A stretch of DNA of 64,000 nt, taken from assembly GCF_000717915.1 (NCBI RefSeq), contig NZ_JOCX01000034.1, positions 6,654-70,653 of the forward strand, in the 5' to 3' direction. Under the pieces are notes generated by a model, which saw nothing but the letters and a program-made list of their open reading frames with translations, made no database searches and had not been told where the DNA came from. Every line of letters begins with the position of its first letter. Position 1 is the first letter of the stretch. Positions 1 to 64,000 of the stretch are shown here, one piece after another. Origin of the DNA: Streptomyces sp. NRRL S-244 (GTDB taxonomy: Bacteria > Actinomycetota > Actinomycetes > Streptomycetales > Streptomycetaceae). A program made the position numbers and the translations under genes.

Positions 1-228
1 GTCGCGGCGCAGACCGGCAAGGAGGTCGCGTACAGCGAGGTCCCGGCCGAGGCGCACCTGTCGATCCTGATTGGCGCAGGGGTGCCCGAGGGCTTCGCGG
101 CGATCCTCGTCGACATGGACGCGGCGATCTCCCGCGGCCTGCTGGCCCACACCGGCGGGGACCTGTCCCGGCTGATCGGCCGCCCGACGACCCCGCTGGC
201 CGACGCCATCTCCTCCGCCCTGGCCTGA
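1..228 (+). CDS. SDR/NmrA-like NAD(P)-binding oxidoreductase, C-terminal part
   Basis: The window opens inside this gene, so only the last 75 residues are present, ending at a TGA at 226-228. The segment (PAEAHLSILIGAGVPEGFA, then DMDAAISRGLLAHTGGDLSRL and a PTTPLADAI end) resembles the C-terminal substrate-side region of NmrA/QorB-type short-chain dehydrogenase-like proteins. These carry an N-terminal Rossmann domain and often act as quinone or NAD(P)H-sensing reductases. The Rossmann motif lies outside the window, so cofactor binding cannot be checked. A nested inverted repeat follows about 90 bases downstream. Confidence 0.6.
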   Translation, partial: VAAQTGKEVAYSEVPAEAHLSILIGAGVPEGFAAILVDMDAAISRGLLAHTGGDLSRLIGRPTTPLADAISSALA

Positions 229-317
229 GCGATCCGGCCGACCGGCCGACCGGCCGGCCGCAGCCCGAGTCCCAGAGTCCGCGAGTCCGCGCCGCCACGG
301 CCACGCAAGGCCCCGGA

Positions 318-354
318 GATGTCATGAGTATCTCCCGTAAACGGGCATGACATC
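318..354. repeat. Nested inverted repeat upstream of rarD
   Basis: Perfect 9-bp outer arms GATGTCATG (318-326) and CATGACATC (346-354) enclose an inner CCCGT-AA-ACGGG hairpin (334-345). It lies 55 bp before the rarD start and 90 bp after the preceding stop. It could be an operator for rarD or a terminator of the upstream gene. There is no T-tract, and the outer arms look like a dyad for a dimeric regulator. Confidence 0.5.
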
Positions 355-409
355 CGGCCCGCCCGGCGCTACCTTCGTGAAGTTGGCCGAATGACGACTG
401 GAGGGCCCC

Positions 410-1366
410 GTGAAGGCGGAGAACGAGCAGCGCACGGGTTTGCTCTACGGATTCGGCGCATACGGGATGTGGGGGCTGGTCCCCCTGTTCTGGCCGCTGC
501 TCAAGCCGTCCGGGGCCATCGAGATCCTCGCCCACCGCATGGTGTGGTCGCTGGGCGTGGTCGGGATCCTGCTGCTGGCCCTGCGCCGCTGGGCCTGGAT
601 ACGGGACCTGCTCCGCCAGCCCCGCAAGCTGGGCCTGACCGCGCTGGCCGCCTCGGTGATCTCCGTGAACTGGGGCCTGTACATCTGGGCCGTCAACAAC
701 GGCGCGGTCGTCGAGGCCAGCCTCGGCTACTTCATCAACCCGCTCGTCACCATCGCCATCGGCGTGCTGGTCCTCGGTGAGCGGCTGCGCCGCGCGCAGT
801 GGGCGGCGGTCGGCATCGGCGTGGCCGCCGTACTGGTGCTCGCCGTCGGGTACGGGCGGCCGCCGTGGATCTCGCTGGTGCTGGCCTTCTCCTTCGCCGC
901 GTACGGGCTGATCAAGAAGAAGCTCAACATGGGCGGGGTCGAGTCGCTCGCCGCCGAGACCGCGCTGCTGTTCCTGCCCGCCCTCGGCTACCTGCTGTGG
1001 CTGGGCGCGCAGGGCAGGTCGAGCTTCGCCTCAGAGGGCCTCGGGCACGCCTCGCTGCTCGCCGCGACCGGGCTGGTCACCGCGATCCCGCTGGTGTGCT
1101 TCGGTGCGGCCGCGATCCGGGTCCCGCTGTCCACGCTGGGGCTGCTCCAGTACCTGGCCCCGGTCTTCCAGTTCGGGCTCGGCGTCGTGTACTTCCACGA
1201 GGCGATGCCGCCGGAGCGCTGGGCCGGGTTCTCCCTGGTCTGGGCCGCGCTGGCGCTGCTGACCTGGGACGCGCTGCGTACGGCGCGCAGGACCCGGGCC
1301 CGGCTCGAAGCGGCCCGCGCCGCCGCCGGGCCGGTGGCGGCCGCCCCGGCGCCCGAGTTGGCATAG
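410..1366 (+). CDS. rarD: EamA-family transporter RarD
   Basis: A 318-residue inner-membrane protein with about ten hydrophobic segments arranged as two EamA repeats. It starts like RarD proteins (LLYGFGAYGMWGLVPLFWP) and keeps the family pattern AHRMVWSL and ISVNWGLYIWAVN. RarD members belong to the drug/metabolite transporter superfamily; the name comes from chloramphenicol sensitivity in Pseudomonas, and the physiological substrate is generally unknown. The GTG start at 410 is chosen because GGAGGG (400-405) lies at proper distance and the first transmembrane segment follows directly. The C-terminus is an Ala/Pro-rich cytoplasmic tail. The gene is monocistronic and closed by a strong hairpin. 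Confidence 0.9.
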   Translation: MKAENEQRTGLLYGFGAYGMWGLVPLFWPLLKPSGAIEILAHRMVWSLGVVGILLLALRRWAWIRDLLRQPRKLGLTALAASVISVNWGLYIWAVNNGAVVEASLGYFINPLVTIAIGVLVLGERLRRAQWAAVGIGVAAVLVLAVGYGRPPWISLVLAFSFAAYGLIKKKLNMGGVESLAAETALLFLPALGYLLWLGAQGRSSFASEGLGHASLLAATGLVTAIPLVCFGAAAIRVPLSTLGLLQYLAPVFQFGLGVVYFHEAMPPERWAGFSLVWAALALLTWDALRTARRTRARLEAARAAAGPVAAAPAPELA

Positions 1367-2893
<1,527 letters not shown>

Positions 2894-2906
2894 GACAGGA
2901 ACGGGC

Positions 2907-3293
2907 CTAGGACGGCGGGACCGTCTGCGGCTCCTGTATGAGGGCCCGGAGTTCCTCGGCGACCGCGGCGACGTCGGCGCGGCCCAGCTTGGCCGCCTCC
3001 ACCAGGTCGCCGAGGTCCTCCGGTGAGGGCAGCTGCTTGGCTCCCGCCACGCGCAGGTACGAGCGCGTGGCGGCGGCCGCGTAGAACTCGTTCATCGGCG
3101 ATTCCAGCGCCGGACACACCGCGAGGGTGTGCAGAAACGCGGCGGCCCGCCACGCGGTGTCCGGGGCGGGCTGTTCGGGCACCAGGACGAGGTCGTTCTG
3201 GTGCCGGGCGACCGCGGCGGCCACCCCGGAGGGATCCCACACGGCGGGATCTGACGGGAGATGGTGGGCCAGAGCGGTCCAGGCCCACTCCAT
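2907..3293 (-). CDS. Fic/Doc-like toxin lacking the Fic motif
   Basis: A 128-residue protein encoded 8 bp downstream of a ribbon-helix-helix gene, the usual antitoxin-first layout. Its layout (AAFLHTLAVCPALES, then AAAATRSYLRVAG, then SPEDLGDLVEAAKLGRADVAAVAEELRAL) follows the C-terminal half of Doc-type Fic proteins. The catalytic loop HxFxxGN(K/R)R is absent: the equivalent stretch reads CPALESPMNEF. Canonical Doc phosphorylates EF-Tu, and that chemistry is not expected from this sequence. The protein is either an inactive relative or a toxin with another mode of action. It converges on the M28 gene with a 13-bp gap. Confidence 0.65.
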   Translation of the reverse strand: MEWAWTALAHHLPSDPAVWDPSGVAAAVARHQNDLVLVPEQPAPDTAWRAAAFLHTLAVCPALESPMNEFYAAAATRSYLRVAGAKQLPSPEDLGDLVEAAKLGRADVAAVAEELRALIQEPQTVPPS

Positions 3294-3301
3294 GGTGATC
3301 T

Positions 3302-3505
3302 TCAATTGCCGAACCGCTCCTGGAAGTAGCTCCAGTGGTCGGCGAACTCCTCGATGCCGGACAGGAAGTTCTTCCGGTCCTCGTCGAGCTCGCGTTCCGT
3401 TACCTCGGTGATCAGCGCGGTGACCGTCGTCCCCAGTGCCGCCGCGCGCGCTTTGAGGCGCTCGTGGAACTCTTCGTCCAGGCGGATGGTGACGTGTCTC
3501 GACAT
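3302..3505 (-). CDS. Ribbon-helix-helix antitoxin
   Basis: A 67-residue protein beginning MSRHVTIRLDEEFHERLKARAAALG, a typical RHH (CopG/Arc-like) DNA-binding fold: an alternating beta strand followed by two helices with TTVTALITEVTERELD. The C-terminal half (DRKNFLSGIEEFADHWSYFQERFGN) is acidic and aromatic and probably contacts the toxin encoded next. The ATG at 3505 is chosen because the RHH strand starts immediately. An upstream in-frame start would translate through the palindromic operator candidate. RHH antitoxins usually repress their own operon through palindromes, and one ends 11 bp before this start. Confidence 0.8.
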   Translation of the reverse strand: MSRHVTIRLDEEFHERLKARAAALGTTVTALITEVTERELDEDRKNFLSGIEEFADHWSYFQERFGN

Positions 3506-3515
3506 GCTTTTCACG

Positions 3516-3535
3516 GTACAGCGGGGCCGCTGTAC
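3516..3535. promoter_or_regulatory. Perfect palindrome, candidate operator of the toxin-antitoxin pair
   Basis: GTACAGCGGGGCCGCTGTAC has two perfect 9-bp arms with a 2-bp centre. It lies 10 bp upstream of the antitoxin ATG, where an RHH dimer pair would block transcription or translation start. No other gene start is close. Confidence 0.7.
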
Positions 3536-3550
3536 ACAGGGCCGGAACGG

Positions 3551-3591
3551 CCGAAGGGTGGGCAGGGACACAGTCCCCGCCCACCCTTCGG
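3551..3591 (-). terminator. Hairpin terminator after the LolA-like gene
   Basis: A 13-bp perfect stem (3551-3563 with 3579-3591) encloses a second small stem, GGGAC-ACA-GTCCC. It starts 23 bp past the stop codon of the minus-strand LolA-like gene and insulates the toxin-antitoxin pair. Confidence 0.8.
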
Positions 3592-3614
3592 ACAGTCCTA
3601 CCCGCCGTACGGCA

Positions 3615-4832
3615 CTACTTGTTGGCGTCGGCCGCCTTCACCAGCGCGTCCTTGGTGACCGCGCCGACGTAGACCTTGCCGTCGTCCGTGATCAGGGCGT
3701 TGACCAGGCGGGTCTTGAAGACCCGGCCCTCGCCGAACTTGCCGGTGACCTTGCCGCCGAGGGAGTCGAGGAACTGCTTGGCCTCCTTCGGAGTGTCCTT
3801 GCCGTTCTCGATCTCCTTCAGGCTCTTGCCTGCACCCGTGTCCATGCGGGCAATGGTCGCCCAGCCCTCGCCGAGCACCTTCGTCTCGCCGCCCTTGCCG
3901 CCCGCGCCGCCCATGCCGCCGGTCAGGGCGCCCAGGCCGGGGAAGGAGTCCAGGCCCTTGAACTCCTTGCCGTGGCCACGGCCGTCCTTGCCCGCCCCGT
4001 CGGCGCCCTCGGTCACCTTGGCGCCCTTGGGCGCGGTGAACGCGAACGTGTCGGCGGACGGCTTGGCGAAGTCCACCTTGGTGAACCCGGCGTCGACGAT
4101 CGGCTTGCCGCCCTCGGCCGCGAGCAGCTGCACCCGCAGCGGCACGCCGTTCTTGGCGTCCACCGCGATCTTGACCGAGCCGACCGTGGATCCGCTCTGC
4201 TTCGGCTTCAGCACCAGCTGGTAGGCGTCCCGGCCGGCCACCTGCGCGGTCTCGCCCACGCTGACGTCCGTGGTCGGGCCGGCGGCCTTCAGCACGTCCT
4301 GGGCCAGCTGCTGGGGCGAGGCGCCGCCGAGCCGCTCGGCCGTCTTCTTCTGGTCCTTGCCGGCCGCCGCATCGGGGTTCTTCTCGTGCCAGACCTCGTT
4401 GGCCTTGCTGTCGTACCCCCAGACGTCGGCGCCGTTGTGGATGAGGCTGTACTCGTCCTTGCCGTCCACGAACGTCAGCTTCTGGCGGTCCGGCCCGTCG
4501 GCCGCGACGCGCAGCGTGTGCGAGCCGTTCGCCAGCTGCGCGATCTTGTCCTCGGGGTTGGCCGAGCCGCCCGCGATGCCCCCGCCGCCGAGGAGGCCGC
4601 TCGCCAGGGTCGGCAGACCCAGGTCGGTGCTGATCTTCGCGCTCCCGGACAGCTGCTGCACGTCGGAGGCGGCGACCTTCTCGATGAGCTGCTGCGCGGT
4701 CATCTTCGGCAGGTCGGGGCCGCCGGAGTTCGCGAAGGCCGGGACCATCGCCACGGTCGCGGCGGCCACACCCGCCACCGCTACCGGTACGGCGTACCGG
4801 GCGGCCTTGCGGGTCTTTGCGTTCGTTGCCAT
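3615..4832 (-). CDS. Secreted LolA-like lipoprotein-carrier-fold protein
   Basis: A 405-residue exported protein with an N-terminal basic stretch and hydrophobic core (residues 1-35, ending AFANSGG). The mature start, MTAQQLIEKVAASDVQQLSG, plus the strand pattern HTLRVAADGPDRQKLTFVD and DAYQLVLKPKQSGSTVGSV resemble the LolA/DUF2092 half-barrel fold of Gram-positive secreted proteins. Gram-positives lack an outer membrane, so classical lipoprotein sorting cannot be its role; a sensory or carrier role at the envelope is inferred. A Gly-rich, charged insert (KDGRGHGKEFKGLDSF, then GGMGGAGGKGG) lies at about residues 280-315. A terminator follows directly and no partner gene is co-transcribed. 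Confidence 0.75.
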   Translation of the reverse strand: MATNAKTRKAARYAVPVAVAGVAAATVAMVPAFANSGGPDLPKMTAQQLIEKVAASDVQQLSGSAKISTDLGLPTLASGLLGGGGIAGGSANPEDKIAQLANGSHTLRVAADGPDRQKLTFVDGKDEYSLIHNGADVWGYDSKANEVWHEKNPDAAAGKDQKKTAERLGGASPQQLAQDVLKAAGPTTDVSVGETAQVAGRDAYQLVLKPKQSGSTVGSVKIAVDAKNGVPLRVQLLAAEGGKPIVDAGFTKVDFAKPSADTFAFTAPKGAKVTEGADGAGKDGRGHGKEFKGLDSFPGLGALTGGMGGAGGKGGETKVLGEGWATIARMDTGAGKSLKEIENGKDTPKEAKQFLDSLGGKVTGKFGEGRVFKTRLVNALITDDGKVYVGAVTKDALVKAADANK

Positions 4833-4949
4833 GTCTGCCCTACCTCTGTGTCACCCGTTCTGGTGTGTCTCCATCTGACCAAAGCGGGAGGGGTCGGGGC
4901 GTCACTCCCCGGGGCCAACTCGGCGTACGCCGCAGGGATGACACGACGA

Positions 4950-4987
4950 GGGCCCGGCATCCCCTACCCGTAAGGGATGCCGGGCCC
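4950..4987 (-). terminator. Terminator of the polyprenyl synthase gene
   Basis: A perfect 14-bp stem (4950-4963 with 4974-4987) with a 10-nt loop begins 22 bp past the stop codon at 5010. No T-tract follows, as is common in streptomycetes. Confidence 0.8.
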
Positions 4988-5009
4988 CGCCTGCGCCGAA
5001 CGGCTTGTC

Positions 5010-6020
5010 CTAGCCGGCGCGGTGCACCACCGCGTCGCACAGCTCTTCCAGCGCCGACTTCGCGAAGCCCTCCGGCAGCGGCGCCAGCGTGGCCCGCGCC
5101 TCCTGCGCGTACCGGATGGTGTCGCGGCGGGCCTGCTCCAGCGCGGGGTGCACCCGCAGCCGGGCGAGCACCTCGGCGTGCAGGGCGTCGTCGGTCAGGT
5201 CCCCGTCGAGGAGGCCCACAAGCTCCAGGTCCTCGGGGTCGCCGCCCCGGGCCGCCATCTCGCGCAGCCGCAGCACGGGCAGTGTGGGGATGCCCTCGCG
5301 CAGGTCCGTCCCCGGGGTCTTGCCGGATTCGTGCGAGTCGGAGGCGATGTCCAGGACGTCGTCGGCGAGCTGGAAGGCGATGCCGAGCCGCTCCCCGTAC
5401 TGGGTCAGGATGTCGACGACCGACTCGTCGGCGCCGGACATCAGCGCGCCGAACCGGCCGGAGACCGCGATCAGCGAGCCGGTCTTGCCGGCCATGACGT
5501 CGAGGTAGTGGGCGACCGGGTCGCGGCCGTCGCGCGGGCCGGCCGTCTCCAGGATCTGGCCGGTGACCAGCCGCTCGAAGGCCTCGGCCTGGATGCGTAC
5601 GGCCTCCGGCCCGAGGTCCGCCAGGATGTGCGAGGCGCGGGCGAACAGGAAGTCACCCGTCAGGACGGCCACGGAGTTGCCCCAGCGGGCGTTGGCGCTG
5701 GCCACACCGCGGCGCTCGTCCGCCTCGTCCATGATGTCGTCGTGGTAGAGGGTCGCCAGATGGGTGAGCTCGACGACCACCGCGGCGGGCACGATGCCGG
5801 GCGCGTAGGGGTCGCCGAATCGGGAGGCGAGCATCACCAGCAGCGGCCGGAACCGCTTGCCCCCGGCGCGCAGCAGATGCTGTGCGGCATCGGTGATGAA
5901 GGGGACTTCGCTCTTGGTGGCCTCCAGCAGACCCGCCTCGACGGCGGCCAGTCCGGCCTGGACATCGGTCTCAAGAGCCTGGTCCCGCACGCTCAGTCCG
6001 AACGGCCCGACGACGGTCAC
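5010..6020 (-). CDS. Long-chain polyprenyl diphosphate synthase
   Basis: A 336-residue all-helical trans-prenyltransferase that condenses isopentenyl diphosphate units onto an allylic primer. Both Asp-rich motifs are present: HDDIMDEADERR (residues 93-104, first DDxxD with downstream Arg pair) and QLADDVLD (217-224). GGKRFRP (residues 53-59) matches the IPP-binding Lys/Arg. Octaprenyl/nonaprenyl synthases of this type supply the menaquinone side chain, and here the gene lies about 15 kb from nuo, mqnA, mqnC and menG, so that role is inferred. Product chain length cannot be read with certainty. It is transcribed divergently from the peptide transporter across a 190-bp gap. Confidence 0.88.
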   Translation of the reverse strand: MTVVGPFGLSVRDQALETDVQAGLAAVEAGLLEATKSEVPFITDAAQHLLRAGGKRFRPLLVMLASRFGDPYAPGIVPAAVVVELTHLATLYHDDIMDEADERRGVASANARWGNSVAVLTGDFLFARASHILADLGPEAVRIQAEAFERLVTGQILETAGPRDGRDPVAHYLDVMAGKTGSLIAVSGRFGALMSGADESVVDILTQYGERLGIAFQLADDVLDIASDSHESGKTPGTDLREGIPTLPVLRLREMAARGGDPEDLELVGLLDGDLTDDALHAEVLARLRVHPALEQARRDTIRYAQEARATLAPLPEGFAKSALEELCDAVVHRAG

Positions 6021-6040
6021 GAGGGGTACTCCTGTCTGCT

Positions 6041-6061
6041 GACGATCACGGTGACGATCAC
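6041..6061. repeat. Direct repeat GACGATCAC in the divergent promoter region
   Basis: Two copies of GACGATCAC (6041-6049 and 6053-6061), 12 bp apart, lie directly upstream of the polyprenyl synthase start within the 190-bp divergent intergenic region. They may be a regulator half-site pair. No consensus for a known regulator is recognised. Confidence 0.35.
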
Positions 6062-6210
6062 CTGGATTGTCGATGTGTCGCTGCCATCACTCAAGCCAGC
6101 GTATCCGGTCTGTTTTCGATCACCGAGAGCGGCCGCCATGTCGCCACCCGCGCACTGCCCGATGCGCACCGGTATGTTCGTGAGGAGCCGAAACAACCGG
6201 AGAATGCGTT

Positions 6211-7737
6211 TTGTCCAGAACTACCACCGCAATAGAGGAACCGGCGGAACCGGTCGACCCGGAGGCGGACCAGCCGCCGCCCGCCGACGACCACGCCTTC
6301 CTCGGGCACCCCCGGGGCCTCGCCACGCTGTCCGGACTGGAGGTCTGGGAGCGCTTCTCGTTCCTCGGCATGCAGGCCATCCTCGTCCTCTACTTCGCGG
6401 ACGCGGTGGCCGACGGCGGCCTGGGGATGAACCCGGGCACCGCGGCCTCCGTCGCGGCGGCCTACGGGACCATGGTCTACCTCGTCTCCGTCGCCGGCGG
6501 GTGGCTCGCCGACCGGATCCTCGGTTCGTACCGGGCCGTGCTCTGGGGCGGCATCCTGATCGCCTGCGGCCACTACGCCATGGCGGTGCCGACGGCCGCC
6601 ATGACCTGGACGGGCCTCGGCCTGATCAGCGCGGGCACCGGCCTGCTCAAGCCCAACGTGGCCAGCATGGTCGGCAAGCTGTACCGGACGGACGACGACC
6701 GGCGCGACGCCGGATTCGCCCTCTACTACATGGCCATCAACATCGGCGCCTTCGCCGGACCCCTGGTCACCGGCTGGCTCGGCGAGCACCAGGGCTGGCA
6801 CTGGGGCTTCTCCGCCGCCGCCGTCGGCATGACCGCGGGCCTGGTCCAGTACGTCCTCGGCCGCCGCCATCTGGCCGGGCGAAAGCACTCGGCCGAGTAC
6901 CCCCTCGCCCCCGACGCGATGCGCCGCGCCGTGCGCCGGATCGTCGCCGGACTCCTCGCCGCGGGCGCGCTCGCCACCCTTATGGCGGCCCTCGGATGGC
7001 TGACCATGGGCCGCTTCGTCGACCTGCTCACGCTCGTCTCGGTGATCGCGCCCGCCGTCTACTTCGCGGTCATGTTCCGCAGCCCGCGGGTGACGCGCGA
7101 GGAGCGCGGGCGGCTGCGCCCGTACGTGGTGCTCTTCCTGGCCTCGGTCGCCTTCAACTTCATCCTCTTCCAGGCGTACTCGACGATGATGCTGCTCGCC
7201 TCGACGAACGCCCGGACCGAGATCCTGGGCTTCCACTTCCCCGCGAGCTGGTACGCCTCCGCGCTCGGCGCGTTCGAGGTGGCGCTCGCCCCGGTCGTGG
7301 CCGCGCTGTGGGTCCGGATGGGCCGCCGCCAGCCGCACGCCTCCAACAAGATCGCCATCGGGGTGATCCTGGGCGGCCTGTCCTTCCTGCTGATGGTGAT
7401 CCCCACCTCGGGGCACGGCGGGGAGGCGTACCAGATGGCCGCATGGTGGATCGTCGGCTCGTACCTGCTGCTCGGGCTCGGCGACGTCCTGCTGGAGACC
7501 TCCGGCATGTCGGCCACCACGAAGCTCGCCCCGAAGGCCTTCTCCAGCCAGACCATGGCGCTCTGGTTCCTCTCGCTGGCCCTGGCCAACGGCATCCAGG
7601 CGCAGGTGGTCAAGCTGTACGGCCAGGTGTCCACTCCCGCGTACTTCGGCGTCAACGGCGCGATCGCGGTGGTGGCGGGCCTGGCCGTGATCGCGCTGGC
7701 GCCGTGGCTGCGGCGCACGATGCACCCCGTCCACTGA
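6211..7737 (+). CDS. Proton-dependent oligopeptide transporter (POT family)
   Basis: A 508-residue MFS protein importing di- and tripeptides with protons. It carries the POT signature EVWERFSFLGMQAIL (ExxERFxxxG in helix 1) and the second PTR2 signature FALYYMAINIGAFAGP around residues 170-185. About twelve to fourteen transmembrane helices can be traced. The TTG at 6211 is chosen because CCGGAGAA lies at 6198-6205 and the N-terminus (MSRTTTAIEEPAEPVDPE) is a plausible acidic cytosolic leader. The CocE-type hydrolase starts 21 bp after its stop, so the two are probably co-transcribed, which pairs peptide import with a dipeptidyl-peptidase-like hydrolase. Confidence 0.9.
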   Translation: MSRTTTAIEEPAEPVDPEADQPPPADDHAFLGHPRGLATLSGLEVWERFSFLGMQAILVLYFADAVADGGLGMNPGTAASVAAAYGTMVYLVSVAGGWLADRILGSYRAVLWGGILIACGHYAMAVPTAAMTWTGLGLISAGTGLLKPNVASMVGKLYRTDDDRRDAGFALYYMAINIGAFAGPLVTGWLGEHQGWHWGFSAAAVGMTAGLVQYVLGRRHLAGRKHSAEYPLAPDAMRRAVRRIVAGLLAAGALATLMAALGWLTMGRFVDLLTLVSVIAPAVYFAVMFRSPRVTREERGRLRPYVVLFLASVAFNFILFQAYSTMMLLASTNARTEILGFHFPASWYASALGAFEVALAPVVAALWVRMGRRQPHASNKIAIGVILGGLSFLLMVIPTSGHGGEAYQMAAWWIVGSYLLLGLGDVLLETSGMSATTKLAPKAFSSQTMALWFLSLALANGIQAQVVKLYGQVSTPAYFGVNGAIAVVAGLAVIALAPWLRRTMHPVH

Positions 7738-7758
7738 GGCGAACGAGGTGGTTCCCGC

Positions 7759-9795
7759 ATGATCATCCGTACCGATTTCCCGTACGAGACGACGCACGAG
7801 GATGTCCGGATCCCGATGCCTGGGGGCACCTCCCAGGCCGAAGGCTCTGGGGGAGGGGTGGAGCTGTACGCCCGGATCTGGCGCCCGCTGACCGACGAGC
7901 CGGTCCCGGCGCTGCTGGAGTACCTGCCGTACCGGCTGACCGACTGGACCGCGCCCCGCGACTGGCAGCGCCACCCCTGGTACGCGGGCCACGGCTACGC
8001 CTCCGTCCGGGTGGACGTACGGGGACACGGCTGCAGCGGCGGGAACCCGGGCGACGAGTACGACGCGCGGGAACTGGCCGACGGGACGGCGGTGGTGGAG
8101 TGGCTGGCGGCGCAGCCGTGGTGCACGGGGTCGGTGGGGATGTTCGGGATCTCGTGGGGCGGGTTCAACTCCCTCCAGATCGCGGCGCAGGCCCCCGAGG
8201 CGCTCAAGGCGGTCGTCACGGTCTGCTCGACGGACGACCGGTACGACAACGACGTCCACTACATGGGCGGCTCGGTGCTGGCCGTGGACATGCACGCGTG
8301 GGCGGCGACCATGCTGGCCTTCGCGGCGCGGCCGCCGGACCCGCTGTTCGTCGGCGACGGCTGGCGGGAGCAGTGGCTCGCGCGGCTGGAATCCGTCGAA
8401 CCCCTGATCAACACGTGGCTGGCGCACCAGACGCGGGACGGCTACTGGCGCCACGGCAGCGTCTGCGAGGACTACCCGGCGATCGGTGCGGCCGTGCTGG
8501 CGGTCGGCGGCTGGCACGACCCGTACCGGGACACGGTGCTGCGGCTGGTCTCGCACCTGCCCGCCGACCGGGTGCGGGGGCTGATCGGCCCGTGGTCGCA
8601 CCAGTACCCGGACCGGGGGCTGCCGCCCGGGCCGGCGATCGGGTTCCTCCAGGAGACCCTGCGGTGGTGGGACCACTGGCTGAAGGGCGCGGAGAACGGG
8701 GTGATGGAGGAGCCGCTGCTGCGGTCCTGGATCTCGGAGTCCCACCCTCCGGCGACCACGTACGAGGTGCTGCCGGGGCGCTGGGTCGGGGACGCCGAGT
8801 GGCCCTCCCCCGCCGTCACCCCGGTCACGTACGCGCTCCAGGGCGCGCCGGTGGCCGTGGCCTCCCCGCAGCACACGGGGCTGGACGCGGGGCGGTTCTT
8901 CCCGTTCGGCAACGACGCGGACCTGCCGCCGGACCAGCGCGAGGAGGACGCGAAGTCGGCCTGCTTCGAGTTCCCGGTGGGGCGCGAGCCGGTGGAGGTC
9001 CTGGGCCGCGCGCAGGTGACGGCCCGGCTGCGGATGGACGTCCCGTACGGGCAGGTGGTGGCGCGGCTGTGCGACGTGGCGCCCGACGGGTCCTCGACGC
9101 TGGTGACGCGGGGCGCGCTGAACCTCTCGGCCCGGCTGGGCCGGGACAAGGCGGTGCCGTGGCCGGTGGGCGCGTACGAGGACGTCGTCTTCGAGCTGAA
9201 CGGCATCGGGCACCGGTTCGCCGCGGGCCACCGGATCCGGCTCGCGCTGTCCTCCGCGTACTGGCCGTGGATCTGGCCGCGGGCCGGGTCGCAGGCGGGG
9301 TGGACGCTGGATCCGGCGGGGAGTTCGGTGGTCCTGCCGGTCCGGGCCGCGGGAGCGGACGCCTCCGGCCCGGAGATCGTCTTCGAGCCGCCGGAGCAGG
9401 CGGAGCCGCTGGGGGTGTCGTATCCGGCCACGCTGGACGAGCCGCGGCCGGAGCGGCTGGTCGTACGGGACGTGGCGCGCGGGCGGTGGCGGCTGGAGGT
9501 GGACCCGCGGTACGGGGGGACGCGGGTGTATCCGGACGGGCTGGAGTACGCGGAGGACGCGGAGGAGGTCTACGAGATCGACTCGGCGGATCCGCTGTCG
9601 GCCCGGACCCGCTCCGAGTGGCGGATCCGGTTGCACCGGCCCGAGTTGGGGTGGGACGCCCGTATCGAGACCCGGTCGGAGATCTCGTGCGACGAGGGTG
9701 GGTTCGTGACCTCGAACGAGGTGGTGTGCCGGGAGGGGGAGGAGGTCGTCTTCCACCGGACGTGGGAGCGGCGGCTGCCCCGCGCGGCGGGGTGA
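7759..9795 (+). CDS. CocE/NonD-type serine hydrolase (X-Pro dipeptidyl-peptidase-like)
   Basis: A 678-residue hydrolase. The N-terminal alpha/beta-hydrolase domain has the nucleophile motif GISWG (Ser132) in GMFGISWGGFNSLQ and a likely catalytic His in GPWSHQYPDRG. The region from about residue 430 is the jelly-roll X-Pro dipeptidyl-peptidase C-terminal domain (GRAQVTARLRMDVP, ending in a lipocalin-like strand set). The family cleaves esters, amides or Xaa-Pro dipeptides; the substrate is unknown here. Residues 21-33 (PGGTSQAEGSGGG) are encoded by a palindromic repeat inserted where relatives go straight from the first strand to a short RDG-like turn; the frame is preserved. Confidence 0.88.
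   Translation: MIIRTDFPYETTHEDVRIPMPGGTSQAEGSGGGVELYARIWRPLTDEPVPALLEYLPYRLTDWTAPRDWQRHPWYAGHGYASVRVDVRGHGCSGGNPGDEYDARELADGTAVVEWLAAQPWCTGSVGMFGISWGGFNSLQIAAQAPEALKAVVTVCSTDDRYDNDVHYMGGSVLAVDMHAWAATMLAFAARPPDPLFVGDGWREQWLARLESVEPLINTWLAHQTRDGYWRHGSVCEDYPAIGAAVLAVGGWHDPYRDTVLRLVSHLPADRVRGLIGPWSHQYPDRGLPPGPAIGFLQETLRWWDHWLKGAENGVMEEPLLRSWISESHPPATTYEVLPGRWVGDAEWPSPAVTPVTYALQGAPVAVASPQHTGLDAGRFFPFGNDADLPPDQREEDAKSACFEFPVGREPVEVLGRAQVTARLRMDVPYGQVVARLCDVAPDGSSTLVTRGALNLSARLGRDKAVPWPVGAYEDVVFELNGIGHRFAAGHRIRLALSSAYWPWIWPRAGSQAGWTLDPAGSSVVLPVRAAGADASGPEIVFEPPEQAEPLGVSYPATLDEPRPERLVVRDVARGRWRLEVDPRYGGTRVYPDGLEYAEDAEEVYEIDSADPLSARTRSEWRIRLHRPELGWDARIETRSEISCDEGGFVTSNEVVCREGEEVVFHRTWERRLPRAAG
7819..7857 (+). 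repeat. Palindromic Streptomyces-type repeat inserted in frame
   Basis: The 39 bp contain TGGGGGCACCTCCCA, a short GCC-GAA-GGC hairpin and TGGGGGAGG. This is the arrangement of a small palindromic repeat commonly seen between streptomycete genes, known from general experience and not searched here. Here it adds exactly 13 codons to the CocE-type gene. Confidence 0.7.
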
Positions 9796-9848
9796 CGCCG
9801 GCTGCCCGGGCCGGGAGGCCGGCGGGCGGGGGCGGTCCGACAGGCGGG

Positions 9849-9928
9849 GCCGGGGTGCCGGCGGGCCGGGGTGCCGGCGGGGCCGGGGTGCCGCCGGGGC
9901 CGAGGGCCGGGGTGCCGGGGTGCCGGCG
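9849..9928. repeat. GC-rich 16-bp repeats between convergent genes
   Basis: GCCGGGGTGCCGGCGG occurs at 9849-9864 and 9865-9880, a near copy follows at 9882-9897, and partial copies run to about 9928. The tract lies in the 142-bp gap between the convergent CocE and HAD genes. It looks like a slippage-prone spacer or a replaced terminator. Confidence 0.75.
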
Positions 9929-9937
9929 GGGGCGGAC

Positions 9938-10735
9938 TCAGACCGGGAAGAGGCCCTGTTCGTTGGAGAGGGTCAGTTCGTCGGCCACGGCGATCAGTTC
10001 GCGGTGGGCGTTGGCCATGGCCACGCCGTGCGCCGCCCACGCGAACATCGGGATGTCGTTCGGCATGTCGCCGAAGGCGATCGTCGACGACGGGCCGACC
10101 CCCAGCGCCTCCGCCGCCAGCGCCAGTCCGCTCCCCTTGCTGACGCCCGGCGGCTGGAGCTCCACCGTGTGCTCCCCCGCCATGGTCACGTTCACCAGGT
10201 CCCCGACCACCGCACGCGCGACCCGCGTCAGCTCGTCGTCGTCCAGCTCCGGGTGCTGGAGCAGCACCTTGTTGATCGGTGCGGCCCACAGGTCGCCGCG
10301 CCCGGGCACCCGGACCGTCGGCAGGTGCGGGTGCCACATCCGGTAGCCCGGCCCTATCAGCATCTCGGCGTCCACCCCCTCCTGGTTGACCGCCGCGTAC
10401 ACCTCGCCGATCTCCGCCTCGATCTTCCCGAGCGCCACCTCGGCCAGCTCCCGGTCCAGCGCGACGGAGTGCAACAGGCGCGCGGCCGCCGTGTCGTACA
10501 CCTGCGCGCCCTGCCCGCACACCGCGAGCCCCGTGTACCCAAGGTCGTCGAGTACATGGCGGACCTGCGGAACGGGGCGTCCGGTGACGATGATGTGCTG
10601 GGCACCCGCGGCGCGCGCCGTCGCGAGCGCCGCGTACGAGCGGGCGGAGACGGTGTCTCCGGCGCGCAGCAGGGTTCCGTCCAGGTCAGTGGCGATCAAG
10701 GCGAACGGGAGGGCCGAAGGCGGGGCGGAAGTCAC
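9938..10735 (-). CDS. Cof-type HAD-IIB phosphatase
   Basis: A 265-residue soluble phosphatase of the Cof subfamily, which dephosphorylates sugar phosphates, flavin or nucleotide metabolites with Mg2+. All four HAD motifs are visible: IATDLDGTLLR (nucleophile and acid Asp), IVTGRP (motif II Thr), VSKGSGL (motif III Lys) and AFGDMPNDIPMF (motif IV acidic pair). The IIB-type cap lies between motifs II and III. The GTG at 10735 is chosen because the frame upstream is unlike the family; no strong ribosome site is seen. The natural substrate is not evident from context, and the divergent neighbour fahA is unrelated. Confidence 0.88.
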   Translation of the reverse strand: MTSAPPSALPFALIATDLDGTLLRAGDTVSARSYAALATARAAGAQHIIVTGRPVPQVRHVLDDLGYTGLAVCGQGAQVYDTAAARLLHSVALDRELAEVALGKIEAEIGEVYAAVNQEGVDAEMLIGPGYRMWHPHLPTVRVPGRGDLWAAPINKVLLQHPELDDDELTRVARAVVGDLVNVTMAGEHTVELQPPGVSKGSGLALAAEALGVGPSSTIAFGDMPNDIPMFAWAAHGVAMANAHRELIAVADELTLSNEQGLFPV

Positions 10736-10875
10736 GGCGCAAGGATACGGACCCCTTTGGACAAGTCCTACAAATAGAGCCCGAATCCGGCCTCCCACCG
10801 GCCCCACTGGCCACGTAACGTATCAACCAGCCCCCGGGACACCCCCGGACCGCATCGAAAGCGAGGCAGTACCCC

Positions 10876-12114
10876 ATGCCCCAGCAGAGCCCCCTCGATG
10901 TCCCCGAGGGCGACCCGTTCGGGCCGCACAACCTCCCGTACGGCGTCTTCTCCACCCCCGGACCCACCTCCGCGGAGCCCGGCCGCCGTCGCATCGGCGT
11001 GCGCATCGGCGGACACGTGCTCGACGCGGGGGCGGCCGCGGCCGCGCTCGGCTCCCCGTACGCCGCGCTGCTCGGGCAGTCCTCGCTCAACCCGCTCCTC
11101 GCCGCCGGCCGCACCGCCTGGCGCGACGTGCGCCGCGCGCTGACCGCGTGGGTGACCGACCCCGGCCACCGCGAGACCGTCGAGCCGCACCTCCTCCCGC
11201 TCGACGCCGTCACCCTGCACCTGCCGTACGAGGTCGCCGACTACGTCGACTTCTACGCGAGCGAGCACCACGCCACCAACGTGGGCCACATCTTCCGCCC
11301 GGACGGCGAGGCGCTGACCCCCAACTGGAAGCACCTGCCGATCGGTTACCACGGCCGGTCGGGCACGATCGTGGTCTCGGGGACGGACGTCGTACGCCCC
11401 TCCGGGCAGCGCAAGGCCCCGGCCGACGCGGCGCCCGTCTTCGGCCCGTCCGTCAAGCTCGACATCGAGGCGGAGGTCGGCTTCGTCGTCGGCACCCCGT
11501 CCGAGCAGGGCCGCCCGGTGCCGCTGGCCGACTTCGAGGACCACGTCTTCGGGCTGTTCCTGCTCAACGACTGGTCGGCGCGCGACATCCAGGCCTGGGA
11601 GTACGTGCCGCTCGGCCCCTTCCTCGGCAAGTCCTTCGCCACCTCCGTCTCCGCCTGGGTCACCCCGCTGGAGGCCCTGGAGGCGGCCCGGGTCGCCCCG
11701 CCCGCCCGCGACTTCCCGCTGCTGCCGTACCTCGACGACGCCGAAGCCGACCGGCCCGGCGGCTTCGACCTGCGCATCACCGTCTCCATCAACGGGCAGG
11801 AGGTCGCGCAGCCGCCGTTCGCGACGATGTACTGGACCGCCGCCCAGCAGCTCGCGCACATGACGGTCAACGGCGCCTCCCTGCGCACCGGCGACGTCTA
11901 CGGCTCGGGCACGGTCAGCGGCCCCGAGGTCGGCCAGCGCGGCTCGCTGCTGGAGCTGACGTGGAACGGCCGCGACGCCATCGAGCTCGCCGACGGCAAG
12001 CGCACCTTCCTCGAGGACGGCGACACCGTCACCCTCACCGCCTGGGCTCCGGGCCCGGGCGGCACCCGCGTCGGCCTCGGCGAGGTCACCGGCCGCATTG
12101 TGGGATCCCGCTAG
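10876..12114 (+). CDS. fahA: Fumarylacetoacetase
   Basis: A 412-residue enzyme that hydrolyses fumarylacetoacetate to fumarate and acetoacetate, the last step of tyrosine and homogentisate degradation (EC 3.7.1.2). The N-terminal SH3-like domain starts DVPEGDPFGPHNLPYGVFS, typical of full-length FAH. The metal and catalytic residues lie in DYVDFYASEHHATN (Asp and catalytic His), IEAEVGFVVG (two Glu) and LLNDWSARDIQAWEYVPLG (Asp), followed by LGKSFATSVS (Lys). The length fits the family (about 400-430 residues). The gene stands alone with its own terminator; the other tyrosine-degradation genes are not in this window. Confidence 0.95.
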   Translation: MPQQSPLDVPEGDPFGPHNLPYGVFSTPGPTSAEPGRRRIGVRIGGHVLDAGAAAAALGSPYAALLGQSSLNPLLAAGRTAWRDVRRALTAWVTDPGHRETVEPHLLPLDAVTLHLPYEVADYVDFYASEHHATNVGHIFRPDGEALTPNWKHLPIGYHGRSGTIVVSGTDVVRPSGQRKAPADAAPVFGPSVKLDIEAEVGFVVGTPSEQGRPVPLADFEDHVFGLFLLNDWSARDIQAWEYVPLGPFLGKSFATSVSAWVTPLEALEAARVAPPARDFPLLPYLDDAEADRPGGFDLRITVSINGQEVAQPPFATMYWTAAQQLAHMTVNGASLRTGDVYGSGTVSGPEVGQRGSLLELTWNGRDAIELADGKRTFLEDGDTVTLTAWAPGPGGTRVGLGEVTGRIVGSR

Positions 12115-12140
12115 TCCGCCCCTCGGGACGAGGGACACCA

Positions 12141-12170
12141 CCGGGGTGGCGGAACTTTCCGCCACCCCGG
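12141..12170 (+). terminator. Terminator of fahA
   Basis: A perfect 12-bp stem, CCGGGGTGGCGG with CCGCCACCCCGG, and the loop AACTTT lie 27 bp after the fahA stop. Confidence 0.85.
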
Positions 12171-12214
12171 CGTCGTAGCAGGTCACAGCCCTGCTGCTGA
12201 GCCCCGGCGGTGGC

Positions 12215-12232
12215 GCAACACTGCGGCAACAC
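12215..12232. promoter_or_regulatory. GCAACAC direct repeat before the GntR gene
   Basis: GCAACAC occurs at 12215-12221 and 12226-12232, one helical turn apart, flanked by GGTGG and CCACC as a wider dyad. It ends 22 bp before the regulator start and could be its autoregulatory site. No database motif was compared. Confidence 0.3.
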
Positions 12233-12253
12233 CACCGGCCGGGGCCCGTCGGT

Positions 12254-13036
12254 ATGTTCCGTGCCATGCCAGCCGAACGCACCCGTGAGCACACCGTCCC
12301 GGTCGCCGCCGCGCGCCGGCGGCGACTGCGCGCGGACCAGGCGCGACAGCTCGCCGACCTGCTGCGCCACCAGATCCTGGCCGGCGGCTACCCCGGCGGG
12401 GTCCTCCCGCTGGAGGACGTCCTCGCCGCCGAGTACGGAGCCGGCCGCAACACCGTCCGCCAGGCCCTCGACCTGCTGCGCGGCGAGCGGCTCGTCGAAC
12501 GCCGGCCGGGGGTCGGGACCGTCGTCGTCTGCGAGAAGTACCCGCACGGCCTCGACCGCCTCCAGGGCCTGGCCGAGACCCTGCACGAGCACGGCCGGGT
12601 GACCAACGAGGTCCGCACGGTCGGCCCGGTGCGCGCCCCCGCCCCCGTCGCCGGCCGGCTGGGGCTCCCCGAGAACGCCGACGTGCTCTACATCGAGCGG
12701 CTGCGGCGGCTGAACGGGCTGCCGCTCTCCCTCGACCTCACGTACATCCCCCTCGACATCGGCGCCGAACTGCTCGGCTGCGACCTGGAGAACACCGACG
12801 TCTTCCGGCTGCTGGAGTCCCTGACCGGGCAGCCCCTCGGCCACGCCGAGATCACCCTGGAGGCCGTCAACGCCGACGCGCACTCCGCCGCCGTACTGCA
12901 GGCCCCGCGCGGGGCCGCCGTGCTGATGCTGGAGCGGCTCACCCATCTGGGCGACGGCCGGCCCGTGGACCTGGAGTTCATCCGCTTCCGCGGCGACCGG
13001 ATCACCATGAGCGGCCTGCTGCACCGCTCCCTCTGA
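12254..13036 (+). CDS. GntR-family regulator with UTRA domain (HutC subfamily)
   Basis: A 260-residue transcription factor. The N-terminal winged helix is seen in LADLLRHQILAGGYPGG, VLAAEYGAGRNTVRQALDLL and ERLVERRPGVGTVV. The UTRA ligand-binding domain starts near residue 100 (GLAETLHEHG, then LGLPENADVLYIERLRRLNGLPLSLDLTYIP) and ends RFRGDRITMSG. HutC-type regulators sense small effectors and usually control adjacent catabolic or transport genes. The ferredoxin starts 32 bp after its stop, and the next genes follow closely on the same strand, so it probably controls them. The ATG at 12254 is given; the ATG at 12266 (MPAERTREH) is equally possible. Confidence 0.88.
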   Translation: MFRAMPAERTREHTVPVAAARRRRLRADQARQLADLLRHQILAGGYPGGVLPLEDVLAAEYGAGRNTVRQALDLLRGERLVERRPGVGTVVVCEKYPHGLDRLQGLAETLHEHGRVTNEVRTVGPVRAPAPVAGRLGLPENADVLYIERLRRLNGLPLSLDLTYIPLDIGAELLGCDLENTDVFRLLESLTGQPLGHAEITLEAVNADAHSAAVLQAPRGAAVLMLERLTHLGDGRPVDLEFIRFRGDRITMSGLLHRSL

Positions 13037-13068
13037 CCCCCTGCGTACCCACCTTCCTGGAGACAGCC

Positions 13069-13296
13069 ATGCCTGTGGTCCCCCAGCGCGGCGACGTGCC
13101 CGTGACCATCGACGAGTCCCTGTGCATCGACGGCTGCACCCTCTGCGTCGACATGTGCCCGCTCGACTCGCTCGCGATCCGCGAGGACAACGGCAAGGCG
13201 TACATGCACGTCGACGAGTGCTGGTACTGCGGCCCGTGCGCCGCCCGCTGCCCCACGGGCGCGGTGACCGTCAACATGCCCTACCTGCTCCGGTGA
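13069..13296 (+). CDS. 2x[4Fe-4S] ferredoxin, AprB-like
   Basis: A 75-residue soluble electron carrier with two cluster-binding motifs: Cys19, 23, 26 and 30 (LCIDGCTLCVDMCP, an unusual C-x3-C first spacing) and Cys51, 54, 57 and 61 (ECWYCGPCAARCPTGAV). The second motif resembles the corresponding segment of the adenylylsulfate reductase beta subunit. A strong GGAG site precedes the ATG. The protein opens a same-strand cluster that ends with a fumarate-reductase-like flavoprotein, for which it is the obvious redox partner. It lacks the C-terminal tail that full-length AprB uses to wrap the alpha subunit. Confidence 0.88.
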   Translation: MPVVPQRGDVPVTIDESLCIDGCTLCVDMCPLDSLAIREDNGKAYMHVDECWYCGPCAARCPTGAVTVNMPYLLR

Positions 13297-13319
13297 CCCC
13301 GGTGAAAGGCCCTGTTCCG

Positions 13320-14684
13320 ATGCGCAGTCCGAGACCGTCCTTCGCCCTCGCCCTCGCCCTCTCCGCGCTCCTCGTTCCGCTGACCGGCGGGTGCGGCGGG
13401 GGCGCGTCCGGGGCGGACGGCCCCAAGACCGTGACGGTGACCGTCGGCTACCAGTCCAAGACCATCAACACCGTGACCGCCGGCACCCTGTTGCGCTCCC
13501 TCGGCTACTTCGAGCAGGAGCTCGCGGAGCGCGGCGGGCGGGACGGCGTCACGTACAAGGTGGACTGGCAGGACTACGCCACGGGCGCGCCCATCACCGC
13601 CCAGATGACCGCCGGGAAGATCGACATCGGCTCGATGGGCGACTTCCCGCTGCTGATCAACGCGGCGCGCGGCAAGGAGCTGGGGCAGCCCACCCGGCTC
13701 GTCTCCGTGACCGGCTACAACCTGCGCGGCGGCCTCAACACCATCGTCACCGCGCCCGGCGCGACGTACGCCTCGCTGGCCGATCTGCGCGGCAAGAAGG
13801 TGTCGACCTCGGTCGGCTCGGCCGCCGACGGGACCCTCGTACGGGCCCTCCAGCGCGCCGGGATCGATCCCGCGAGCGGCATCCAGAAGCTCAACCAGCA
13901 GCCCAGCGTGGGGGCTTCGGCCCTCCAGGCGGGCAGCGCGGACGCGCTGTCGCAGTTCGTGGCCTGGCCCGGGCAGCTCGCGTACGAGGGGAAGGCCAAG
14001 GCCCTGTACGACGGCGCCGAGCTGAACCTGCCGACGTTCCACGGGGTCACGGTGCGGCAGAAGTTCGCGGCGCAGCGGGCCGGCGTGCTGGACGACTTCC
14101 TGCGGGCGCAGCACAAGGCGACGGAGTACCTGCGGACGCGGCCGGTCGCGGCGGCGGAGTCGGTGGCGAAGGAGACCGGGCTGCCGCCGGAGGTCGTGTA
14201 CCTGTACAACGGCGCGAACGGGATCGCGACCTTCGACCCGGCGCTGCGGCCGGAGCTGCTGGCTGCGCTGAAGGAGGACGTACCGGTCCTCAAGGACGCG
14301 AAGCTGGTCGGGGACGTGGACGTGGACGCGTTCGTGGACCCGGCGCCGCTGAAGCGGGCCGTGCCGCAGGCCGGCTACCCGGCGGCGGCGCCCGCCCGCC
14401 CCGAGCTGTGGCTGAGGAACGAGCCGGCGACGCGGACGTTCGACACCCCGGCGGCCCTGCTGAAGGCCCTGAAGGGCGCGGGCGCGGCGGCGGTCCGGGC
14501 GGCGTACGTGCCGGACGCGGTGACCGGGACCCCGTGGTTCGCCGACAAGGCGGTGTGGGTGGCGGAGGGCGCCGAGCTGCGGGCGTTCGTCACGCCGGCG
14601 GGCGCGAAGTCGTACGTCGACCGGCACGGGGGGTCCGGGGCGCGGATCGTGGGCTTCGCCGAAGCCGAAGGCATCGCGTCGTGA
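13320..14684 (+). CDS. Lipoprotein substrate-binding component, NitT/TauT-type ABC importer
   Basis: A 454-residue extracellular solute-binding lipoprotein. The signal sequence ends in lipobox LTGGC, giving Cys22 or so as the acylated first residue. The periplasmic-binding fold starts TVTVGYQSKTINTV and includes GKIDIGSMGDFPLLINAARG and KKVSTSVGSAADGTLVRALQRAG, the layout of taurine/sulfonate/nitrate binders. The C-terminal 100 residues (RPELWLRNEPATRTFDTP and on) exceed the usual 310-340 residue family length and may be an added domain. The ATG at 13320 follows GGTGAAAGG (13301-13309). The substrate is unknown; sulfonates or related sulfur or nitrogen compounds are the family expectation. 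Confidence 0.87.
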   Translation: MRSPRPSFALALALSALLVPLTGGCGGGASGADGPKTVTVTVGYQSKTINTVTAGTLLRSLGYFEQELAERGGRDGVTYKVDWQDYATGAPITAQMTAGKIDIGSMGDFPLLINAARGKELGQPTRLVSVTGYNLRGGLNTIVTAPGATYASLADLRGKKVSTSVGSAADGTLVRALQRAGIDPASGIQKLNQQPSVGASALQAGSADALSQFVAWPGQLAYEGKAKALYDGAELNLPTFHGVTVRQKFAAQRAGVLDDFLRAQHKATEYLRTRPVAAAESVAKETGLPPEVVYLYNGANGIATFDPALRPELLAALKEDVPVLKDAKLVGDVDVDAFVDPAPLKRAVPQAGYPAAAPARPELWLRNEPATRTFDTPAALLKALKGAGAAAVRAAYVPDAVTGTPWFADKAVWVAEGAELRAFVTPAGAKSYVDRHGGSGARIVGFAEAEGIAS

Positions 14685-15553
14685 CTCCGGGGCGCAGGCT
14701 GCTGCGGCTGGCTTCGCTCGGGGCGGCCCTGGTGGCGTGGCAGCTGCTGACTTCGCTGGATGTCGAATTCTGGCTCCGCTTCGGGCAGTTCCCGACGGTG
14801 ACGGAGGTGGCGTCGAAGCTGGCGGAGCGGGCGTCGGCGGCTCCGTACTGGGAGGACGTCTTCTCCAGCCTGCGCAGGATCGTGTCGGGCTTCGCGCTGG
14901 CGGCTGCCCTGGGGGTGGTGGTGGGCACGGCGATCGCCCGCTCGCGGGTGGCGGCGGACGTGCTCGGCCCGGTCCTGGAGGTCGTGCGCCCGATCCCGGC
15001 CATCGCGCTGGTCCCGGTGGCGATCCTGCTCTTCCCCTCGAACGAGCAGGGGATCGTGTTCATCACGTGCGCGGCGGCGTTCTTCCCGGTGCTGGTCTCC
15101 ACCCGCCACGCGGTGGCGGCGCTGTCGCCGGTCTGGGAGGAGGCAGCCCTCACGATGGGGGCGAGGCGGGGGCGCGTACTGCTGTCGGTGGTCCTGCCGG
15201 GCTCCCTCCCCGGCGTCTTCGGGGGCTTGTCGGTCGGGATCGGGGTGTCGTGGATCTGCGTGATCTCGGCGGAGATGATCTCGGGTGAGTACGGCGTCGG
15301 CTACCGCACCTGGCAGGACTACACGGTGGTGGACTACCCGGGGGTCTTCGTCGGCATGGCCACGATCGGCGCCCTGGGCTGGCTGACGTCGACGGCGGTG
15401 GAGCGGCTGGGACGGCTCCTGACCCGCTGGCTCCCGACCCGCGCCGCAGGCTCCGCCCCGAACCCGAGCCCGAACCCGAGCCCGAACCCGAGGCCGAACC
15501 CGAGCCCGAACCCGAGCCCCCGCCGGCCGGCCTCGGAGCCGGCCGTTCCGTAA
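14681..15553 (+). CDS. ABC transporter permease, NitT/TauT (SsuC) type
   Basis: A 290-residue inner-membrane permease with about six helices and the BPD-transp motif EEAALTMGARRGRVLLSVVLPGSLPG (EAA loop) that docks the ATPase. The start is the GTG at 14681, overlapping the TGA of the binding-protein gene (GTGA), so the two are translationally coupled. Residues 260-280 form a Pro-rich tail of NPSP units coded by 12-bp repeats, which is not part of the family fold. The gene belongs to the same operon as the ferredoxin, ATPase and flavoprotein. Confidence 0.88.
   Translation: MTPGRRLLRLASLGAALVAWQLLTSLDVEFWLRFGQFPTVTEVASKLAERASAAPYWEDVFSSLRRIVSGFALAAALGVVVGTAIARSRVAADVLGPVLEVVRPIPAIALVPVAILLFPSNEQGIVFITCAAAFFPVLVSTRHAVAALSPVWEEAALTMGARRGRVLLSVVLPGSLPGVFGGLSVGIGVSWICVISAEMISGEYGVGYRTWQDYTVVDYPGVFVGMATIGALGWLTSTAVERLGRLLTRWLPTRAAGSAPNPSPNPSPNPRPNPSPNPSPRRPASEPAVP
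15457..15517 (+). repeat. 12-bp repeats coding for NPSP tail of the permease
   Basis: Five units of the form CCGAACCCGAGC, one with an AGG variant, encode NPSPNPSPNPRPNPSPNPSP at the permease C-terminus. They are likely polymerase-slippage products and variable between strains. Confidence 0.8.
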
Positions 15554-15602
15554 GCCCGCGTGCCTGGCGGCCGGCATTCGACTACGCACAGGAGGTCCCC
15601 CG

Positions 15603-16370
15603 ATGTCCGCACATGCGGCCCCACCCACCACCCGCGTCCCCGCCACCGCGGCTTCCGCACCGCCCGGCGCCGCCCTCCGCCTCCAGGCCGTCCGGCTCGG
15701 CCGGGCCGGGGGCCCGGCCGTCCTGGACCGGCTCGACCTCGGCATCCGGCCCGGCGAGGTGCTGGCCGTCGTCGGGCCCTCCGGGTGCGGGAAGTCCACC
15801 CTGCTCCGCACCCTCGCCGGGCTCCTGCCCCCGCTCGCCGGCACCGTCACGCAGGACGGAACCCCGATCACCCGCCCCGACGCCGACCGCGCGCTCGTGT
15901 TCCAGGACGACGCCCTCCTCCCCTGGCGCACCGTACGGGCCAACGTCGAACTCCCCCTCCTCATCCGCCGCGTGCCCCGCGCCGAGCGGCGCCGGAGCGC
16001 CGAGGACTGGCTGGCGCGCGTCGGACTCGCCGACCACGCCCTCAAGCTTCCCCACCAGCTCTCCGGCGGCCAGCGCCAGCGCGTCCAGCTCGCCCGCGCC
16101 CTCGCCGCCCGCCCCCGCGCCGTCCTCATGGACGAGCCCTTCGGCGCGCTCGACGCCCAGACCCGCGCCGGGATGCAGGACCTCCTGGTCGACGTCCTCG
16201 CCGGCACCGGCGCGACCGTCGTCTTCGTCACCCACGACGTGGACGAGGCCCTGTTCGTCGCGGACCGCGTCGCGCTCCTCGCCACCGGCACCGTGCTCGA
16301 CGTACCGGCCCCGCGCGACCGGACCGCCGATCACTCCGCCCTCCGTGCCCAGATCCTCTCCTCCCTCTGA
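15603..16370 (+). CDS. ABC transporter ATP-binding protein, NitT/TauT (SsuB) type
   Basis: A 255-residue nucleotide-binding subunit with Walker A GPSGCGKST, Q-loop VFQDDALLPW, signature LSGGQRQRVQLARAL, Walker B AVLMDEPFGALD and the switch His in VTHDVDEALF. This is the complete set for ATP-driven import with the preceding permease and lipoprotein. A perfect AGGAGGT at 15590-15596 precedes the ATG. It is 49 bp downstream of the permease. A heptamer repeat tract separates it from the flavoprotein gene. Confidence 0.92.
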   Translation: MSAHAAPPTTRVPATAASAPPGAALRLQAVRLGRAGGPAVLDRLDLGIRPGEVLAVVGPSGCGKSTLLRTLAGLLPPLAGTVTQDGTPITRPDADRALVFQDDALLPWRTVRANVELPLLIRRVPRAERRRSAEDWLARVGLADHALKLPHQLSGGQRQRVQLARALAARPRAVLMDEPFGALDAQTRAGMQDLLVDVLAGTGATVVFVTHDVDEALFVADRVALLATGTVLDVPAPRDRTADHSALRAQILSSL

Positions 16371-16382
16371 ACTCTGACCTCC

Positions 16383-16435
16383 GGCCGCTGGCCGCTGGCC
16401 GCTGGCCGCTGGCCGCTGGCCGCTGGCCGCTGGCC
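16383..16435. repeat. Seven-fold GGCCGCT heptamer tandem repeat
   Basis: Seven perfect copies of GGCCGCT (16383-16431) plus GGCC are flanked on both sides by CTCTGACCT copies. The array fills half of the 103-bp gap between the ATPase stop (16370) and the flavoprotein start (16474). Copy number is probably variable, and the array could set leader structure or spacing. Confidence 0.95.
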
Positions 16436-16473
16436 TCTGACCTCTGACCGACCCCCGAAGGGCAACCCCCACC

Positions 16474-19251
16474 ATGGACATCCCCGCACTCGCCGACGCC
16501 GAGGAACTCTCCTGCGACGTCCTCGTCATCGGCGGCGGCACCGCCGGCACCATGGCGGCCCTGACCGCCGCCGGCCGCGGCGCGCGGGTCCTGCTGCTGG
16601 AGAAGGCGCACGTACGCCACTCCGGCGCCCTCGCGATGGGCATGGACGGGGTCAACAACGCGGTCGTCCCCGGCCGCGCCGAGCCCGACGACTACGTCGC
16701 CGAGATCACCCGCGCCAACGACGGCGTCGTCGACCAGTCCACGGTCCGCCAGACCGCCAGGCGCGGCTTCGCGATGGTGCAGCGCCTGGAGTCGTACGGC
16801 GTGAAGTTCGAGAAGGACGAGCACGGCGAGTACGCGGTCCGCCGCGTCCACCGCTCCGGCTCGTACGTGCTGCCCATGCCGGAGGGCAAGGACGTCAAGA
16901 AGGTCCTCTACCGGCAGCTGCGCCGCCGCGAGATGCGCGAGCGGATCCGGATCGAGAACCGGGTGATGCCGGTACGGGTCCTCACCTCGCCCGAGGACGG
17001 CCGGGCCGTCGGCGCCGCCGCGTTCAACACCCGTACCGGCGCCTTCGTGACGGTCCGCGCCGGCGCCGTGATCCTCGCGACCGGCCCCTGCGGCCGGCTC
17101 GGACTCCCCGCCTCCGGGTACCTGTACGGGACGTACGAGAACCCCACCAACGCCGGTGACGGCTACGCCATGGCCTACCACGCGGGCGCGGCCCTCACCG
17201 GGATCGAGTGCTTCCAGATCAACCCGCTGATCAAGGACTACAACGGACCGGCGTGCGCGTACGTCGCGAACCCCTTCGGCGGCTACCAGGTCAACCGGCA
17301 CGGGGAGCGGTTCGTCGACTCCGACTACTGGTCGGGGCAGATGATGTCGGAGTTCGCGGCCGAACTCGCCTCGGACCGGGGGCCGGTGTACCTGAAGCTC
17401 AGCCACCTCCCGGAGGAGTCGGTCTCCGCCCTCGAATCGATCCTGCACACCACCGAGCGGCCGACCCGCGGCACCTTCCACGAGGGCCGAGGCCACGACT
17501 ACCGCACGCACGACATCGAGATGCACATCTCGGAGATCGGACTGTGCGGGGGCCACTCGGCGTCGGGCGTGCGCGTCGACGACCACGCGCGCACCACCGT
17601 CCCGCGGCTGTACGCGGCCGGCGACCTGGCCTCCGTACCGCACAACTACATGATCGGGGCGTTCGTCTTCGGCGACCTGGCCGGCGAGGACGCGGCGCAG
17701 TACACCGCGTACGAGGGCCCGCTCCCGGCGGAGCAGGTGGCGGCGGCGCACGAGCTGGTCTACCGGCCGCTGCGCCGGCCGGACGGGCCGCCGCAGCCGC
17801 AGGTGGAGTACAAGCTGCGACGGTTCGTCAACGACTACGTGGCCCCGCCGAAGACGGGCGCGAAGCTGTCGCTGGCCGTGGAGGCCTTCACCCGGATGGG
17901 CCGCGAGATCGAGGAGATGGGGGCGCGGACGGCGCACGAGCTCATGCGGTGCGCGGAGGTGTCGTTCATCCGGGACTGCGCGGAGATGGCGGCGCGGGCC
18001 TCGCTGGCGCGGACCGAATCCCGCTGGGGCCTGTACCACGAGCGGCTCGACCACCCGGAGCGCGCCGACCCGGCCTGGCTGCACCACCTGGACCTGCGCA
18101 AGTCGGCTTCGGGGGCGATGGAGTTCACGGCCCGCCCGGTGGAGCCGTACGTGGTCCCCGTTCCCGAATTCGCCCCGCCGGGCGGCCCGTCCCGCCACCT
18201 GGGCGAGGTCGAACTGGTCGGCGTGGCGACGGCGGGGCCGCGCGCGAGCGCTCCGGTCCCGGGCCGGGGTCCGGAACCCGCGGCGCCCTCCGAGGCCTCC
18301 CCTGCCGGTGCCGGAGACGGGGCCAGCCCCGGGGGCGGGGCCAGCGCCGGTTCCGGGGTCGGGGCCGGGGAGGCCGGCGGCGCCTCGCCCCGGATCCTCG
18401 AACTCCTGGCCCTGGCCGAGGAGTCCCCGGACCTGGCGGTCCTGCGCCCGTACCTCACCGACCCCGATCCGGCCGTACGGGCCGCCGCGGTGACGGCGAT
18501 CGGCGAAACCGTTCCGGCGGGCGCGGGCCCGGAGCTGGCGGCCCGTCTCGGCGACGCCGATCCCGCGGTACGGGCCGCCGCCGCGGCCGCGCTGCGGGAG
18601 CTGCTGGAGGTGCTGCCCGGGGACCCGGAGCTCGGGGCCGCCCTGCGCGCGGCGCTCCCCGTACCGGACCCGGTGGTGCGCGCCGCCGCCCTGGAGGCCC
18701 TGCGCGCGCTGCGGCTCGGCGGCGCCGGCCTGTACGCGGAGTCCCTGGCGGACCCCGACCCGGAGGTCCGTATCCACGCCGTACGGGCGCTGGTCTCGGT
18801 GGACGCCGTCGCGGCCCTCGCGCGGGCCGCGGCGGACCCGGCCCGGGAGGTCCGGGTCGCGGTGGCCAAGGGGCTCGCGGCGGTGCACGCCCCCGCCCCC
18901 GCCCCACTGGACCCCCTCCTCGCGGACCCGGACCCGCTGGTCCGGGCCGCGGCCCTGGCGGCGCTGGCCGCCACGGGCTGCCGCGGGCCGTACGCCGCGA
19001 CGGCCGTCGCGGCCCTGGCCGACCCGGCCTGGCAGGTCCGCGCGGGCGCGGCCACCGCCCTCTCGGCGGCCGACCCCGCCACGGCCGTCGCCGCCCTCGC
19101 CGCGGCCCTGAAGGACGACAACGCGGACGTCCGCAAGGCCGCCGTCCTCTCCCTCCGCGCCCACCGCACCGCCCCGGAGGCCCGCACGGCCCTGGCCGGC
19201 GCCGCCTCCGACCCCGACGCGGATGTCCGCGCATATGCCAGTCGCCACTGA
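16474..19251 (+). CDS. Fumarate-reductase/AprA-like flavoprotein fused to HEAT repeats
   Basis: A 925-residue fusion. Residues 1-570 form an FAD-binding domain of the succinate dehydrogenase/fumarate reductase/AprA superfamily: dinucleotide motif VLVIGGGTAGTMAA (15-28), LLLEKAHVRHSGA, DGYAMAYHAGAALTGIECFQ, HISEIGLCGGHSASGV and C-terminal FAD contact LYAAGDLASVPHNYMIGAFVFG. Residues about 571-638 are a Gly/Ala/Pro linker. Residues 640-925 are eight or more HEAT-like repeats of the form DPDPAVRAAAVTALG, which suggests a protein-docking scaffold. GAAGGG at 16457-16462 serves the ATG. With the co-encoded ferredoxin it should form a two-electron redox enzyme acting on whatever the ABC importer brings in; the substrate cannot be assigned. 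Confidence 0.82.
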   Translation: MDIPALADAEELSCDVLVIGGGTAGTMAALTAAGRGARVLLLEKAHVRHSGALAMGMDGVNNAVVPGRAEPDDYVAEITRANDGVVDQSTVRQTARRGFAMVQRLESYGVKFEKDEHGEYAVRRVHRSGSYVLPMPEGKDVKKVLYRQLRRREMRERIRIENRVMPVRVLTSPEDGRAVGAAAFNTRTGAFVTVRAGAVILATGPCGRLGLPASGYLYGTYENPTNAGDGYAMAYHAGAALTGIECFQINPLIKDYNGPACAYVANPFGGYQVNRHGERFVDSDYWSGQMMSEFAAELASDRGPVYLKLSHLPEESVSALESILHTTERPTRGTFHEGRGHDYRTHDIEMHISEIGLCGGHSASGVRVDDHARTTVPRLYAAGDLASVPHNYMIGAFVFGDLAGEDAAQYTAYEGPLPAEQVAAAHELVYRPLRRPDGPPQPQVEYKLRRFVNDYVAPPKTGAKLSLAVEAFTRMGREIEEMGARTAHELMRCAEVSFIRDCAEMAARASLARTESRWGLYHERLDHPERADPAWLHHLDLRKSASGAMEFTARPVEPYVVPVPEFAPPGGPSRHLGEVELVGVATAGPRASAPVPGRGPEPAAPSEASPAGAGDGASPGGGASAGSGVGAGEAGGASPRILELLALAEESPDLAVLRPYLTDPDPAVRAAAVTAIGETVPAGAGPELAARLGDADPAVRAAAAAALRELLEVLPGDPELGAALRAALPVPDPVVRAAALEALRALRLGGAGLYAESLADPDPEVRIHAVRALVSVDAVAALARAAADPAREVRVAVAKGLAAVHAPAPAPLDPLLADPDPLVRAAALAALAATGCRGPYAATAVAALADPAWQVRAGAATALSAADPATAVAALAAALKDDNADVRKAAVLSLRAHRTAPEARTALAGAASDPDADVRAYASRH

Positions 19252-19262
19252 CGGGGTCAACA

Positions 19263-19298
19263 TTCCGGGCCCGTTCACACGTGTGGACGGGCCCGGAA
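19263..19298 (+). terminator. Terminator of the ferredoxin-ABC-flavoprotein operon
   Basis: An 18-bp inverted repeat with a single G-T mismatch (19263-19280 with 19281-19298; tip CACAC/GTGTG) begins 11 bp after the flavoprotein stop. Confidence 0.8.
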
Positions 19299-19341
19299 GG
19301 ATCTCCGGCGATACTCCGGCGAGCCCGGGAGACTCCCCCGC

Positions 19342-19770
19342 ATGGAACCCGAGGACCTCGAGTCGGCATATCGCTGGCCGATCCCCCCTACGGCCGGCTG
19401 GACGGGAGACGACCTCGACCTTCTCCCCGACTTGCCGCCGCACACCGAACTGATCGACGGAAGCCTGGTCTTCAGGAGTCCACAGACCCTCTTCCACATG
19501 CGGACGGTCGGCTTCATCAACCACCGCCTCGAGGCGCTGATCCCACCGGGGCTGGAGGTCATGCGCGACCGGCACAGCAAGCCGCTCACGTACGCCCGCG
19601 CCGAGATCCCGCACTTCTGGCGGCTGGAGAACAACGACGGCCGAGCCGTGGTCTACGTCTACGAACTCGACCCGGCCACCAAGGCGTACGTGGCCACCGG
19701 CATCTTCCGCGACCGGCTCAAGGTTGCGGTGCCGTGCGGCATCGACCTCGACCTCACGGCCGCCCGGTGA
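19342..19770 (+). pseudogene. Uma2-family nuclease gene with internal in-frame deletion
   Basis: A 142-residue open frame clearly of the Uma2 (PD-(D/E)XK-like) family: the N-terminus runs through WTGDDLDLLPDLPPHTELIDGSLV and the C-terminus is IPHFWRLENNDGRAVVYVYELDPATKAYV. Family members are about 185-200 residues. Here PPGLEVMRDRHSKPLTYARAEI joins the start of one conserved strand directly to the region after the catalytic core. The segment with the family PD...V and ExxSP residues (about 50 codons) is missing. The frame is kept, so a short stable product is possible, but nuclease activity is not expected. GGGAG lies 11 bp before the ATG. Confidence 0.75.
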
Positions 19771-19781
19771 GGAAACGCAGC

Positions 19782-19813
19782 TGGGCCCGGCTCCCCCAAG
19801 GGAGCCGGGCCCA
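19782..19813. terminator. Bidirectional terminator between the Uma2 relic and nuoN
   Basis: A perfect 14-bp stem (19782-19795 with 19800-19813) and loop CCAA sit between two convergent genes. The hairpin begins 12 bp from each stop codon and probably ends the long nuo transcript. Confidence 0.9.
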
Positions 19814-19825
19814 GGGACAAGCCGG

Positions 19826-21481
19826 TCAGCGGACGAACGTGCTCGCCTGACCCGCCAGGTCCAGGAAGTACTGCGGGGCCACGCCCAGGACCAGGGTGAC
19901 GGCCACGCCCACCGCGATCGTCGTCATCGTCAGCGGCGAGGGGACGGCCACCGTCGGGCCGTCCGCCTTCGGCTCGCTGAAGAACATCAGGACGATCACC
20001 CGGATGTAGAAGAACGCGGCGATCGCGGACGAGATCACACCGACCACGACCAGCACCCCGGCGCCGCCCTCCGCCGCCGCCTTGAACACGGCGAACTTCC
20101 CGGAGAAGCCCGACGTCAGCGGGATGCCGGCGAAGGCCAGCAGGAACACCGCGAAGACCGCCGCCGTCAGCGGCGAACGGCGCCCCAGGCCCGCCCACTT
20201 GGACAGGTGCGTGGCCTCGCCGCCCGCGTCCCGCACCAGCGTGACCACCGCGAACGCGCCGATCGTCACGAAGGAGTACGCGCCCAGGTAGAAGAGGACG
20301 GACTGGACGCCCTCGGCCGACGTGGCGATCACACCGGCCAGGATGAAGCCCGCGTGCGCGATCGAGGAGTACGCCAGCAGCCGCTTGACGTCGGTCTGGG
20401 TCACCGCGATCACGGCGCCCGCCAGCATCGTCAGGATCGCCACGCCCCACATCACCGGCCGCCAGTCCCACCGCAGGCCCGGGAGGACCACGTACAGCAG
20501 CCGGAGCAGCGCGCCGAACGCGGCCACCTTCGTCGCCGCCGCCATGAAGCCCGTGACCGGGGTCGGGGCGCCCTGGTAGACGTCCGGGGTCCACATGTGG
20601 AACGGGACCGCGCCGACCTTGAAGAGCAGGCCCGTCAGGATCAGCGCCCCGCCGATCAGCAGCAGCGCGTCGTTGCCCATGGTGTCGGCGAGCGCCGGGT
20701 CGATCTTGGTGACCGTGCCGTCGACCACGTCGGCGATCGCCGCGTACGAGACCGAGCCCGCGTACCCGTAGACCAGGGCGATGCCGAAGAGGAGGAAGGC
20801 CGAGGAGAAGGCGCCGAGCAGGAAGTACTTGACCGCCGCCTCCTGCGACATCAGCCGCTGGCGGCGGGCGACGGCGCACAGCAGGTACAGCGGGAGGGAG
20901 AAGACCTCCAGGGCCACGAACAGCGTCAGCAGGTCGTTGGCGGCCGGGAAGACCAGCATGCCGGAGACCGCGAACAGTGCCAGCGGGAAGACCTCGGTGG
21001 TGGTGAAGCCCGCCTTGACGGCGGCCTTCTCGCTCTCGCTGCCCGGTACGGACGCCGCCTGCGCGGCGAAGGAGTCCACCCGGTTGCCGTGGGCGGCCGG
21101 GTCCAGGCGCCGCTCGGCGAAGGTGAAGACCGCGACGATCGCGGACAGCAGGATGATGCCCTGGAGGAACAGCGCCGGGCCGTCCACGGCCACGGCGCCC
21201 ATCGCCGCGATGTGCGCCTTGTCGCTGCCGTACCCGCCGGCGGCGAGGCCGACGACCGCCGCGAAGGCCGAGGCCAGCGCGGCGACGGCGAGGAACACCT
21301 GGACGTAGTAGCGGGACTTGCGCGGGACGAAGGCCTCGACGAGGACTCCGAGGACCGCCGCGCCCACCACGATCAGCGTGGGCGCGAGCTGCGCGTACTC
21401 GATGTGCGGGGCCGGGATCCGGTCGACCGGCTCCCCGGCCGCCAGTGTCAGCAGCCCTTGGGCAGCAGCCATCGTGCTCAC
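19826..21481 (-). CDS. nuoN: NADH-quinone oxidoreductase subunit N
   Basis: A 551-residue antiporter-like membrane subunit of complex I, about fourteen helices, with conserved lysines in the proton channel (for example FKVGAVPFHMWTPDVYQGAPTP and VKRLLAYSSIAHAG). It is the last gene of the operon. The GTG at 21481 overlaps the nuoM stop (GTGA), so the two are coupled; the ATG at 21472 (MAAAQG) is an alternative start. The protein has extra N-terminal length compared with E. coli NuoN (485 residues), as in other actinobacteria, including a loop with a charged HGNRVDSFAAQAASVPGSES segment. Confidence 0.97.
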   Translation of the reverse strand: MSTMAAAQGLLTLAAGEPVDRIPAPHIEYAQLAPTLIVVGAAVLGVLVEAFVPRKSRYYVQVFLAVAALASAFAAVVGLAAGGYGSDKAHIAAMGAVAVDGPALFLQGIILLSAIVAVFTFAERRLDPAAHGNRVDSFAAQAASVPGSESEKAAVKAGFTTTEVFPLALFAVSGMLVFPAANDLLTLFVALEVFSLPLYLLCAVARRQRLMSQEAAVKYFLLGAFSSAFLLFGIALVYGYAGSVSYAAIADVVDGTVTKIDPALADTMGNDALLLIGGALILTGLLFKVGAVPFHMWTPDVYQGAPTPVTGFMAAATKVAAFGALLRLLYVVLPGLRWDWRPVMWGVAILTMLAGAVIAVTQTDVKRLLAYSSIAHAGFILAGVIATSAEGVQSVLFYLGAYSFVTIGAFAVVTLVRDAGGEATHLSKWAGLGRRSPLTAAVFAVFLLAFAGIPLTSGFSGKFAVFKAAAEGGAGVLVVVGVISSAIAAFFYIRVIVLMFFSEPKADGPTVAVPSPLTMTTIAVGVAVTLVLGVAPQYFLDLAGQASTFVR

Positions 21482-23079
21482 TTCGCCGCCTCCCCGTTCT
21501 TGGCCTCGACGGCCACCTGTGGCTTCGGGTCCTTCTCGTGTACGTCGGACATGGTGTGCTCCACCGCCGGGTTGACGATCTGGGTGAGCGGCTTCGGGTA
21601 CACGCCCAGCCCGATCAGCAGCACGATCAGCGGGGCGACCACCAGCACCTCGCGCAGGCGCAGGTCCGGCATGGTGCGGACCTCCTCCTTCACGGGGCCG
21701 GTCATCGTGCGCTGGTAGAGCACCAGGGTGTAGAGCGCGGCGAGCACGATGCCGATGGTGGCGATGATGCCGATGACGGGGTACCGGGCGAACGTGCCGA
21801 CCAGGACCAGGAATTCACTGACGAAGGGCGCGAGGCCCGGCAGCGACAGGGTGGCGAGGCCGCCGATCAGGAAGGTGCCGGCCAGTACCGGGGCCACCTT
21901 CTGCACGCCGCCGTAGTCGGCGATGAGCCGGGAGCCGCGGCGCGAGATCAGGAAGCCGGCCACCAGCATCAGCGCGGCCGTCGAGATCCCGTGGTTGACC
22001 ATGTAGAGCGTGGCGCCCGACTGCCCCTGGGAGGTCATCGCGAAGATGCCCATGATGATGAACCCGAAGTGGGAGATCGACGCGTACGCGACCAGCCGCT
22101 TGATGTCCCGCTGCCCGACCGCGACCAGCGCGCCGTAGACGATGCTGATCAGGGCCAGGACGAGGATCACCGGCGTGGCCCACTTGCTGGCGTCGGGGAA
22201 CAGCCCGAGGCAGAAGCGGAGCATCGCGAACGTGCCGACCTTGTCGACGACCGCGGTGATCAGGACGGCGACCGGGGCGGTGGCCTCACCCATCGCGTTC
22301 GGCAGCCAGGTGTGCAGCGGCCACAGCGGGGCCTTCACCGCGAAGGCGAAGAAGAAGCCGAGGAAGAGCAGCCGCTCGGTGTTGGTCGCCATGTCGAGCG
22401 TGCCCGCGGCGCGGGCGGCGGTGATCTCCTGGAGCGAGAAGCTCCCGGCGACCACGTACAGGCCGATGACCGCGGCCAGCATGATCAGGCCGCCGACCAG
22501 GTTGTAGAGGAGGAACTTGACCGCCGCGTACGAGCGCTGCGCGGCCGCGTTCTCATCGGACCCGGCGTGCGCCCGGTCCCCGAAGCCGCCGATGAGGAAG
22601 TACATCGGGATGAGCATGGCTTCGAAGAAGATGTAGAAGAGGAAGACGTCGGTGGCCTCGAAGGAGATGACCACCATCGCCTCGACCAGCAGGATCAGGG
22701 CGAAGAAGCCCTGCGTCGGCCGCCAGCGCGAGCTCGCCGGGGATTCCCCCTCCAGCGGGTCGGCGTCGTGCCAGCCGGCCCCGATCACGAACGGGATCAG
22801 CACCGCGGTCAGCGCGATCAGCGCCACCCCGATGCCGTCGACGCCCAGTTCGTAGCGGACGCCGAAGTCGGGGATCCAGGCATGCGATTCGGTGAGCTGG
22901 TAGCGGGCGCCACCGGGCTCGAAGCGGACCGCGACGAGCACGGCCAGCGCCAGCGTCGCCAGGGAGAAGAGCAGCGCCAGCCACTTGGCGGCGGTCCTGC
23001 GGGCGGCCGGGACGGCCGCCGTCAGGACGGCGCCGACCGCGGGGACCACGGCCGTCACCGTCAGAAGCGGGAAACTCAT
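21478..23079 (-). CDS. nuoM: NADH-quinone oxidoreductase subunit M
   Basis: A 533-residue antiporter-like proton-pumping subunit. Conserved charged helix residues are seen in KAPLWPLHTWLPNAMGEATAPV and RDIKRLVAYASISHFGFIIMG. The ATG at 23079 lies one base after the nuoL stop, and the end overlaps nuoN by four bases. A non-conserved loop (GDRAHAGSDENAAAQRSYA) lies in the middle, and the acidic C-terminal extension KDPKPQVAVEAKNGEAAK is cytosolic. It works in the membrane arm next to NuoL and NuoN, moving protons as electrons pass from NADH to menaquinone. Confidence 0.97.
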   Translation of the reverse strand: MSFPLLTVTAVVPAVGAVLTAAVPAARRTAAKWLALLFSLATLALAVLVAVRFEPGGARYQLTESHAWIPDFGVRYELGVDGIGVALIALTAVLIPFVIGAGWHDADPLEGESPASSRWRPTQGFFALILLVEAMVVISFEATDVFLFYIFFEAMLIPMYFLIGGFGDRAHAGSDENAAAQRSYAAVKFLLYNLVGGLIMLAAVIGLYVVAGSFSLQEITAARAAGTLDMATNTERLLFLGFFFAFAVKAPLWPLHTWLPNAMGEATAPVAVLITAVVDKVGTFAMLRFCLGLFPDASKWATPVILVLALISIVYGALVAVGQRDIKRLVAYASISHFGFIIMGIFAMTSQGQSGATLYMVNHGISTAALMLVAGFLISRRGSRLIADYGGVQKVAPVLAGTFLIGGLATLSLPGLAPFVSEFLVLVGTFARYPVIGIIATIGIVLAALYTLVLYQRTMTGPVKEEVRTMPDLRLREVLVVAPLIVLLIGLGVYPKPLTQIVNPAVEHTMSDVHEKDPKPQVAVEAKNGEAAK

Positions 23080-23080
23080 C

Positions 23081-24976
23081 TCACACCGCCCTCATCAGCA
23101 GGGTCGCGGCGATGAGGATCGCCGTGCCCCCGAACATCGAGACCGCGTAGCTGCGGGCGTAGCCGTTCTGCAGCTTGCGCAGCCGGCCCGAGGCCCCGCC
23201 GACCGAGGCGGCCGTCCCGTTGACCACCCCGTCGACCAGGCTGTGGTCGACGTACACGAGCGAGCGGGTCAGGTGCTCGCCGCCGCGCACCAGCACGACG
23301 TGGTTGAAGTCGTCCTGGTACAGGTCCTTGCGCGCCGCGCGGGTGACCCAGCTGGCGCGCGGGGCGACGACCGGGACGGGCTTCCTGCCGTACTGGACGT
23401 AGGCGAGGCCCACGCCGATGAGCAGGACCACCACCGTCGAGGCGGTGATGGCGGCGGCTCCGATCGGCGGGTTCCCGTGTTCGAAGGAGGTGACGGGCTC
23501 CAGCCACTTCACGAAGGACTCGTTGAAGCTGAAGAGGGCACCGGCGAAGACCGATCCGAAGGCCAGGACGACCATCGGGAGGGTCATGGACTTCGGGGAC
23601 TCGTGCGGGTGCGGCTCGTGGCCCTCGGCGTCCGGCTGCCAGCGCTTCTCGCCGAAGAAGGTCAGCAGCATCACGCGGGTCATGTAGAACGCGGTGATGG
23701 CCGCGCCCAGCAGGGTGACCGCGCCGAGGATCCAGCCCTCGGTGCCGCCCTTCGCGAACGCCGCCTCGATGATCTTGTCCTTGGACCAGAAGCCCGACAG
23801 GCCCGGGAAGCCGATGATGGCGAGGTAGCCGAGGCCGAAGGTGACGAAGGTGATCGGCATGAACTTGCGCAGGCCGCCGTAGCGCCGCATGTCCACCTCG
23901 TCGTTCATCCCGTGCATCACGGAACCCGCGCCGAGGAAGAGGCCGGCCTTGAAGAAGCCGTGCGTCACGAGGTGCATGATCGCGAAGGCGTAGCCGATGG
24001 GGCCGAGGCCCGCGGCCAGGATCATGTACCCGATCTGCGACATCGTCGAGCCGGCGAGGGCCTTCTTGATGTCGTCCTTCGCGCAACCGACGATCGCACC
24101 GAAGAGGAGCGTGACCCCGCCGACCACGACGACCGCGGTCTGCGCGTCCGGCGCGGCGTTGAAGATCGCCCCGGAGCGGGTGATGAGGTACACGCCCGCC
24201 GTCACCATCGTCGCCGCGTGGATCAGGGCCGAGACCGGGGTCGGGCCCTCCATCGCGTCACCGAGCCAGGACTGGAGCGGCACCTGGGCCGACTTGCCGC
24301 ACGCGGCGAGCAGCAGCATCAGGGCGACCGCCGTCAGCTTCCCCTCCGTGGCGTTGCCCACCGAGGCGAAGACCGGGCCGAAGGTGAAGGTCCCGAAGGT
24401 GGTGAACAGCAGCATGATCGCGATCGACAGGCCCATGTCGCCGACCCGGTTGACCAGGAAGGCCTTCTTCGCGGCGGTCGCCGCGCTGGGCTTGTGCTGC
24501 CAGAAGCCGATGAGCAGGTACGAGGCGAGGCCCACGCCCTCCCACCCGACGTACAGCAGCAGGTAGTTGTCGGCGAGGACGAGCAGCAGCATCGCCGCGA
24601 GGAACAGGTTCAGGTAGCCGAAGAAGCGGCGGCGGCGCTCGTCGTGCTCCATGTACCCGATCGAGTACACGTGGATGAGCGTGCCCACTCCGGTGATCAG
24701 CAGGACGAACGTCATCGACAGCTGGTCCAGCTGGAAGGCGACGTCCGCCTGGAAGCTCTCGACCGGGATCCAGGTGTACAGCTTCTGGTACAGGGTCCGG
24801 TCGTCGGCGCCGCGTCCGAGCATGTCGGTGAACAGGGCCACGCCGATGCCGAAGGAGGCGGCGGCGAGCAGGGTGCCGAGCCAGTGGCCGGCCTTGTCGA
24901 GGCGCCGGCCGCCGCACAGCAGCACCGCCGCTCCGAGCAGGGGCGCCGCGATCAGCAGCCCAATCAGATTCTCCAC
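23081..24976 (-). CDS. nuoL: NADH-quinone oxidoreductase subunit L
   Basis: A 631-residue distal antiporter-like subunit with its long C-terminal lateral helix. Family marks are [44 protein letters not shown] sequence in [17 protein letters not shown], and [19 protein letters not shown]. The GTG at 24976 follows the nuoK stop by 12 bp. A His-rich loop ([15 protein letters not shown]) near residue 450 is typical of actinobacterial NuoL. The protein ends close to the nuoM start and is certainly translated from the same message. Confidence 0.97.
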
Positions 24977-24988
24977 TGTGAGCGCCCC

Positions 24989-25288
24989 TTACAGCTTCAT
25001 CAGGCTGGCGTCGTCGACCGAGGCCGAGTGGCGGGTACGGAAGAGCGACACGATGATCGCGAGGCCCACCACGACCTCCGCGGCGGCGACGACCATCGTG
25101 AAGAAGGCGATGATCTGGCCGTCGAGGTTGCCGTGCATCCGGGAGAAGGCGACGAACGCGAGGTTGCAGGCGTTGAGCATGAGCTCGATGCACATGAACA
25201 GCACGATCGCGTTCTTCCGGATGAGTACTCCGGCCGCGCCGATGGTGAACAGCAGGGCGGCCAGGTAGAGGTAGTTGACCGGATTCAC
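24989..25288 (-). CDS. nuoK: NADH-quinone oxidoreductase subunit K
   Basis: A 99-residue three-helix membrane subunit, the usual family length, with the two conserved buried glutamates in [19 protein letters not shown] and [13 protein letters not shown]. These glutamates are needed for proton pumping in known complexes. The GTG at 25288 overlaps the nuoJ stop (GTGA). Confidence 0.97.
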
Positions 25289-26094
25289 TTCGATGCCTCC
25301 TCACGGCCGAGGCGCTCCGCGGACGCCTGCTCCAGCGCCTTCAGGTCGTTCAGCGCCTCGCTGGACACGTCCCGGATCTGGCCGCGGGCGCGCAGCGTCT
25401 TGTTGACGGTCAGCTCGGACGGGGTGCCGTCCGGCAGCAGGCCGGCGACGTCCACCGCGTTGTGCCGGGCGTAGACGCCGGGCGCGGGCAGCGGCGGGAG
25501 CTGGACGCCCTCGCGCACGCGGCGCTCGGCGAGCTCGCGCTGGGTGGCGGCCCGCTCGGTGCGCTCGCGGTGGGTGAGGACCATCGCACCGACGGCGGCC
25601 GTGATCAGCAGCGCGCCGGTGATCTCGAAGGCGAACACGTACTTGGTGAAGATCAGCGCGGCCAGCCCCTCCACGTTTCCGGCGGAGTTGATCCGGCCGA
25701 GCCCGTTGAAGTGGGTGAGCTTGGCGTTGGCGAGGCCCGCGATCAGCAGGACGCCGAAGCCGAGCCCGCACAGGACGGCCATCCAGCGCTGCCCCTTGAG
25801 GGTCTCCTTCAGCGAGTCGGCGGCGGTGACGCCGACGAGCATGACCACGAAGAGGAAGAGCATCATGATCGCGCCGGTGTAGACGATGACCTGGACCACG
25901 CCCAGAAAGTACGCCCCGTTGGCGAGGTAGAAGACCGCCAGAATGATCATCGTCCCGGCCAGGCTCAGCGCACTGTGCACGGCCTTCTTCATCAGGATCG
26001 TGGACAGCGCGCCGATGACGGCGACGGTACCGAGGACCCAGAACTGGACCGCCTCGCCCGTGGAGGTCGAGGTGGCCGCTGCGAGGGCGCTCAT
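25285..26094 (-). CDS. nuoJ: NADH-quinone oxidoreductase subunit J
   Basis: A 269-residue membrane subunit. Five helices fill the first 175 residues, including [23 protein letters not shown] with the pi-bulge region characteristic of NuoJ. The remaining roughly 95 residues are a charged cytosolic extension ([20 protein letters not shown] and on) not found in E. coli NuoJ (184 residues) but usual in streptomycetes. The ATG at 26094 overlaps the nuoI stop (ATGA), and the end overlaps nuoK. Confidence 0.95.
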
Positions 26095-26705
26095 GCCTGC
26101 ACCTCCTCGGCATCGGGCGAGGCCGCGGTCTCGCCCTTGGAGACGGCCACCTGCCGGACCGTCCCCGGAGCCGCCCCCGTCACCAGCCCGCGGTAGTAGT
26201 CCTGCTCGTCCGTGCCCGGGAAGATCGAGTGCGGCGACTCCACCATGCCCTCGGTCAGGCCCGCGAGCAGCTGCTCCTTGGTGTAGATGAGCGATTCGCG
26301 GCTGGAGTCGGCCAGTTCGAACTCGTTCGTCATCGTCAGCGCCCGCGTCGGGCAGGCCTCGATGCACAGCCCGCACAGGATGCAGCGGGCGTAGTTGATC
26401 TGGTAGACCCGCCCGTACCGCTCGCCCGGGGAGTAGCGCTCCTCCTCGGTGTTGTCCGCGCCCTCCACGTAGATGGCGTCGGCGGGGCAGGCCCAGGCGC
26501 ACAGCTCGCAGCCGATGCACTTCTCCAGGCCGTCCGGGTGCCGGTTCAGCTGGTGCCGTCCGTGGAAGCGCGGAGCGGTGGTCTTCTGCTGCTCCGGGTA
26601 CTGCTCGGTGAGGCGCTTCTTGAACATGGCCTTGAAGGTCACGCCGAAGCCGGCCACCGGGTTCTGCCACTTCTCGCCCTGTTCGGCATCAGACTTGTCA
26701 GACAT
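26091..26705 (-). CDS. nuoI: NADH-quinone oxidoreductase subunit I (two 4Fe-4S)
   Basis: A 204-residue peripheral ferredoxin-like subunit that passes electrons towards cluster N2. Two canonical motifs are present: Cys63, 66, 69 and 73 ([12 protein letters not shown]) and Cys108, 111, 114 and 118 ([12 protein letters not shown]). The start MSDKSDAEQ at 26705 is preferred over an upstream in-frame start; it overlaps the nuoH end by 8 bp. The extension after residue 150 is longer than in E. coli and lacks cysteines. Confidence 0.96.
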
Positions 26706-28068
26706 TCTCAGCACCCTCCTCTCGGTCACTGTCAGTATTCGTCCCGCCACTGACAATCAGCTCCCGCTCACTGCGAGGCCGCCTGCGCGGTACGGGTGCC
26801 AGGTGCTGGCCGGGCTTGGGCGGTACGGGGAACCCGCCCGCCAGCGGGTCGAACGGCTCGGCCCCGGCGGCCTCGCCGGCCTGCTCGGCGGCCGCCTTCT
26901 CCTTCCGGTCGCGGAAGAGGTCCGCGACGAAGGACAGCAGCAGGATCGCGACGACCGCGCCGCCGACGTACAGGACGATCTCCGAGAAGTCGTAACTCTC
27001 GTTGCGCAGCGCCCGGACGGTCGCGACCAGCATCAGCCAGACCACGGAGACCGGGATCAGGACCTTCCAGCCGAGCTTCATCAGCTGGTCGTAGCGCACG
27101 CGGGGCAGCGTGCCGCGCAGCCAGATGAAGAAGAAGAGCAGTAGCTGGACCTTGATGACGAACCAGAGCATCGGCCACCAGCCGTGGTTCGCGCCCTCCC
27201 AGAAGTGGCTGATCGGGTACGGGGCCCGCCAGCCGCCGAGGAAGAGGGTGACCGAGACCGCCGAGACGGTGACCATGTTGACGTACTCGGCCAGCATGAA
27301 CAGCGCGAACTTGATGGAGGAGTACTCGGTGTTGAAGCCGCCGACGAGGTCGCCCTCGGACTCCGGCATGTCGAACGGCGCGCGGTTCGTCTCGCCGACC
27401 ATCGTGATGACGTAGATGATGAACGAGACCGGCAGCAGCACGATGTACCAGCGGTCCGCCTGCGCCTCCACGATCGCCGAGGTCGACATCGACCCGGAGT
27501 AGAGGAAGACCGAGGCGAAGGCCGCGCCCATCGCGATCTCGTACGAGATCATCTGCGCGCAGGAGCGCAGGCCGCCGAGCAGCGGGTACGTCGAGCCCGA
27601 GGACCAGCCCGCGAGGACGATGCCGTAGATGCCGACCGAGGCGACCGCGAGGATGTAGAGCATCGCGATCGGCAGGTCGGTGAGCTGCATCGTGGTGCGC
27701 TGGCCGAAGATCGAGACCTCGTCGTCGGCCGGGCCGAACGGGATCACCGCGATGGCCATGAAGGCCGGGATCGCCGCGATGATCGGGGCCAGGACGTACA
27801 CCACCTTGTCGGCCCGCTTGACGATGAGGTCTTCCTTGAGCATCAGCTTCACGCCGTCGGCGAGCGACTGGAGCATGCCCCAGGGGCCGTGCCGGTTGGG
27901 GCCGATGCGCAGCTGCATCCAGGCGACGACCTTGCGCTCCCACACGATGGAGAAGAGCACGGTCACCATCAGGAAGGCGAAGCAGAACACCGCCTTGACG
28001 ACGACGAGCCACCAGACGTCCCTGCCGAACAGGGAGAGGTCCTCGGCCGCGAGCTGTACCGCGTTCAC
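26698..28068 (-). CDS. nuoH: NADH-quinone oxidoreductase subunit H
   Basis: A 456-residue membrane subunit that forms the quinone chamber with NuoB and NuoD. Eight helices and the conserved loops [22 protein letters not shown] and [24 protein letters not shown] are intact. The GTG at 28068 overlaps the nuoG stop (GTGA). E. coli NuoH has 325 residues; here a charged and Pro-rich tail of about 80 residues ([20 protein letters not shown] and on) follows the last helix, probably cytosolic. It overlaps nuoI by 8 bp. Confidence 0.97.
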
Positions 28069-30572
28069 GCGCCCACCTCCGCAGGGGTGCCGCTGCCGTC
28101 GGCCGGCGTCGCCGGACCGATCCGTACGAGAGTGCCCGGGTGGGCCCCGGTGTCGGCGAGGACGCCGTGCCCGGTGGAGTTCAGCGGGAGCCAGACCACC
28201 CGGTCGGGCATCTCGGTGATCCGCAGCGGGAGTTCCGCGGAGCCGGCCGGGCCGGTCACCGCGAGGACGTCGCCGTCCTTGACTCCGGTCTCGGCGGCCG
28301 TGGCGGCCGACAGCCGGGCGGCCGCCTCGTGCCGGGTGCCGGCCAAGGCGTCGTCGCCCTCCTGGAGCCGGCCCAGGTCGAGCAGGAGCCGGTGGCCCGC
28401 GAGGACCGCCTCGCCCGCTCCGGGGCGGGGCAGCGGCGCGGTGTCCGCGGAGTGCTCGGCGGCGCGCTCCCCGGCCCACGGGCCGAGCGCGTCGAGCTCG
28501 CGGCGTACGGCGTGTACGTCGGGCAGCGCGATCGGCCGGTCGGCCGCGTCGGCCAGCATGTGCAGCACGCGGGCGTCGGCGGGGGCGAGCCGGCGGGTCA
28601 TCTGGTCGGGCTTCAGGGCGGCCTCGAACGGCCGGACCCTGCCCTCCCAGTTGATGAACGCTCCGGCCTTCTCGGCGACGGCCGCGACCGGGAAGACCAC
28701 GTCCGCGTGGTCGGTGACCTGGCCGGGCCGCAGTTCCAGCGAGACCACGAAGGCCTCCTGGAGGGCGACCAGCGCCCGGGCCGGGTCCGGCAGGTCGGCG
28801 ACCTCGACGCCCGCGACCAGCAGGGCGGAGAGCTCGCGCCCGGCGGCTGCTTCGACGATCTGGCCGGTGTCGCGGCCGTAGCGGTGCGGGAGTTCGTCCA
28901 GCCCCCAGGCGGTGGCGACCTCGTCGCGGGCCCGCGGGTCGGTGGCCGGACGGGCCCCCGGCAGCAGCGACGGCAGGGCGCCCGCCTCGACGGCGGCCCG
29001 CTCCCCGGCCCGGCGCGGGATCCACACGAGCTGCGCTCCGGTGGCGGCGGCGGCCCGTACGGCGGCGGTCAGCGCGCCGGGCACGCCGGCCAGGCGCTCC
29101 CCGACGACGATGACCGCGCCGGCCTGCCGCAGCGCGTCGGCGGCCCCGGCCCCGCCGGCCTCCAGGCCGGTCCGGGAGGCCAGGGCGGCGAGCCACTCGG
29201 GTTCGGTGCCGGGGGCGGCGGCCAGCAGGGTGCCGCCCGCCTTCTCCAGGCCGCGGGTCGCGAACGGGGCCAGGGCGAAGGTCCGCTGCTTGTGCTTGCG
29301 GTGGGCCTTGCGCAGCCGCAGGAAGACTCCGGGGGCCTCCTCCTCGGACTCGATGCCTGCGAGCAGGACGGCGGGCGCCGCCTCCAGCTTCGCGTACGTC
29401 ACACCGCGGCCGTCGAGGTCCTTGCCGGTGCCGGCCACGGTGGCGGCCAGGAACTCGGCCTCCTCCGCGCTGTGGATCCGGGCCCGGAAGTCGATGTCGT
29501 TGGTGTCGAGGACGACGCGGGCGAACTTGGCGTACGCGTAGGCGTCCTCGACGGTGAGCCGCCCGCCGGTCAGCACCCCGGCCCGGCCGCGCGCGGCGGC
29601 GAGCCCGGCGGCCGCGGCCTCCAGGGCCTCGGGCCAGCTGGCCGGGGCGAGGACCCCGTCCGTACCGCGCACCAGCGGGGTGGTGAGGCGGTCGGGGCGC
29701 TGCGCGTAGCGGAACCCGAAGCGGCCCTTGTCGCAGATCCACTCCTCGTTGACCTCGGGGTCCTCGGCGGCCATCCGGCGCAGCACCTTGCCGCGGCGGT
29801 GGTCGGTCCGGGTCGCGCAGCCGCCCGCGCAGTGCTCGCACACGCTCGGGGAGGAGACGAGGTCGAACGGGCGGGAGCGGAACCGGTAGGCGGCCGAGGT
29901 GAGGGCGCCGACGGGGCAGATCTGGATGGTGTTGCCGGAGAAGTACGACTCGAAGGGGTCGCCTTCGCCGATGCCGACCTGCTGGAGCGCTCCGCGCTCC
30001 AGGAGCTCGATCATCGGGTCCCCGGCGACCTGGTTGGAGAAGCGGGTGCAGCGCGCGCACAGGACGCACCGCTCGCGGTCCAGCAGCACCTGGGTGGAGA
30101 CCGGGACCGGCTTCTCGTACGTGCGCTTCTTGCCCTCGAAACGCGAGTCGCTCTGCCCGTGGGACATCGCCTGGTTCTGCAGCGGGCACTCGCCGCCCTT
30201 GTCGCAGACCGGGCAGTCCAGCGGGTGGTTGATGAGCAGCAGCTCCATCACCCCGCGCTGGGACTTCTCGGCGACCGGGGAGGTCAGCTGCGTCTTGACG
30301 ACCATGCCGTCGGTGCAGGTGATGGTGCAGGAGGCCATCGGCTTGCGCTGGCCCTCGACCTCGACGATGCACTGGCGGCAGGCGCCGACCGGGTCGAGGA
30401 GGGGGTGGTCGCAGAACCGGGGGATCTCGATGCCGATCTGCTCGGCGGCCCGGATGACCAGGGTCCCCTTGGGCACCGACAGTTCGATGCCGTCGATGGT
30501 CAGGGAGACCAGGTCCTCGGGTGGTACGGCAGCCTCTCCGCCACCGGTCGGAGCATTAGTGGTGACGGTCAT
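28065..30572 (-). CDS. nuoG: NADH-quinone oxidoreductase subunit G
   Basis: An 835-residue large iron-sulfur subunit. The N-terminal 2Fe-2S domain has [19 protein letters not shown] and the fourth Cys in MASC. The His-liganded 4Fe-4S site lies in [17 protein letters not shown], and [13 protein letters not shown] with CPVGAL gives the next cluster. [15 protein letters not shown] near residue 245 is the extra N7-type Cys set that starts the molybdopterin-like domain. The rest is Ala-rich and more variable, as usual in actinobacteria. The ATG overlaps the nuoF stop (ATGA). Confidence 0.96.
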
Positions 30573-31918
30573 GCGTTCACCTCCGTGTCAGCCCAGAGGG
30601 TCGACTTCTTGGGGTCGAAGGGGCAGCCCTTGCCCGTGATGTGCTGCTCGTACTCCTCGCGGAAGTACTTGAGCGAGGAGAAGATCGGGCTGGCGGCGCC
30701 GTCTCCGAGGGCGCAGAACGACTTGCCGTTGATGTTGTCGGCGATGTCGTTCAGCTTGTCGAGGTCGGACATGACGCCCTTGCCGGCCTCGATGTCGCGG
30801 AGCAACTGGACCAGCCAGTACGTGCCTTCGCGGCAGGGAGTGCACTTGCCGCAGGACTCGTGGGCGTAGAACTCGGTCCAGCGGGTGACGGCCCGCACCA
30901 CGCAGGTCGTCTCGTCGAAGCACTGGAGAGCCTTGGTGCCGAGCATGGAGCCGGCCGCGCCGACGCCCTCGTAGTCCAGCGGGACGTCCAGGTGCTCGTC
31001 CGTGAACATGGGGGTGGACGAGCCGCCCGGGGTCCAGAACTTCAGCCGGTGCCCGGGGCGCATCCCGCCGCTCATGTCGAGCAGCTGGCGCAGGGTGATG
31101 CCGAGCGGGGCCTCGTACTGGCCGGGGCCGGCGACGTGCCCGGAGAGCGAGTACAGGGTGAAGCCGGGGGACTTCTCGGTGCCCATCGACTTGAACCAGT
31201 CCTTGCCCCGGTTCAGGATCGCGGGAACCGAGGCGATGGACTCCACGTTGTTGACGACAGTGGGGCACGCGTAGAGCCCCTCGACGGCAGGGAAGGGGGG
31301 ACGCAGCCGGGGCTGACCGCGCCGGCCTTCGAGGGAGTCGAGGAGTGCCGTCTCCTCACCGCAGATGTACGCGCCCGCCCCCGCGTGCACCGTGATGTCG
31401 AGCTTCAGTCCGCTCCCGAGGATGTCCTCCCCGAGGTATCCGGCCTCGTACGCCTCGCGCACCGCCTCGTGCAGGCGCCGCAGGACCGGCACGACCTCGC
31501 CGCGCAGGTAGATGAAGGCGTGCTCCGACCGGATCGCGTAGCAGGCAATGATCATTCCCTCGATGAGGGAGTGCGGGTTGGCGAAGAGAAGGGGGATGTC
31601 CTTGCAGGTTCCCGGCTCCGACTCGTCCGCGTTCACGACGAGGTAGTGCGGCTTTCCGTCGCCCTGCGGGATGAACTGCCACTTCATTCCGGTGGGGAAG
31701 CCCGCGCCGCCGCGGCCGCGCAGACCGGAGTCCTTCACGTATGCGATGAGGTCGTCCGGGGTCATCGCGAGCGCCTTGCGCAGGCCCTCGTACCCCTCGT
31801 GGCGCCGGTAGGTGTCCAGCGTCCACGACTGCGGCTCGTCCCAGAAGGCCGACAGCACGGGCGCCAGCAGCTTCTCCGGGGCGCCGTTCTCATGCATTTC
31901 GGCAGTCACCGTCATCAC
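30569..31918 (-). CDS. nuoF: NADH-quinone oxidoreductase subunit F
   Basis: A 449-residue NADH- and FMN-binding subunit that takes electrons from NADH. Key parts: [16 protein letters not shown] (NADH/FMN loop), [14 protein letters not shown] (FMN site), [19 protein letters not shown], and [13 protein letters not shown] with a later Cys in SFCALGD binding the 4Fe-4S cluster. Start: GTG at 31918 is given; ATG at 31915 in the overlap TGATG is an equally good start with one residue less. Confidence 0.97.
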
Positions 31919-32661
31919 TCCCCCTCCTCGGTGGCAGCAGAAGCCTCACCACGCGGGTGCACGACCTTGCCGAGCTGCGGGGTCTCGCCGCGCGCGATGC
32001 GCAGCCCGATCAGGGAGGCGGGGCCGGCGCCGCCGCTCGCCTCGACCGCGCCCTCGCGCTCGTCCGGGAAGCCCGCCAGGATCCGGGCCGTCTCCTTGTA
32101 CGTGCACAGCGGCGCGCCCCGGGTCGGCGCGACGGGCCGGCCGGCGATCAGGTCGTCGACCATGGCCTTGGCGGACTCGGGGGTCTGGTTGTCGAAGAAC
32201 TCCCAGTTGACCATCACCACGGGGGCGTAGTCGCAGGCCGCGTTGCACTCGATGTGCTCCAGCGTGACCTTGCCGTCCGGGGTGGTCTCGTTGTTGCCGA
32301 CCCCGAGGTGCTGCTTGAGCTCGTCGAAGATCGCGTCGCCGCCCATGACCGCGCACAGGGTGTTCGTGCAGACGCCGACCTGGTAGTCGCCCGAGGCCTT
32401 GCGCCGGTACATCGTGTAGAAGGTGGCCACGGCGGTGACCTCGGCGGTGGTCAGGCCCAGCACCTCGGCGCAGAACCGGATGCCGGTGCGCGAGACGAAT
32501 CCCTCTTCCGCCTGGGTCAGGTGCAGCAGCGGCAGCAGCGCGGAGCGGCTGTCGGGGTAGCGGGCGACGACCTCCTTCGCGTCCGCTTCGAGCCGGGCGC
32601 GTACGTCGGCCGGGAAATCGGGGGCGGGAAGCTGCGGCATCCCCAGTTGGACGTCGGTCAT
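31915..32661 (-). CDS. nuoE: NADH-quinone oxidoreductase subunit E (2Fe-2S)
   Basis: A 248-residue thioredoxin-like-fold subunit carrying the 2Fe-2S cluster N1a: VCTNTLCAV (two Cys) and [13 protein letters not shown] (two Cys). The family core is about 165 residues; the C-terminal 80 residues ([20 protein letters not shown] and on) are the actinobacterial extension. The ATG at 32661 overlaps the nuoD stop (ATGA). It pairs with NuoF in the NADH-oxidising module. Confidence 0.96.
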
Positions 32662-34013
32662 CGGTCGACGCCTCCCATCACGGGGTCGATGGAGGCGACG
32701 GCGACGATGACGTCGGCGACCTGGCCGCCCTCGCACATCGCTGCCATGGCCTGCAGGTTGGTGAAGGACGGGTCGCGGAAGTGGACCCGGTAGGGGCGGG
32801 TGCCGCCGTCGGAGACGACGTGGACGCCGAGCTCGCCCTTGGGGGATTCGACCGCCGCGTACGCCTGTCCGGCCGGTACCCGGAAGCCCTCGGTCACCAG
32901 CTTGAAGTGGTGGATGAGGGCCTCCATGGAGGTGCCCATGATGTTCTTGATGTGGTCGAGCGAGTTGCCGAGGCCGTCCGGTCCCATCGCGAGCTGCGCC
33001 GGCCAGGCGATCTTCTTGTCGGCGACCATGACCGGGCCCGGCTCCAGCCGCTCCAGGCACTGTTCGACGATCCGCAGGGACTGGCGCATCTCCTCCAGGC
33101 GGATCAGGAACCGCCCGTACGAGTCGCAGCTCTCGGTGGTCGGCACGTCGAACTCGTAGGTCTCGTACCCGCAGTACGGGTCCGACTTGCGCAGGTCGTG
33201 CGGCAGGCCGGCGGAGCGCAGGATCGGGCCGGTGGCGCCCAGCGCCATGCAGCCGGTGAGGTCGAGGTAGCCGACGTCCTGCATGCGGGCCTTGAAGATG
33301 GGGTTGCCGGTGGCGAGCTTGTCGTACTCCGGCAGGTTCTTCTTCATGGTCTTGAGGAAGTCGCGCAGCTGGTCCACGGCGCCCGGGGGCAGGTCCTGGG
33401 CGAGGCCGCCGGGGCGGACGAACGCGTGGTTCATGCGCAGGCCGGTGATCAGCTCGAAGATGTCGAGGATCAGCTCGCGGTCCCGGAACCCGTAGATCAT
33501 GATCGTGGTCGCGCCCAGCTCCATGCCGCCGGTGGCGATGCACACCAGGTGGGAGGAGAGCCGGTTGAGCTCCATCAGCAGGACGCGGATGACGGTGGCG
33601 CGGTCCGGGATCTGGTCGGTGATGCCGAGCAGCTTCTCGACGCCGAGGCAGTACGCCGTCTCGTTGAAGAACGGCGTCAGGTAGTCCATGCGCGTCACGA
33701 AGGTGGTGCCCTGCGTCCAGTTCCGGAATTCGAGGTTCTTCTCGATGCCGGTGTGCAGGTAGCCGATGCCGCAGCGGGCCTCGGTGACCGTCTCGCCGTC
33801 GATCTCCAGGATCAGCCGGAGCACGCCGTGGGTGGACGGGTGCTGCGGGCCCATGTTGACGACGATCCGCTCGTCGTCGGCCTTCGCCGCGGACTGGACG
33901 ATCTCGTCCCAGTCGCCGCCGGTGACGGTGTAGACGGTGCCTTCGGTGGTCTCCCGGGAGGCCGCGTGGTTCGAGGAGGCGCCGTTTTCCGCGTGGTTCG
34001 AGGTGGGGGACAT
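32658..34013 (-). CDS. nuoD: NADH-quinone oxidoreductase subunit D
   Basis: A 451-residue 49-kDa-type subunit that lines the quinone pocket. It shows [21 protein letters not shown], the conserved [10 protein letters not shown] and the terminal DPVMGGVDR. The N-terminal 45 residues are a variable leader with a repeated SNHA motif ([17 protein letters not shown]), possibly a short duplication. The ATG shares one base with the nuoC stop (TGATG). Confidence 0.97.
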
Positions 34014-34732
34014 CAGCTGTACGACCTCCGCTGGTCGGGAGCCGGGATCTGGGCGCCCTTGTACTCGATGGGGATGCCGCCGAGCGGGTAGTCCTTGCGC
34101 TGCGGGAAGCCCTGCCAGTCGTCCGGCATCATGATCCGGGTGAGCGCCGGGTGCCCGTCGAAGACCAGGCCGAAGAAGTCGTACGTCTCGCGCTCGTGCC
34201 AGTCGTTCGTCGGATAGACGGAGACGAGTGACGGAACGTGCGGGTCGGCGTCCGCGACCGAGACCTCCACGCGCACCACGCGGCCGTGGGTGATCGAGCG
34301 CAGGTGGTAGACGGCGTGCAGCTCGCGGCTCTTGTCGTCGGGGAAGTGGACGCCGCAGACCCCGGTGCAGAGCTCGAAGCGCAGGGCCGGGTCGTCGCGC
34401 AGGGTCTTCGCGACGCGGACGAGGTGCTCGCGGGCGATGTGGAGCGTCAGCTCGCCCCGGTCGACGACGACCTTCTCGATCGCGTTCTCCGGGAGCAGGT
34501 CCTGCTCCTCCAGGGCCCCTTCGAGCTCGTCGACGACCTCGTCGAAGTAGGAACCGTACGGGCGGTGGCTCGCGCCGGGCATGGCCACGGTGCGGACGAG
34601 GCCGCCGTAGCCGCTGGTGTCGCCGCCGCCCGCGGCACCGAACATGCCCTTGCGGACGCCGATGACCTCGGGGCCCTGGGCGCGCGGCGCAGGGACGTTG
34701 CTGCCGTTCTCCGGCTCTTGGGTCTCGCTCAC
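34013..34732 (-). CDS. nuoC: NADH-quinone oxidoreductase subunit C
   Basis: A 239-residue 30-kDa-type subunit. The family signature is seen in [28 protein letters not shown] (WxERExxDxxG), followed by [24 protein letters not shown]. It is separate from nuoD, unlike the fused NuoCD of E. coli. The first 60 residues are a Gly-rich actinobacterial extension. The GTG at 34732 overlaps the nuoB stop (GTGA). Confidence 0.97.
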
Positions 34733-35283
34733 CGGAGCAGCCCCTTCATCTCGATCGTGGGGAGGGCCTTGAGGGCCGCCTCCTCCGCCTCTCGCGCCGC
34801 CTCTTCCCGGTTCACGCCGAGCTTTCCGCCCTGGATCTTCTGGTGGAGCTTGAGGATCGCGTCCATCAGCATCTCGGGGCGCGGCGGGCAGCCGGGGAGA
34901 TAGATGTCCACCGGGACGATGTGGTCGACACCCTGGACAATCGCGTAGTTATTGAACATTCCGCCTGAAGATGCGCAAACCCCCATGGAGATGACCCATT
35001 TGGGAGCGGGCATCTGGTCGTACACCTGCCGCAGCACCGGCGCCATCTTCTGGCTGACCCGCCCGGCCACGATCATCAGATCGGCCTGGCGCGGGGATCC
35101 GCGGAAGACCTCCATGCCGAAGCGGGCCAGGTCGTACCGGCCCGCTCCGGTGGTCATCATCTCGATGGCGCAGCAGGCCAGGCCGAAGGTCGCGGGGAAC
35201 ACGGATGACTTGCGCACCCAGCCCGCGGCCTGTTCGACGGTGGTCAGCAGAAAGCCGCTCGGCAGCTTCTCTTCCAGTCCCAT
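34729..35283 (-). CDS. nuoB: NADH-quinone oxidoreductase subunit B (cluster N2)
   Basis: A 184-residue subunit that holds the terminal 4Fe-4S cluster N2 donating to menaquinone. Its ligands are Cys37 and Cys38 (tandem CC in [10 protein letters not shown]), Cys103 (GVCASSGG) and Cys132 (LPGCPPRPE). It starts 15 bp after the nuoA stop. Length and motif spacing are normal for the family. Confidence 0.98.
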
Positions 35284-35298
35284 GGGAAATTCAGCCCC

Positions 35299-35658
35299 TC
35301 AGTCCCATTCCAGGCCGCCGCGGCGCCACACGTAGGCGTAGGCGACGAAGACGGTGAGCACGAAGAGCAGCATCTCGACGAGCCCGAAGATCCCCAGGGA
35401 GTCGAAGGTGACGGCCCAGGGGTAGAGGAAGACAACTTCGATGTCGAAGACGATGAAGAGCATCGCCGTCAGGTAGTACTTGATGGGGAAGCGACCGCCA
35501 CCGGCCGGCGTGGGCGTCGGCTCGATGCCGCACTCGTACGCCTCGAGCTTCGCCCGGTTGTACCGTTTTGGGCCGATCAGCGTGGCCATGACCACGGAGA
35601 AGATCGCAAACCCTGCGCCGAGGGCGCCGAGCACGAGGATGGGCGCGTACGCATTCAC
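35299..35658 (-). CDS. nuoA: NADH-quinone oxidoreductase subunit A
   Basis: A 119-residue three-helix subunit and first gene of the operon. Typical parts are KLEAYECGIEPTPTPAGGGRFPIKYYLTAMLFIVFDIEVVFLYPWA, with the conserved Cys in the quinone-site loop. The GTG at 35658 is chosen because AGGAGC precedes it closely and an upstream in-frame ATG would add an unrelated 37-residue leader that runs into the operator region. The candidate Rex site begins 97 bp upstream. Confidence 0.96.
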   Translation of the reverse strand: MNAYAPILVLGALGAGFAIFSVVMATLIGPKRYNRAKLEAYECGIEPTPTPAGGGRFPIKYYLTAMLFIVFDIEVVFLYPWAVTFDSLGIFGLVEMLLFVLTVFVAYAYVWRRGGLEWD

Positions 35659-35754
35659 GCTCCTCGCTCCTTCCAGTCGTCCTTGACCGTTGGACCGCTG
35701 TGCCGGCGCCGAGCGAGCCGCCCCGCGAAGATCGCCCAACTCGACGAGATCGCA

Positions 35755-35770
35755 TGTGAGGCAGTTCACA
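35755..35770. promoter_or_regulatory. Candidate Rex operator upstream of nuoA
   Basis: TGTGAGGCAGTTCACA has the half-sites and 16-bp span of the Rex operator described in Streptomyces coelicolor (TGTGAACGCGTTCACA), matching at all outer positions. Rex is an NADH/NAD+ sensor known to control nuo and cyd genes there. The site lies 97 bp before the nuoA start and just downstream of a TAAGAT box on the minus strand (35792-35787). Confidence 0.75.
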
Positions 35771-36461
35771 AGCCGGACTGCTGCGCATCTTATGCCCGGT
35801 GGTCTGTGATCTGCGACACGGGTAACAACAACGAGTTTGTGATCTCCACCACCTGACGAACGATCATGAAGTCCGATGAGCTGTGATCTTCATACGCGAA
35901 GCATCCACATGATCACCAAAGGTGACATCCGACCCCGTTACCGCAGGTAGAAGGGTGATGGCACTATCAAACGATGGCGGGTGCAGGCAAATTTGCGAGA
36001 TCAAGCCTTGCACGGTAAAGGAAATCGCCGTCGCCCGGCCGGGGGAGGCCCCGGGGACGGGAGTGGACGGACGAAAAGAGGGGCGGGACGCGTGCGCGCG
36101 TTCACGAGCGGCGGGCCCGGGCGGCCGGCCCGCCGGGGGCGGCGCCCCACGGGAAGTTCACGGACGGATCACGGACGGACCACAGAGCCCTCACAGTGAG
36201 ACGGTTCTGTGACCTGCGCCACTCCGAATTCTTGGTTCCGAAAGCGGGCTTGGCCATCTGTCCGCAGGGATGGTAGGTCGTGGATCAATTCGGACTTATT
36301 GCGGAAACCCCTTGATCACAGCCTTGTGACGGCGTGTCCGATACGTCCGTTACGGCGTCAATAAGACGCGCGGCGCGCCCGGTTAGCCCGGTTCGCGGAC
36401 AACTGTGGCGCAGACCACGTTTCTTGAAGGGAACCCGGGCCCCCTGATAGCGGTTGTCCTC
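35771..36461. other. Long divergent intergenic region (nuoA / NlpC-P60)
   Basis: About 690 bp without a convincing gene. On the nuo side there are a TAAGAT -10-like box (minus strand) and three TGTGATCT direct repeats at 35805, 35838 and 35882. In the middle is a GC-rich block with CGGACGGA repeats (about 36160-36180). On the other side are a hairpin (36181-36211), the dyad TCACAGCCTTGTGA (36316-36329) and a relatively AT-rich stretch leading into the cell-wall hydrolase gene. No riboswitch consensus was recognised. Confidence 0.6.
36181..36211 (+). other. RNA hairpin in the presumed leader of the NlpC/P60 gene
   Basis: CACAGAGCC (36181-36189) pairs with GGTTCTGTG (36203-36211) with one G-U pair, and TCAC-A-GTGA forms the inner stem. 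It lies 250 bp before the start codon. It could be a leader element or the end of an unannotated small transcript. Confidence 0.4.
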
Positions 36462-37298
36462 ATGTCCCACACCGCTCACATACCCAGCCACCGGAAGCCC
36501 CGTCGCAGCGCCTCGAAGCTCGCGGTCCGCGCCGGAGTTGCCGGTGGCGTCCTCAGCACCCTGGCGATGGCCGGCACGGCGAGCGCGTCCCCGTCCGAGC
36601 CCGTGACCGAGACGACGCTCGAAATGCCGGTCCTGAACCTGGATCTGGCCGCCGACGTCTCCTCCGCCGTCACCACCGCCGCCGAGAACACGGCCGCCGC
36701 CGCCGTCACCGGTGAGCTGCGCACCCAGGAGGAGCAGGCCCGTACGGGCGCTGCCGCCGAGGCCAAGAAGGCCAAGGAAGACGCCCAGAAGGCCGACGCC
36801 GAGAAGAAGGCGAAGGAGGAGGCGGACCGCAAGGCCGAGGCCGAGCGCGCCACCCGCAGCTCCTCCCGCACCTCGCTGCAGAACGCCTCCGCCTCCGCGG
36901 ACTCCGGCGAGCAGGGCTCGGGCACCGTCACCGCCCCGGCGACCGGCTCCGCCGCCGCGGTCGTCAACTTCGCCCGCGCGCAGGTCGGCAAGGCGTACAT
37001 CTCGGGCGGTACCGGCCCGTACTCCTTCGACTGCTCCGGCCTCGTCCAGGCCGCCTACCGCCAGGCCGGCATCTCCCTGCCGCGCGTGTCCCAGGACCAG
37101 TCCACGAAGGGCTCCTCGGTCTCCCTGAGCGCCCTCCAGCCGGGCGACATCCTGTACTGGGGCCCCAGCGGCAGCGCCTACCACGTCGCCATCTACGTCG
37201 GCGGCGGCAAGTTCGTCGGCGCGCAGAACACCGGCACCGGCGTCGTCGAGCGCTCCCTGAGCTACGACCCGCCGACGGGCGCCCGCCGCGTCCTCTGA
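36462..37298 (+). CDS. Secreted NlpC/P60 peptidoglycan endopeptidase
   Basis: A 278-residue exported cell-wall hydrolase that cleaves peptide stems. A signal peptide covers about residues 1-42 (basic start, Ala/Gly core, ending ASASPSEP). A charged Lys/Glu/Ala coiled-coil segment (AAAEAKKAKEDAQKADAEKK and on) lies at about 85-130. The C-terminal 110 residues form the NlpC/P60 domain: catalytic Cys in FDCSGLVQAAY, His in YHVAIYVGGG, and a polar third residue in the GAQNTG region. The ATG at 36462 is preferred because the signal peptide starts there; no strong ribosome site is seen, and an upstream in-frame start at 36405 would add 19 odd residues. Two hairpins follow. Confidence 0.9.
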   Translation: MSHTAHIPSHRKPRRSASKLAVRAGVAGGVLSTLAMAGTASASPSEPVTETTLEMPVLNLDLAADVSSAVTTAAENTAAAAVTGELRTQEEQARTGAAAEAKKAKEDAQKADAEKKAKEEADRKAEAERATRSSSRTSLQNASASADSGEQGSGTVTAPATGSAAAVVNFARAQVGKAYISGGTGPYSFDCSGLVQAAYRQAGISLPRVSQDQSTKGSSVSLSALQPGDILYWGPSGSAYHVAIYVGGGKFVGAQNTGTGVVERSLSYDPPTGARRVL

Positions 37299-37334
37299 GC
37301 TCCCTGACGTCCCCCGAGGACCCTGAGGCTCCCC

Positions 37335-37352
37335 AGGGGCTCCTGAGCCCCT
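37335..37352 (+). terminator. Hairpin after the NlpC/P60 gene
   Basis: AGGGGCT (37335-37341) and AGCCCCT (37346-37352) with loop CCTG; a modest 7-bp stem 37 bp past the stop. Confidence 0.55.
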
Positions 37353-37386
37353 CTCAGCGCGTCCCGGCGCGTCCAGTACGGCCCGA

Positions 37387-37425
37387 GGGCCGGCACTCCC
37401 CCGCTCGGGGGCGGAGTGCCGGCCC
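37387..37425 (+). terminator. Strong terminator downstream of the NlpC/P60 gene
   Basis: A perfect 13-bp stem (37387-37399 with 37413-37425) closes over a GC-rich loop and is followed by TTTCC. It isolates the next small membrane gene. Confidence 0.8.
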
Positions 37426-37497
37426 TTTCCGCGTTCGCCGGCGCCCTGAGAGGATGGCAGGACACAGCGCCCGAATCAGGCCAGGAGGTGGCGGACC

Positions 37498-37809
37498 GTG
37501 ATGACCGACGCGTACGAGGAACTCGACGGCACCGCCGACCCCACCCCTGACCCCACCCCTGTACCCGCCGCCGCCGGGCTCTTCCTGCTGGCCGTCGGCG
37601 GCTGGCTGCTGAACACCACCCGCCCGTGGCACAAACCCGGACATCCCGTCATCCTGGGGCTCGGCTGGGCCGTTGCCTTCGCGCTGCTGCTGTGGGGCGC
37701 GGTGCTGGTGGCCCGCTGCGTACGGACGGTCCACGGCGCAGAGCCCGGTGCGCCCGAAGACGACGAAGCGGGCCGAACCGGAGCAAACCCGGCCCGACCC
37801 GCTCCGTAG
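37498..37809 (+). CDS. Small two-helix membrane protein of unknown function
   Basis: A 103-residue protein with an acidic Pro/Thr-rich N-terminus (DPTPDPTPVPA), two predicted transmembrane helices (AAGLFLLAVGGWLLNT and VILGLGWAVAFALLLWGAVLVARCV) and a polar acidic tail. A strong AGGAGG (37483-37488) supports a real gene: 9 bp to the GTG at 37498 and 12 bp to the ATG at 37501. No family is recognised. It converges on the reductase gene with an 8-bp gap, and its last codons repeat a GACCCCACCCCT motif near the start. Confidence 0.65.
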   Translation: MMTDAYEELDGTADPTPDPTPVPAAAGLFLLAVGGWLLNTTRPWHKPGHPVILGLGWAVAFALLLWGAVLVARCVRTVHGAEPGAPEDDEAGRTGANPARPAP

Positions 37810-37817
37810 GACTCGCC

Positions 37818-39101
37818 TCAGGCCTTGGGGGCCACCTTCGAGAGGCCGTTGATGATGCGGTCCATCGCGTCGCCGCCCGCCGGGTCGGTCAGGTTGGCCA
37901 GCATCTTCAGCGTGAACCGCATCAGCACCGGGTGCGTCAGGCCGCGCTGCGCGGCGACCTTCATGACCTTCGGGTTGCCGATCAGCTTCACGAAGGCGCG
38001 GCCCAGCGAGTAGTAGCCGCCGTAGGTCTCCTTGAGCACCTTCGGGTAGCTGTGCAGCGCCAGCTCGCGCTGGGCCGGGGTGGCCCGGGCGTGCGCCTGC
38101 ACGATGACGTCGGCAGCGATCTGACCGGATTCCATCGCATATGCGATGCCCTCGCCGTTGAACGGGTTGACGAGCCCGCCCGCGTCGCCGACCAGCAGCA
38201 GGCCCTTGGTGTAGTGCGGCTGCCGGTTGAAGGCCATCGGCAGGGCCGCGCCGCGGATCGGCTGCGTCATGTTCTCGGGGGTGTAGCCCCAGTCCTCCGG
38301 CATGGACGCGCACCAGGCCTTGAGGACCTCGCGCCAGTCCAGCTCCCGGAAGGCGGAGGAGGAGTTGAGGATGCCGAGGCCGACGTTGGACGTGCCGTCG
38401 CCCATGCCGAAGATCCAGCCGTAGCCGGGCAGCAGCCGGTCCTGCGCACCGCGGCGGTCCCACAGCTCCAGCCAGGACTCCAGGTAGTCGTCGTCGTGCC
38501 GGGGCGAGGTGAAGTACGTACGGACGGCGACGCCCATCGGGCGGTCCTCGCGCCGGTGCAGGCCCATCGCGAGGGACAGGCGCGAGGAGTTGCCGTCGGC
38601 GGCGACCACGAGCGGGGCGCTGAAGGTGACCGGGGTCTTCTCCTCGCCCAGCTTCGCCTGCACGCCGGTGATGTGGCCGGTGCGGGGGTCGCGGACGGGC
38701 TCGCCGACGTTGCAGCGCTCGTACAGGCGGGCGCCGGCCTTCTGGGCCTGGCGGGCCAGGGTCTCGTCGAAGTCGTCGCGCTTGCGGACGAGTCCGTAGT
38801 CCGGGAAGGAGGCGAGTTCCGGCCAGTCCAGCTGGAGCCGCTGGCCGCCGCCGATGATCCGCAGGCCCTTGTTGCGGAGCCAGCCGGCCTCTTCGGAGAC
38901 GTCGATGCCCATCGCCACCAGCTGCTTGGTGGCGCGCGGGGTCAGACCGTCGCCGCAGACCTTCTCGCGCGGGAACGCCGTCTTCTCCAGCAGCAGGACG
39001 TCGAGTCCGGCCTTGGCGAGGTAGTAGGCGGTGGTCGAGCCGGCGGGCCCGGCCCCGACGACGATCACATCCGCGGAGTGTTCGGAGAGGGGCTCGGTCA
39101 C
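37818..39101 (-). CDS. Geranylgeranyl-reductase-family flavoprotein, probably menaquinone side-chain reductase
   Basis: A 427-residue FAD enzyme. It has the dinucleotide motif VIVVGAGPAGSTTAYYLAKAG (about 12-32), the family motif FPREKVCGDGLTPRA (about 43-57) and the second FAD motif GLLLVGDAGGLVNPFNGEGI (about 296-315). Relatives saturate isoprene double bonds; the mycobacterial member MenJ reduces one unit of the menaquinone chain. Streptomycetes make partly saturated MK-9, and the gene sits between nuo and menG/mqnC, so a menaquinone role is inferred. Archaeal-type lipid or carotenoid roles are less likely. It is transcribed divergently from the GNAT gene. Confidence 0.85.
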   Translation of the reverse strand: MTEPLSEHSADVIVVGAGPAGSTTAYYLAKAGLDVLLLEKTAFPREKVCGDGLTPRATKQLVAMGIDVSEEAGWLRNKGLRIIGGGQRLQLDWPELASFPDYGLVRKRDDFDETLARQAQKAGARLYERCNVGEPVRDPRTGHITGVQAKLGEEKTPVTFSAPLVVAADGNSSRLSLAMGLHRREDRPMGVAVRTYFTSPRHDDDYLESWLELWDRRGAQDRLLPGYGWIFGMGDGTSNVGLGILNSSSAFRELDWREVLKAWCASMPEDWGYTPENMTQPIRGAALPMAFNRQPHYTKGLLLVGDAGGLVNPFNGEGIAYAMESGQIAADVIVQAHARATPAQRELALHSYPKVLKETYGGYYSLGRAFVKLIGNPKVMKVAAQRGLTHPVLMRFTLKMLANLTDPAGGDAMDRIINGLSKVAPKA

Positions 39102-39199
39102 TGCGGGGTCTCCCGAAGGCTCGATAAGGGGTGCCCAACGGCACGGGACATGTGCAGTCTATGCAGCGAGAGAGATCACGAACCCGAAGGGCTGCCCCG

Positions 39200-39772
39200 A
39201 TGACCGCTTCGCCCACGTCGCCCACCTCGCCCGCGTCGCCCGGCTCACCCGGATCGCCCGGCTCGCTCCCCACCGTCCTGCTGCGCGTGCCGACCGACGA
39301 GGACGCCCGGGCCTGGCACGAGGTCTTCGACGACCCCGACGTCATGGAGTTCCTCGGCGGCCCCGCCGAGCTGTCCCTGTACGAGGAGTTCACGGCGCGG
39401 CAGCGGCTGCACGACGCACAGCTCGGCTTCTGCCTGTGGACGCTGCTGGACGCGCAGGGCGCGGTGATCGGCTTCACCGGCGCGCAGCCGTGGCCGCAGG
39501 AGAAGGCGTGGGGCCCCGTCGGCGAGATCGAGATCGGCTGGCGCCTGGGCCGCTCCGCGTGGGGCAAGGGCTATGCGTACGCGGCGGCCCTGGCCACGCT
39601 GGAGCGGGTGCGCGCGGCCGGGATCGGGCACGTGGTGGCGATGATCAACGACGAGAACCGCCGCTCGATCGCGGTGGCGGAACGCCTGGGCATGACCCTG
39701 GCGGACCGCTTCCTCCTCCCCAACGGCGTCCGCTACGGCCGCCGCTACGAACTCGCGCTGGCTCCCGAGTAG
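39200..39772 (+). CDS. GNAT-family N-acetyltransferase (RimJ/RimL type)
   Basis: A 190-residue acetyl-CoA-dependent acyltransferase. Residues 1-22 are a low-complexity leader (TSPTSPASPGSPGSPGS) from 9-bp repeats. The GNAT core follows: LRVPTDEDARAWHEVFDDPDVMEFLGG, IGFTGAQPW, GEIEIGWRLGRSAWGKGYA (acetyl-CoA loop) and NDENRRSIAVAERLGM. The substrate is unknown; the N-terminal pattern resembles enzymes that modify protein N-termini or small amines. CGAAGGG (39184-39190) supports the ATG at 39200 over an upstream frame opening. Confidence 0.85.
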   Translation: MTASPTSPTSPASPGSPGSPGSLPTVLLRVPTDEDARAWHEVFDDPDVMEFLGGPAELSLYEEFTARQRLHDAQLGFCLWTLLDAQGAVIGFTGAQPWPQEKAWGPVGEIEIGWRLGRSAWGKGYAYAAALATLERVRAAGIGHVVAMINDENRRSIAVAERLGMTLADRFLLPNGVRYGRRYELALAPE

Positions 39773-39809
39773 CCCCCGGCGGGCACGGGCAACGGCTCCA
39801 CCGGGGGCC

Positions 39810-39826
39810 GGCGGACGGAGTCCGCC
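39810..39826. terminator. Short hairpin between convergent GNAT and glutaminase genes
   Basis: GGCGGAC-GGA-GTCCGCC lies in the 108-bp gap after the GNAT stop and before the glutaminase stop. It may serve both transcripts. Confidence 0.5.
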
Positions 39827-39880
39827 GCAGCGTCGCGAAGCCGGTGAGGCCCGCAAGGGCCGAGCCGAGCGAGCGGCGCG

Positions 39881-40792
39881 TCAAAAAACGGACAGGCCGG
39901 TCAGCGTCGTGAAGCGGTCCAGGGCGGCCACGCCCGCAACGGAGTTGCCGTGGAGGTCCAGGCCCGGGGACCAGACGGCCAGCGTGCACACGCCCGGGAC
40001 CACCGCCACGATCCCGCCGCCCACGCCGCTCTTGCCGGGGAGGCCGACGCGGTACGCGAACTCGCCTGCCGCGTCGTACGTCCCACAGGTCAGCATCACC
40101 GCGTTGACCTGCTTGGCCTCGCTGCGCGTCAGCAGCCGCGAGCCGTCGGCCCGCAGCCCGTGCCGGGCCAGGAACAGCGCCGCCCGCGCCAGATCGGCAC
40201 AGGTCATCTCGATCGAGCACTGCCAGAAGTAGTGGTCCAGCAGCGCCGGCACGGGGTTGTCGATGTTCCCGTACGAGGCCATGAAGTGCGCCAGCGCGGC
40301 GTTGCGGTCGCCGTGCTCGTGCTCCGAGGCCGCCACCTCCGCGTCGAAGCCGAGCTCCGGGTTCCCGCTCTCCTCCTGGAGGAACTTCAGCAGCTCGCTG
40401 CTCGCGTCGCCCGTCAGCGTCTGCAGCCGGTCCGTGACCACCAGCGCACCCGCGTTGATGAACGGATTGCGCGGAACGCCGTTCTCGTACTCCAGCTGCA
40501 CCAGGGAGTTGAACGGGTTGCCCGACGGCTCCCGCCCGACCCGCTCCCACAGGCTGTCGCCGCCCTCGGCCAGCGCCAGGGCCAGCGCGAAGACCTTGGT
40601 GATCGACTGGGCCGAGAACGGAACCTGCCAGTCCCCCACCCCGAAGACGTTCCCGTCCAGATCGGCGACGGCCATCCCGAACTGCCCCGGATCCACGGAC
40701 GCGAGCGCCGGGATGTACTCGGCCGGCGTGCCGCTGCCCACCAGGGGGGCGACGTCCGCCGCTATCTGCCCCAGGAGGGCCTGGTAGTCCAC
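39881..40792 (-). CDS. glsA: Glutaminase A
   Basis: A 303-residue serine-dependent glutaminase (EC 3.5.1.2) that converts glutamine to glutamate and ammonia. The beta-lactamase-like fold is recognised by FSAQSITKVFALALAL (SxxK nucleophile), GREPSGNPFNSLVQLE, NPFINAGALV and the SGVGGGIVAVVPG strand. Length matches the family. The GTG at 40792 begins MDYQALLGQIAADVAP, as in relatives. The menG gene lies 27 bp upstream on the same strand, so the two may be co-transcribed, although their functions are not obviously linked. Confidence 0.95.
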   Translation of the reverse strand: MDYQALLGQIAADVAPLVGSGTPAEYIPALASVDPGQFGMAVADLDGNVFGVGDWQVPFSAQSITKVFALALALAEGGDSLWERVGREPSGNPFNSLVQLEYENGVPRNPFINAGALVVTDRLQTLTGDASSELLKFLQEESGNPELGFDAEVAASEHEHGDRNAALAHFMASYGNIDNPVPALLDHYFWQCSIEMTCADLARAALFLARHGLRADGSRLLTRSEAKQVNAVMLTCGTYDAAGEFAYRVGLPGKSGVGGGIVAVVPGVCTLAVWSPGLDLHGNSVAGVAALDRFTTLTGLSVF

Positions 40793-40819
40793 TGCGCCCT
40801 GCCCGCTGCCCGTTGCCCG

Positions 40820-41515
40820 CTACGCCGTCTTGACGCCGCGGTGCAGCGCCACGATGCCGCCGCTCAGGTTCCGCCACGCCACCTTCGACCAGCCGGCCTT
40901 CTGGAGCAGCGCGGCCAGCGCCGGCTGGTCCGGCCACTCGCGGATCGACTCGGCGAGGTACACGTACGCGTCGGGGTTGGAGGAGACCGCGCGGGCCACC
41001 GGCGGCAGGGCGCGCATCAGGTACTCCATGTACACGGTCCGGAAGGGGGCCCAGGTGGGCTGCGAGAACTCGCAGATCACGACCTGCCCGCCCGGCTTGG
41101 TCACCCGGTACAGCTCCCGCAGCGCCGCGTCCGTGTCCTGCACGTTGCGCAGCCCGAAGGAGATCGTCACCGTGTCGAAGACGTCGTCCTTGAACGGCAG
41201 CTTCGTCGCGTCGCCCGCGGTCAGCGGCAGCCAGGAGTGCCGCTTCTTGCCCTCGCGGAGCATCCCGAGCGAGAAGTCGCAGGGGACGACGTACGCGCCC
41301 GTCGCGGCGAACGGCAGCGAGGAGGTCGCGGTTCCGGCGGCCAGGTCCAGCACCTTGTGCCCGGGGCGCGCACCGACCGCCTTGGCGACCTCCTTGCGCC
41401 ACAGGCGGGCCTGCCCGAGGGAGAGGACGTCGTTGGTGAGATCGTAGTTCGCCGCCACACCGTCGAACATGGAGGCGACTTCGTGCGGCTGCTTGTCCAG
41501 GGAAGCGCGGGTCAC
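40820..41515 (-). CDS. menG: Demethylmenaquinone methyltransferase
   Basis: A 231-residue SAM-dependent methyltransferase of the UbiE/MenG family that methylates demethylmenaquinone in the last step of menaquinone synthesis. It shows [36 protein letters not shown] (SAM motif I), [25 protein letters not shown] and [12 protein letters not shown]. The GTG at 41515 is chosen because GAGGGG lies 9 bp upstream and the family N-terminus ([17 protein letters not shown]) starts there. Its product is the substrate of the nuo complex encoded upstream. Confidence 0.94.
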
Positions 41516-41714
41516 TGGCGTTGGCCCCTCAGGTGCGGTGCGGTACGGGTGGGCGGATACCGGGCCATTCTCGCAGGCGGCCCCGGGCCCCGCCGCCGGG
41601 GGCACAACTGGCCCGATGGACAGTTACGCGGAGCCCGCGCGTCCGCGTTGACTGGCGGGTATGGCCTGAACCAGGCCTACCGAAACACGATATTCACGAA
41701 CAAAGGGCTCCACG

Positions 41715-42644
41715 ATGCCGGCAGGCAAACCCACCGGTCACGGTCAACGGTCCCGCCTCGGCCCCCGCGCCCAGCGGCGGGCCGAGCGGCGCAAGCGGCT
41801 CCACCGCACGCTCCTCGGAACGGCCGCGGTGGTCGCCGTCGCGGCGACCGCGTACGCGGTCGTGCCGCTGGACGACGCCTCCTCCGTCTCCGACTCCGTG
41901 GCCGCGTCCCCGTCCGGTACGCCCGGGCCCGGTACCTCCGGTACGCCCGGCCAGGATCCCGCCGCCGCGCCCGCGTCCCCCTCGGCCTCGGCCGGGTCCG
42001 CCGAGCCCGGGAAGCCCTCCGCCGACGCCTCGAAGCCGAGCGGCGGTGCCGGCGGCGGCGCGACCGCCGGCAAGACCCCCCAGTCCGGCCCGGGCACCTT
42101 CGCGGCCTCCTCCCACTCGGGTCAGCCGCAGGGCAAGGGGCCCGCCCGCAAGTGGCGGATCGAGGTCGAGGAGGGAAGCGGGGTCGACGCGAACGCCGCC
42201 GCGCAGTCCGTGGAGAAGATCCTCGGGGACCCCCGCGGCTGGATCAAGGACCCGGCGTACGGCTTCCAGCTCGTCGGGGCCGGCCAGCCGGTGGACTTCA
42301 CCGTGAAGATCGCCACACCCACGACCACCGACCGGCTGTGCGAGGTGGTCACCCCCGAGCTCGTCGGCGAGACGAACTGCCGGGCCGGGCACACGGTCGT
42401 CGTGAACCTCAAGCGCTGGCTGGAGGGATCTCCGCAGTTCAAGGGGGCTGTGGAGGAGTACCGGGCGCTGATCGTCAACCACGAGGTGGGCCACGAGCTG
42501 GGCCGCGACCACGAGACCTGCCCGGGCCCCGGAAAGCCCGCTCCGGCGATGATGCAGCAGATCAAGGGGCTGCTCGGCTGCAAGGCCAATGCCTGGCCGT
42601 TCGACGGAAATGGAACCTACCTGTCAGGACCACCCGTCCCATAG
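41715..42644 (+). CDS. DUF3152 secreted zincin-like protein
   Basis: A 309-residue protein with an Arg-rich cytosolic start, one transmembrane or signal-anchor helix at about 32-50 and a low-complexity Pro/Ser/Ala stretch to about residue 140. The extracellular domain follows. Its end holds NHEVGHELGRDHETCPG (255-271), an HExxHxxGxxH metzincin-like zinc motif. DUF3152 proteins are actinobacterial and functionally undescribed; a metalloprotease role on the cell surface is inferred from the motif only. Two further Cys (CEVVTPEL, NCRAG) could form a disulfide. Confidence 0.82.
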   Translation: MPAGKPTGHGQRSRLGPRAQRRAERRKRLHRTLLGTAAVVAVAATAYAVVPLDDASSVSDSVAASPSGTPGPGTSGTPGQDPAAAPASPSASAGSAEPGKPSADASKPSGGAGGGATAGKTPQSGPGTFAASSHSGQPQGKGPARKWRIEVEEGSGVDANAAAQSVEKILGDPRGWIKDPAYGFQLVGAGQPVDFTVKIATPTTTDRLCEVVTPELVGETNCRAGHTVVVNLKRWLEGSPQFKGAVEEYRALIVNHEVGHELGRDHETCPGPGKPAPAMMQQIKGLLGCKANAWPFDGNGTYLSGPPVP

Positions 42645-42694
42645 GGCAGAGAGCGCGGCCGCCGGCCGCCGGCCAGGGACGAGGAGCGGAAACC

Positions 42695-43006
42695 GTGCGC
42701 GTCGTGAACTTCAGCGTCCCTGTGTGGTTCCCACCCCGTACGAGGGAGAAGGCCCGGCGGGACGAAGTCCAGCTCACCGAGCAGGAGTCGGCCGTGTTCC
42801 TGTGCCTGGCGACCGGCGCGTCCAACGCGGAGCTGGCGAGCGAGCTCCAACTCTCCGTCAGCACGGTCAAGTTCCACGTGCACAACATAAGAGCGAAGCT
42901 CGGCGGCATCAGCCGCCTCCAGGCCTGCCTCCTGGCCGCCCTGGCCCGGGAATCCGCGAGACCCAGGCCGGTCAGCGGCGGCGGTGGAGCAGCCGTCCCC
43001 CGATGA
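42695..43006 (+). CDS. Orphan LuxR-type HTH protein
   Basis: A 103-residue protein consisting almost only of a LuxR/GerE helix-turn-helix: QLTEQESAVFLCLATGASNAELASELQLSVSTVKFHVHNIRAKLGG. It has no receiver or ATPase domain. The GTG at 42695 is supported by GAGGAGC (42681-42687). Short stand-alone LuxR regulators in streptomycetes can act without a kinase; the target is unknown. Its last 35 bp overlap the 3' end of the convergent amidohydrolase-like gene. Confidence 0.75.
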   Translation: MRVVNFSVPVWFPPRTREKARRDEVQLTEQESAVFLCLATGASNAELASELQLSVSTVKFHVHNIRAKLGGISRLQACLLAALARESARPRPVSGGGGAAVPR

Positions 43007-43613
43007 CCGTGGCCACGCAGGTGGTCGCGCCCTGCGCGAGCAGCTCCGCCGGACCGGCCACGGCGAACACCGCGAAGCGGGCCGGGGCGCCCGCGTCGAG
43101 CGCCCCGTGGAAGGCCTCCTCGGCCGACTCCCGCCCGGCGAACGGGTCCAGCGAGGGTTCCCCGGCCGCGGCCGCGGGCAGGAGCGTCAGCCCCGAGCGG
43201 ACCACCGCCGTCCGTACCGCCGGGACCGTGAGCCTCCCGGCCACCGCCACCACCCCGCGGGCCAGCAGCTTCTGCGTGGCCCGCCGGGCGCTGTTGCCCC
43301 AGCGGGCCTCGGTCAATTTGAGGGCGTCGAGCGCCTCGGCCTCGCTGATCGGGTCGGGCCCGAGCTCGGCGGTCTCGTACGGGTCGTCCGGGTAGTACGT
43401 CCGCTCCAGCAGCGCGTCCGCGCCGCGCACCAGCAGCCCCGGCGTCAGCACCCCGGGCCAGCGCCGGACCCGCGCGTGCGGCCAGGCCGCGGCGAGCTCC
43501 TCGTACGGGCCCACCCGGGCGATCCGGTCGCCCTCGACCAGGACCGCCCCGGCGGGCAGCGGCACGCGGCCGGGCCCGGACAGCAGGACGTCGGCGGTGT
43601 GAAGCGTCAGCAC
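42972..43613 (-). CDS. Truncated amidohydrolase-like protein next to mqnC
   Basis: A 213-residue protein with the composite N-terminal strand region of amidohydrolases or imidazolonepropionase (LLSGPGRVPLPAGAVLVEGDRIARVG, then WPGVLTPGLLVRGADALLE) and a matching C-terminal strand (TCVATVIGGRLLHRR). In active relatives LTPGL is followed by VDxHxH; here it reads LTPGLLVRGADA, so the metal site is absent. The catalytic barrel is also shortened by half. It starts 7 bp after mqnC on the same strand. A non-catalytic or accessory role in the futalosine pathway is possible but unproven. Confidence 0.7.
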   Translation of the reverse strand: MLTLHTADVLLSGPGRVPLPAGAVLVEGDRIARVGPYEELAAAWPHARVRRWPGVLTPGLLVRGADALLERTYYPDDPYETAELGPDPISEAEALDALKLTEARWGNSARRATQKLLARGVVAVAGRLTVPAVRTAVVRSGLTLLPAAAAGEPSLDPFAGRESAEEAFHGALDAGAPARFAVFAVAGPAELLAQGATTCVATVIGGRLLHRRR

Positions 43614-43620
43614 GGCCGCG

Positions 43621-44820
43621 TCAGTTCGTGGAGATGAGCTTCAGCTCGGGGTGCGCCGTACCGCCCTCGATCGCCGTGGACGAGATGTGCGAGACCACGC
43701 GGTCGTCGACCGGGTCGTTCGCCGGGTCGTCGTGCACGAGGAGGTGCTCGTACGTGGTCGCGCGCTGCGCCGGGACGCGGCCCGCCTTGCGGATCAGGTC
43801 GATGATCTCCTGGCGGTTCGAGCGGTGCTTCGCACCCGCCGAGGAGACGACGTTCTCCTCGAGCATGATCGAGCCGAGGTCGTCCGCGCCGTAGTGCAGC
43901 GAGAGCTGGCCCGCCTCCTTGCCGACGGTGAGCCAGGAGCCCTGGATGTGGGCGATGTTGTCGAGGAAGAGCCGCGCGATGGCGATCATGCGCAGGTACT
44001 CGAAGACCGTCGCCTGGGTCCGGCCCTTGAGGTGGTTGTTCTCGGGCTGGTACGTGTACGGGATGAAGGCGCGGAAGCCGCCGGTGCGGTCCTGCGTGTC
44101 CCGGATCATCGCGATGTGCTCGATGCGCTCGGCGTTGGTCTCGCCGGTGCCCATCAGCATGGTGGAGGTGGACTCCACTCCCAGCTTGTGGGCGATCTCC
44201 ATGATCTCCAGCCAGCGCTCGCCGGACTCCTTCAGCGGGGCGATCGCCTTGCGCGGCCGCTCCGGCAGGAGTTCGGCGCCGGCGCCCGCGAAGGAGTCGA
44301 GGCCGGCCGCGTGGATGCGGCGGATGGCCTCCTCGGCCGAGACGCCCGAGATACGGGCCATGTGGTCGACCTCGGAGGCACCGAGGGAGTGGATGACCAG
44401 CTGCGGGAACGCCTTCTTGATGGCGGAGAAGTGCTCCTCGTAGTACTCCACGCCGTAGTCCGGGTGGTGTCCGCCCTGGAACATGATCTGCGTTCCGCCG
44501 AGCTCCACGGTCTCCGCGCAGCGGCGCAGGATGTCGTCGAGGTCGCGGGACCAGCCCTTCTTGGTGTCCTTCGGGGCTGCGTAGAAGGCGCAGAACTTGC
44601 ACGCCGTGACGCACACGTTCGTGTAGTTGATGTTGCGCTCGATGATGTACGTCGCGATGTGCTCGGTGCCGGCGTAGCGGCGGCGGCGCACCGCGTCGGC
44701 CGCCTGGCCGAGCGCGTGCAGCGGGGCGTGCCGGTAGAGGTCGAGCGCCTCTTCCTTGGTGATCCGGCCCCCTGCGGCGGCGCGGTCGAGGACAGACTGG
44801 AGAGCGGCCTGGTCGGTCAC
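43621..44820 (-). CDS. mqnC: Cyclic dehypoxanthinyl futalosine synthase (radical SAM)
   Basis: A 399-residue radical-SAM enzyme of the futalosine menaquinone pathway. It cyclises dehypoxanthinylfutalosine to the cyclic product that leads to 1,4-dihydroxy-6-naphthoate. The 4Fe-4S ligands are Cys70, Cys74 and Cys77 (CVTACKFCAF), followed by QIMFQGGHHPDYGVEYYEE and PYTYQPENNHL. The GTG at 44820 is chosen because AAAGGTGA lies 7 bp before it and relatives begin TDQAxLQSVLDRAAAGGRI; a TTG nine codons upstream is less likely. mqnA lies about 2.2 kb upstream, with the kinase gene between them. Confidence 0.95.
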   Translation of the reverse strand: MTDQAALQSVLDRAAAGGRITKEEALDLYRHAPLHALGQAADAVRRRRYAGTEHIATYIIERNINYTNVCVTACKFCAFYAAPKDTKKGWSRDLDDILRRCAETVELGGTQIMFQGGHHPDYGVEYYEEHFSAIKKAFPQLVIHSLGASEVDHMARISGVSAEEAIRRIHAAGLDSFAGAGAELLPERPRKAIAPLKESGERWLEIMEIAHKLGVESTSTMLMGTGETNAERIEHIAMIRDTQDRTGGFRAFIPYTYQPENNHLKGRTQATVFEYLRMIAIARLFLDNIAHIQGSWLTVGKEAGQLSLHYGADDLGSIMLEENVVSSAGAKHRSNRQEIIDLIRKAGRVPAQRATTYEHLLVHDDPANDPVDDRVVSHISSTAIEGGTAHPELKLISTN

Positions 44821-44892
44821 CGGTGCGTCACCTTTCGGCGGTGTCAAGAGGTACGGACCGATCCAGCGTACGCCAGGGCCCGTCGGCGGGTT

Positions 44893-46677
44893 TCAGGGGA
44901 TGCGGGTCAGGTCGCCTTCGGGGTTTCCGGCCGGGCCGTCGCCCGACTTGTAGTGGAGCGTCCCGTTGGCGTTGAGGGTGAAGCGCTCGTCGGCGGACCC
45001 GTTGGAGCAGACTCCGGGAGCCGGGTTGGGGCCGCCCGCCGTGTCCAGGACGAGGGAGCGGTCGGTGGCGGAGGCCAGCTTCCAGTCGCCGCTGCAGTCG
45101 GTGCCGAAGATCGGGACGATCGACTTGTCCCGGGCGACGACCTCGCCGACCTTGCCGGCCTTGATGGTGATCTCGAACTCGCTGGAGACCCCGGCGCGGG
45201 CGGTGGTGACCGTCCCCTTCCAGGTGCCCGTCAGCTCCTTGGGGACGTCGCCCCGGGTGCCGGTCGGAGCCCCCGTCGAGGGCTTGGCGGAGGGGGAGGC
45301 CGAGGGGCCGGCCGAGTCCTTCGGGGCCGGGCTGCCGGATGCCGCCGTCGACGGGGGCGTGGCGGCGGAGTCGCCCGACGCGTGCTGGCCGGCGTCGCCG
45401 CCGGTGCCCGGGAGCAGCCCCAGCCCGTACAGCCCGCCGCCGGAGAGCACGGCCAAGGCGGCCGCTGCCGCGAGGACCAGCGAGCAGCTGAACCGCCGCC
45501 CGGCCGCGCTGAAGGTGACCTGGCGCGCCGGGTCGGGGGAGGTCCGCGGCTGCGGCACCCCGCCCCCGGCGGTCTCGGTGGGGCTGTGCGGAGCATCCGT
45601 CGGCGGCGGCCCGTAGGGCCCGTACGAGGGACCCGCCCCGCCGGCGCCGGACATGGCGGCGCTCCCGTACGAGGGGTCCGGCGCTCCGAAACCGACCGCG
45701 GGTCCCCCGTACGAGGAGGCGGTGAACGGCACCGGCCCCGACGGGGATTCGGTGACGGGCGCCGCGGAACCCTCGGAGGGGCCCACCGGCGCGGCCTCCA
45801 GGTCCAGCAGGGCCATGGCGGCGCGGCTGGCCTCCTCCACCACGGGCGCGGGAAGCCAGCCGGGGGCGCGCAGGGCGCCGGAGAGCGCCTGCGCGATCTC
45901 CGGCGGGGCGGGCCGGTCGGCGGCCGCCTTGGCCAGGCAGGCCGCGATCAGCTCGCGCAGCCCGCCGGCCGGGACGGCGTCGAGCTCCGGCGGCTCGTGG
46001 ACCACCTTGTAGAGGAGGGTCGCCGAGTTGTCCCCGGTGAACGGCGGCCGCCCGGTCGCCGCGAAGGCCAGCACGGCGCCGAGCGAGAACACGTCGGCGG
46101 CCCCGGTGATCCCCTTGCCGAGGATCTGTTCGGGGGACATGTAGCCGGGGGAGCCGATGGAGACGCCGGTGGAGGTCAGCGAGGCCGTCCCGTCGGTGGC
46201 CCGGGCGATCCCGAAGTCGATGAGCCGGGGTCCGTCGAGGGTCAGCATCACGTTCGACGGCTTCACGTCCCGGTGGACGAGGCCCAGCCCGTGCACGGCC
46301 ACCAGCGCCCGGGCCAGGCCTTCGCCGACGGCCCGTACGGAGGCCTCCGGAAGGGGCCCGTGCGCGGCCACCGCACCGCCGAGCGAGGGGCCCGCCACGT
46401 ACCCGGTCGCCACCCACGGCACCGCCGCGTCCGGGTCGGCGTCGAGCACGGGCGCGGTCCACTCGCCGCCGACCCGGCGCGCGGCCTCGACCTCGCGGCG
46501 GAAGCGGGCGCGGAACTCCTCGTCGGAGGCGAAGTGGGGGTGCACGATCTTGACGGCGACCGTCCGGCCGCCGGCGCTGCGGCCGAGGTAGACCCGCCCC
46601 ATGCCACCCGAGCCGAGCCGGCCGAGCAGCCGGTACGCGCCGATGGTCCGCGGTTCGCCGGCTTCGAGCGGCTGCAT
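44893..46677 (-). CDS. Membrane Ser/Thr protein kinase (PknB type)
   Basis: A 594-residue eukaryotic-type kinase. The kinase domain (about 12-270) has GRLGSGGMGRVYLG, catalytic Lys in VAVKIVH, HRDVKPSN, DFGIARA and SPGYMSPEQ, so it should be active. A Pro/Ser/Gly-rich juxtamembrane region follows. One transmembrane helix lies at about 396-420 and a second low-complexity stretch after it. The extracellular domain (about 480-594) has GTWKGTVTTARAGVSSEFEI and two Cys pairs and resembles lipocalin-like sensor folds of similar kinases. No PASTA repeats are present. It lies between mqnA and mqnC on the same strand. GGAGGGGGACGCG precedes the ATG. Confidence 0.9.
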   Translation of the reverse strand: MQPLEAGEPRTIGAYRLLGRLGSGGMGRVYLGRSAGGRTVAVKIVHPHFASDEEFRARFRREVEAARRVGGEWTAPVLDADPDAAVPWVATGYVAGPSLGGAVAAHGPLPEASVRAVGEGLARALVAVHGLGLVHRDVKPSNVMLTLDGPRLIDFGIARATDGTASLTSTGVSIGSPGYMSPEQILGKGITGAADVFSLGAVLAFAATGRPPFTGDNSATLLYKVVHEPPELDAVPAGGLRELIAACLAKAAADRPAPPEIAQALSGALRAPGWLPAPVVEEASRAAMALLDLEAAPVGPSEGSAAPVTESPSGPVPFTASSYGGPAVGFGAPDPSYGSAAMSGAGGAGPSYGPYGPPPTDAPHSPTETAGGGVPQPRTSPDPARQVTFSAAGRRFSCSLVLAAAAALAVLSGGGLYGLGLLPGTGGDAGQHASGDSAATPPSTAASGSPAPKDSAGPSASPSAKPSTGAPTGTRGDVPKELTGTWKGTVTTARAGVSSEFEITIKAGKVGEVVARDKSIVPIFGTDCSGDWKLASATDRSLVLDTAGGPNPAPGVCSNGSADERFTLNANGTLHYKSGDGPAGNPEGDLTRIP

Positions 46678-46998
46678 CGCGTCCCCCTCCCCCGTGGTCC
46701 CTGTTGGCGTCGTGCCTGTTGGCGTCGTGCCAGCAGAACCTTAGGGGCTGATCACGGTGGCGCGCCGGGGGTACGACGGGTTCGCGCGCGCAGGACGTAC
46801 GCGTCGATCGGGACGAAGCCGATCCCGGCCGGGGCGGCCCCGCACGTGCGCGGGGACCGCGAATCGGGTTCTCCGCATTCCTGTTCGGTGGTCCGGAAAG
46901 CGAAAATAGGGGGAATTCCCGGGAAATGGCGTATACCCCGTGCATACCCCGTGACCGGAACCCCGGCTACCGCCCGGTAAACCGATCAGCGGAGGCGA
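46678..46998. other. Intergenic region with tandem repeats (kinase / mqnA)
   Basis: 321 bp between the minus-strand kinase start and mqnA stop. It holds a perfect 15-bp tandem repeat (46701-46730), a CCCCGC/GCGGGG hairpin (46838-46855), a purine-rich tract around 46900, and ATACCCCGTG twice at 46933 and 46944 (11 bp apart). No small gene is supported. Confidence 0.6.
46701..46730. repeat. Perfect 15-bp tandem repeat upstream of the kinase gene
   Basis: CTGTTGGCGTCGTGC occurs twice in tandem (46701-46715, 46716-46730), beginning 23 bp upstream of the kinase start, where promoter or leader sequence should lie. Confidence 0.9.
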
Positions 46999-47871
<873 letters not shown>

Positions 47872-48007
47872 CTAGCCCCCGCGTCTGCGTCAGCCTTCGG
47901 GCGGGCCTCAAACGTCCGGGTGACGTGATCTTTCCCTCTGGTCTCCGCCACAGGGTGCGTGCTAGGCTCGTCCGCAAGTTGCAGTTTGGTTTCCCTTGCA
48001 GTACGAG

Positions 48008-48033
48008 GCCTGCGGAGAATGTGACCCGCAGGC
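48008..48033 (+). promoter_or_regulatory. Terminator-like hairpin in the cold-shock gene leader
   Basis: GCCTGCGG (48008-48015) and CCGCAGGC (48026-48033) form a perfect 8-bp stem and are followed at once by TTTTGTAGTTTTC. It ends 67 bp before the start codon and looks like an attenuator inside the 5' leader. GCAAG (47974) and CTTGC (47995) offer a competing fold upstream. Confidence 0.6.
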
Positions 48034-48100
48034 TTTTGTAGTTTTCAGACTTCTTAGCAGGTTCTGGAGCAGGGCGACCCTTTGGCCCATAGGAGGGCTC

Positions 48101-48304
48101 ATGGCTACCGGAACCGTGAAGTGGTTCAACGCTGAAAAGGGCTTCGGCTTCATCGCCCAGGACGGCGGCGGCCCGGATGTCTTCGTCCACTACTCCGCGA
48201 TCAACGCCTCTGGCTTCCGCTCCCTCGAGGAGAACCAGATGGTGAACTTCGACGTCACCCAGGGTCCGAAGGGCCCGCAGGCGGAGAACGTCACCCCGGC
48301 CTAG
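48101..48304 (+). CDS. Cold-shock protein
   Basis: A 67-residue single cold-shock domain (OB fold) with both nucleic-acid motifs: KGFGFI (RNP1) and VFVHYS (RNP2), within [20 protein letters not shown]. It binds single-stranded RNA or DNA and acts as an RNA chaperone or transcription antiterminator. AGGAGG at 48091-48096 is a near-perfect ribosome site for the ATG at 48101. The long structured leader and the strong terminator downstream mark a highly expressed, post-transcriptionally controlled gene. Confidence 0.97.
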
Positions 48305-48345
48305 TCGCCTGGGCCAACCTAATCGCGGTTGGATAGCAGTACCCA

Positions 48346-48389
48346 AGGAGCCCTGCCTCCTCCGTGCGAGCGGAGGCGGCGGGGCTCCT
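48346..48389 (+). terminator. Terminator of the cold-shock gene
   Basis: AGGAGCCC at 48346-48353 pairs with GGGCTCCT near 48382-48389, with an inner CCTCCG/CGGAGG stem and GCCTTTGTTC downstream. It begins 42 bp after the stop. Confidence 0.85.
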
Positions 48390-48431
48390 GCCTTTGTTCG
48401 AGGGCTCACCGGACCGGCCCTGTCCTCCACG

Positions 48432-48475
48432 CGGACCGCCCCGGCCACCGTCGACACGGTGACCGGGGCGGTCCG
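48432..48475 (-). terminator. Terminator of the transglycosylase gene
   Basis: A perfect 13-bp stem (48432-48444 with 48463-48475) whose loop contains a second stem, CACCGT-CGAC-ACGGTG. It lies 16 bp past the minus-strand stop and may also back up the cold-shock terminator. Confidence 0.85.
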
Positions 48476-48490
48476 GCGTTTGCGCCGGGC

Positions 48491-50179
48491 TTACGACGCC
48501 GGCGGCGCCGTCGGCGTCGGGGCCGCCGTGATCTTCAGGTCCAGGACCAGGACCACGTTGTCCTTCGTGATCAGGCGCAGGTGGTACGTGCCCGGGGCCA
48601 CGTCCGTCGTGAACAGCTCCGGCAGCGCGATCTTGCCGTCGGCGCCGGTCGGGGCCAGGAGCAGGCTCGTCACCTTGGCGCCGTCCTTGTCCTTGAACCA
48701 CGGGCCCTTGGACTTCGCCGGGTCCACCGGGACCCACGCGCCGTCTGCGTTCTTCTCGACCAGTCCGGCCGTGACCTGCGTACCCTCCGCGGCCTTGCCC
48801 TGCGCCGTGGCCGTGACCTCCAGGCCCTTGAGGCTCTTGCCCGCCTCGACCTCGAGCGGCTTGTCCGCACCGGCGTCGGTCCGGGCCAGCTTGTCCGCGA
48901 CCGGGGCCGGCTTCGCCGTCACCGTGCCGGTGAAGTTCACCGTCAGCTGCGCCTCGGTGTTGTACGCCGCCACCCGCAGGGTGAAACCGCCCGCCTTGGC
49001 CCCGGCCTTCAGGCCGGGCAGGGCCGCGATGCCCTCGGAGTCGGTCTCGACCACGAGGAAGGTCTTGCCCTCGGTACCGATGAAGGAGCCCGTGGTGTCG
49101 TCCTTGAGCTCGAACAGGATGGGCTTCGCGGCGGCCGGCTTGCCGTCGCTGAGCACCGCCTTGATCCGCGGGACCGCCGTGAACGCGGACCCGGCCTCGG
49201 CCTTGATCCCCGCGCTGCCGAGCAGCTCCAGCTTGGCCAGGCTCGGCGTCGGCGTGGGCTTCTGCGGCTCCTCCGGCTTCGACGGCGTGGGCGTCGGGGT
49301 CGGAGTCGGGGTGGGCGTGGGCTTGGGCTTCGGGGTGGGAGTCGGGGTCGGGGCCGGCTTCGGCGTGGGCAGCGTCGTCGTGGGCGGCACCGGGAAGTTC
49401 CCCGCGGGCGGGTTCGGCACCCCGGTGGCACCGTTCTGGTACTGCTGCATGTACCCGACCACGGTGTTCACGTACTCGCGCGAGTTGTTGTAGCTGAGGA
49501 TCGCCCGGTCGAGCTGCGCCTGGTCCGAGAGGTTCCGGTCGCCCGCGCACAGGTACAGGCCCGCGCCCAGCGCCGCGTCGTAGATGTTGTTCGGGTCGCG
49601 CTTGGAGTCGCCGTTGCCGTCGGCGCCCCAGGTGGCCCAGGTGGACGGGATGAACTGCATCGGGCCGACGGCCCGGTCGTAGACGGCGTCCCCGTCGAAC
49701 TCGCCCTTGTCGGTGTCCTTGACCTCGGCGAAACCGTTGCCGTCGAGGCGCGGGCCGCGGATCGGCTTCTCGGTGTAGCCGTCGTTCTTGAGTCCGTAGC
49801 CCGAGGCGTGGACGGACTCGACGCGGCCGATGCCGGCGAGCAGTTGCCAGGGCAGCTTGCAGCCGGGCAGCGCGGCGGCCACGGAGATCTCGGCGCGCTT
49901 GTACGCGTCGAGGGCGGTCGCGGGTATGCCGCTGGCCCCCTCGCCGGCGCCCGCACCCGCGGTGGGCGGTACGGCCGGGTCGGCGAGCGGGTCGGGCAGG
50001 TCGAGGCGGGCATCGCCGCGGTCGGTGGCCTGGGGGCTGTCCGGGGTGGGCTCGGACTCGCCCGCGTCGGCGGTGGACGTGTTGGTCACCACTGCGGCGG
50101 TCGTCAGGCTGGCCGCGAGCGCGGCCGTGCACAGGACCTTGCGCGAGGTGTTGACGAGGTGACGGTGAAGCGGCTTCAC
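48491..50179 (-). CDS. Secreted lytic transglycosylase with PT-rich linker and Ig-like tail
   Basis: A 562-residue exported murein hydrolase. The signal peptide runs from MKPLHRHLV to about residue 38 (STADAGES). The SLT-type domain (about 90-255) has LLAGIGRVESVHASGYG with the catalytic Glu, AVGPMQFIPSTWATWGADGNGD and the helix LDRAILSYNNSREYVNTVV. A Thr/Pro/Lys linker of PTPTP repeats follows at about 270-320. The last 240 residues are Val/Lys-rich beta-sandwich (bacterial Ig-like) segments, probably cell-wall-facing. The GTG at 50179 is chosen because the signal peptide begins there; an upstream start at 50242 would put unrelated residues in front. Confidence 0.85.
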   Translation of the reverse strand: MKPLHRHLVNTSRKVLCTAALAASLTTAAVVTNTSTADAGESEPTPDSPQATDRGDARLDLPDPLADPAVPPTAGAGAGEGASGIPATALDAYKRAEISVAAALPGCKLPWQLLAGIGRVESVHASGYGLKNDGYTEKPIRGPRLDGNGFAEVKDTDKGEFDGDAVYDRAVGPMQFIPSTWATWGADGNGDSKRDPNNIYDAALGAGLYLCAGDRNLSDQAQLDRAILSYNNSREYVNTVVGYMQQYQNGATGVPNPPAGNFPVPPTTTLPTPKPAPTPTPTPKPKPTPTPTPTPTPTPSKPEEPQKPTPTPSLAKLELLGSAGIKAEAGSAFTAVPRIKAVLSDGKPAAAKPILFELKDDTTGSFIGTEGKTFLVVETDSEGIAALPGLKAGAKAGGFTLRVAAYNTEAQLTVNFTGTVTAKPAPVADKLARTDAGADKPLEVEAGKSLKGLEVTATAQGKAAEGTQVTAGLVEKNADGAWVPVDPAKSKGPWFKDKDGAKVTSLLLAPTGADGKIALPELFTTDVAPGTYHLRLITKDNVVLVLDLKITAAPTPTAPPAS

Positions 50180-50451
50180 AGTTCGGCGATCCCCCCAAGG
50201 CGGCCGACAAGGTATACGGCGGGTCGAGCCGTGGATATCCACTGTCTATCAGGTATTCGGACACGACTCACCGGCGCCCCGGGAGATGTGACACACCATT
50301 CGTCTCGGCTTCACCGGGTCCTCACGGCCGTTCGCTCACAGGACGTTGGCCCATGAGGGAAAGGCCCCAAAATCCTACCGTTTGACTGAACCGGAAGTCC
50401 CGACGCGCCGCGCACCGGAGACGGCCCCGGCCGGACCTACGGTGGGGTGCC

Positions 50452-50928
50452 ATGACCACCACCGAGCCGGTCCGCGTCCCCGACCTGTCGGACCGCCCCC
50501 ACCAGCTGACCGTAGAGCGGTCGATGATCGCCACCGAGCACACCTTGTACGCGGGGTGGACCGAGGAGTTCGACCGCTGGTTCGCCGCGCCGGGCTCGGT
50601 CCTGATGCGGGCCGAGGTGAACGCGCCGTTCTTCTTCGAGACGGAGTTCACGCCGGAGCCGGGGGCCCCGCCGACCAGGCACCCCCACTACGGGCGCTTC
50701 CTGCGCCTGGTCCCGAACCGCCTGGTGGAGCTGACCTGGGTGACGGGCCGGGGCGGCACGGAGGGCGCCGAGACGGTGGTCACCGTGGAGCTCCTCCCGC
50801 ACCCGATCGGCACCCATGTGCGGCTGACGCACGCGGGGTTCCACGACGAGGCCGCCCGGGACCGGCACGAGTCGGCCTGGCAACAGGTCCTGGTGCAGCA
50901 GGACGAGGCGCTGACAGGGGATGAGTGA
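50452..50928 (+). CDS. SRPBCC-family (AHSA1-like) protein
   Basis: A 158-residue START-like protein: VERSMIATEHTLYAGWTEEFDRWFAAPGSV, then FFFETEFTPEPG, LRLVPNRLVELTWVTG and TVVTVELLPHPIGTHVRLTHAGFHDE, the standard Aha1-domain order. Such proteins form a hydrophobic cavity for small ligands, and most are uncharacterised. It ends 57 bp before the convergent AraC gene. No partner gene is evident. Confidence 0.85.
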   Translation: MTTTEPVRVPDLSDRPHQLTVERSMIATEHTLYAGWTEEFDRWFAAPGSVLMRAEVNAPFFFETEFTPEPGAPPTRHPHYGRFLRLVPNRLVELTWVTGRGGTEGAETVVTVELLPHPIGTHVRLTHAGFHDEAARDRHESAWQQVLVQQDEALTGDE

Positions 50929-50985
50929 GGGGCGGGACCCGGGAGGCCCGCCCGCCCGGCCCCCTCTCGTGCCGACCGGGCAGGG

Positions 50986-51843
50986 TCAGCTGTGCTCGGG
51001 CTCCACGGGGAGCCAGAGTTCGGCCTCGGCCCCGGTCCTGTCCGGCGACATCCGGACGCGGAGGATCTCGGGGCCGGAGCGGCTGCGGTACGGGTTCGAC
51101 GGGAACCATTCGGTGAACACGTCCCGCCACAGCTCCTGGACGGCCTGCGGCATCGGCCCGGAGGCGGTGAAGACCGCCCAGGTGCCGGCCGGGACGGCCA
51201 GGGCGCTCTCCGGGGCGGCGGACGTGATCACGCCGTGGTAGTAGTCGAGTTCGGTGGCTTCGGCCCGGCTGGGGTCCAGGTCGTCGCAGACCGCGACGAT
51301 GCCGCGGGGCTCCTGGTCCGAGAGCTTCTCCAGGCGCTCCAGTGTCTGCGGGTCGATCGCGCGGACGAAGTCCGCGATCGCCTGGTTCGGCCCCGCATGC
51401 ACCAGGGGTACCCGGGCCTTGGGCCCGGCGACGGTGAAGGCCGGCTTGTCCACGATGCGGTAGCGCATGCTGCTGCTCCCTTCGATGGTGAGACGGAAGG
51501 CCATCCGGGACTGGGAGCTGAGCGCGGCGCCGGTACGCCGGGCCTCGCCCGGTCCGATGCCGTGCATGGCACGGAACGCCCGCGCGAACGCCTCACCCGA
51601 CCCGTAGCCGTAGCGCACGGCGATGTCCAGCAACGTCTCACGCCCCGCGAGCACTTCGGCCCCCGCGAGGGTGAGCCGACGGCGCCGGATGTACTCCGAC
51701 AGCGGCATGCCCGACAGCGCGGAGAACATCCGGCGCAGGTGATACTCCGAGGTGGCCGCTATGCGTGCCAGCTCATGCGCTTCGATCGTCTGGTCGAGAT
51801 GGCGCTCGATGTGCTCCATGGCTTGGTTCAGCCGCTCCAGCAT
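50986..51843 (-). CDS. AraC-type regulator with GyrI-like effector domain
   Basis: A 285-residue regulator with the DNA-binding domain at the N-terminus (two HTHs: LARIAATSEYHLRRMFSALSG and LLDIAVRYGYGSGEAFARAFRAMHGIGPGEAR). It is followed by a GyrI-like ligand-binding domain from about residue 125 (MRYRIVDKPAFTVAG, then GTWAVFTASGPMPQAVQELWRDVFTEWFPSN). This SoxS/Rob-like order occurs in multidrug-sensing regulators. It is divergent from the AhpD-like gene across 222 bp and may control it; no operator was identified. Confidence 0.88.
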   Translation of the reverse strand: MLERLNQAMEHIERHLDQTIEAHELARIAATSEYHLRRMFSALSGMPLSEYIRRRRLTLAGAEVLAGRETLLDIAVRYGYGSGEAFARAFRAMHGIGPGEARRTGAALSSQSRMAFRLTIEGSSSMRYRIVDKPAFTVAGPKARVPLVHAGPNQAIADFVRAIDPQTLERLEKLSDQEPRGIVAVCDDLDPSRAEATELDYYHGVITSAAPESALAVPAGTWAVFTASGPMPQAVQELWRDVFTEWFPSNPYRSRSGPEILRVRMSPDRTGAEAELWLPVEPEHS

Positions 51844-52065
51844 GCCCGGTGTCCTTCCTCTTTACGATCACCACGCTAGGCAGCGCCCACCATGCCGGAC
51901 CCGACATCCTGTGCCCGATCAAGTCGGGGACCCCGTCGCCGTGCCCGCCGCCGACCGGGTGAGACGGGCGTGTCGTGCGGTCGTGTCGGCGAGCTGTCAC
52001 ATCTGCCGGGGCTGTTCCGTCAGAGCTGTGTACGGTCCACACGCCCACACGGCAAGGAGATCCTC

Positions 52066-52539
52066 ATGGACGCTCGACTCGACTTCTTCGGCAACGCCCT
52101 CGCCGCCAAGTTCTCGCGGTACATCAACTCGGCGGGCAAGGTCATCTCGGACTCGGCCCTGCCCCACGCGACGCAGGAGCTGGTGAAGCTGCGGGCCAGC
52201 CAGATCAACGGCTGCGGCTTCTGCACCGACATGCACTACAAGGACGCCGTGCACGCCGGGGAGGACGGGGTGCGGCTCAACATGGTCGCGGCCTGGCGCG
52301 AGGCCACGGTGTTCACCGACGCCGAGCGGGCGGCCCTGGAGCTGACGGAGCAGGGCACGCGCATCGCCGACGCGGCCGGCGGTGTCACGGACGAGGCCTG
52401 GGCGGACGCCTCCAAGCACTACGACGAGGACCAGATGGCGGCCCTGGTCTCCCTCATCGCCCTGATCAACACCTACAACCGGATGAACGTGATCGTCCAG
52501 CAGCCGGCCGGCGGCTATCAGCCGGGGCAGTTCGGCTGA
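52066..52539 (+). CDS. AhpD-like carboxymuconolactone decarboxylase-family protein
   Basis: A 157-residue all-helical protein with the AhpD core motif INGCGFCTDMHYKDAV (CxxC followed by His), typical of alkylhydroperoxidase-like peroxidases that reduce peroxides with a disulfide relay. The ATG at 52066 is preceded by AAGGAGA (52054-52060), so the upstream in-frame ATG is unlikely. It faces the divergent AraC/GyrI regulator, which suggests stress- or drug-induced expression. Its reductase partner is not in the window. Confidence 0.88.
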   Translation: MDARLDFFGNALAAKFSRYINSAGKVISDSALPHATQELVKLRASQINGCGFCTDMHYKDAVHAGEDGVRLNMVAAWREATVFTDAERAALELTEQGTRIADAAGGVTDEAWADASKHYDEDQMAALVSLIALINTYNRMNVIVQQPAGGYQPGQFG

Positions 52540-52574
52540 CCCGGCCGCCGGCCGCCGCCGCCGAAGGAGGTCCC

Positions 52575-53270
52575 CTACCCCACCGCCCCCGCCAGGACCT
52601 GCGCCAGTTCCGCCGGCTGCGAGAACATCGGCCAGTGGCCCGTGTCCATCCGGACCAGGGTCCAGCGCTCGCTCTTCAGGAGCGCGGACACCTCCGGTCC
52701 CGGGTCCTCGCCGTCCAGCAGGCACTTCACGTAGAGCGCCGGGAGCTCGGAGAGCGGGGCCTTCAGCTCCGCCGGTTCCGTCAGGGTGGCGCCCGGGTGG
52801 GGGGTCGCGCCCGTGAGGAAGCGGGTGATCTGTTCCTCGTCCAGGCCCTGGCCCGCGCAGTCGTCCGCCACCGGCGGCGGCCAGAAGCCGCCGCCGGCGG
52901 CGATCGCCGCCTCGATCATCGCCCGGCCGTCCGGCCAGCCCGAGACGAACGAGCCGCCGTCCACCGGGACGGCGGCGTCCACGAACACCACGCGCTTGAG
53001 CCGGTCGCCGATCCGCTCGGCCGCCTGGCCGACCGGGATGCCCGAGTAGCTGTGGCCGACCAGGACCACGTCACGGAGGTCGAGGCGCTCGACCTCGGCC
53101 ACGATGTCCCGTACGTGCGTCTGCTGTCCGGCCGGTACGCCCTGCCGTTCGGCCAGGCCGGACAGCGTCAGCGGGTGGACGCCGTGCCCCGCCGCGCGCA
53201 GCGGCGCGGCCACCTCCTCCCACGCCCACGAGCCCAGCCAAGCGCCTGCCACCAGTACGAAGTCAGCCAT
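52575..53270 (-). CDS. Alpha/beta-fold hydrolase
   Basis: A 231-residue hydrolase with strand-loop start FVLVAGAWLGSWAWEEVAAPL (oxyanion region), nucleophile motif VGHSYSG, and the terminal catalytic His in DTGHWPMFSQP. The overall plan is that of hydroxynitrile-lyase- or esterase-like enzymes without a large lid. The substrate is unknown. It is convergent with the AhpD-like gene. The acyl-CoA synthetase begins upstream on the same strand and ends 75 bp before this gene, so co-transcription is possible. Confidence 0.83.
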   Translation of the reverse strand: MADFVLVAGAWLGSWAWEEVAAPLRAAGHGVHPLTLSGLAERQGVPAGQQTHVRDIVAEVERLDLRDVVLVGHSYSGIPVGQAAERIGDRLKRVVFVDAAVPVDGGSFVSGWPDGRAMIEAAIAAGGGFWPPPVADDCAGQGLDEEQITRFLTGATPHPGATLTEPAELKAPLSELPALYVKCLLDGEDPGPEVSALLKSERWTLVRMDTGHWPMFSQPAELAQVLAGAVG

Positions 53271-53345
53271 GGCGGCACGGTAGCGGGCCCCACTGACAAG
53301 GCTCGTCCGAGCCGGCCGCCCCGCACCCTTGGACCGCCTACGCCC

Positions 53346-55124
53346 CTACCCGTAGAGCGCGTCGATCTGTGCCGCGTAGCGTTCCGCCACCGCCTTGCGG
53401 CGCAGCTTCAGGGTCGGGGTCAGGGTGCCGGCCTCGACGGTGAACTCCTCGGGGAGGATGTGGAAGGCGCGGATGCGGGCCGGGCGGGAGACCGTGGCGT
53501 TGGCCGCCGTGACCGCCTCCTCGACGAGGGCGCGGACCGCGGGGTGGGCGGCCGCGGCGGCCGGGTCGAGGCCCTGGTCCGGGGCGGCCGGGTCGAGGCC
53601 CTGGTCCGGGGCGAGGGCGGCGAGGCCCTCCCGCCGCGCCCACGCCGTGATCTCCTCCGCGTCCAGGGTGATCAGCGCGACCGGGTGGGGCCGGCGGTCG
53701 CCGATCAGGACCGCCCGCGATATGTACGGGGAGCGCTGTACGGCGAACTCGACCTCCGTCGGGGTGATGTTCTTGCCCGCCGAGGTGATGATCAGCTCCT
53801 TCTTGCGGCCCGTGATCGACAGGAACCCGTCGGCGTCCAGTTCCCCCAGGTCCCCGGTGTGCAGCCAGTCCTGCGCGTCCAGTGCCTCCGCCGTCGCGGC
53901 CCGGTTCGCGTGGTAGCCCGGGAAGATCATCGGGCCCCGGGCCAGCACCTCGCCGTCCGCCGCGATGCGGACCTCGCAGCCCGCGATCGGCCGGCCCACC
54001 GTGCCGTGGCGCACGGCCCCGGGGTGGTTGAAGGAGATGAGCCCGGCGGACTCGGTCATTCCGTACCCCTCGTACACCGGGATCCCGCAGGCCCGCAGGA
54101 AGTCCAAGGTCGCGGGGGCGATCGGCGCTCCCCCGGTCACCGCCCAGCCCAGCCGGCCCCCGAAGGCGCCCCTGACCAGGGAGTACAGGTTCTTCTCCGC
54201 CTCCTCGTAGGCCGGCCGGTCGGCCTCGGGCAGGCGGCCCTCCGCCTCCAGCACCCCGAGGCGCACCGCCTCCCGGAAGCGCTCGGCGCCGCCCTCCTGC
54301 GCCTGCGCCAGGGACAGCACCACGGAATGCACCTTCTCGAACAGGCGCGGTACGGACGGGAGATGGGTGGGCCGCGCCTCGGCCAGCTCGGACAGCACGT
54401 CCTCGATCCGGCCGCCGAAGTAGCACAGCTCCCCGCCCGCCAGGAGGGTCGTGAACTGGATGAGCTGCGCGAGCAGGTGCGCGAGGGGGAGGTAGAGGTA
54501 CGTGGAGTCGCCCGGTCCGCCCTGGATCAGCGGCTGCGTCGCGTCCTGGACGGCGCCCAGGTTGCCGTGCGTGAGGCGGCAGCCCTTCGGGAGGCCGGTC
54601 GTGCCCGAGGTGTAGACGATCGACGCGTCGTGGCCGGGTCCGACCCCCCGGGCCCTGTGCAGGAGTTCGGCTTCCGGAGCCTGTTCCAGCTCCGGCAGCG
54701 CGTCCATCCGTACGACCGCGCGCAGCGCCGGCAGCTTCGCCCGCAGCGCCTCCACCCGGTCCGCCTGCGCCGCGTCGTCGCAGACGACGACCACCGCCTC
54801 CGCGTCCGAGAGGACCCAGGCCAGCTCCTCCTCCCCCGCCGTCGGGTAGACCGGTACGAGGACGGCGCCCGCCGCCAGGATCCCGAAGTGGGTGTACGTC
54901 CACGCCGGCCGGGTCTCGGCCAGGACCGCCACCCGCTCGCCGGGCCCGACCCCCAGCGCGATCAGCGCCCGCCCGGTCCGCCGTACGCGGTCGCGCAGTT
55001 CGGCGTACGTGACGGTGGCCCAGCCCCCGTCCGGGTCCCGGTGGCGCAGGGCGCTCTCGGCGCCGTACCGCTCCCCCGTCCACTCCGTGAACACCGCCAG
55101 CGTCTCCGGTCGCACAGCGTCCAT
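53346..55124 (-). CDS. Long-chain acyl-CoA synthetase (AMP-forming)
   Basis: A 592-residue ANL-superfamily enzyme that adenylates a carboxylic acid and transfers it to CoA. Motifs: SIVYTSGTTGLPKGCRLTHGN (P-loop), GYGMTESAGLISFN, DWLHTGDLGELDADGFLSITGRKKELI and the catalytic Lys region LTPTLKLRRKAVAERY. The ATG at 55124 is chosen for its GGGAGG ribosome site. Residues near 500-520 hold a perfect 9-codon tandem duplication (APDQGLDPA twice). It diverges from an AraC-type gene whose intergenic region has a repeat pair suitable for a regulator. The TAG stop is rare in this genome context. Confidence 0.9.
   Translation of the reverse strand: MDAVRPETLAVFTEWTGERYGAESALRHRDPDGGWATVTYAELRDRVRRTGRALIALGVGPGERVAVLAETRPAWTYTHFGILAAGAVLVPVYPTAGEEELAWVLSDAEAVVVVCDDAAQADRVEALRAKLPALRAVVRMDALPELEQAPEAELLHRARGVGPGHDASIVYTSGTTGLPKGCRLTHGNLGAVQDATQPLIQGGPGDSTYLYLPLAHLLAQLIQFTTLLAGGELCYFGGRIEDVLSELAEARPTHLPSVPRLFEKVHSVVLSLAQAQEGGAERFREAVRLGVLEAEGRLPEADRPAYEEAEKNLYSLVRGAFGGRLGWAVTGGAPIAPATLDFLRACGIPVYEGYGMTESAGLISFNHPGAVRHGTVGRPIAGCEVRIAADGEVLARGPMIFPGYHANRAATAEALDAQDWLHTGDLGELDADGFLSITGRKKELIITSAGKNITPTEVEFAVQRSPYISRAVLIGDRRPHPVALITLDAEEITAWARREGLAALAPDQGLDPAAPDQGLDPAAAAAHPAVRALVEEAVTAANATVSRPARIRAFHILPEEFTVEAGTLTPTLKLRRKAVAERYAAQIDALYG
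53560..53613. repeat. 27-bp perfect tandem duplication inside the acyl-CoA synthetase gene
   Basis: Two identical 27-bp units (53560-53586, 53587-53613) add nine codons without disturbing the frame. The location is a surface region before the C-terminal lid domain. Confidence 0.9.
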
Positions 55125-55145
55125 CGCGTTCGCCTCCCTGGGGTG

Positions 55146-55186
55146 CGTACGCCGCGCGTACGGCGTACGTCCGACGTGCGTCCGAC
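55146..55186. promoter_or_regulatory. Inverted and direct repeats in the AraC / acyl-CoA synthetase intergenic region
   Basis: CGTACGCCG (55146-55154) and CGGCGTACG (55161-55169) form a perfect dyad. CGTCCGAC occurs at 55168-55175 and 55179-55186, 11 bp apart, as AraC-type proteins require. It lies 22-62 bp upstream of the synthetase start and about 90 bp before the regulator. Confidence 0.6.
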
Positions 55187-55275
55187 CGACGCTAGGCAGC
55201 CAACCCCTCCACGCGACATGACCGGAAGCGTCACGCCCCCTGACCGCAGCGCTCATCCGGGCTACCGTCGGACCC

Positions 55276-56286
55276 ATGGGGAGGCGGACGATCACCGTGC
55301 ACCATGTGCGTGCCGTGCTCGCGGGGGCGGCGCGCGGCGGCATCGACACCGTGCCACTGCTCCAGGAGGCGCAGATCCCGCCTCTGCTGCTCGGCGACGA
55401 CCGGGCGCGGATCACGCCGGCGCAGTTCGCCCGGCTGTTCCGGGCGCTGTACCGGACCACGCAGGACGAGTTCCTCGGCCTGTCGGCGGTGCCGAGCCGC
55501 CCGGGGACGTTCGCGATGATGTGCTGCGCCTCGCTGGGCTGCCGGGACCTGGGCGCGGCGGTGGAGCGTGCCGCGACCTTCTACGGCCTGTTCCCGGGCG
55601 GCCCGGAGCTCGCGCTGGAAGTGACCGGCGCCGAGGCGCGCTTCACGGTGCGCAACGACTTCACCCGGGACGAGGAGCGGTTCCTGACCGAGTGCGTGCT
55701 CGCCATCTGGCACCGGCTGAGCAGCTGGCTGATCGGGCGGCGCATCCCGCTCGCGTACGCGGCGTTCGCGTACCCTCCGCCGCCGCACGAGGCGGAGTAC
55801 GAGATCCTGTTCGACTGCCCGGTCCGCTTCGGGGCGGACCGTACGGGGGCCGGCTTCGACGCGCAGTGGCTGGCCGCACCGCTCGTACGGGACGAGGCGG
55901 CACTGGACGCGATGCTGCGGCGGGCCCCCTTCGACCTGCTGTCGCGGCCGGAGTACGGGACGACGGTCGCGGAGCAGGTCCGCCGCGCCCTGGCACGGCA
56001 GCTGCGGACCTCGCCGCGGCTGCCGGCGCTGGCGGAGGTGGCGGCGCGGCTGGCGGTGTCCCCGGCGACGCTGCGGCGCCGGCTCCAGCAGGAGGGCACG
56101 TCGTTCCAGCAGCTGAAGGACCACGTCAGGCGGGACGCGGCGATCGCGGGGCTGGCGGAGAGCGCCGAGCCGATAGCGGACCTGGCGGCCCGCCTCGGCT
56201 TCTCGGAAGACACGGCCTTCCACCGCGCGTTCCGCCGCTGGACGGGCACGACCCCGGGCGCATACCGCATCGCGTCGGGCGGCTGA
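55276..56286 (+). CDS. AraC-type regulator with arabinose-binding-like N-terminal domain
   Basis: A 336-residue regulator of the OruR/ArgR-like AraC branch. The N-terminal domain (about 1-215) contains GGIDTVPLLQEAQIPPLLLGDDRARITPAQFARLFRALYR and CCASLGCRDLGAAVERAATFYGLF. The two C-terminal HTHs are LAEVAARLAVSPATLRRRLQQEGTSFQQLKDHVRRDAAI and IADLAARLGFSEDTAFHRAFRRWTGTTPGAYR. Relatives control amino acid or fatty acid use. It probably regulates the divergent acyl-CoA synthetase and itself. Confidence 0.88.
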   Translation: MGRRTITVHHVRAVLAGAARGGIDTVPLLQEAQIPPLLLGDDRARITPAQFARLFRALYRTTQDEFLGLSAVPSRPGTFAMMCCASLGCRDLGAAVERAATFYGLFPGGPELALEVTGAEARFTVRNDFTRDEERFLTECVLAIWHRLSSWLIGRRIPLAYAAFAYPPPPHEAEYEILFDCPVRFGADRTGAGFDAQWLAAPLVRDEAALDAMLRRAPFDLLSRPEYGTTVAEQVRRALARQLRTSPRLPALAEVAARLAVSPATLRRRLQQEGTSFQQLKDHVRRDAAIAGLAESAEPIADLAARLGFSEDTAFHRAFRRWTGTTPGAYRIASGG

Positions 56287-56323
56287 GGCGAGCCCGTCCC
56301 GCTTATCGGGTTCTGAAGCAGTG

Positions 56324-58831
56324 CTACCGGGGGGACGGAGGCGTCGGCGGCGCCCCACCTTTGGTGAACGACTGCCAGATCGTGACCAGCACCCCGATTT
56401 GCGCCAGGCAGAACGCCACCGACCCGAGGCGCATCCGGTAGACGTAGACCAGCAGGCTGGCGTTGGACGGCCAGTAGCGCCGTTCACCCTGGAACGTCTG
56501 GAGATCCATGACGAGGCCGGTGCAGGTCGTCACGGAGGCGAAGGCGGCCATGGCGGCGACCGTGCCCTCCATGGCATCGCCCGTGATTTGGGCGATGATC
56601 TGGTGGACTCCGACCGGTACGGCGAAGGCGATGGCAACGTAGAAGGCCTTCATCGGCCCGTTCCGACCGGGAAGGTCACGCCACAGCGCGCCCAGGAAGA
56701 ACCCTCCGCCCACCCAGGTCACCTGCCAGTAGAGGATCTCGACCACGGCCCGCAGAAACCCTGTGGCGTCTTCCGCCAACAGGGCCCAGGAGTCACCCCG
56801 GACCATGTCCATCCAGTACATCAGCCCGGTGGCGGGGAGGCCGACGAAGCAGGCGATGAGCGCGCACCTACGGGCATTGCCCCACCACGTGTCCATGGGT
56901 CCGATGGCGAACGGCAGGTCGATGGGCCTGACCCCTTCCGGCAGGCACTGGTCCAGCTGATCGATTTCACGTTCGATTGATTCCTGCGACGCGGACTGTC
57001 CGGACGGGGATCCCGCGCTGGGGTGGTGCAGACGAGACTGGAGTTCCCGGTAGTGGTGCGCCAGGCGCAGCCACTCCGATCGGTCGGTCCGTGAAATGAC
57101 CTTGCCCAGCGGGGCATTTTCCGCAATGGGCTGTTCCAGGACGGAAATTGATCGCCCCAGGGCCAGCAGGGCCCACGCCGCGGCAACGCCCAGAACCAGC
57201 GTCGTGATGTAGCCGGAGAACCCGAAATAAAATGCAAAGTTGGGGACGACAACGACGGCAAAGAAGATCACAAGGACCAATTTTTCCGACTCATTGGGCG
57301 TGAAAGAGTCACCTTCGCGCTGTTCCGCTCGGCAGACACGCAGGGCTCCGACCAGGGCCAGCGGGGTCAGGAAGAACATGATGTCCGCCAGCGCCGGCAT
57401 TGCGTCGCTGGCGAACCACCACCACCACTGATCATATTTATCGTTCCACGGCGAGCCAGGGGAATGTGGCACGGAGTCGTTGAGCCAGGTCCTGCGTTCC
57501 CAGCTGCGATCGAAGGAAAGGAACGCCCAGAGGAGTGTCATTGCCGAAAGCCCGGCTGCAACACAGGCCATCACCCACTGCGACAGACCCCTGTCACCGA
57601 GGAGCAGGAGGCGCTGCCCACTGGCGACGAGGCCCAGGAAACACAGGAAGATCGGCAGTAAATTGAACAGCACTGCCAGCTCCAGACCAGGGCCCGAGAT
57701 CAGAAGATCACTGGTGGGAAGCAGTGGGTATTCAGCTACCTCGGCGCACACGTAGAGCGCGGCGGTGCAGGCGACGAGCCCACACACGGCGATGAGAAGT
57801 GACCTGCGCACCTTTCCGAAGAAACACAGAACAATGCCAAAAAATGCTACCGAAAACAGGGATACTACCGGCGCATAATCCCCCTTCCAGGAGAATCTAG
57901 ATTGCAGGAAACCATAGAAGTCATCGCCAAAATAGGCAACCAGGCTGAAGAGAGCCAGGATCAGCGCCCATGAGCACAGTCCCCGGAGCGCATTTTCCTC
58001 TACCGGGAGAGGGTTTCGCCCCAGACCTCTCCGGAGCCGCCGGCCGGCGATGAAGGCCAGAACGCATCCCGCGAAAATCCCGAACGCGCCCGATGCACCG
58101 CCGATGCCCAATACCCACCAACCCTCTCCGGGCGATTGGGAAATCGCAGTCCACTGCTGTGCTGCGGGTGCTTGGAACGCAACTTGAGGGGCCTCGTTCG
58201 ACTTCTTCCTGTACCAGCTCACCTCGGCGCGCCCTTTACCGACTGCCGTCGGCGGCACAGCCGTCAAAGCAGCCGGCCCACCCAATCGCACGGCCACGTT
58301 CTCCCACGTCGCCTTGGCGAGATTCGGGGGGATCCTCAGCTGGATCACCCACTGGTCCTTCCTCGCCTCCAGCGTCCAGAGGCCCACCTCATACACACCG
58401 AGATTCTGAACCCACGCGACGGCCTCGTAGTGGATGGAGACTCCATTTTCACCCGGTGTTACCGAGAGCGGCTTGAGTCGCCATTCATAGTCATATGTAT
58501 ATGTCTCCTCCCCCCACTGCCACCCCTTTCCCAGCAGGCAGCGCAGTGCGTCACGGTAAAGAAGTGAATGCGCATCCAGAGAGAGGTGGGGGGCCTGTTC
58601 CCAATCGACAGGGACGGTGATGTCCGCTCTGCTCGTGATCATGCTGGCGGCGCGGCCGCGGTGAACGAACTCCGACGTGGTGGAGACCGTCGCCCCGGCG
58701 AGCCGGTCCGGATTGCAAAAGTCCGCCCGCCGGGAGTCCGCGGCTCGGGCAGCGCCAGACGTCGACACCGCGCACAGGGCCAACAACAGCACGGGCAACA
58801 GGAGCAGCACGTGACGCCTGAGATGGATCAC
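56324..58831 (-). CDS. Large polytopic membrane protein of unknown function, lower GC
   Basis: An 835-residue protein that I do not recognise with confidence; it may belong to a streptomycete DUF family such as DUF6185. It has a signal peptide (about 1-30, ending GAARA), an extracellular domain to about residue 235 with a Trp-rich segment (CLLGKGWQWGEETYTYDYEW), and then thirteen or so transmembrane helices. Between helices lies a cytosolic segment (about 590-660) with KVISRTDRSEWLRLAHHYREL and a helix rich in Glu and Gln. No enzymatic motif is seen. Base composition is visibly lower in GC than its neighbours and codons such as AAA and ATA occur, which suggests transfer. Confidence 0.7.
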   Translation of the reverse strand: MIHLRRHVLLLLPVLLLALCAVSTSGAARAADSRRADFCNPDRLAGATVSTTSEFVHRGRAASMITSRADITVPVDWEQAPHLSLDAHSLLYRDALRCLLGKGWQWGEETYTYDYEWRLKPLSVTPGENGVSIHYEAVAWVQNLGVYEVGLWTLEARKDQWVIQLRIPPNLAKATWENVAVRLGGPAALTAVPPTAVGKGRAEVSWYRKKSNEAPQVAFQAPAAQQWTAISQSPGEGWWVLGIGGASGAFGIFAGCVLAFIAGRRLRRGLGRNPLPVEENALRGLCSWALILALFSLVAYFGDDFYGFLQSRFSWKGDYAPVVSLFSVAFFGIVLCFFGKVRRSLLIAVCGLVACTAALYVCAEVAEYPLLPTSDLLISGPGLELAVLFNLLPIFLCFLGLVASGQRLLLLGDRGLSQWVMACVAAGLSAMTLLWAFLSFDRSWERRTWLNDSVPHSPGSPWNDKYDQWWWWFASDAMPALADIMFFLTPLALVGALRVCRAEQREGDSFTPNESEKLVLVIFFAVVVVPNFAFYFGFSGYITTLVLGVAAAWALLALGRSISVLEQPIAENAPLGKVISRTDRSEWLRLAHHYRELQSRLHHPSAGSPSGQSASQESIEREIDQLDQCLPEGVRPIDLPFAIGPMDTWWGNARRCALIACFVGLPATGLMYWMDMVRGDSWALLAEDATGFLRAVVEILYWQVTWVGGGFFLGALWRDLPGRNGPMKAFYVAIAFAVPVGVHQIIAQITGDAMEGTVAAMAAFASVTTCTGLVMDLQTFQGERRYWPSNASLLVYVYRMRLGSVAFCLAQIGVLVTIWQSFTKGGAPPTPPSPR

Positions 58832-58973
58832 CGCTCCAGGATCTTCCCCGGCGGGTCCGCGCGGCTCCAGGCAGCGCGGCGGAGCGGGCTCAGGTTCACC
58901 TCGACGGGCGAGTCGCGGCGGGCGGGTGTGCGAATCCGGGTCAGGAAAGGTGAGCTGCGCGGTCAGCGACGTT

Positions 58974-58985
58974 CCGACCGGTCGG
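58974..58985. promoter_or_regulatory. 12-bp palindrome upstream of the lipase gene
   Basis: CCGACCGGTCGG lies 57 bp before the lipase start in a 211-bp divergent region. It could be a dimer-binding site; no regulator is assigned. Confidence 0.35.
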
Positions 58986-59042
58986 TCACTACGTTCTCCT
59001 CACCTACCCGCTGCACGGAACGACCTGTTGGGAGAGCCGCCC

Positions 59043-60194
59043 ATGCGTTTCCGAACCCCCGCAGCCGTGGCCGCGATCATGGCCGCCTTGGCCGTGCCGG
59101 TCGCGAGCCCCGCCACCGCATCCGCGTCCGAGACCGGGCGGGCCGGCGACATCGTCGATGCCGCGCCGTCCGCGTTCCACCCGCTGCCCGGGCAGCCGAC
59201 CGGCACCAAGGCGTGGAAGATCCGCTACCGGTCCACCACCGCCGACGGTGTCCCGAACACCGTCTCCGGCACCGTGATCGTCCCGCAGGACGGCCGGACC
59301 GGCCCGCGGCCGCTCGTCACGTACGCCGTCGGCACCGTCGGCATGGGCGACTCCTGCGCGCCGAGCAACAACCTCCCGTACGGCACCGCCATGGAGGCCA
59401 ACCTCATCCAGCAGCTCACCCTGCGCGGCTGGGCCGTGGTCGTCACCGACTACGAGGGGCTCGGCACGCCGGGGGTGCACACGTACACCGTCGGCCCGTC
59501 GGCCGGCCGCGCCATGCTCGATGCCGCCCGTGCGGCGACCCGGCTCCCCGAAGCGGGGCTGCCGGCTGACACCCCGGTCGGCATCATGGGCTACTCCCAG
59601 GGCGGCCAGGCCAGCAGCTGGGCCGCCGAGCTGCAGGGTTCGTACGCCCCCGAGCTCAAGGTGAAGGGCACGGCGACGGGCGGGGTTCCGGCGGACCTGA
59701 TGAAGGTGGCCGACTTCAACAACGGCTCGTACGGCTCGGGGCTCATCTTCATGGCGGCGGCCGGGCAGGACGCGGCGTTCCCGGAGCTGCGGCTCGACTC
59801 GTACCTCAACCCGGCGGGCAAGGCGCTGGTGGCGGGCATGAAGGACGGCTGCGTCGCCATCGACGCCATCGCCGGCTCCTTCAAGCGGGTCTCCGACCTG
59901 ACGACCCGCAACCCGCTCGAACAGCCGGACTGGCAGGCCCGGTTGAACCAGAGCCGGCTGGGGCGGACGGCTCCGGCGGCGCCGGTGTACCAGTACCACG
60001 CGCTCGGCGACGAGCTGATCCCGTACGCGGTCGGGCGGCAGCTGCGCTCGGAGTGGTGCGCGAAGGGCGCGGACGTGGAGTGGCAGACCATCTGGGTCGG
60101 GGAGCACGTCAGCGGCGTGATCACCCACTCCCTGGCGGCGGGGAACTGGCTCGCCGACCGCTTCGCGGGCCGTACGACGCACGCCAACTGCTGA
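59043..60194 (+). CDS. Secreted lipase-family hydrolase
   Basis: A 383-residue exported enzyme of the secretory lipase (LIP) family. The signal peptide is about residues 1-28 (ATASASE). The alpha/beta-hydrolase core has TYAVGTVGMGDSCAPS (oxyanion loop), the nucleophile in GIMGYSQGGQASSWAAEL, Asp in YHALGDELIPY and His in GEHVSGVITHS. Four Cys could pair outside the cell. The ATG at 59043 follows GGGAGAG at 59030-59036. It is expected to hydrolyse acylglycerol or other esters; relatives also act on polymers. Confidence 0.88.
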   Translation: MRFRTPAAVAAIMAALAVPVASPATASASETGRAGDIVDAAPSAFHPLPGQPTGTKAWKIRYRSTTADGVPNTVSGTVIVPQDGRTGPRPLVTYAVGTVGMGDSCAPSNNLPYGTAMEANLIQQLTLRGWAVVVTDYEGLGTPGVHTYTVGPSAGRAMLDAARAATRLPEAGLPADTPVGIMGYSQGGQASSWAAELQGSYAPELKVKGTATGGVPADLMKVADFNNGSYGSGLIFMAAAGQDAAFPELRLDSYLNPAGKALVAGMKDGCVAIDAIAGSFKRVSDLTTRNPLEQPDWQARLNQSRLGRTAPAAPVYQYHALGDELIPYAVGRQLRSEWCAKGADVEWQTIWVGEHVSGVITHSLAAGNWLADRFAGRTTHANC

Positions 60195-60222
60195 AGACCT
60201 CAAGGCCTCACGGCCCGGCGGC

Positions 60223-60654
60223 CTAGCGGCCGGCGGCCTCCGCGTTCCGGATGATCCGGGCGAGCAGCTCGCGTACGGCGGCCGTCTCGGACTCGGAGAG
60301 GCCCTCGGCCAGCCGGGCGTCGAGCTTCGCCACCAGCGCGTCGGCGGCGGCGAACACCTCCGTGCCGCGCTCGGTCATCCGGATCTCGATGAGCGTGCCG
60401 TGGATCGGGTGCGGGGTCCGCGCGATGAGACCGCGGGTCTCCAGCCGGCCGAGCAGGCTGTTCATCGTCTGCGGAGTCACCGAGAGCTTGCGCGCGAGCT
60501 CGGCGGCGTTGATCCCGGGGTTGTCGCTGAGCACGGCGAGCGCGGCCTGCTGAGCAGCGGTGATCCCGGCCTCGCGCACCGCGGCCTCCTTGGCGGCCTG
60601 CGTGATGCGTTCGGCCTGCTTGATGTGGATCAGCAGCCGCTCGGAGTAGTGCAT
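60223..60654 (-). CDS. MarR-family regulator
   Basis: A 143-residue winged-helix dimer protein: AAVREAGITAAQQAALAVLSDNPGINAAELARKLSVTPQTMNSLLGRLETRGLIARTPHPIHGTLIEIRMTERG gives the recognition helix and wing. MarR proteins sense phenolic or oxidised ligands and usually repress themselves and a divergent gene. The divergent neighbour is the HbpS-like gene, and an imperfect inverted repeat lies between them. Confidence 0.9.
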   Translation of the reverse strand: MHYSERLLIHIKQAERITQAAKEAAVREAGITAAQQAALAVLSDNPGINAAELARKLSVTPQTMNSLLGRLETRGLIARTPHPIHGTLIEIRMTERGTEVFAAADALVAKLDARLAEGLSESETAAVRELLARIIRNAEAAGR

Positions 60655-60713
60655 GGGGCGAGTGTAAGAGCGGGTGCCGGTCGGGTGCCAGTAATCACCG
60701 AGCAGTCAGCCAG

Positions 60714-60749
60714 CTTGCAGATACCTATAAGCATGCTGTTAGCTACAAG
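60714..60749. promoter_or_regulatory. Candidate MarR operator in the divergent promoter region
   Basis: Within the first 12 positions of the two arms, starting CTTGCAGATACC and (reverse strand) CTTGTAGCTAAC, about nine match. The region also includes TTGCAG and TTAGCT spaced 18 bp as a possible -35/-10 pair for the plus-strand gene. It is notably AT-rich for this genome. Confidence 0.5.
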
Positions 60750-60799
60750 CACACGAACTCCTGCACGTCTTACGAACGTCTCACCAAGGGGATACCGCC

Positions 60800-61225
60800 A
60801 TGACCGCTGTCCGCACCCGTCCGGCCCTCGGCAACGACCTCGCGCGCGCCATCGTCGACGCCGCCCTGGCCGCGGCCCGGGAGACCGACCTGCGCTTCGC
60901 CATCGCCGTCGTCGACGAGTCCGGCCACCTCAGCGCGTTCGCGCGGATGGACGGCTCGGGCCTGATGACCATCCAGATCGCCCAGGACAAGGCCTACACC
61001 GCGGCCGCCTTCGGCCTGAGCACCACCGACTGGCACGAGTTCGTCGAGAACGACGCGCAACTGGCCCCGGGTGCCCGGACCGGGATCGACCGGCTGGTCA
61101 CCTTCGGCGGCGGACTGCCGATCGTCGTGGACGGCCAGCTGGTCGGCGGCATCGGCGTCTCGGGCGGCCACTGGTCGGACGACGTCAAGATCGCCGAAGC
61201 CGGCCTGACCGCCATCCCCGCGTAG
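60800..61225 (+). CDS. GlcG/HbpS-family protein
   Basis: A 141-residue protein of the GlcG/HbpS fold: LARAIVDAALAAARETDLRFAIAVVDESGHLSAFARMDGS, then AQDKAYTAAAFGLST and GGLPIVVDGQLVGGIGVSGGHWSDD. The Streptomyces reticuli member HbpS binds haem and signals redox stress through a two-component system. No signal peptide is seen here, so this version is probably cytosolic. AAGGGGATA (60786-60794) serves the ATG. Regulation by the divergent MarR gene is inferred. Confidence 0.87.
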   Translation: MTAVRTRPALGNDLARAIVDAALAAARETDLRFAIAVVDESGHLSAFARMDGSGLMTIQIAQDKAYTAAAFGLSTTDWHEFVENDAQLAPGARTGIDRLVTFGGGLPIVVDGQLVGGIGVSGGHWSDDVKIAEAGLTAIPA

Positions 61226-61234
61226 GGGCCGCCC

Positions 61235-61267
61235 TTGACTCTCGGGCTACCCGAGACAGCACAGTCT
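61235..61267 (+). promoter_or_regulatory. MerR-type promoter and operator dyad
   Basis: The -35-like TTGACT at 61235-61240 is followed by the perfect dyad TCTCGGG-CTA-CCCGAGA (61240-61256) and a weak -10 region CACAGTCT (61260-61267). A long spacer with the dyad inside is the hallmark of MerR-controlled promoters. The start codon at 61272 is so near that the message would be nearly leaderless. Confidence 0.75.
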
Positions 61268-61271
61268 CCCC

Positions 61272-61923
61272 GTGGACATGACGAACCTGCTGCCGATCGG
61301 GCAGTTCGCGCAGGCCAGCGGCCTCACGGTCACCGCCCTGCGGCATTACGACGCCAGTGGCGTACTGCCGCCGGCCCGTGTCGACCCGGAGAGCGGCTAC
61401 CGCTACTTCCGGCGCGACCAGGTCCGGACGGCCCGGCTGATCCGGGTCCTGCGGCAACTCGACTTCCCGATCGAGCAGGTACGCGGCATGCTCGCGCGCG
61501 CCGAGGCGGGGGCCGACCTGGCCCCCGCACTGGCCACGCACCTGAAAGCCGCGGAAGGCCGCCTGGCCGTCCAACGCGCTCTTGTCCACGGCCTGTTGAC
61601 CAGCCTGTCCGAAGGAGATGTACGCCGTCGCCGGCCGCGGCCCGCTGACCTTCACCGGTCCGGCGTTCGTCCGCTATCACGGGGTGTGCGACGAGGAGAA
61701 CGAGACGCTGGTCGAGGCCTGTCTCCCCTTCTGGGCGGACGCCGCGCAGCCCAACGAGCTGCCGGAGCGGATGTCCGTCGCCGACTGGATCAGCGCGCAC
61801 GGTTTCGCCTTCGCCGGCCCGGTCCGGCTGGTCTACCGCCGCTGGACGGGGACGCCGGACGACCCCGGCAACCGGTTCGAGATCGCCTGGCCGATCGGGG
61901 AGCCGGCCCCGGGCACCCCGTAG
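61272..61923 (+). pseudogene. MerR-type regulator with GyrI-like domain, broken by frameshift and deletion
   Basis: The first frame (from GTG 61272 or ATG 61278) codes for an intact MerR HTH and coiled coil: LLPIGQFAQASGLTVTALRHYDASGVLPPARVDPESGYRYFRRDQV to VHGLLTSLSEGD. The remaining GyrI-like effector domain is in the +1 frame from about 61618 (AGRGPLTFTGPAFVRYHG, then GNRFEIAWPIGEPAPGTP, stop 61921-61923). At the joint, the first 30-40 residues of the effector domain are missing, so a deletion left the frame shifted. The first frame would continue into the downstream gene's antisense. A short DNA-binding protein may still be made. Confidence 0.75.
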
Positions 61924-61954
61924 CCCGACCCGTCGGTCACGCCGGTCACGCCGG

Positions 61955-63814
61955 TCACGTGCGGCGGTACAGGGCCTCTATCTCGTGTTCGAAGTCGCGG
62001 GCTATCGCGGCGCGCTTCAGTTTCAGGGACGGCGTCAGGTGGCCGCCCGCCTCCGTGAAATCCCCTGCCACCACCGCGAAGCGGCGTATCGACTCCGCCC
62101 GCGAGACCAGGCGGTTCGCCTCGTCCACCGCCCGCTGGAGTTCCGCCCGCAGTTCCTCGTCCCGCACCAGCTCCCGCATCGGCATCGTCGTCTTCTTCCG
62201 CATCTGCCGCCAGTGCGCCAGCCCCTCCGGCTCCAGCGTGATCAGTGCCACCACGTACGGCCGGTTGTCGCCGACCACCATGCACTGGCCGACCAGCGGG
62301 TGGGCCCGCAGCCAGTCCTCCATCGGGGCCGGGGCCACGTTCTTGCCGCCGGAGGTGATGATCAGGTCCTTCTTCCGGCCGGTGATCGTCAGGTAGCCCT
62401 CGCCGTCCAGCTCCCCTATGTCCCCCGTCGCGAACCAGCCGCCGCCCCCCACGACCGCGTTCGCGGAGTTCCAGTACCCCGCGAACACGTGCCGCCCCCG
62501 CAGCAGCACCTCCCCGTCGTCCGCGATCCGTACGGCGGTGCCCGGCAGCGGCCACCCCACCGTCCCGAGCCTCGGTTTCAGCGGCGGGGTGACCGTCGTC
62601 GCCCCGGTCGTCTCCGTGAGCCCGTACCCCTCGAACACCTCGACTCCGGCGCCCGTGTAGAACGCCGCGAGGCGGCGCCCCAGCGGCGAGCCGCCGCTCA
62701 GGATGTACCGCACGCGCCCGCCCAGTGCCGCCCGGATCCGCCGGTACACGAGCGGGTCGTACAGCGCCCGCGCCGCCCGCAGGCTCACCCCCGGGGTGCG
62801 GCCCTCGACGATCTCCCCGTACCGCTGCGCGATCCGCGCAGCCCGGTCGAACGACGAGGCCCGCCCCATCCGTTCGGCCGTCGCGCGCGCGGTGTTGTAG
62901 ACCTTCTCCAGTACGTACGGGATGGCCAGCAGGAACGTCGGCCGGAACCCGGCGAGGTCGGCGAGCAGCTCCTCGGTCTGGATGCTCGGCGCGTGCCCGA
63001 GCCTGACCCGCGCCCGCATGCACCCCACGGCCACCATCCGCCCGAACACGTGCGAGAGCGGCAGGAACAGCAGCGTCGAGGCCGCCTCCGTACTCGCGGA
63101 CTTGAAGACGGGATGCAGCAGCTCGACCGCGTTGTCGGCCTCGGCGAAGAAGTTGGCGTGCGTGATCACGCAGCCCTTGGGCTGTCCCGTCGTACCGGAC
63201 GTGTAGATGAGGGTGGCCGCGGAGTCCGGCGTACGGACGGAGCGGCGCGCGTGCACGACGGCGTCGGGCAGGTCCTCGCCGGCCTTGACGAGCCGGGCCA
63301 CCGCGCCCGTGTCGAACTCCCACAGGTGCGCCAGCCAGGGCAGGTTGGCCCGCTCGGCGCTGATGATGCGGGCCTGCGCGGTGTCCTCGACGGCGCAGGC
63401 CACGGCCCCGGAGTCCTGGATGATCCAGCGGGCCTGGAGCGCGGACGACGTCGGGTAGATCGGTACGGTGACCAGCCCGGCGGCCCATGCCGCGAAGTCC
63501 AGCAGGGTCCACTCGTACGTGGTCCGGGCCATGATCGCGAGCCGGTCCCCCTCGCGCAGCCCCTCGGCGATGAGGCCCTTGGCGACGGCCGTCACCTCGG
63601 CCGCGAACTCGGCGGCGGTGACGTCGCGCCAGCTCCCGTCCCGCTCCTTGCGGGCGAGCACCACCTCGCCGGGGGCCTCCCGGGCGTTCTGGTACGGGAC
63701 GTCCCCGAGCGACCCGCTCACCGGCACCCCGGCCAGCGCGGGCACCTCCGCCACCCGCACCACCCCGTCGACGACGGTCAGCACGGGCGGTACCAGCTGG
63801 GGCGCGGCTTCCAC
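61955..63814 (-). CDS. Long-chain fatty-acid-CoA ligase (FadD15-like)
   Basis: A 619-residue ANL-superfamily enzyme: ATLIYTSGTTGQPKGCVITHANF (P-loop), FEGYGLTETTGATTVTPP, GWFATGDIGELDGEGYLTITGRKKDLIITSGGKN and the terminal LTPSLKLKRAAIARDFEHEI with the catalytic Lys. The GTG at 63814 has GAGGAGATC just upstream. It activates fatty acids to acyl-CoA for degradation or lipid synthesis. It is similar in plan to the other synthetase at 53.3-55.1 kb but clearly a separate paralogue. It converges on the broken MerR gene with a 31-bp gap. Confidence 0.9.
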   Translation of the reverse strand: MEAAPQLVPPVLTVVDGVVRVAEVPALAGVPVSGSLGDVPYQNAREAPGEVVLARKERDGSWRDVTAAEFAAEVTAVAKGLIAEGLREGDRLAIMARTTYEWTLLDFAAWAAGLVTVPIYPTSSALQARWIIQDSGAVACAVEDTAQARIISAERANLPWLAHLWEFDTGAVARLVKAGEDLPDAVVHARRSVRTPDSAATLIYTSGTTGQPKGCVITHANFFAEADNAVELLHPVFKSASTEAASTLLFLPLSHVFGRMVAVGCMRARVRLGHAPSIQTEELLADLAGFRPTFLLAIPYVLEKVYNTARATAERMGRASSFDRAARIAQRYGEIVEGRTPGVSLRAARALYDPLVYRRIRAALGGRVRYILSGGSPLGRRLAAFYTGAGVEVFEGYGLTETTGATTVTPPLKPRLGTVGWPLPGTAVRIADDGEVLLRGRHVFAGYWNSANAVVGGGGWFATGDIGELDGEGYLTITGRKKDLIITSGGKNVAPAPMEDWLRAHPLVGQCMVVGDNRPYVVALITLEPEGLAHWRQMRKKTTMPMRELVRDEELRAELQRAVDEANRLVSRAESIRRFAVVAGDFTEAGGHLTPSLKLKRAAIARDFEHEIEALYRRT

Positions 63815-63825
63815 GGCGATCTCCT

Positions 63826-63896
63826 CGACTCGGTTCGACTCGGCTCGGTTCGGCTCGACGCGGCTCGGCTCGACTCCGCTCGGCTCGACTCCGGTC
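63826..63896. repeat. Degenerate CTCGG(C/T)TCGA repeats upstream of the fatty-acid ligase
   Basis: About seven imperfect copies of a 10-bp unit (ACTCGGTTCG, ACTCGGCTCG and variants) fill the leader region of the minus-strand ligase gene. The rest of the window end (63897-64000) shows no feature. Confidence 0.75.
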
Positions 63897-64000
63897 CGGA
63901 GTTACCGCCGGTAATCTACGCACGGGTAACCCCTCTGACCACCCCCCGCGCACCCCTTGGACGAACCCACCCGACTCCTCCACACCCCCCGCACCCCTCC

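What the first reader, a model, noticed from the sequence alone, without database searches (positions are those of the whole stretch)
12254..19298. Candidate undescribed redox-import system: GntR, ferredoxin, NitT/TauT-type ABC importer and HEAT-fused flavoprotein
Six same-strand genes with short gaps, one start-stop overlap and a common terminator join three things rarely seen in one operon: a dedicated AprB-like two-cluster ferredoxin, an importer of the sulfonate/taurine/nitrate class, and a large FrdA/AprA-superfamily flavoprotein. Direct from the sequence are the cluster Cys motifs, lipobox, Walker and BPD motifs, FAD motifs and operon spacing. From family knowledge, ferredoxin plus such flavoproteins oxidise or reduce small acids or sulfur compounds. 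The inference is a pathway that imports a compound and performs a redox step on it in the cytosol, controlled by a HutC-type regulator.
Basis: partly seen in the sequence, partly recalled or inferred. Interest (0 to 1): 0.72.

Follow-up and report, generated by a model that had tools for sequence, protein, structure and literature searches.

The report
Asf-type sulfonate-scavenging operon in Streptomyces
These genes most likely let a soil bacterium take up sulfur-containing organic acids (sulfonates) and recover their sulfur; the set is widespread and resembles the known 'asf' genes, but how its central flavin enzyme works is still open.

Summary
The six-gene operon is real. Its exact order is kept in 76 of 80 actinobacterial loci; three others are cut by contig ends and one lacks a detected regulator. 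A rearranged form with a separate HEAT gene occurs in cyanobacteria, proteobacteria and Acidithiobacillus. It is no chance cluster and not rare. The parts match the published asf cluster for sulfur recovery from aromatic sulfonates: reductase plus ferredoxin, binding protein, ABC transporter, regulator (passages of PMC4267179 and PMC2864759). No sequence labelled AsfA was at hand, so this identity is strong but indirect, and the regulator here is GntR, not LysR. Added here: the flavoprotein is nearest to PAPS/APS reductase but lacks APS reductase's Arg265 and SdhA's His242; residues 205-365, its likely substrate region, are its most conserved part; the binding protein carries a NosL-like domain; HEAT is fused in actinobacteria; a conserved promoter region precedes the operon; the window's genome lacks a close SsuD, the oxygenase thought to work with Asf. 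Whether the flavoprotein cuts the C-S bond itself stays open.

The parts
12146..12157 (+). upstream element el1 (GTGGCRGATCTT-like; here inside a perfect inverted repeat 12141-12170 with 13-bp arms)
   Evidence: el1-type match in 49 of 50 Streptomyces upstream regions incl. window, 67 of 1479 control pieces; hairpin -31 kcal/mol
12178..12186 (+). upstream element el2 (GCAGGTCA)
   Evidence: weak alone (636 of 1479 control pieces)
12209..12235 (+). upstream element el3 (GGTGGCGCAAYACTGC.GCAACACC), probable operator of the operon
   Evidence: core in 50 of 50 Streptomyces regions vs 22 of 1479 controls; one site in own genome
12253..12258 (+). -10-like hexamer TATGTT; transcript probably leaderless
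   Evidence: aligned position in relatives; inference
12266..13036 (+).
   Evidence: PF00392, PF07702
13069..13296 (+). AprB-like 2x[4Fe-4S] ferredoxin, 75 aa (AsfB-like)
13302..14684 (+). lipoprotein substrate-binding protein, SsuA/TauA-like (AsfC-like)
14394..14681 (+). NosL-like C-terminal domain of the binding protein
   Evidence: NosL in 9 of 13 aligned SBPs, not in the window copy itself; residues 361-460 modelled with pLDDT 84-97
14681..15553 (+). ABC permease (NitT/TauT type)
   Evidence: PF00528
15603..16370 (+). ABC ATPase
   Evidence: PF00005; best NCBIfam is the taurine ATPase, below cut-off
16474..19251 (+). AprA/PAPS-reductase-related FAD protein fused to HEAT repeats (AsfA-like; HEAT part about 18385-19251)
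   Evidence: PRK13800 over cut-off; nearest PDB 8a8o_A
19263..19298 (+). terminator-like hairpin after the operon

Best explanation
This is an asf-type organosulfonate sulfur-scavenging operon, probably for aromatic or other bulky sulfonates, in an actinobacterial form. The SsuA-like lipoprotein with a NosL-like tail catches the sulfonate and the ABC permease/ATPase imports it. In the cytosol the FAD protein with its dedicated AprB-like two-cluster ferredoxin takes part in releasing the sulfonate sulfur, presumably as sulfite, for assimilation. The HEAT domain is a docking or assembly module. The GntR-UTRA protein controls the operon from a dedicated conserved promoter. Shown by computation: gene content and order, families, conservation, closest folds, changed active-site residues, promoter conservation. 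Inferred: substrate, sulfite as product, direction of electron flow, role of HEAT and NosL, regulator ligand and binding site. Open: whether the flavoprotein feeds electrons to an oxygenase (the published view of Asf) or acts on the sulfonate itself.
Against: No sequence bearing the name AsfA was among the 120 rows listed, and the original papers are not held, so identity rests on composition and taxa. The regulator is GntR-UTRA, not LysR. SBP, permease and ATPase are all below NCBIfam sulfonate/taurine cut-offs. 8 of 19 non-actinobacterial loci have no sulfur neighbour in the stretch. No actinobacterial locus had a TauE/SafE, TSUP or YeiH match, and an LLM or TauD match occurs in only 15 of 80 (no background rate measured). 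Of the asfA genera, Hydrogenophaga, Acidovorax, Stenotrophomonas and Williamsia were not seen in my capped lists. The tblastn searches of plasmids did not list C. metallidurans (51 records each, the second listed in part), and I could not tell whether its second replicon is in that collection.
Confidence: 0.78

Rival explanations
1. The flavoprotein/ferredoxin pair is itself the C-S (or S-X) cleaving enzyme: reduced FAD attacks the imported sulfonate's sulfur as in APS/PAPS reductase, releasing sulfite without an oxygenase.
For: Nearest solved relatives are PAPS and APS reductase (281 and 204 bits), for which attack of FAD N5 on sulfur is proposed (PMC10322725 section 9). Residues 205-365 are the most conserved part (55% invariant vs 18-29% elsewhere over 12 sequences). 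FdxA plus ferredoxin-NADP reductase lie near it in L038 and, by tblastn match, in L127. The own genome and five other carriers lack a close SsuD: 6 of 22 carriers without a match of 300 bits or more (my line); SsuD and operon do not co-occur (9 of 12 carriers vs 16 of 25 non-carriers in the genus, Fisher p 0.71).
Against: APS reductase's Arg265 (catalytic role recalled) is Leu in all 12 rows of A1 and 22 of A5 (33 distinct sequences, the window being in both). The published view is electron transfer to an oxygenase. Recalled, from no call: S-313 turns arylsulfonates into phenols with oxygen from O2. NtaA-type monooxygenases (TIGR03860, three over cut-off) are present in the own genome and could replace SsuD; 16 of 22 carriers do have a close SsuD.
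Confidence: 0.22
2. The imported compound is not a sulfonate but another small anion (nitrogen compound, carboxylate, thiamine precursor) reduced by a fumarate-reductase-like enzyme.
For: The NitT/TauT class covers many ligands (family knowledge); sulfonate family cut-offs are not reached; thiCOGE next to the module in L124 and amidase/GNAT neighbours in L029 and L036.
Against: SBP model ranks SsuA/TauA above nitrate, bicarbonate and HMP binders; sulfur neighbours in 11 of 19 loci; the residue at SdhA His242 is Asn.
Confidence: 0.1
3. An assimilatory APS or PAPS reductase in a Methanothermococcus-like pathway.
For: Closest solved structure and alpha-beta gene pairing.
Against: Arg265, Glu141 and Gln145 of APS reductase are not conserved; linked to an importer; no ATP sulfurylase or APS kinase is named in the 19 neighbourhood tables read.
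Confidence: 0.03

Closest known systems
asfRABC of Pseudomonas putida S-313 and asfAB of Cupriavidus metallidurans (arylsulfonate desulfurization)
   Same: reductase + ferredoxin + SBP + ABC transporter + regulator in one cluster; sulfonate class; shared genera (passages)
   Different: GntR instead of LysR; HEAT domain fused to the reductase; gene order Fd-SBP-perm-ATP-flavoprotein. Sequence identity with AsfA untested.
PAPS reductase of Methanothermococcus (8a8o) and dissimilatory APS reductase AprAB
   Same: FAD alpha subunit with a two-cluster ferredoxin-type beta subunit; Asn61 and His361 aligned with identical residues of the PAPS reductase; an invariant Trp in the ferredoxin motif ECWYC, as Trp42 is in the PAPS reductase (the two Trp were not aligned)
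   Different: Arg265 replaced by Leu252; Glu141 and Gln145 not kept; no nucleotide-pathway neighbours seen
NCBIfam PRK13800 / PRK08275 'fumarate reductase/succinate dehydrogenase flavoprotein subunit'
   Same: window protein is a member (1579.7 and 859.7 bits)
   Different: the name is misleading: SdhA His242 is Asn250 here and the Arg286 region does not align
SsuABC/TauABC importers
   Same: SBP fold and class of permease/ATPase
   Different: extra NosL-like domain; below the family cut-offs

Membership tests
asf arylsulfonate system | reductase gene with a dedicated ferredoxin gene | tested here: met
   window; 19 of 19 annotated non-actinobacterial loci; 77 actinobacterial loci with the full order
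asf arylsulfonate system | sulfonate-class binding protein and ABC transporter in the cluster | tested here: met
asf arylsulfonate system | LysR-type regulator AsfR | tested here: not met
   GntR-UTRA in the window; regulator class varies in the module: GntR, Crp/Fnr, LysR fused to an SBP-like domain
asf arylsulfonate system | sequence homology with AsfA/AsfB of strain S-313 | not testable with these tools
   no sequence labelled AsfA among the rows listed; papers not held
asf arylsulfonate system | needed for growth on aromatic sulfonates as sulfur source | not testable with these tools
   needs a deletion strain
dissimilatory APS reductase AprA | catalytic Arg265 and APS-binding Glu141/Gln145 | tested here: not met
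   Leu252, Ser128 (variable), Val132; roles of Arg265 and Glu141 recalled, Gln145
AprB | score above the TIGR02060 cut-off | tested here: not met
   31 vs 135.65 bits
succinate dehydrogenase / fumarate reductase flavoprotein | substrate His (SdhA His242) and catalytic Arg286 | tested here: not met
   Asn250 in all 12 + 22 aligned rows; Arg286 lies in an unaligned insertion; residue roles recalled
PRK13800 (NF010374) | score above curated cut-off | tested here: met
   1579.7 vs 1196 bits
SsuA (TIGR01728) | score above curated cut-off | tested here: not met
   118.1 vs 163.5 bits; fold still closest to SsuA

The most novel reading that the evidence does not exclude
The Asf flavoprotein-ferredoxin pair is not an electron shuttle for an oxygenase but a substrate-acting enzyme of its own: an APS-reductase-derived 'sulfonate reductase' with a rebuilt active site (conserved motifs around ECFQINPLIKDYNGPAC and DYWSGQM) that attacks the imported sulfonate, so that desulfonation would run without SsuD, as the SsuD-less genome of this window suggests.
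Probability: 0.22. Interest if true: 0.78.

Novelty: new variant of a known kind. Interest (0 to 1): 0.47.

Why it matters
Sulfonates are a major form of organic soil sulfur, and asfA is the marker gene used to follow their release (PMC4267179, PMC9694294; passages). If this family is AsfA, then the widely used label 'fumarate reductase/succinate dehydrogenase flavoprotein' hides a sulfur-cycle gene in thousands of 90%-identity clusters (6,654 at E up to 1e-100, a capped candidate list), including Streptomyces and cyanobacteria, and its kinship with APS reductase gives a concrete, testable idea of how the C-S bond is attacked.

Tried and rejected
Chance cluster: rejected by synteny. RNA switch upstream of the operon: two Rfam rows, both far below gathering score. 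Wider regulon of el3: one site in the own genome. In 15 relatives (11 carriers, 4 non-carriers) 10 carriers have one site upstream of the flavoprotein gene (9 at about 4.2-4.5 kb, G014 at 1.6 kb, unexplained); the carrier G038 and the 4 non-carriers have none; two stray 3-mismatch sites occur. The short el1 pattern is useless alone (91 sites vs 85 in the reversed control). The el1-el2-el3 patterns were written after seeing the alignment. The flavoprotein AlphaFold model was poor (pLDDT 61, weak in 205-365) and was not searched. NosL was not among the 50 rows of the SBP fold search, which tested mainly residues 41-360. Literature: searches gave nothing usable on this operon; the listings of 36 and 92 held the review and the genome paper through which asf was found; one search gave the asf papers; two were for PAPS reductase and plasmid pTcM1. 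Passages of PMC8557817, PMC6971185 and PMC3826726 named nothing I could tie to this operon; PMC8305402 reports a NifA-dependent 'alkane sulfonate ABC transporter' operon Bphy_7232-37 beside soxCD that I could not match or exclude. In these ten open-library searches I saw no description of a Streptomyces asf operon, the HEAT fusion or the NosL domain; this says nothing about papers not held. In one search one marker query (SsuA_L031) was read in a wrong frame and is worthless; the other markers stand. Four fetched loci without annotation (L126-L129) were left out of the 19-locus counts; one upstream region (L058, masked letters) was left out. The sulfur-gene list was drawn up after reading, and the plasmid gene tables are incomplete.

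Full report
The finding. Six plus-strand genes at 12266-19251 form one operon: GntR-UTRA regulator, two-cluster ferredoxin, SsuA-type lipoprotein, permease, ATPase, and a 925-residue FAD protein with C-terminal HEAT repeats. The closest proteins are from Streptomyces.

Conservation. The exact order is kept in 76 of 80 loci from named actinobacterial genomes (loci, analysed; the list of 80 was capped and holds only actinobacteria); L075 lacks a detected GntR, and L086, L099 and L115 are cut by contig ends. Among 61 genomes (own and relatives) 16 carry the HEAT-type protein above cut-off; among 296 genomes drawn over the phylum 8 carry the family, so it is patchy. In 51 plasmid-collection records, 48 of them covering at least 80% of the query, it spans actinobacteria, cyanobacteria, alpha-, beta- and gammaproteobacteria and Acidithiobacillus. 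I read 19 annotated non-actinobacterial neighbourhoods: flavoprotein, ferredoxin and a separate HEAT gene in 19 of 19 (in L029 spread over about 5 kb), the ABC trio in 16 of 19, DUF971 or an Mrp/NBP35 ATPase in 15 of 19. The two Mrp proteins scanned carry FeS_assembly_P plus the NUBPL ATPase; that such domains occur together with DUF971 in HCF101 is recalled. They are probably Fe-S assembly helpers.

Link to asf. The C. [quoted passage not shown] Vermeij 1999 itself not held). A 2022 paper lists asfA also from Rhodococcus and Williamsia (PMC9694294 passages). The order flavoprotein-ferredoxin-SBP of the beta- and gammaproteobacterial loci fits the letters A-B-C. I could not compare with a sequence named AsfA, so I file the window as an asf-type module, not as a proven asf operon.

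Active site. The profile's best solved match is the PAPS reductase alpha subunit (281 bits), then APS reductase (204), SdhA (134). The printed APS reductase numbering was checked at residues 141, 145, 234, 265 and others. Arg265 is Leu252 and SdhA His242 is Asn250 in all 12 rows of A1 and 22 of A5 (window in both, 33 distinct sequences), so by these residues (roles recalled) the protein is neither an APS reductase nor a succinate/fumarate enzyme. Residues 205-365 are 55% invariant, against 18-29% in the other parts (12 rows; 62% vs 33-42% over 22 rows). That is about where this superfamily binds substrate (family knowledge), which argues for substrate chemistry rather than electron relay alone.

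Oxygenase question. The published view makes Asf an electron supply for an oxygenase. The SsuD model gives no match over its own cut-off in any of 37 genus genomes, but 25 of 37 have a match of 300 bits or more. With that line, which is mine, 9 of 12 carriers and 16 of 25 non-carriers have one (Fisher p 0.71), and 6 of 22 carriers have none: G000 (own, best 60 bits), G013, G016, G250, G045 (242 bits) and the incomplete G048. NtaA-type monooxygenases (TIGR03860) are over cut-off in G000, G013 and G016, so an oxygenase partner is not excluded.

Regulation. Upstream of the regulator, the el3 core (TGGCGYAA) occurs in 50 of 50 Streptomyces regions (window included) and 18 of 25 of other genera, against 22 of 1479 control pieces; the spaced triple el1-el2-el3 in 28 of 50 and 3 of 25, against 4 of 1479. 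It is tied to the operon. Which protein binds it is unknown.

Verdict. A well-conserved, probably already known kind of system (asf), in an actinobacterial variant that I did not see described in the open papers searched. The enzyme mechanism is the interesting part.

Noticed in passing
window 12141-12170: Perfect GC-rich inverted repeat (-31 kcal/mol) just after the fumarylacetoacetase-like gene; probably that gene's terminator, overlapping element el1.
   Followed up: partly
window 16383-16450: 9.7 copies of GGCCGCT between the ATPase and flavoprotein genes.
   Followed up: no
window 15457-15519: 12-bp tandem repeat coding PNPSPNPS at the permease C-terminus.
   Followed up: no
L032:5304-7337 (minus strand); matching genes in L121, L122: Cyanobacterial LysR regulator fused to an SBP-like NMT1 domain (L032 scanned), next to the module: a regulator that may sense the imported ligand.
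   Followed up: partly
SBPs of L100, L105, L107, L108 and other non-Streptomyces actinobacteria: NosL-like domain preceded by a DPVC-like motif and a second Cys, absent from the window copy; possible metal or thiol site.
   Followed up: no
L037:10102-14035: FdxA and a 1153-aa FAD oxidoreductase directly after the module on an Acidithiobacillus caldus plasmid: candidate electron donors.
   Followed up: no
L130:15529-19539: LLM oxidoreductase, aldolase, 3-mercaptopropionate dioxygenase and rhodanese genes directly after the module in Paraburkholderia.
   Followed up: no
G014:C288:26-48 and 1636-4368: In this relative el3 lies only 1.6 kb before the flavoprotein gene, too near for the usual five genes between; short operon or assembly gap.
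   Followed up: no
plasmid collection, NZ_LT559118.1: 11.85-Mb Nonomuraea record listed as a plasmid is probably a chromosome; the same may hold for three 3.7-4.1 Mb Acinetobacter records.
   Followed up: no
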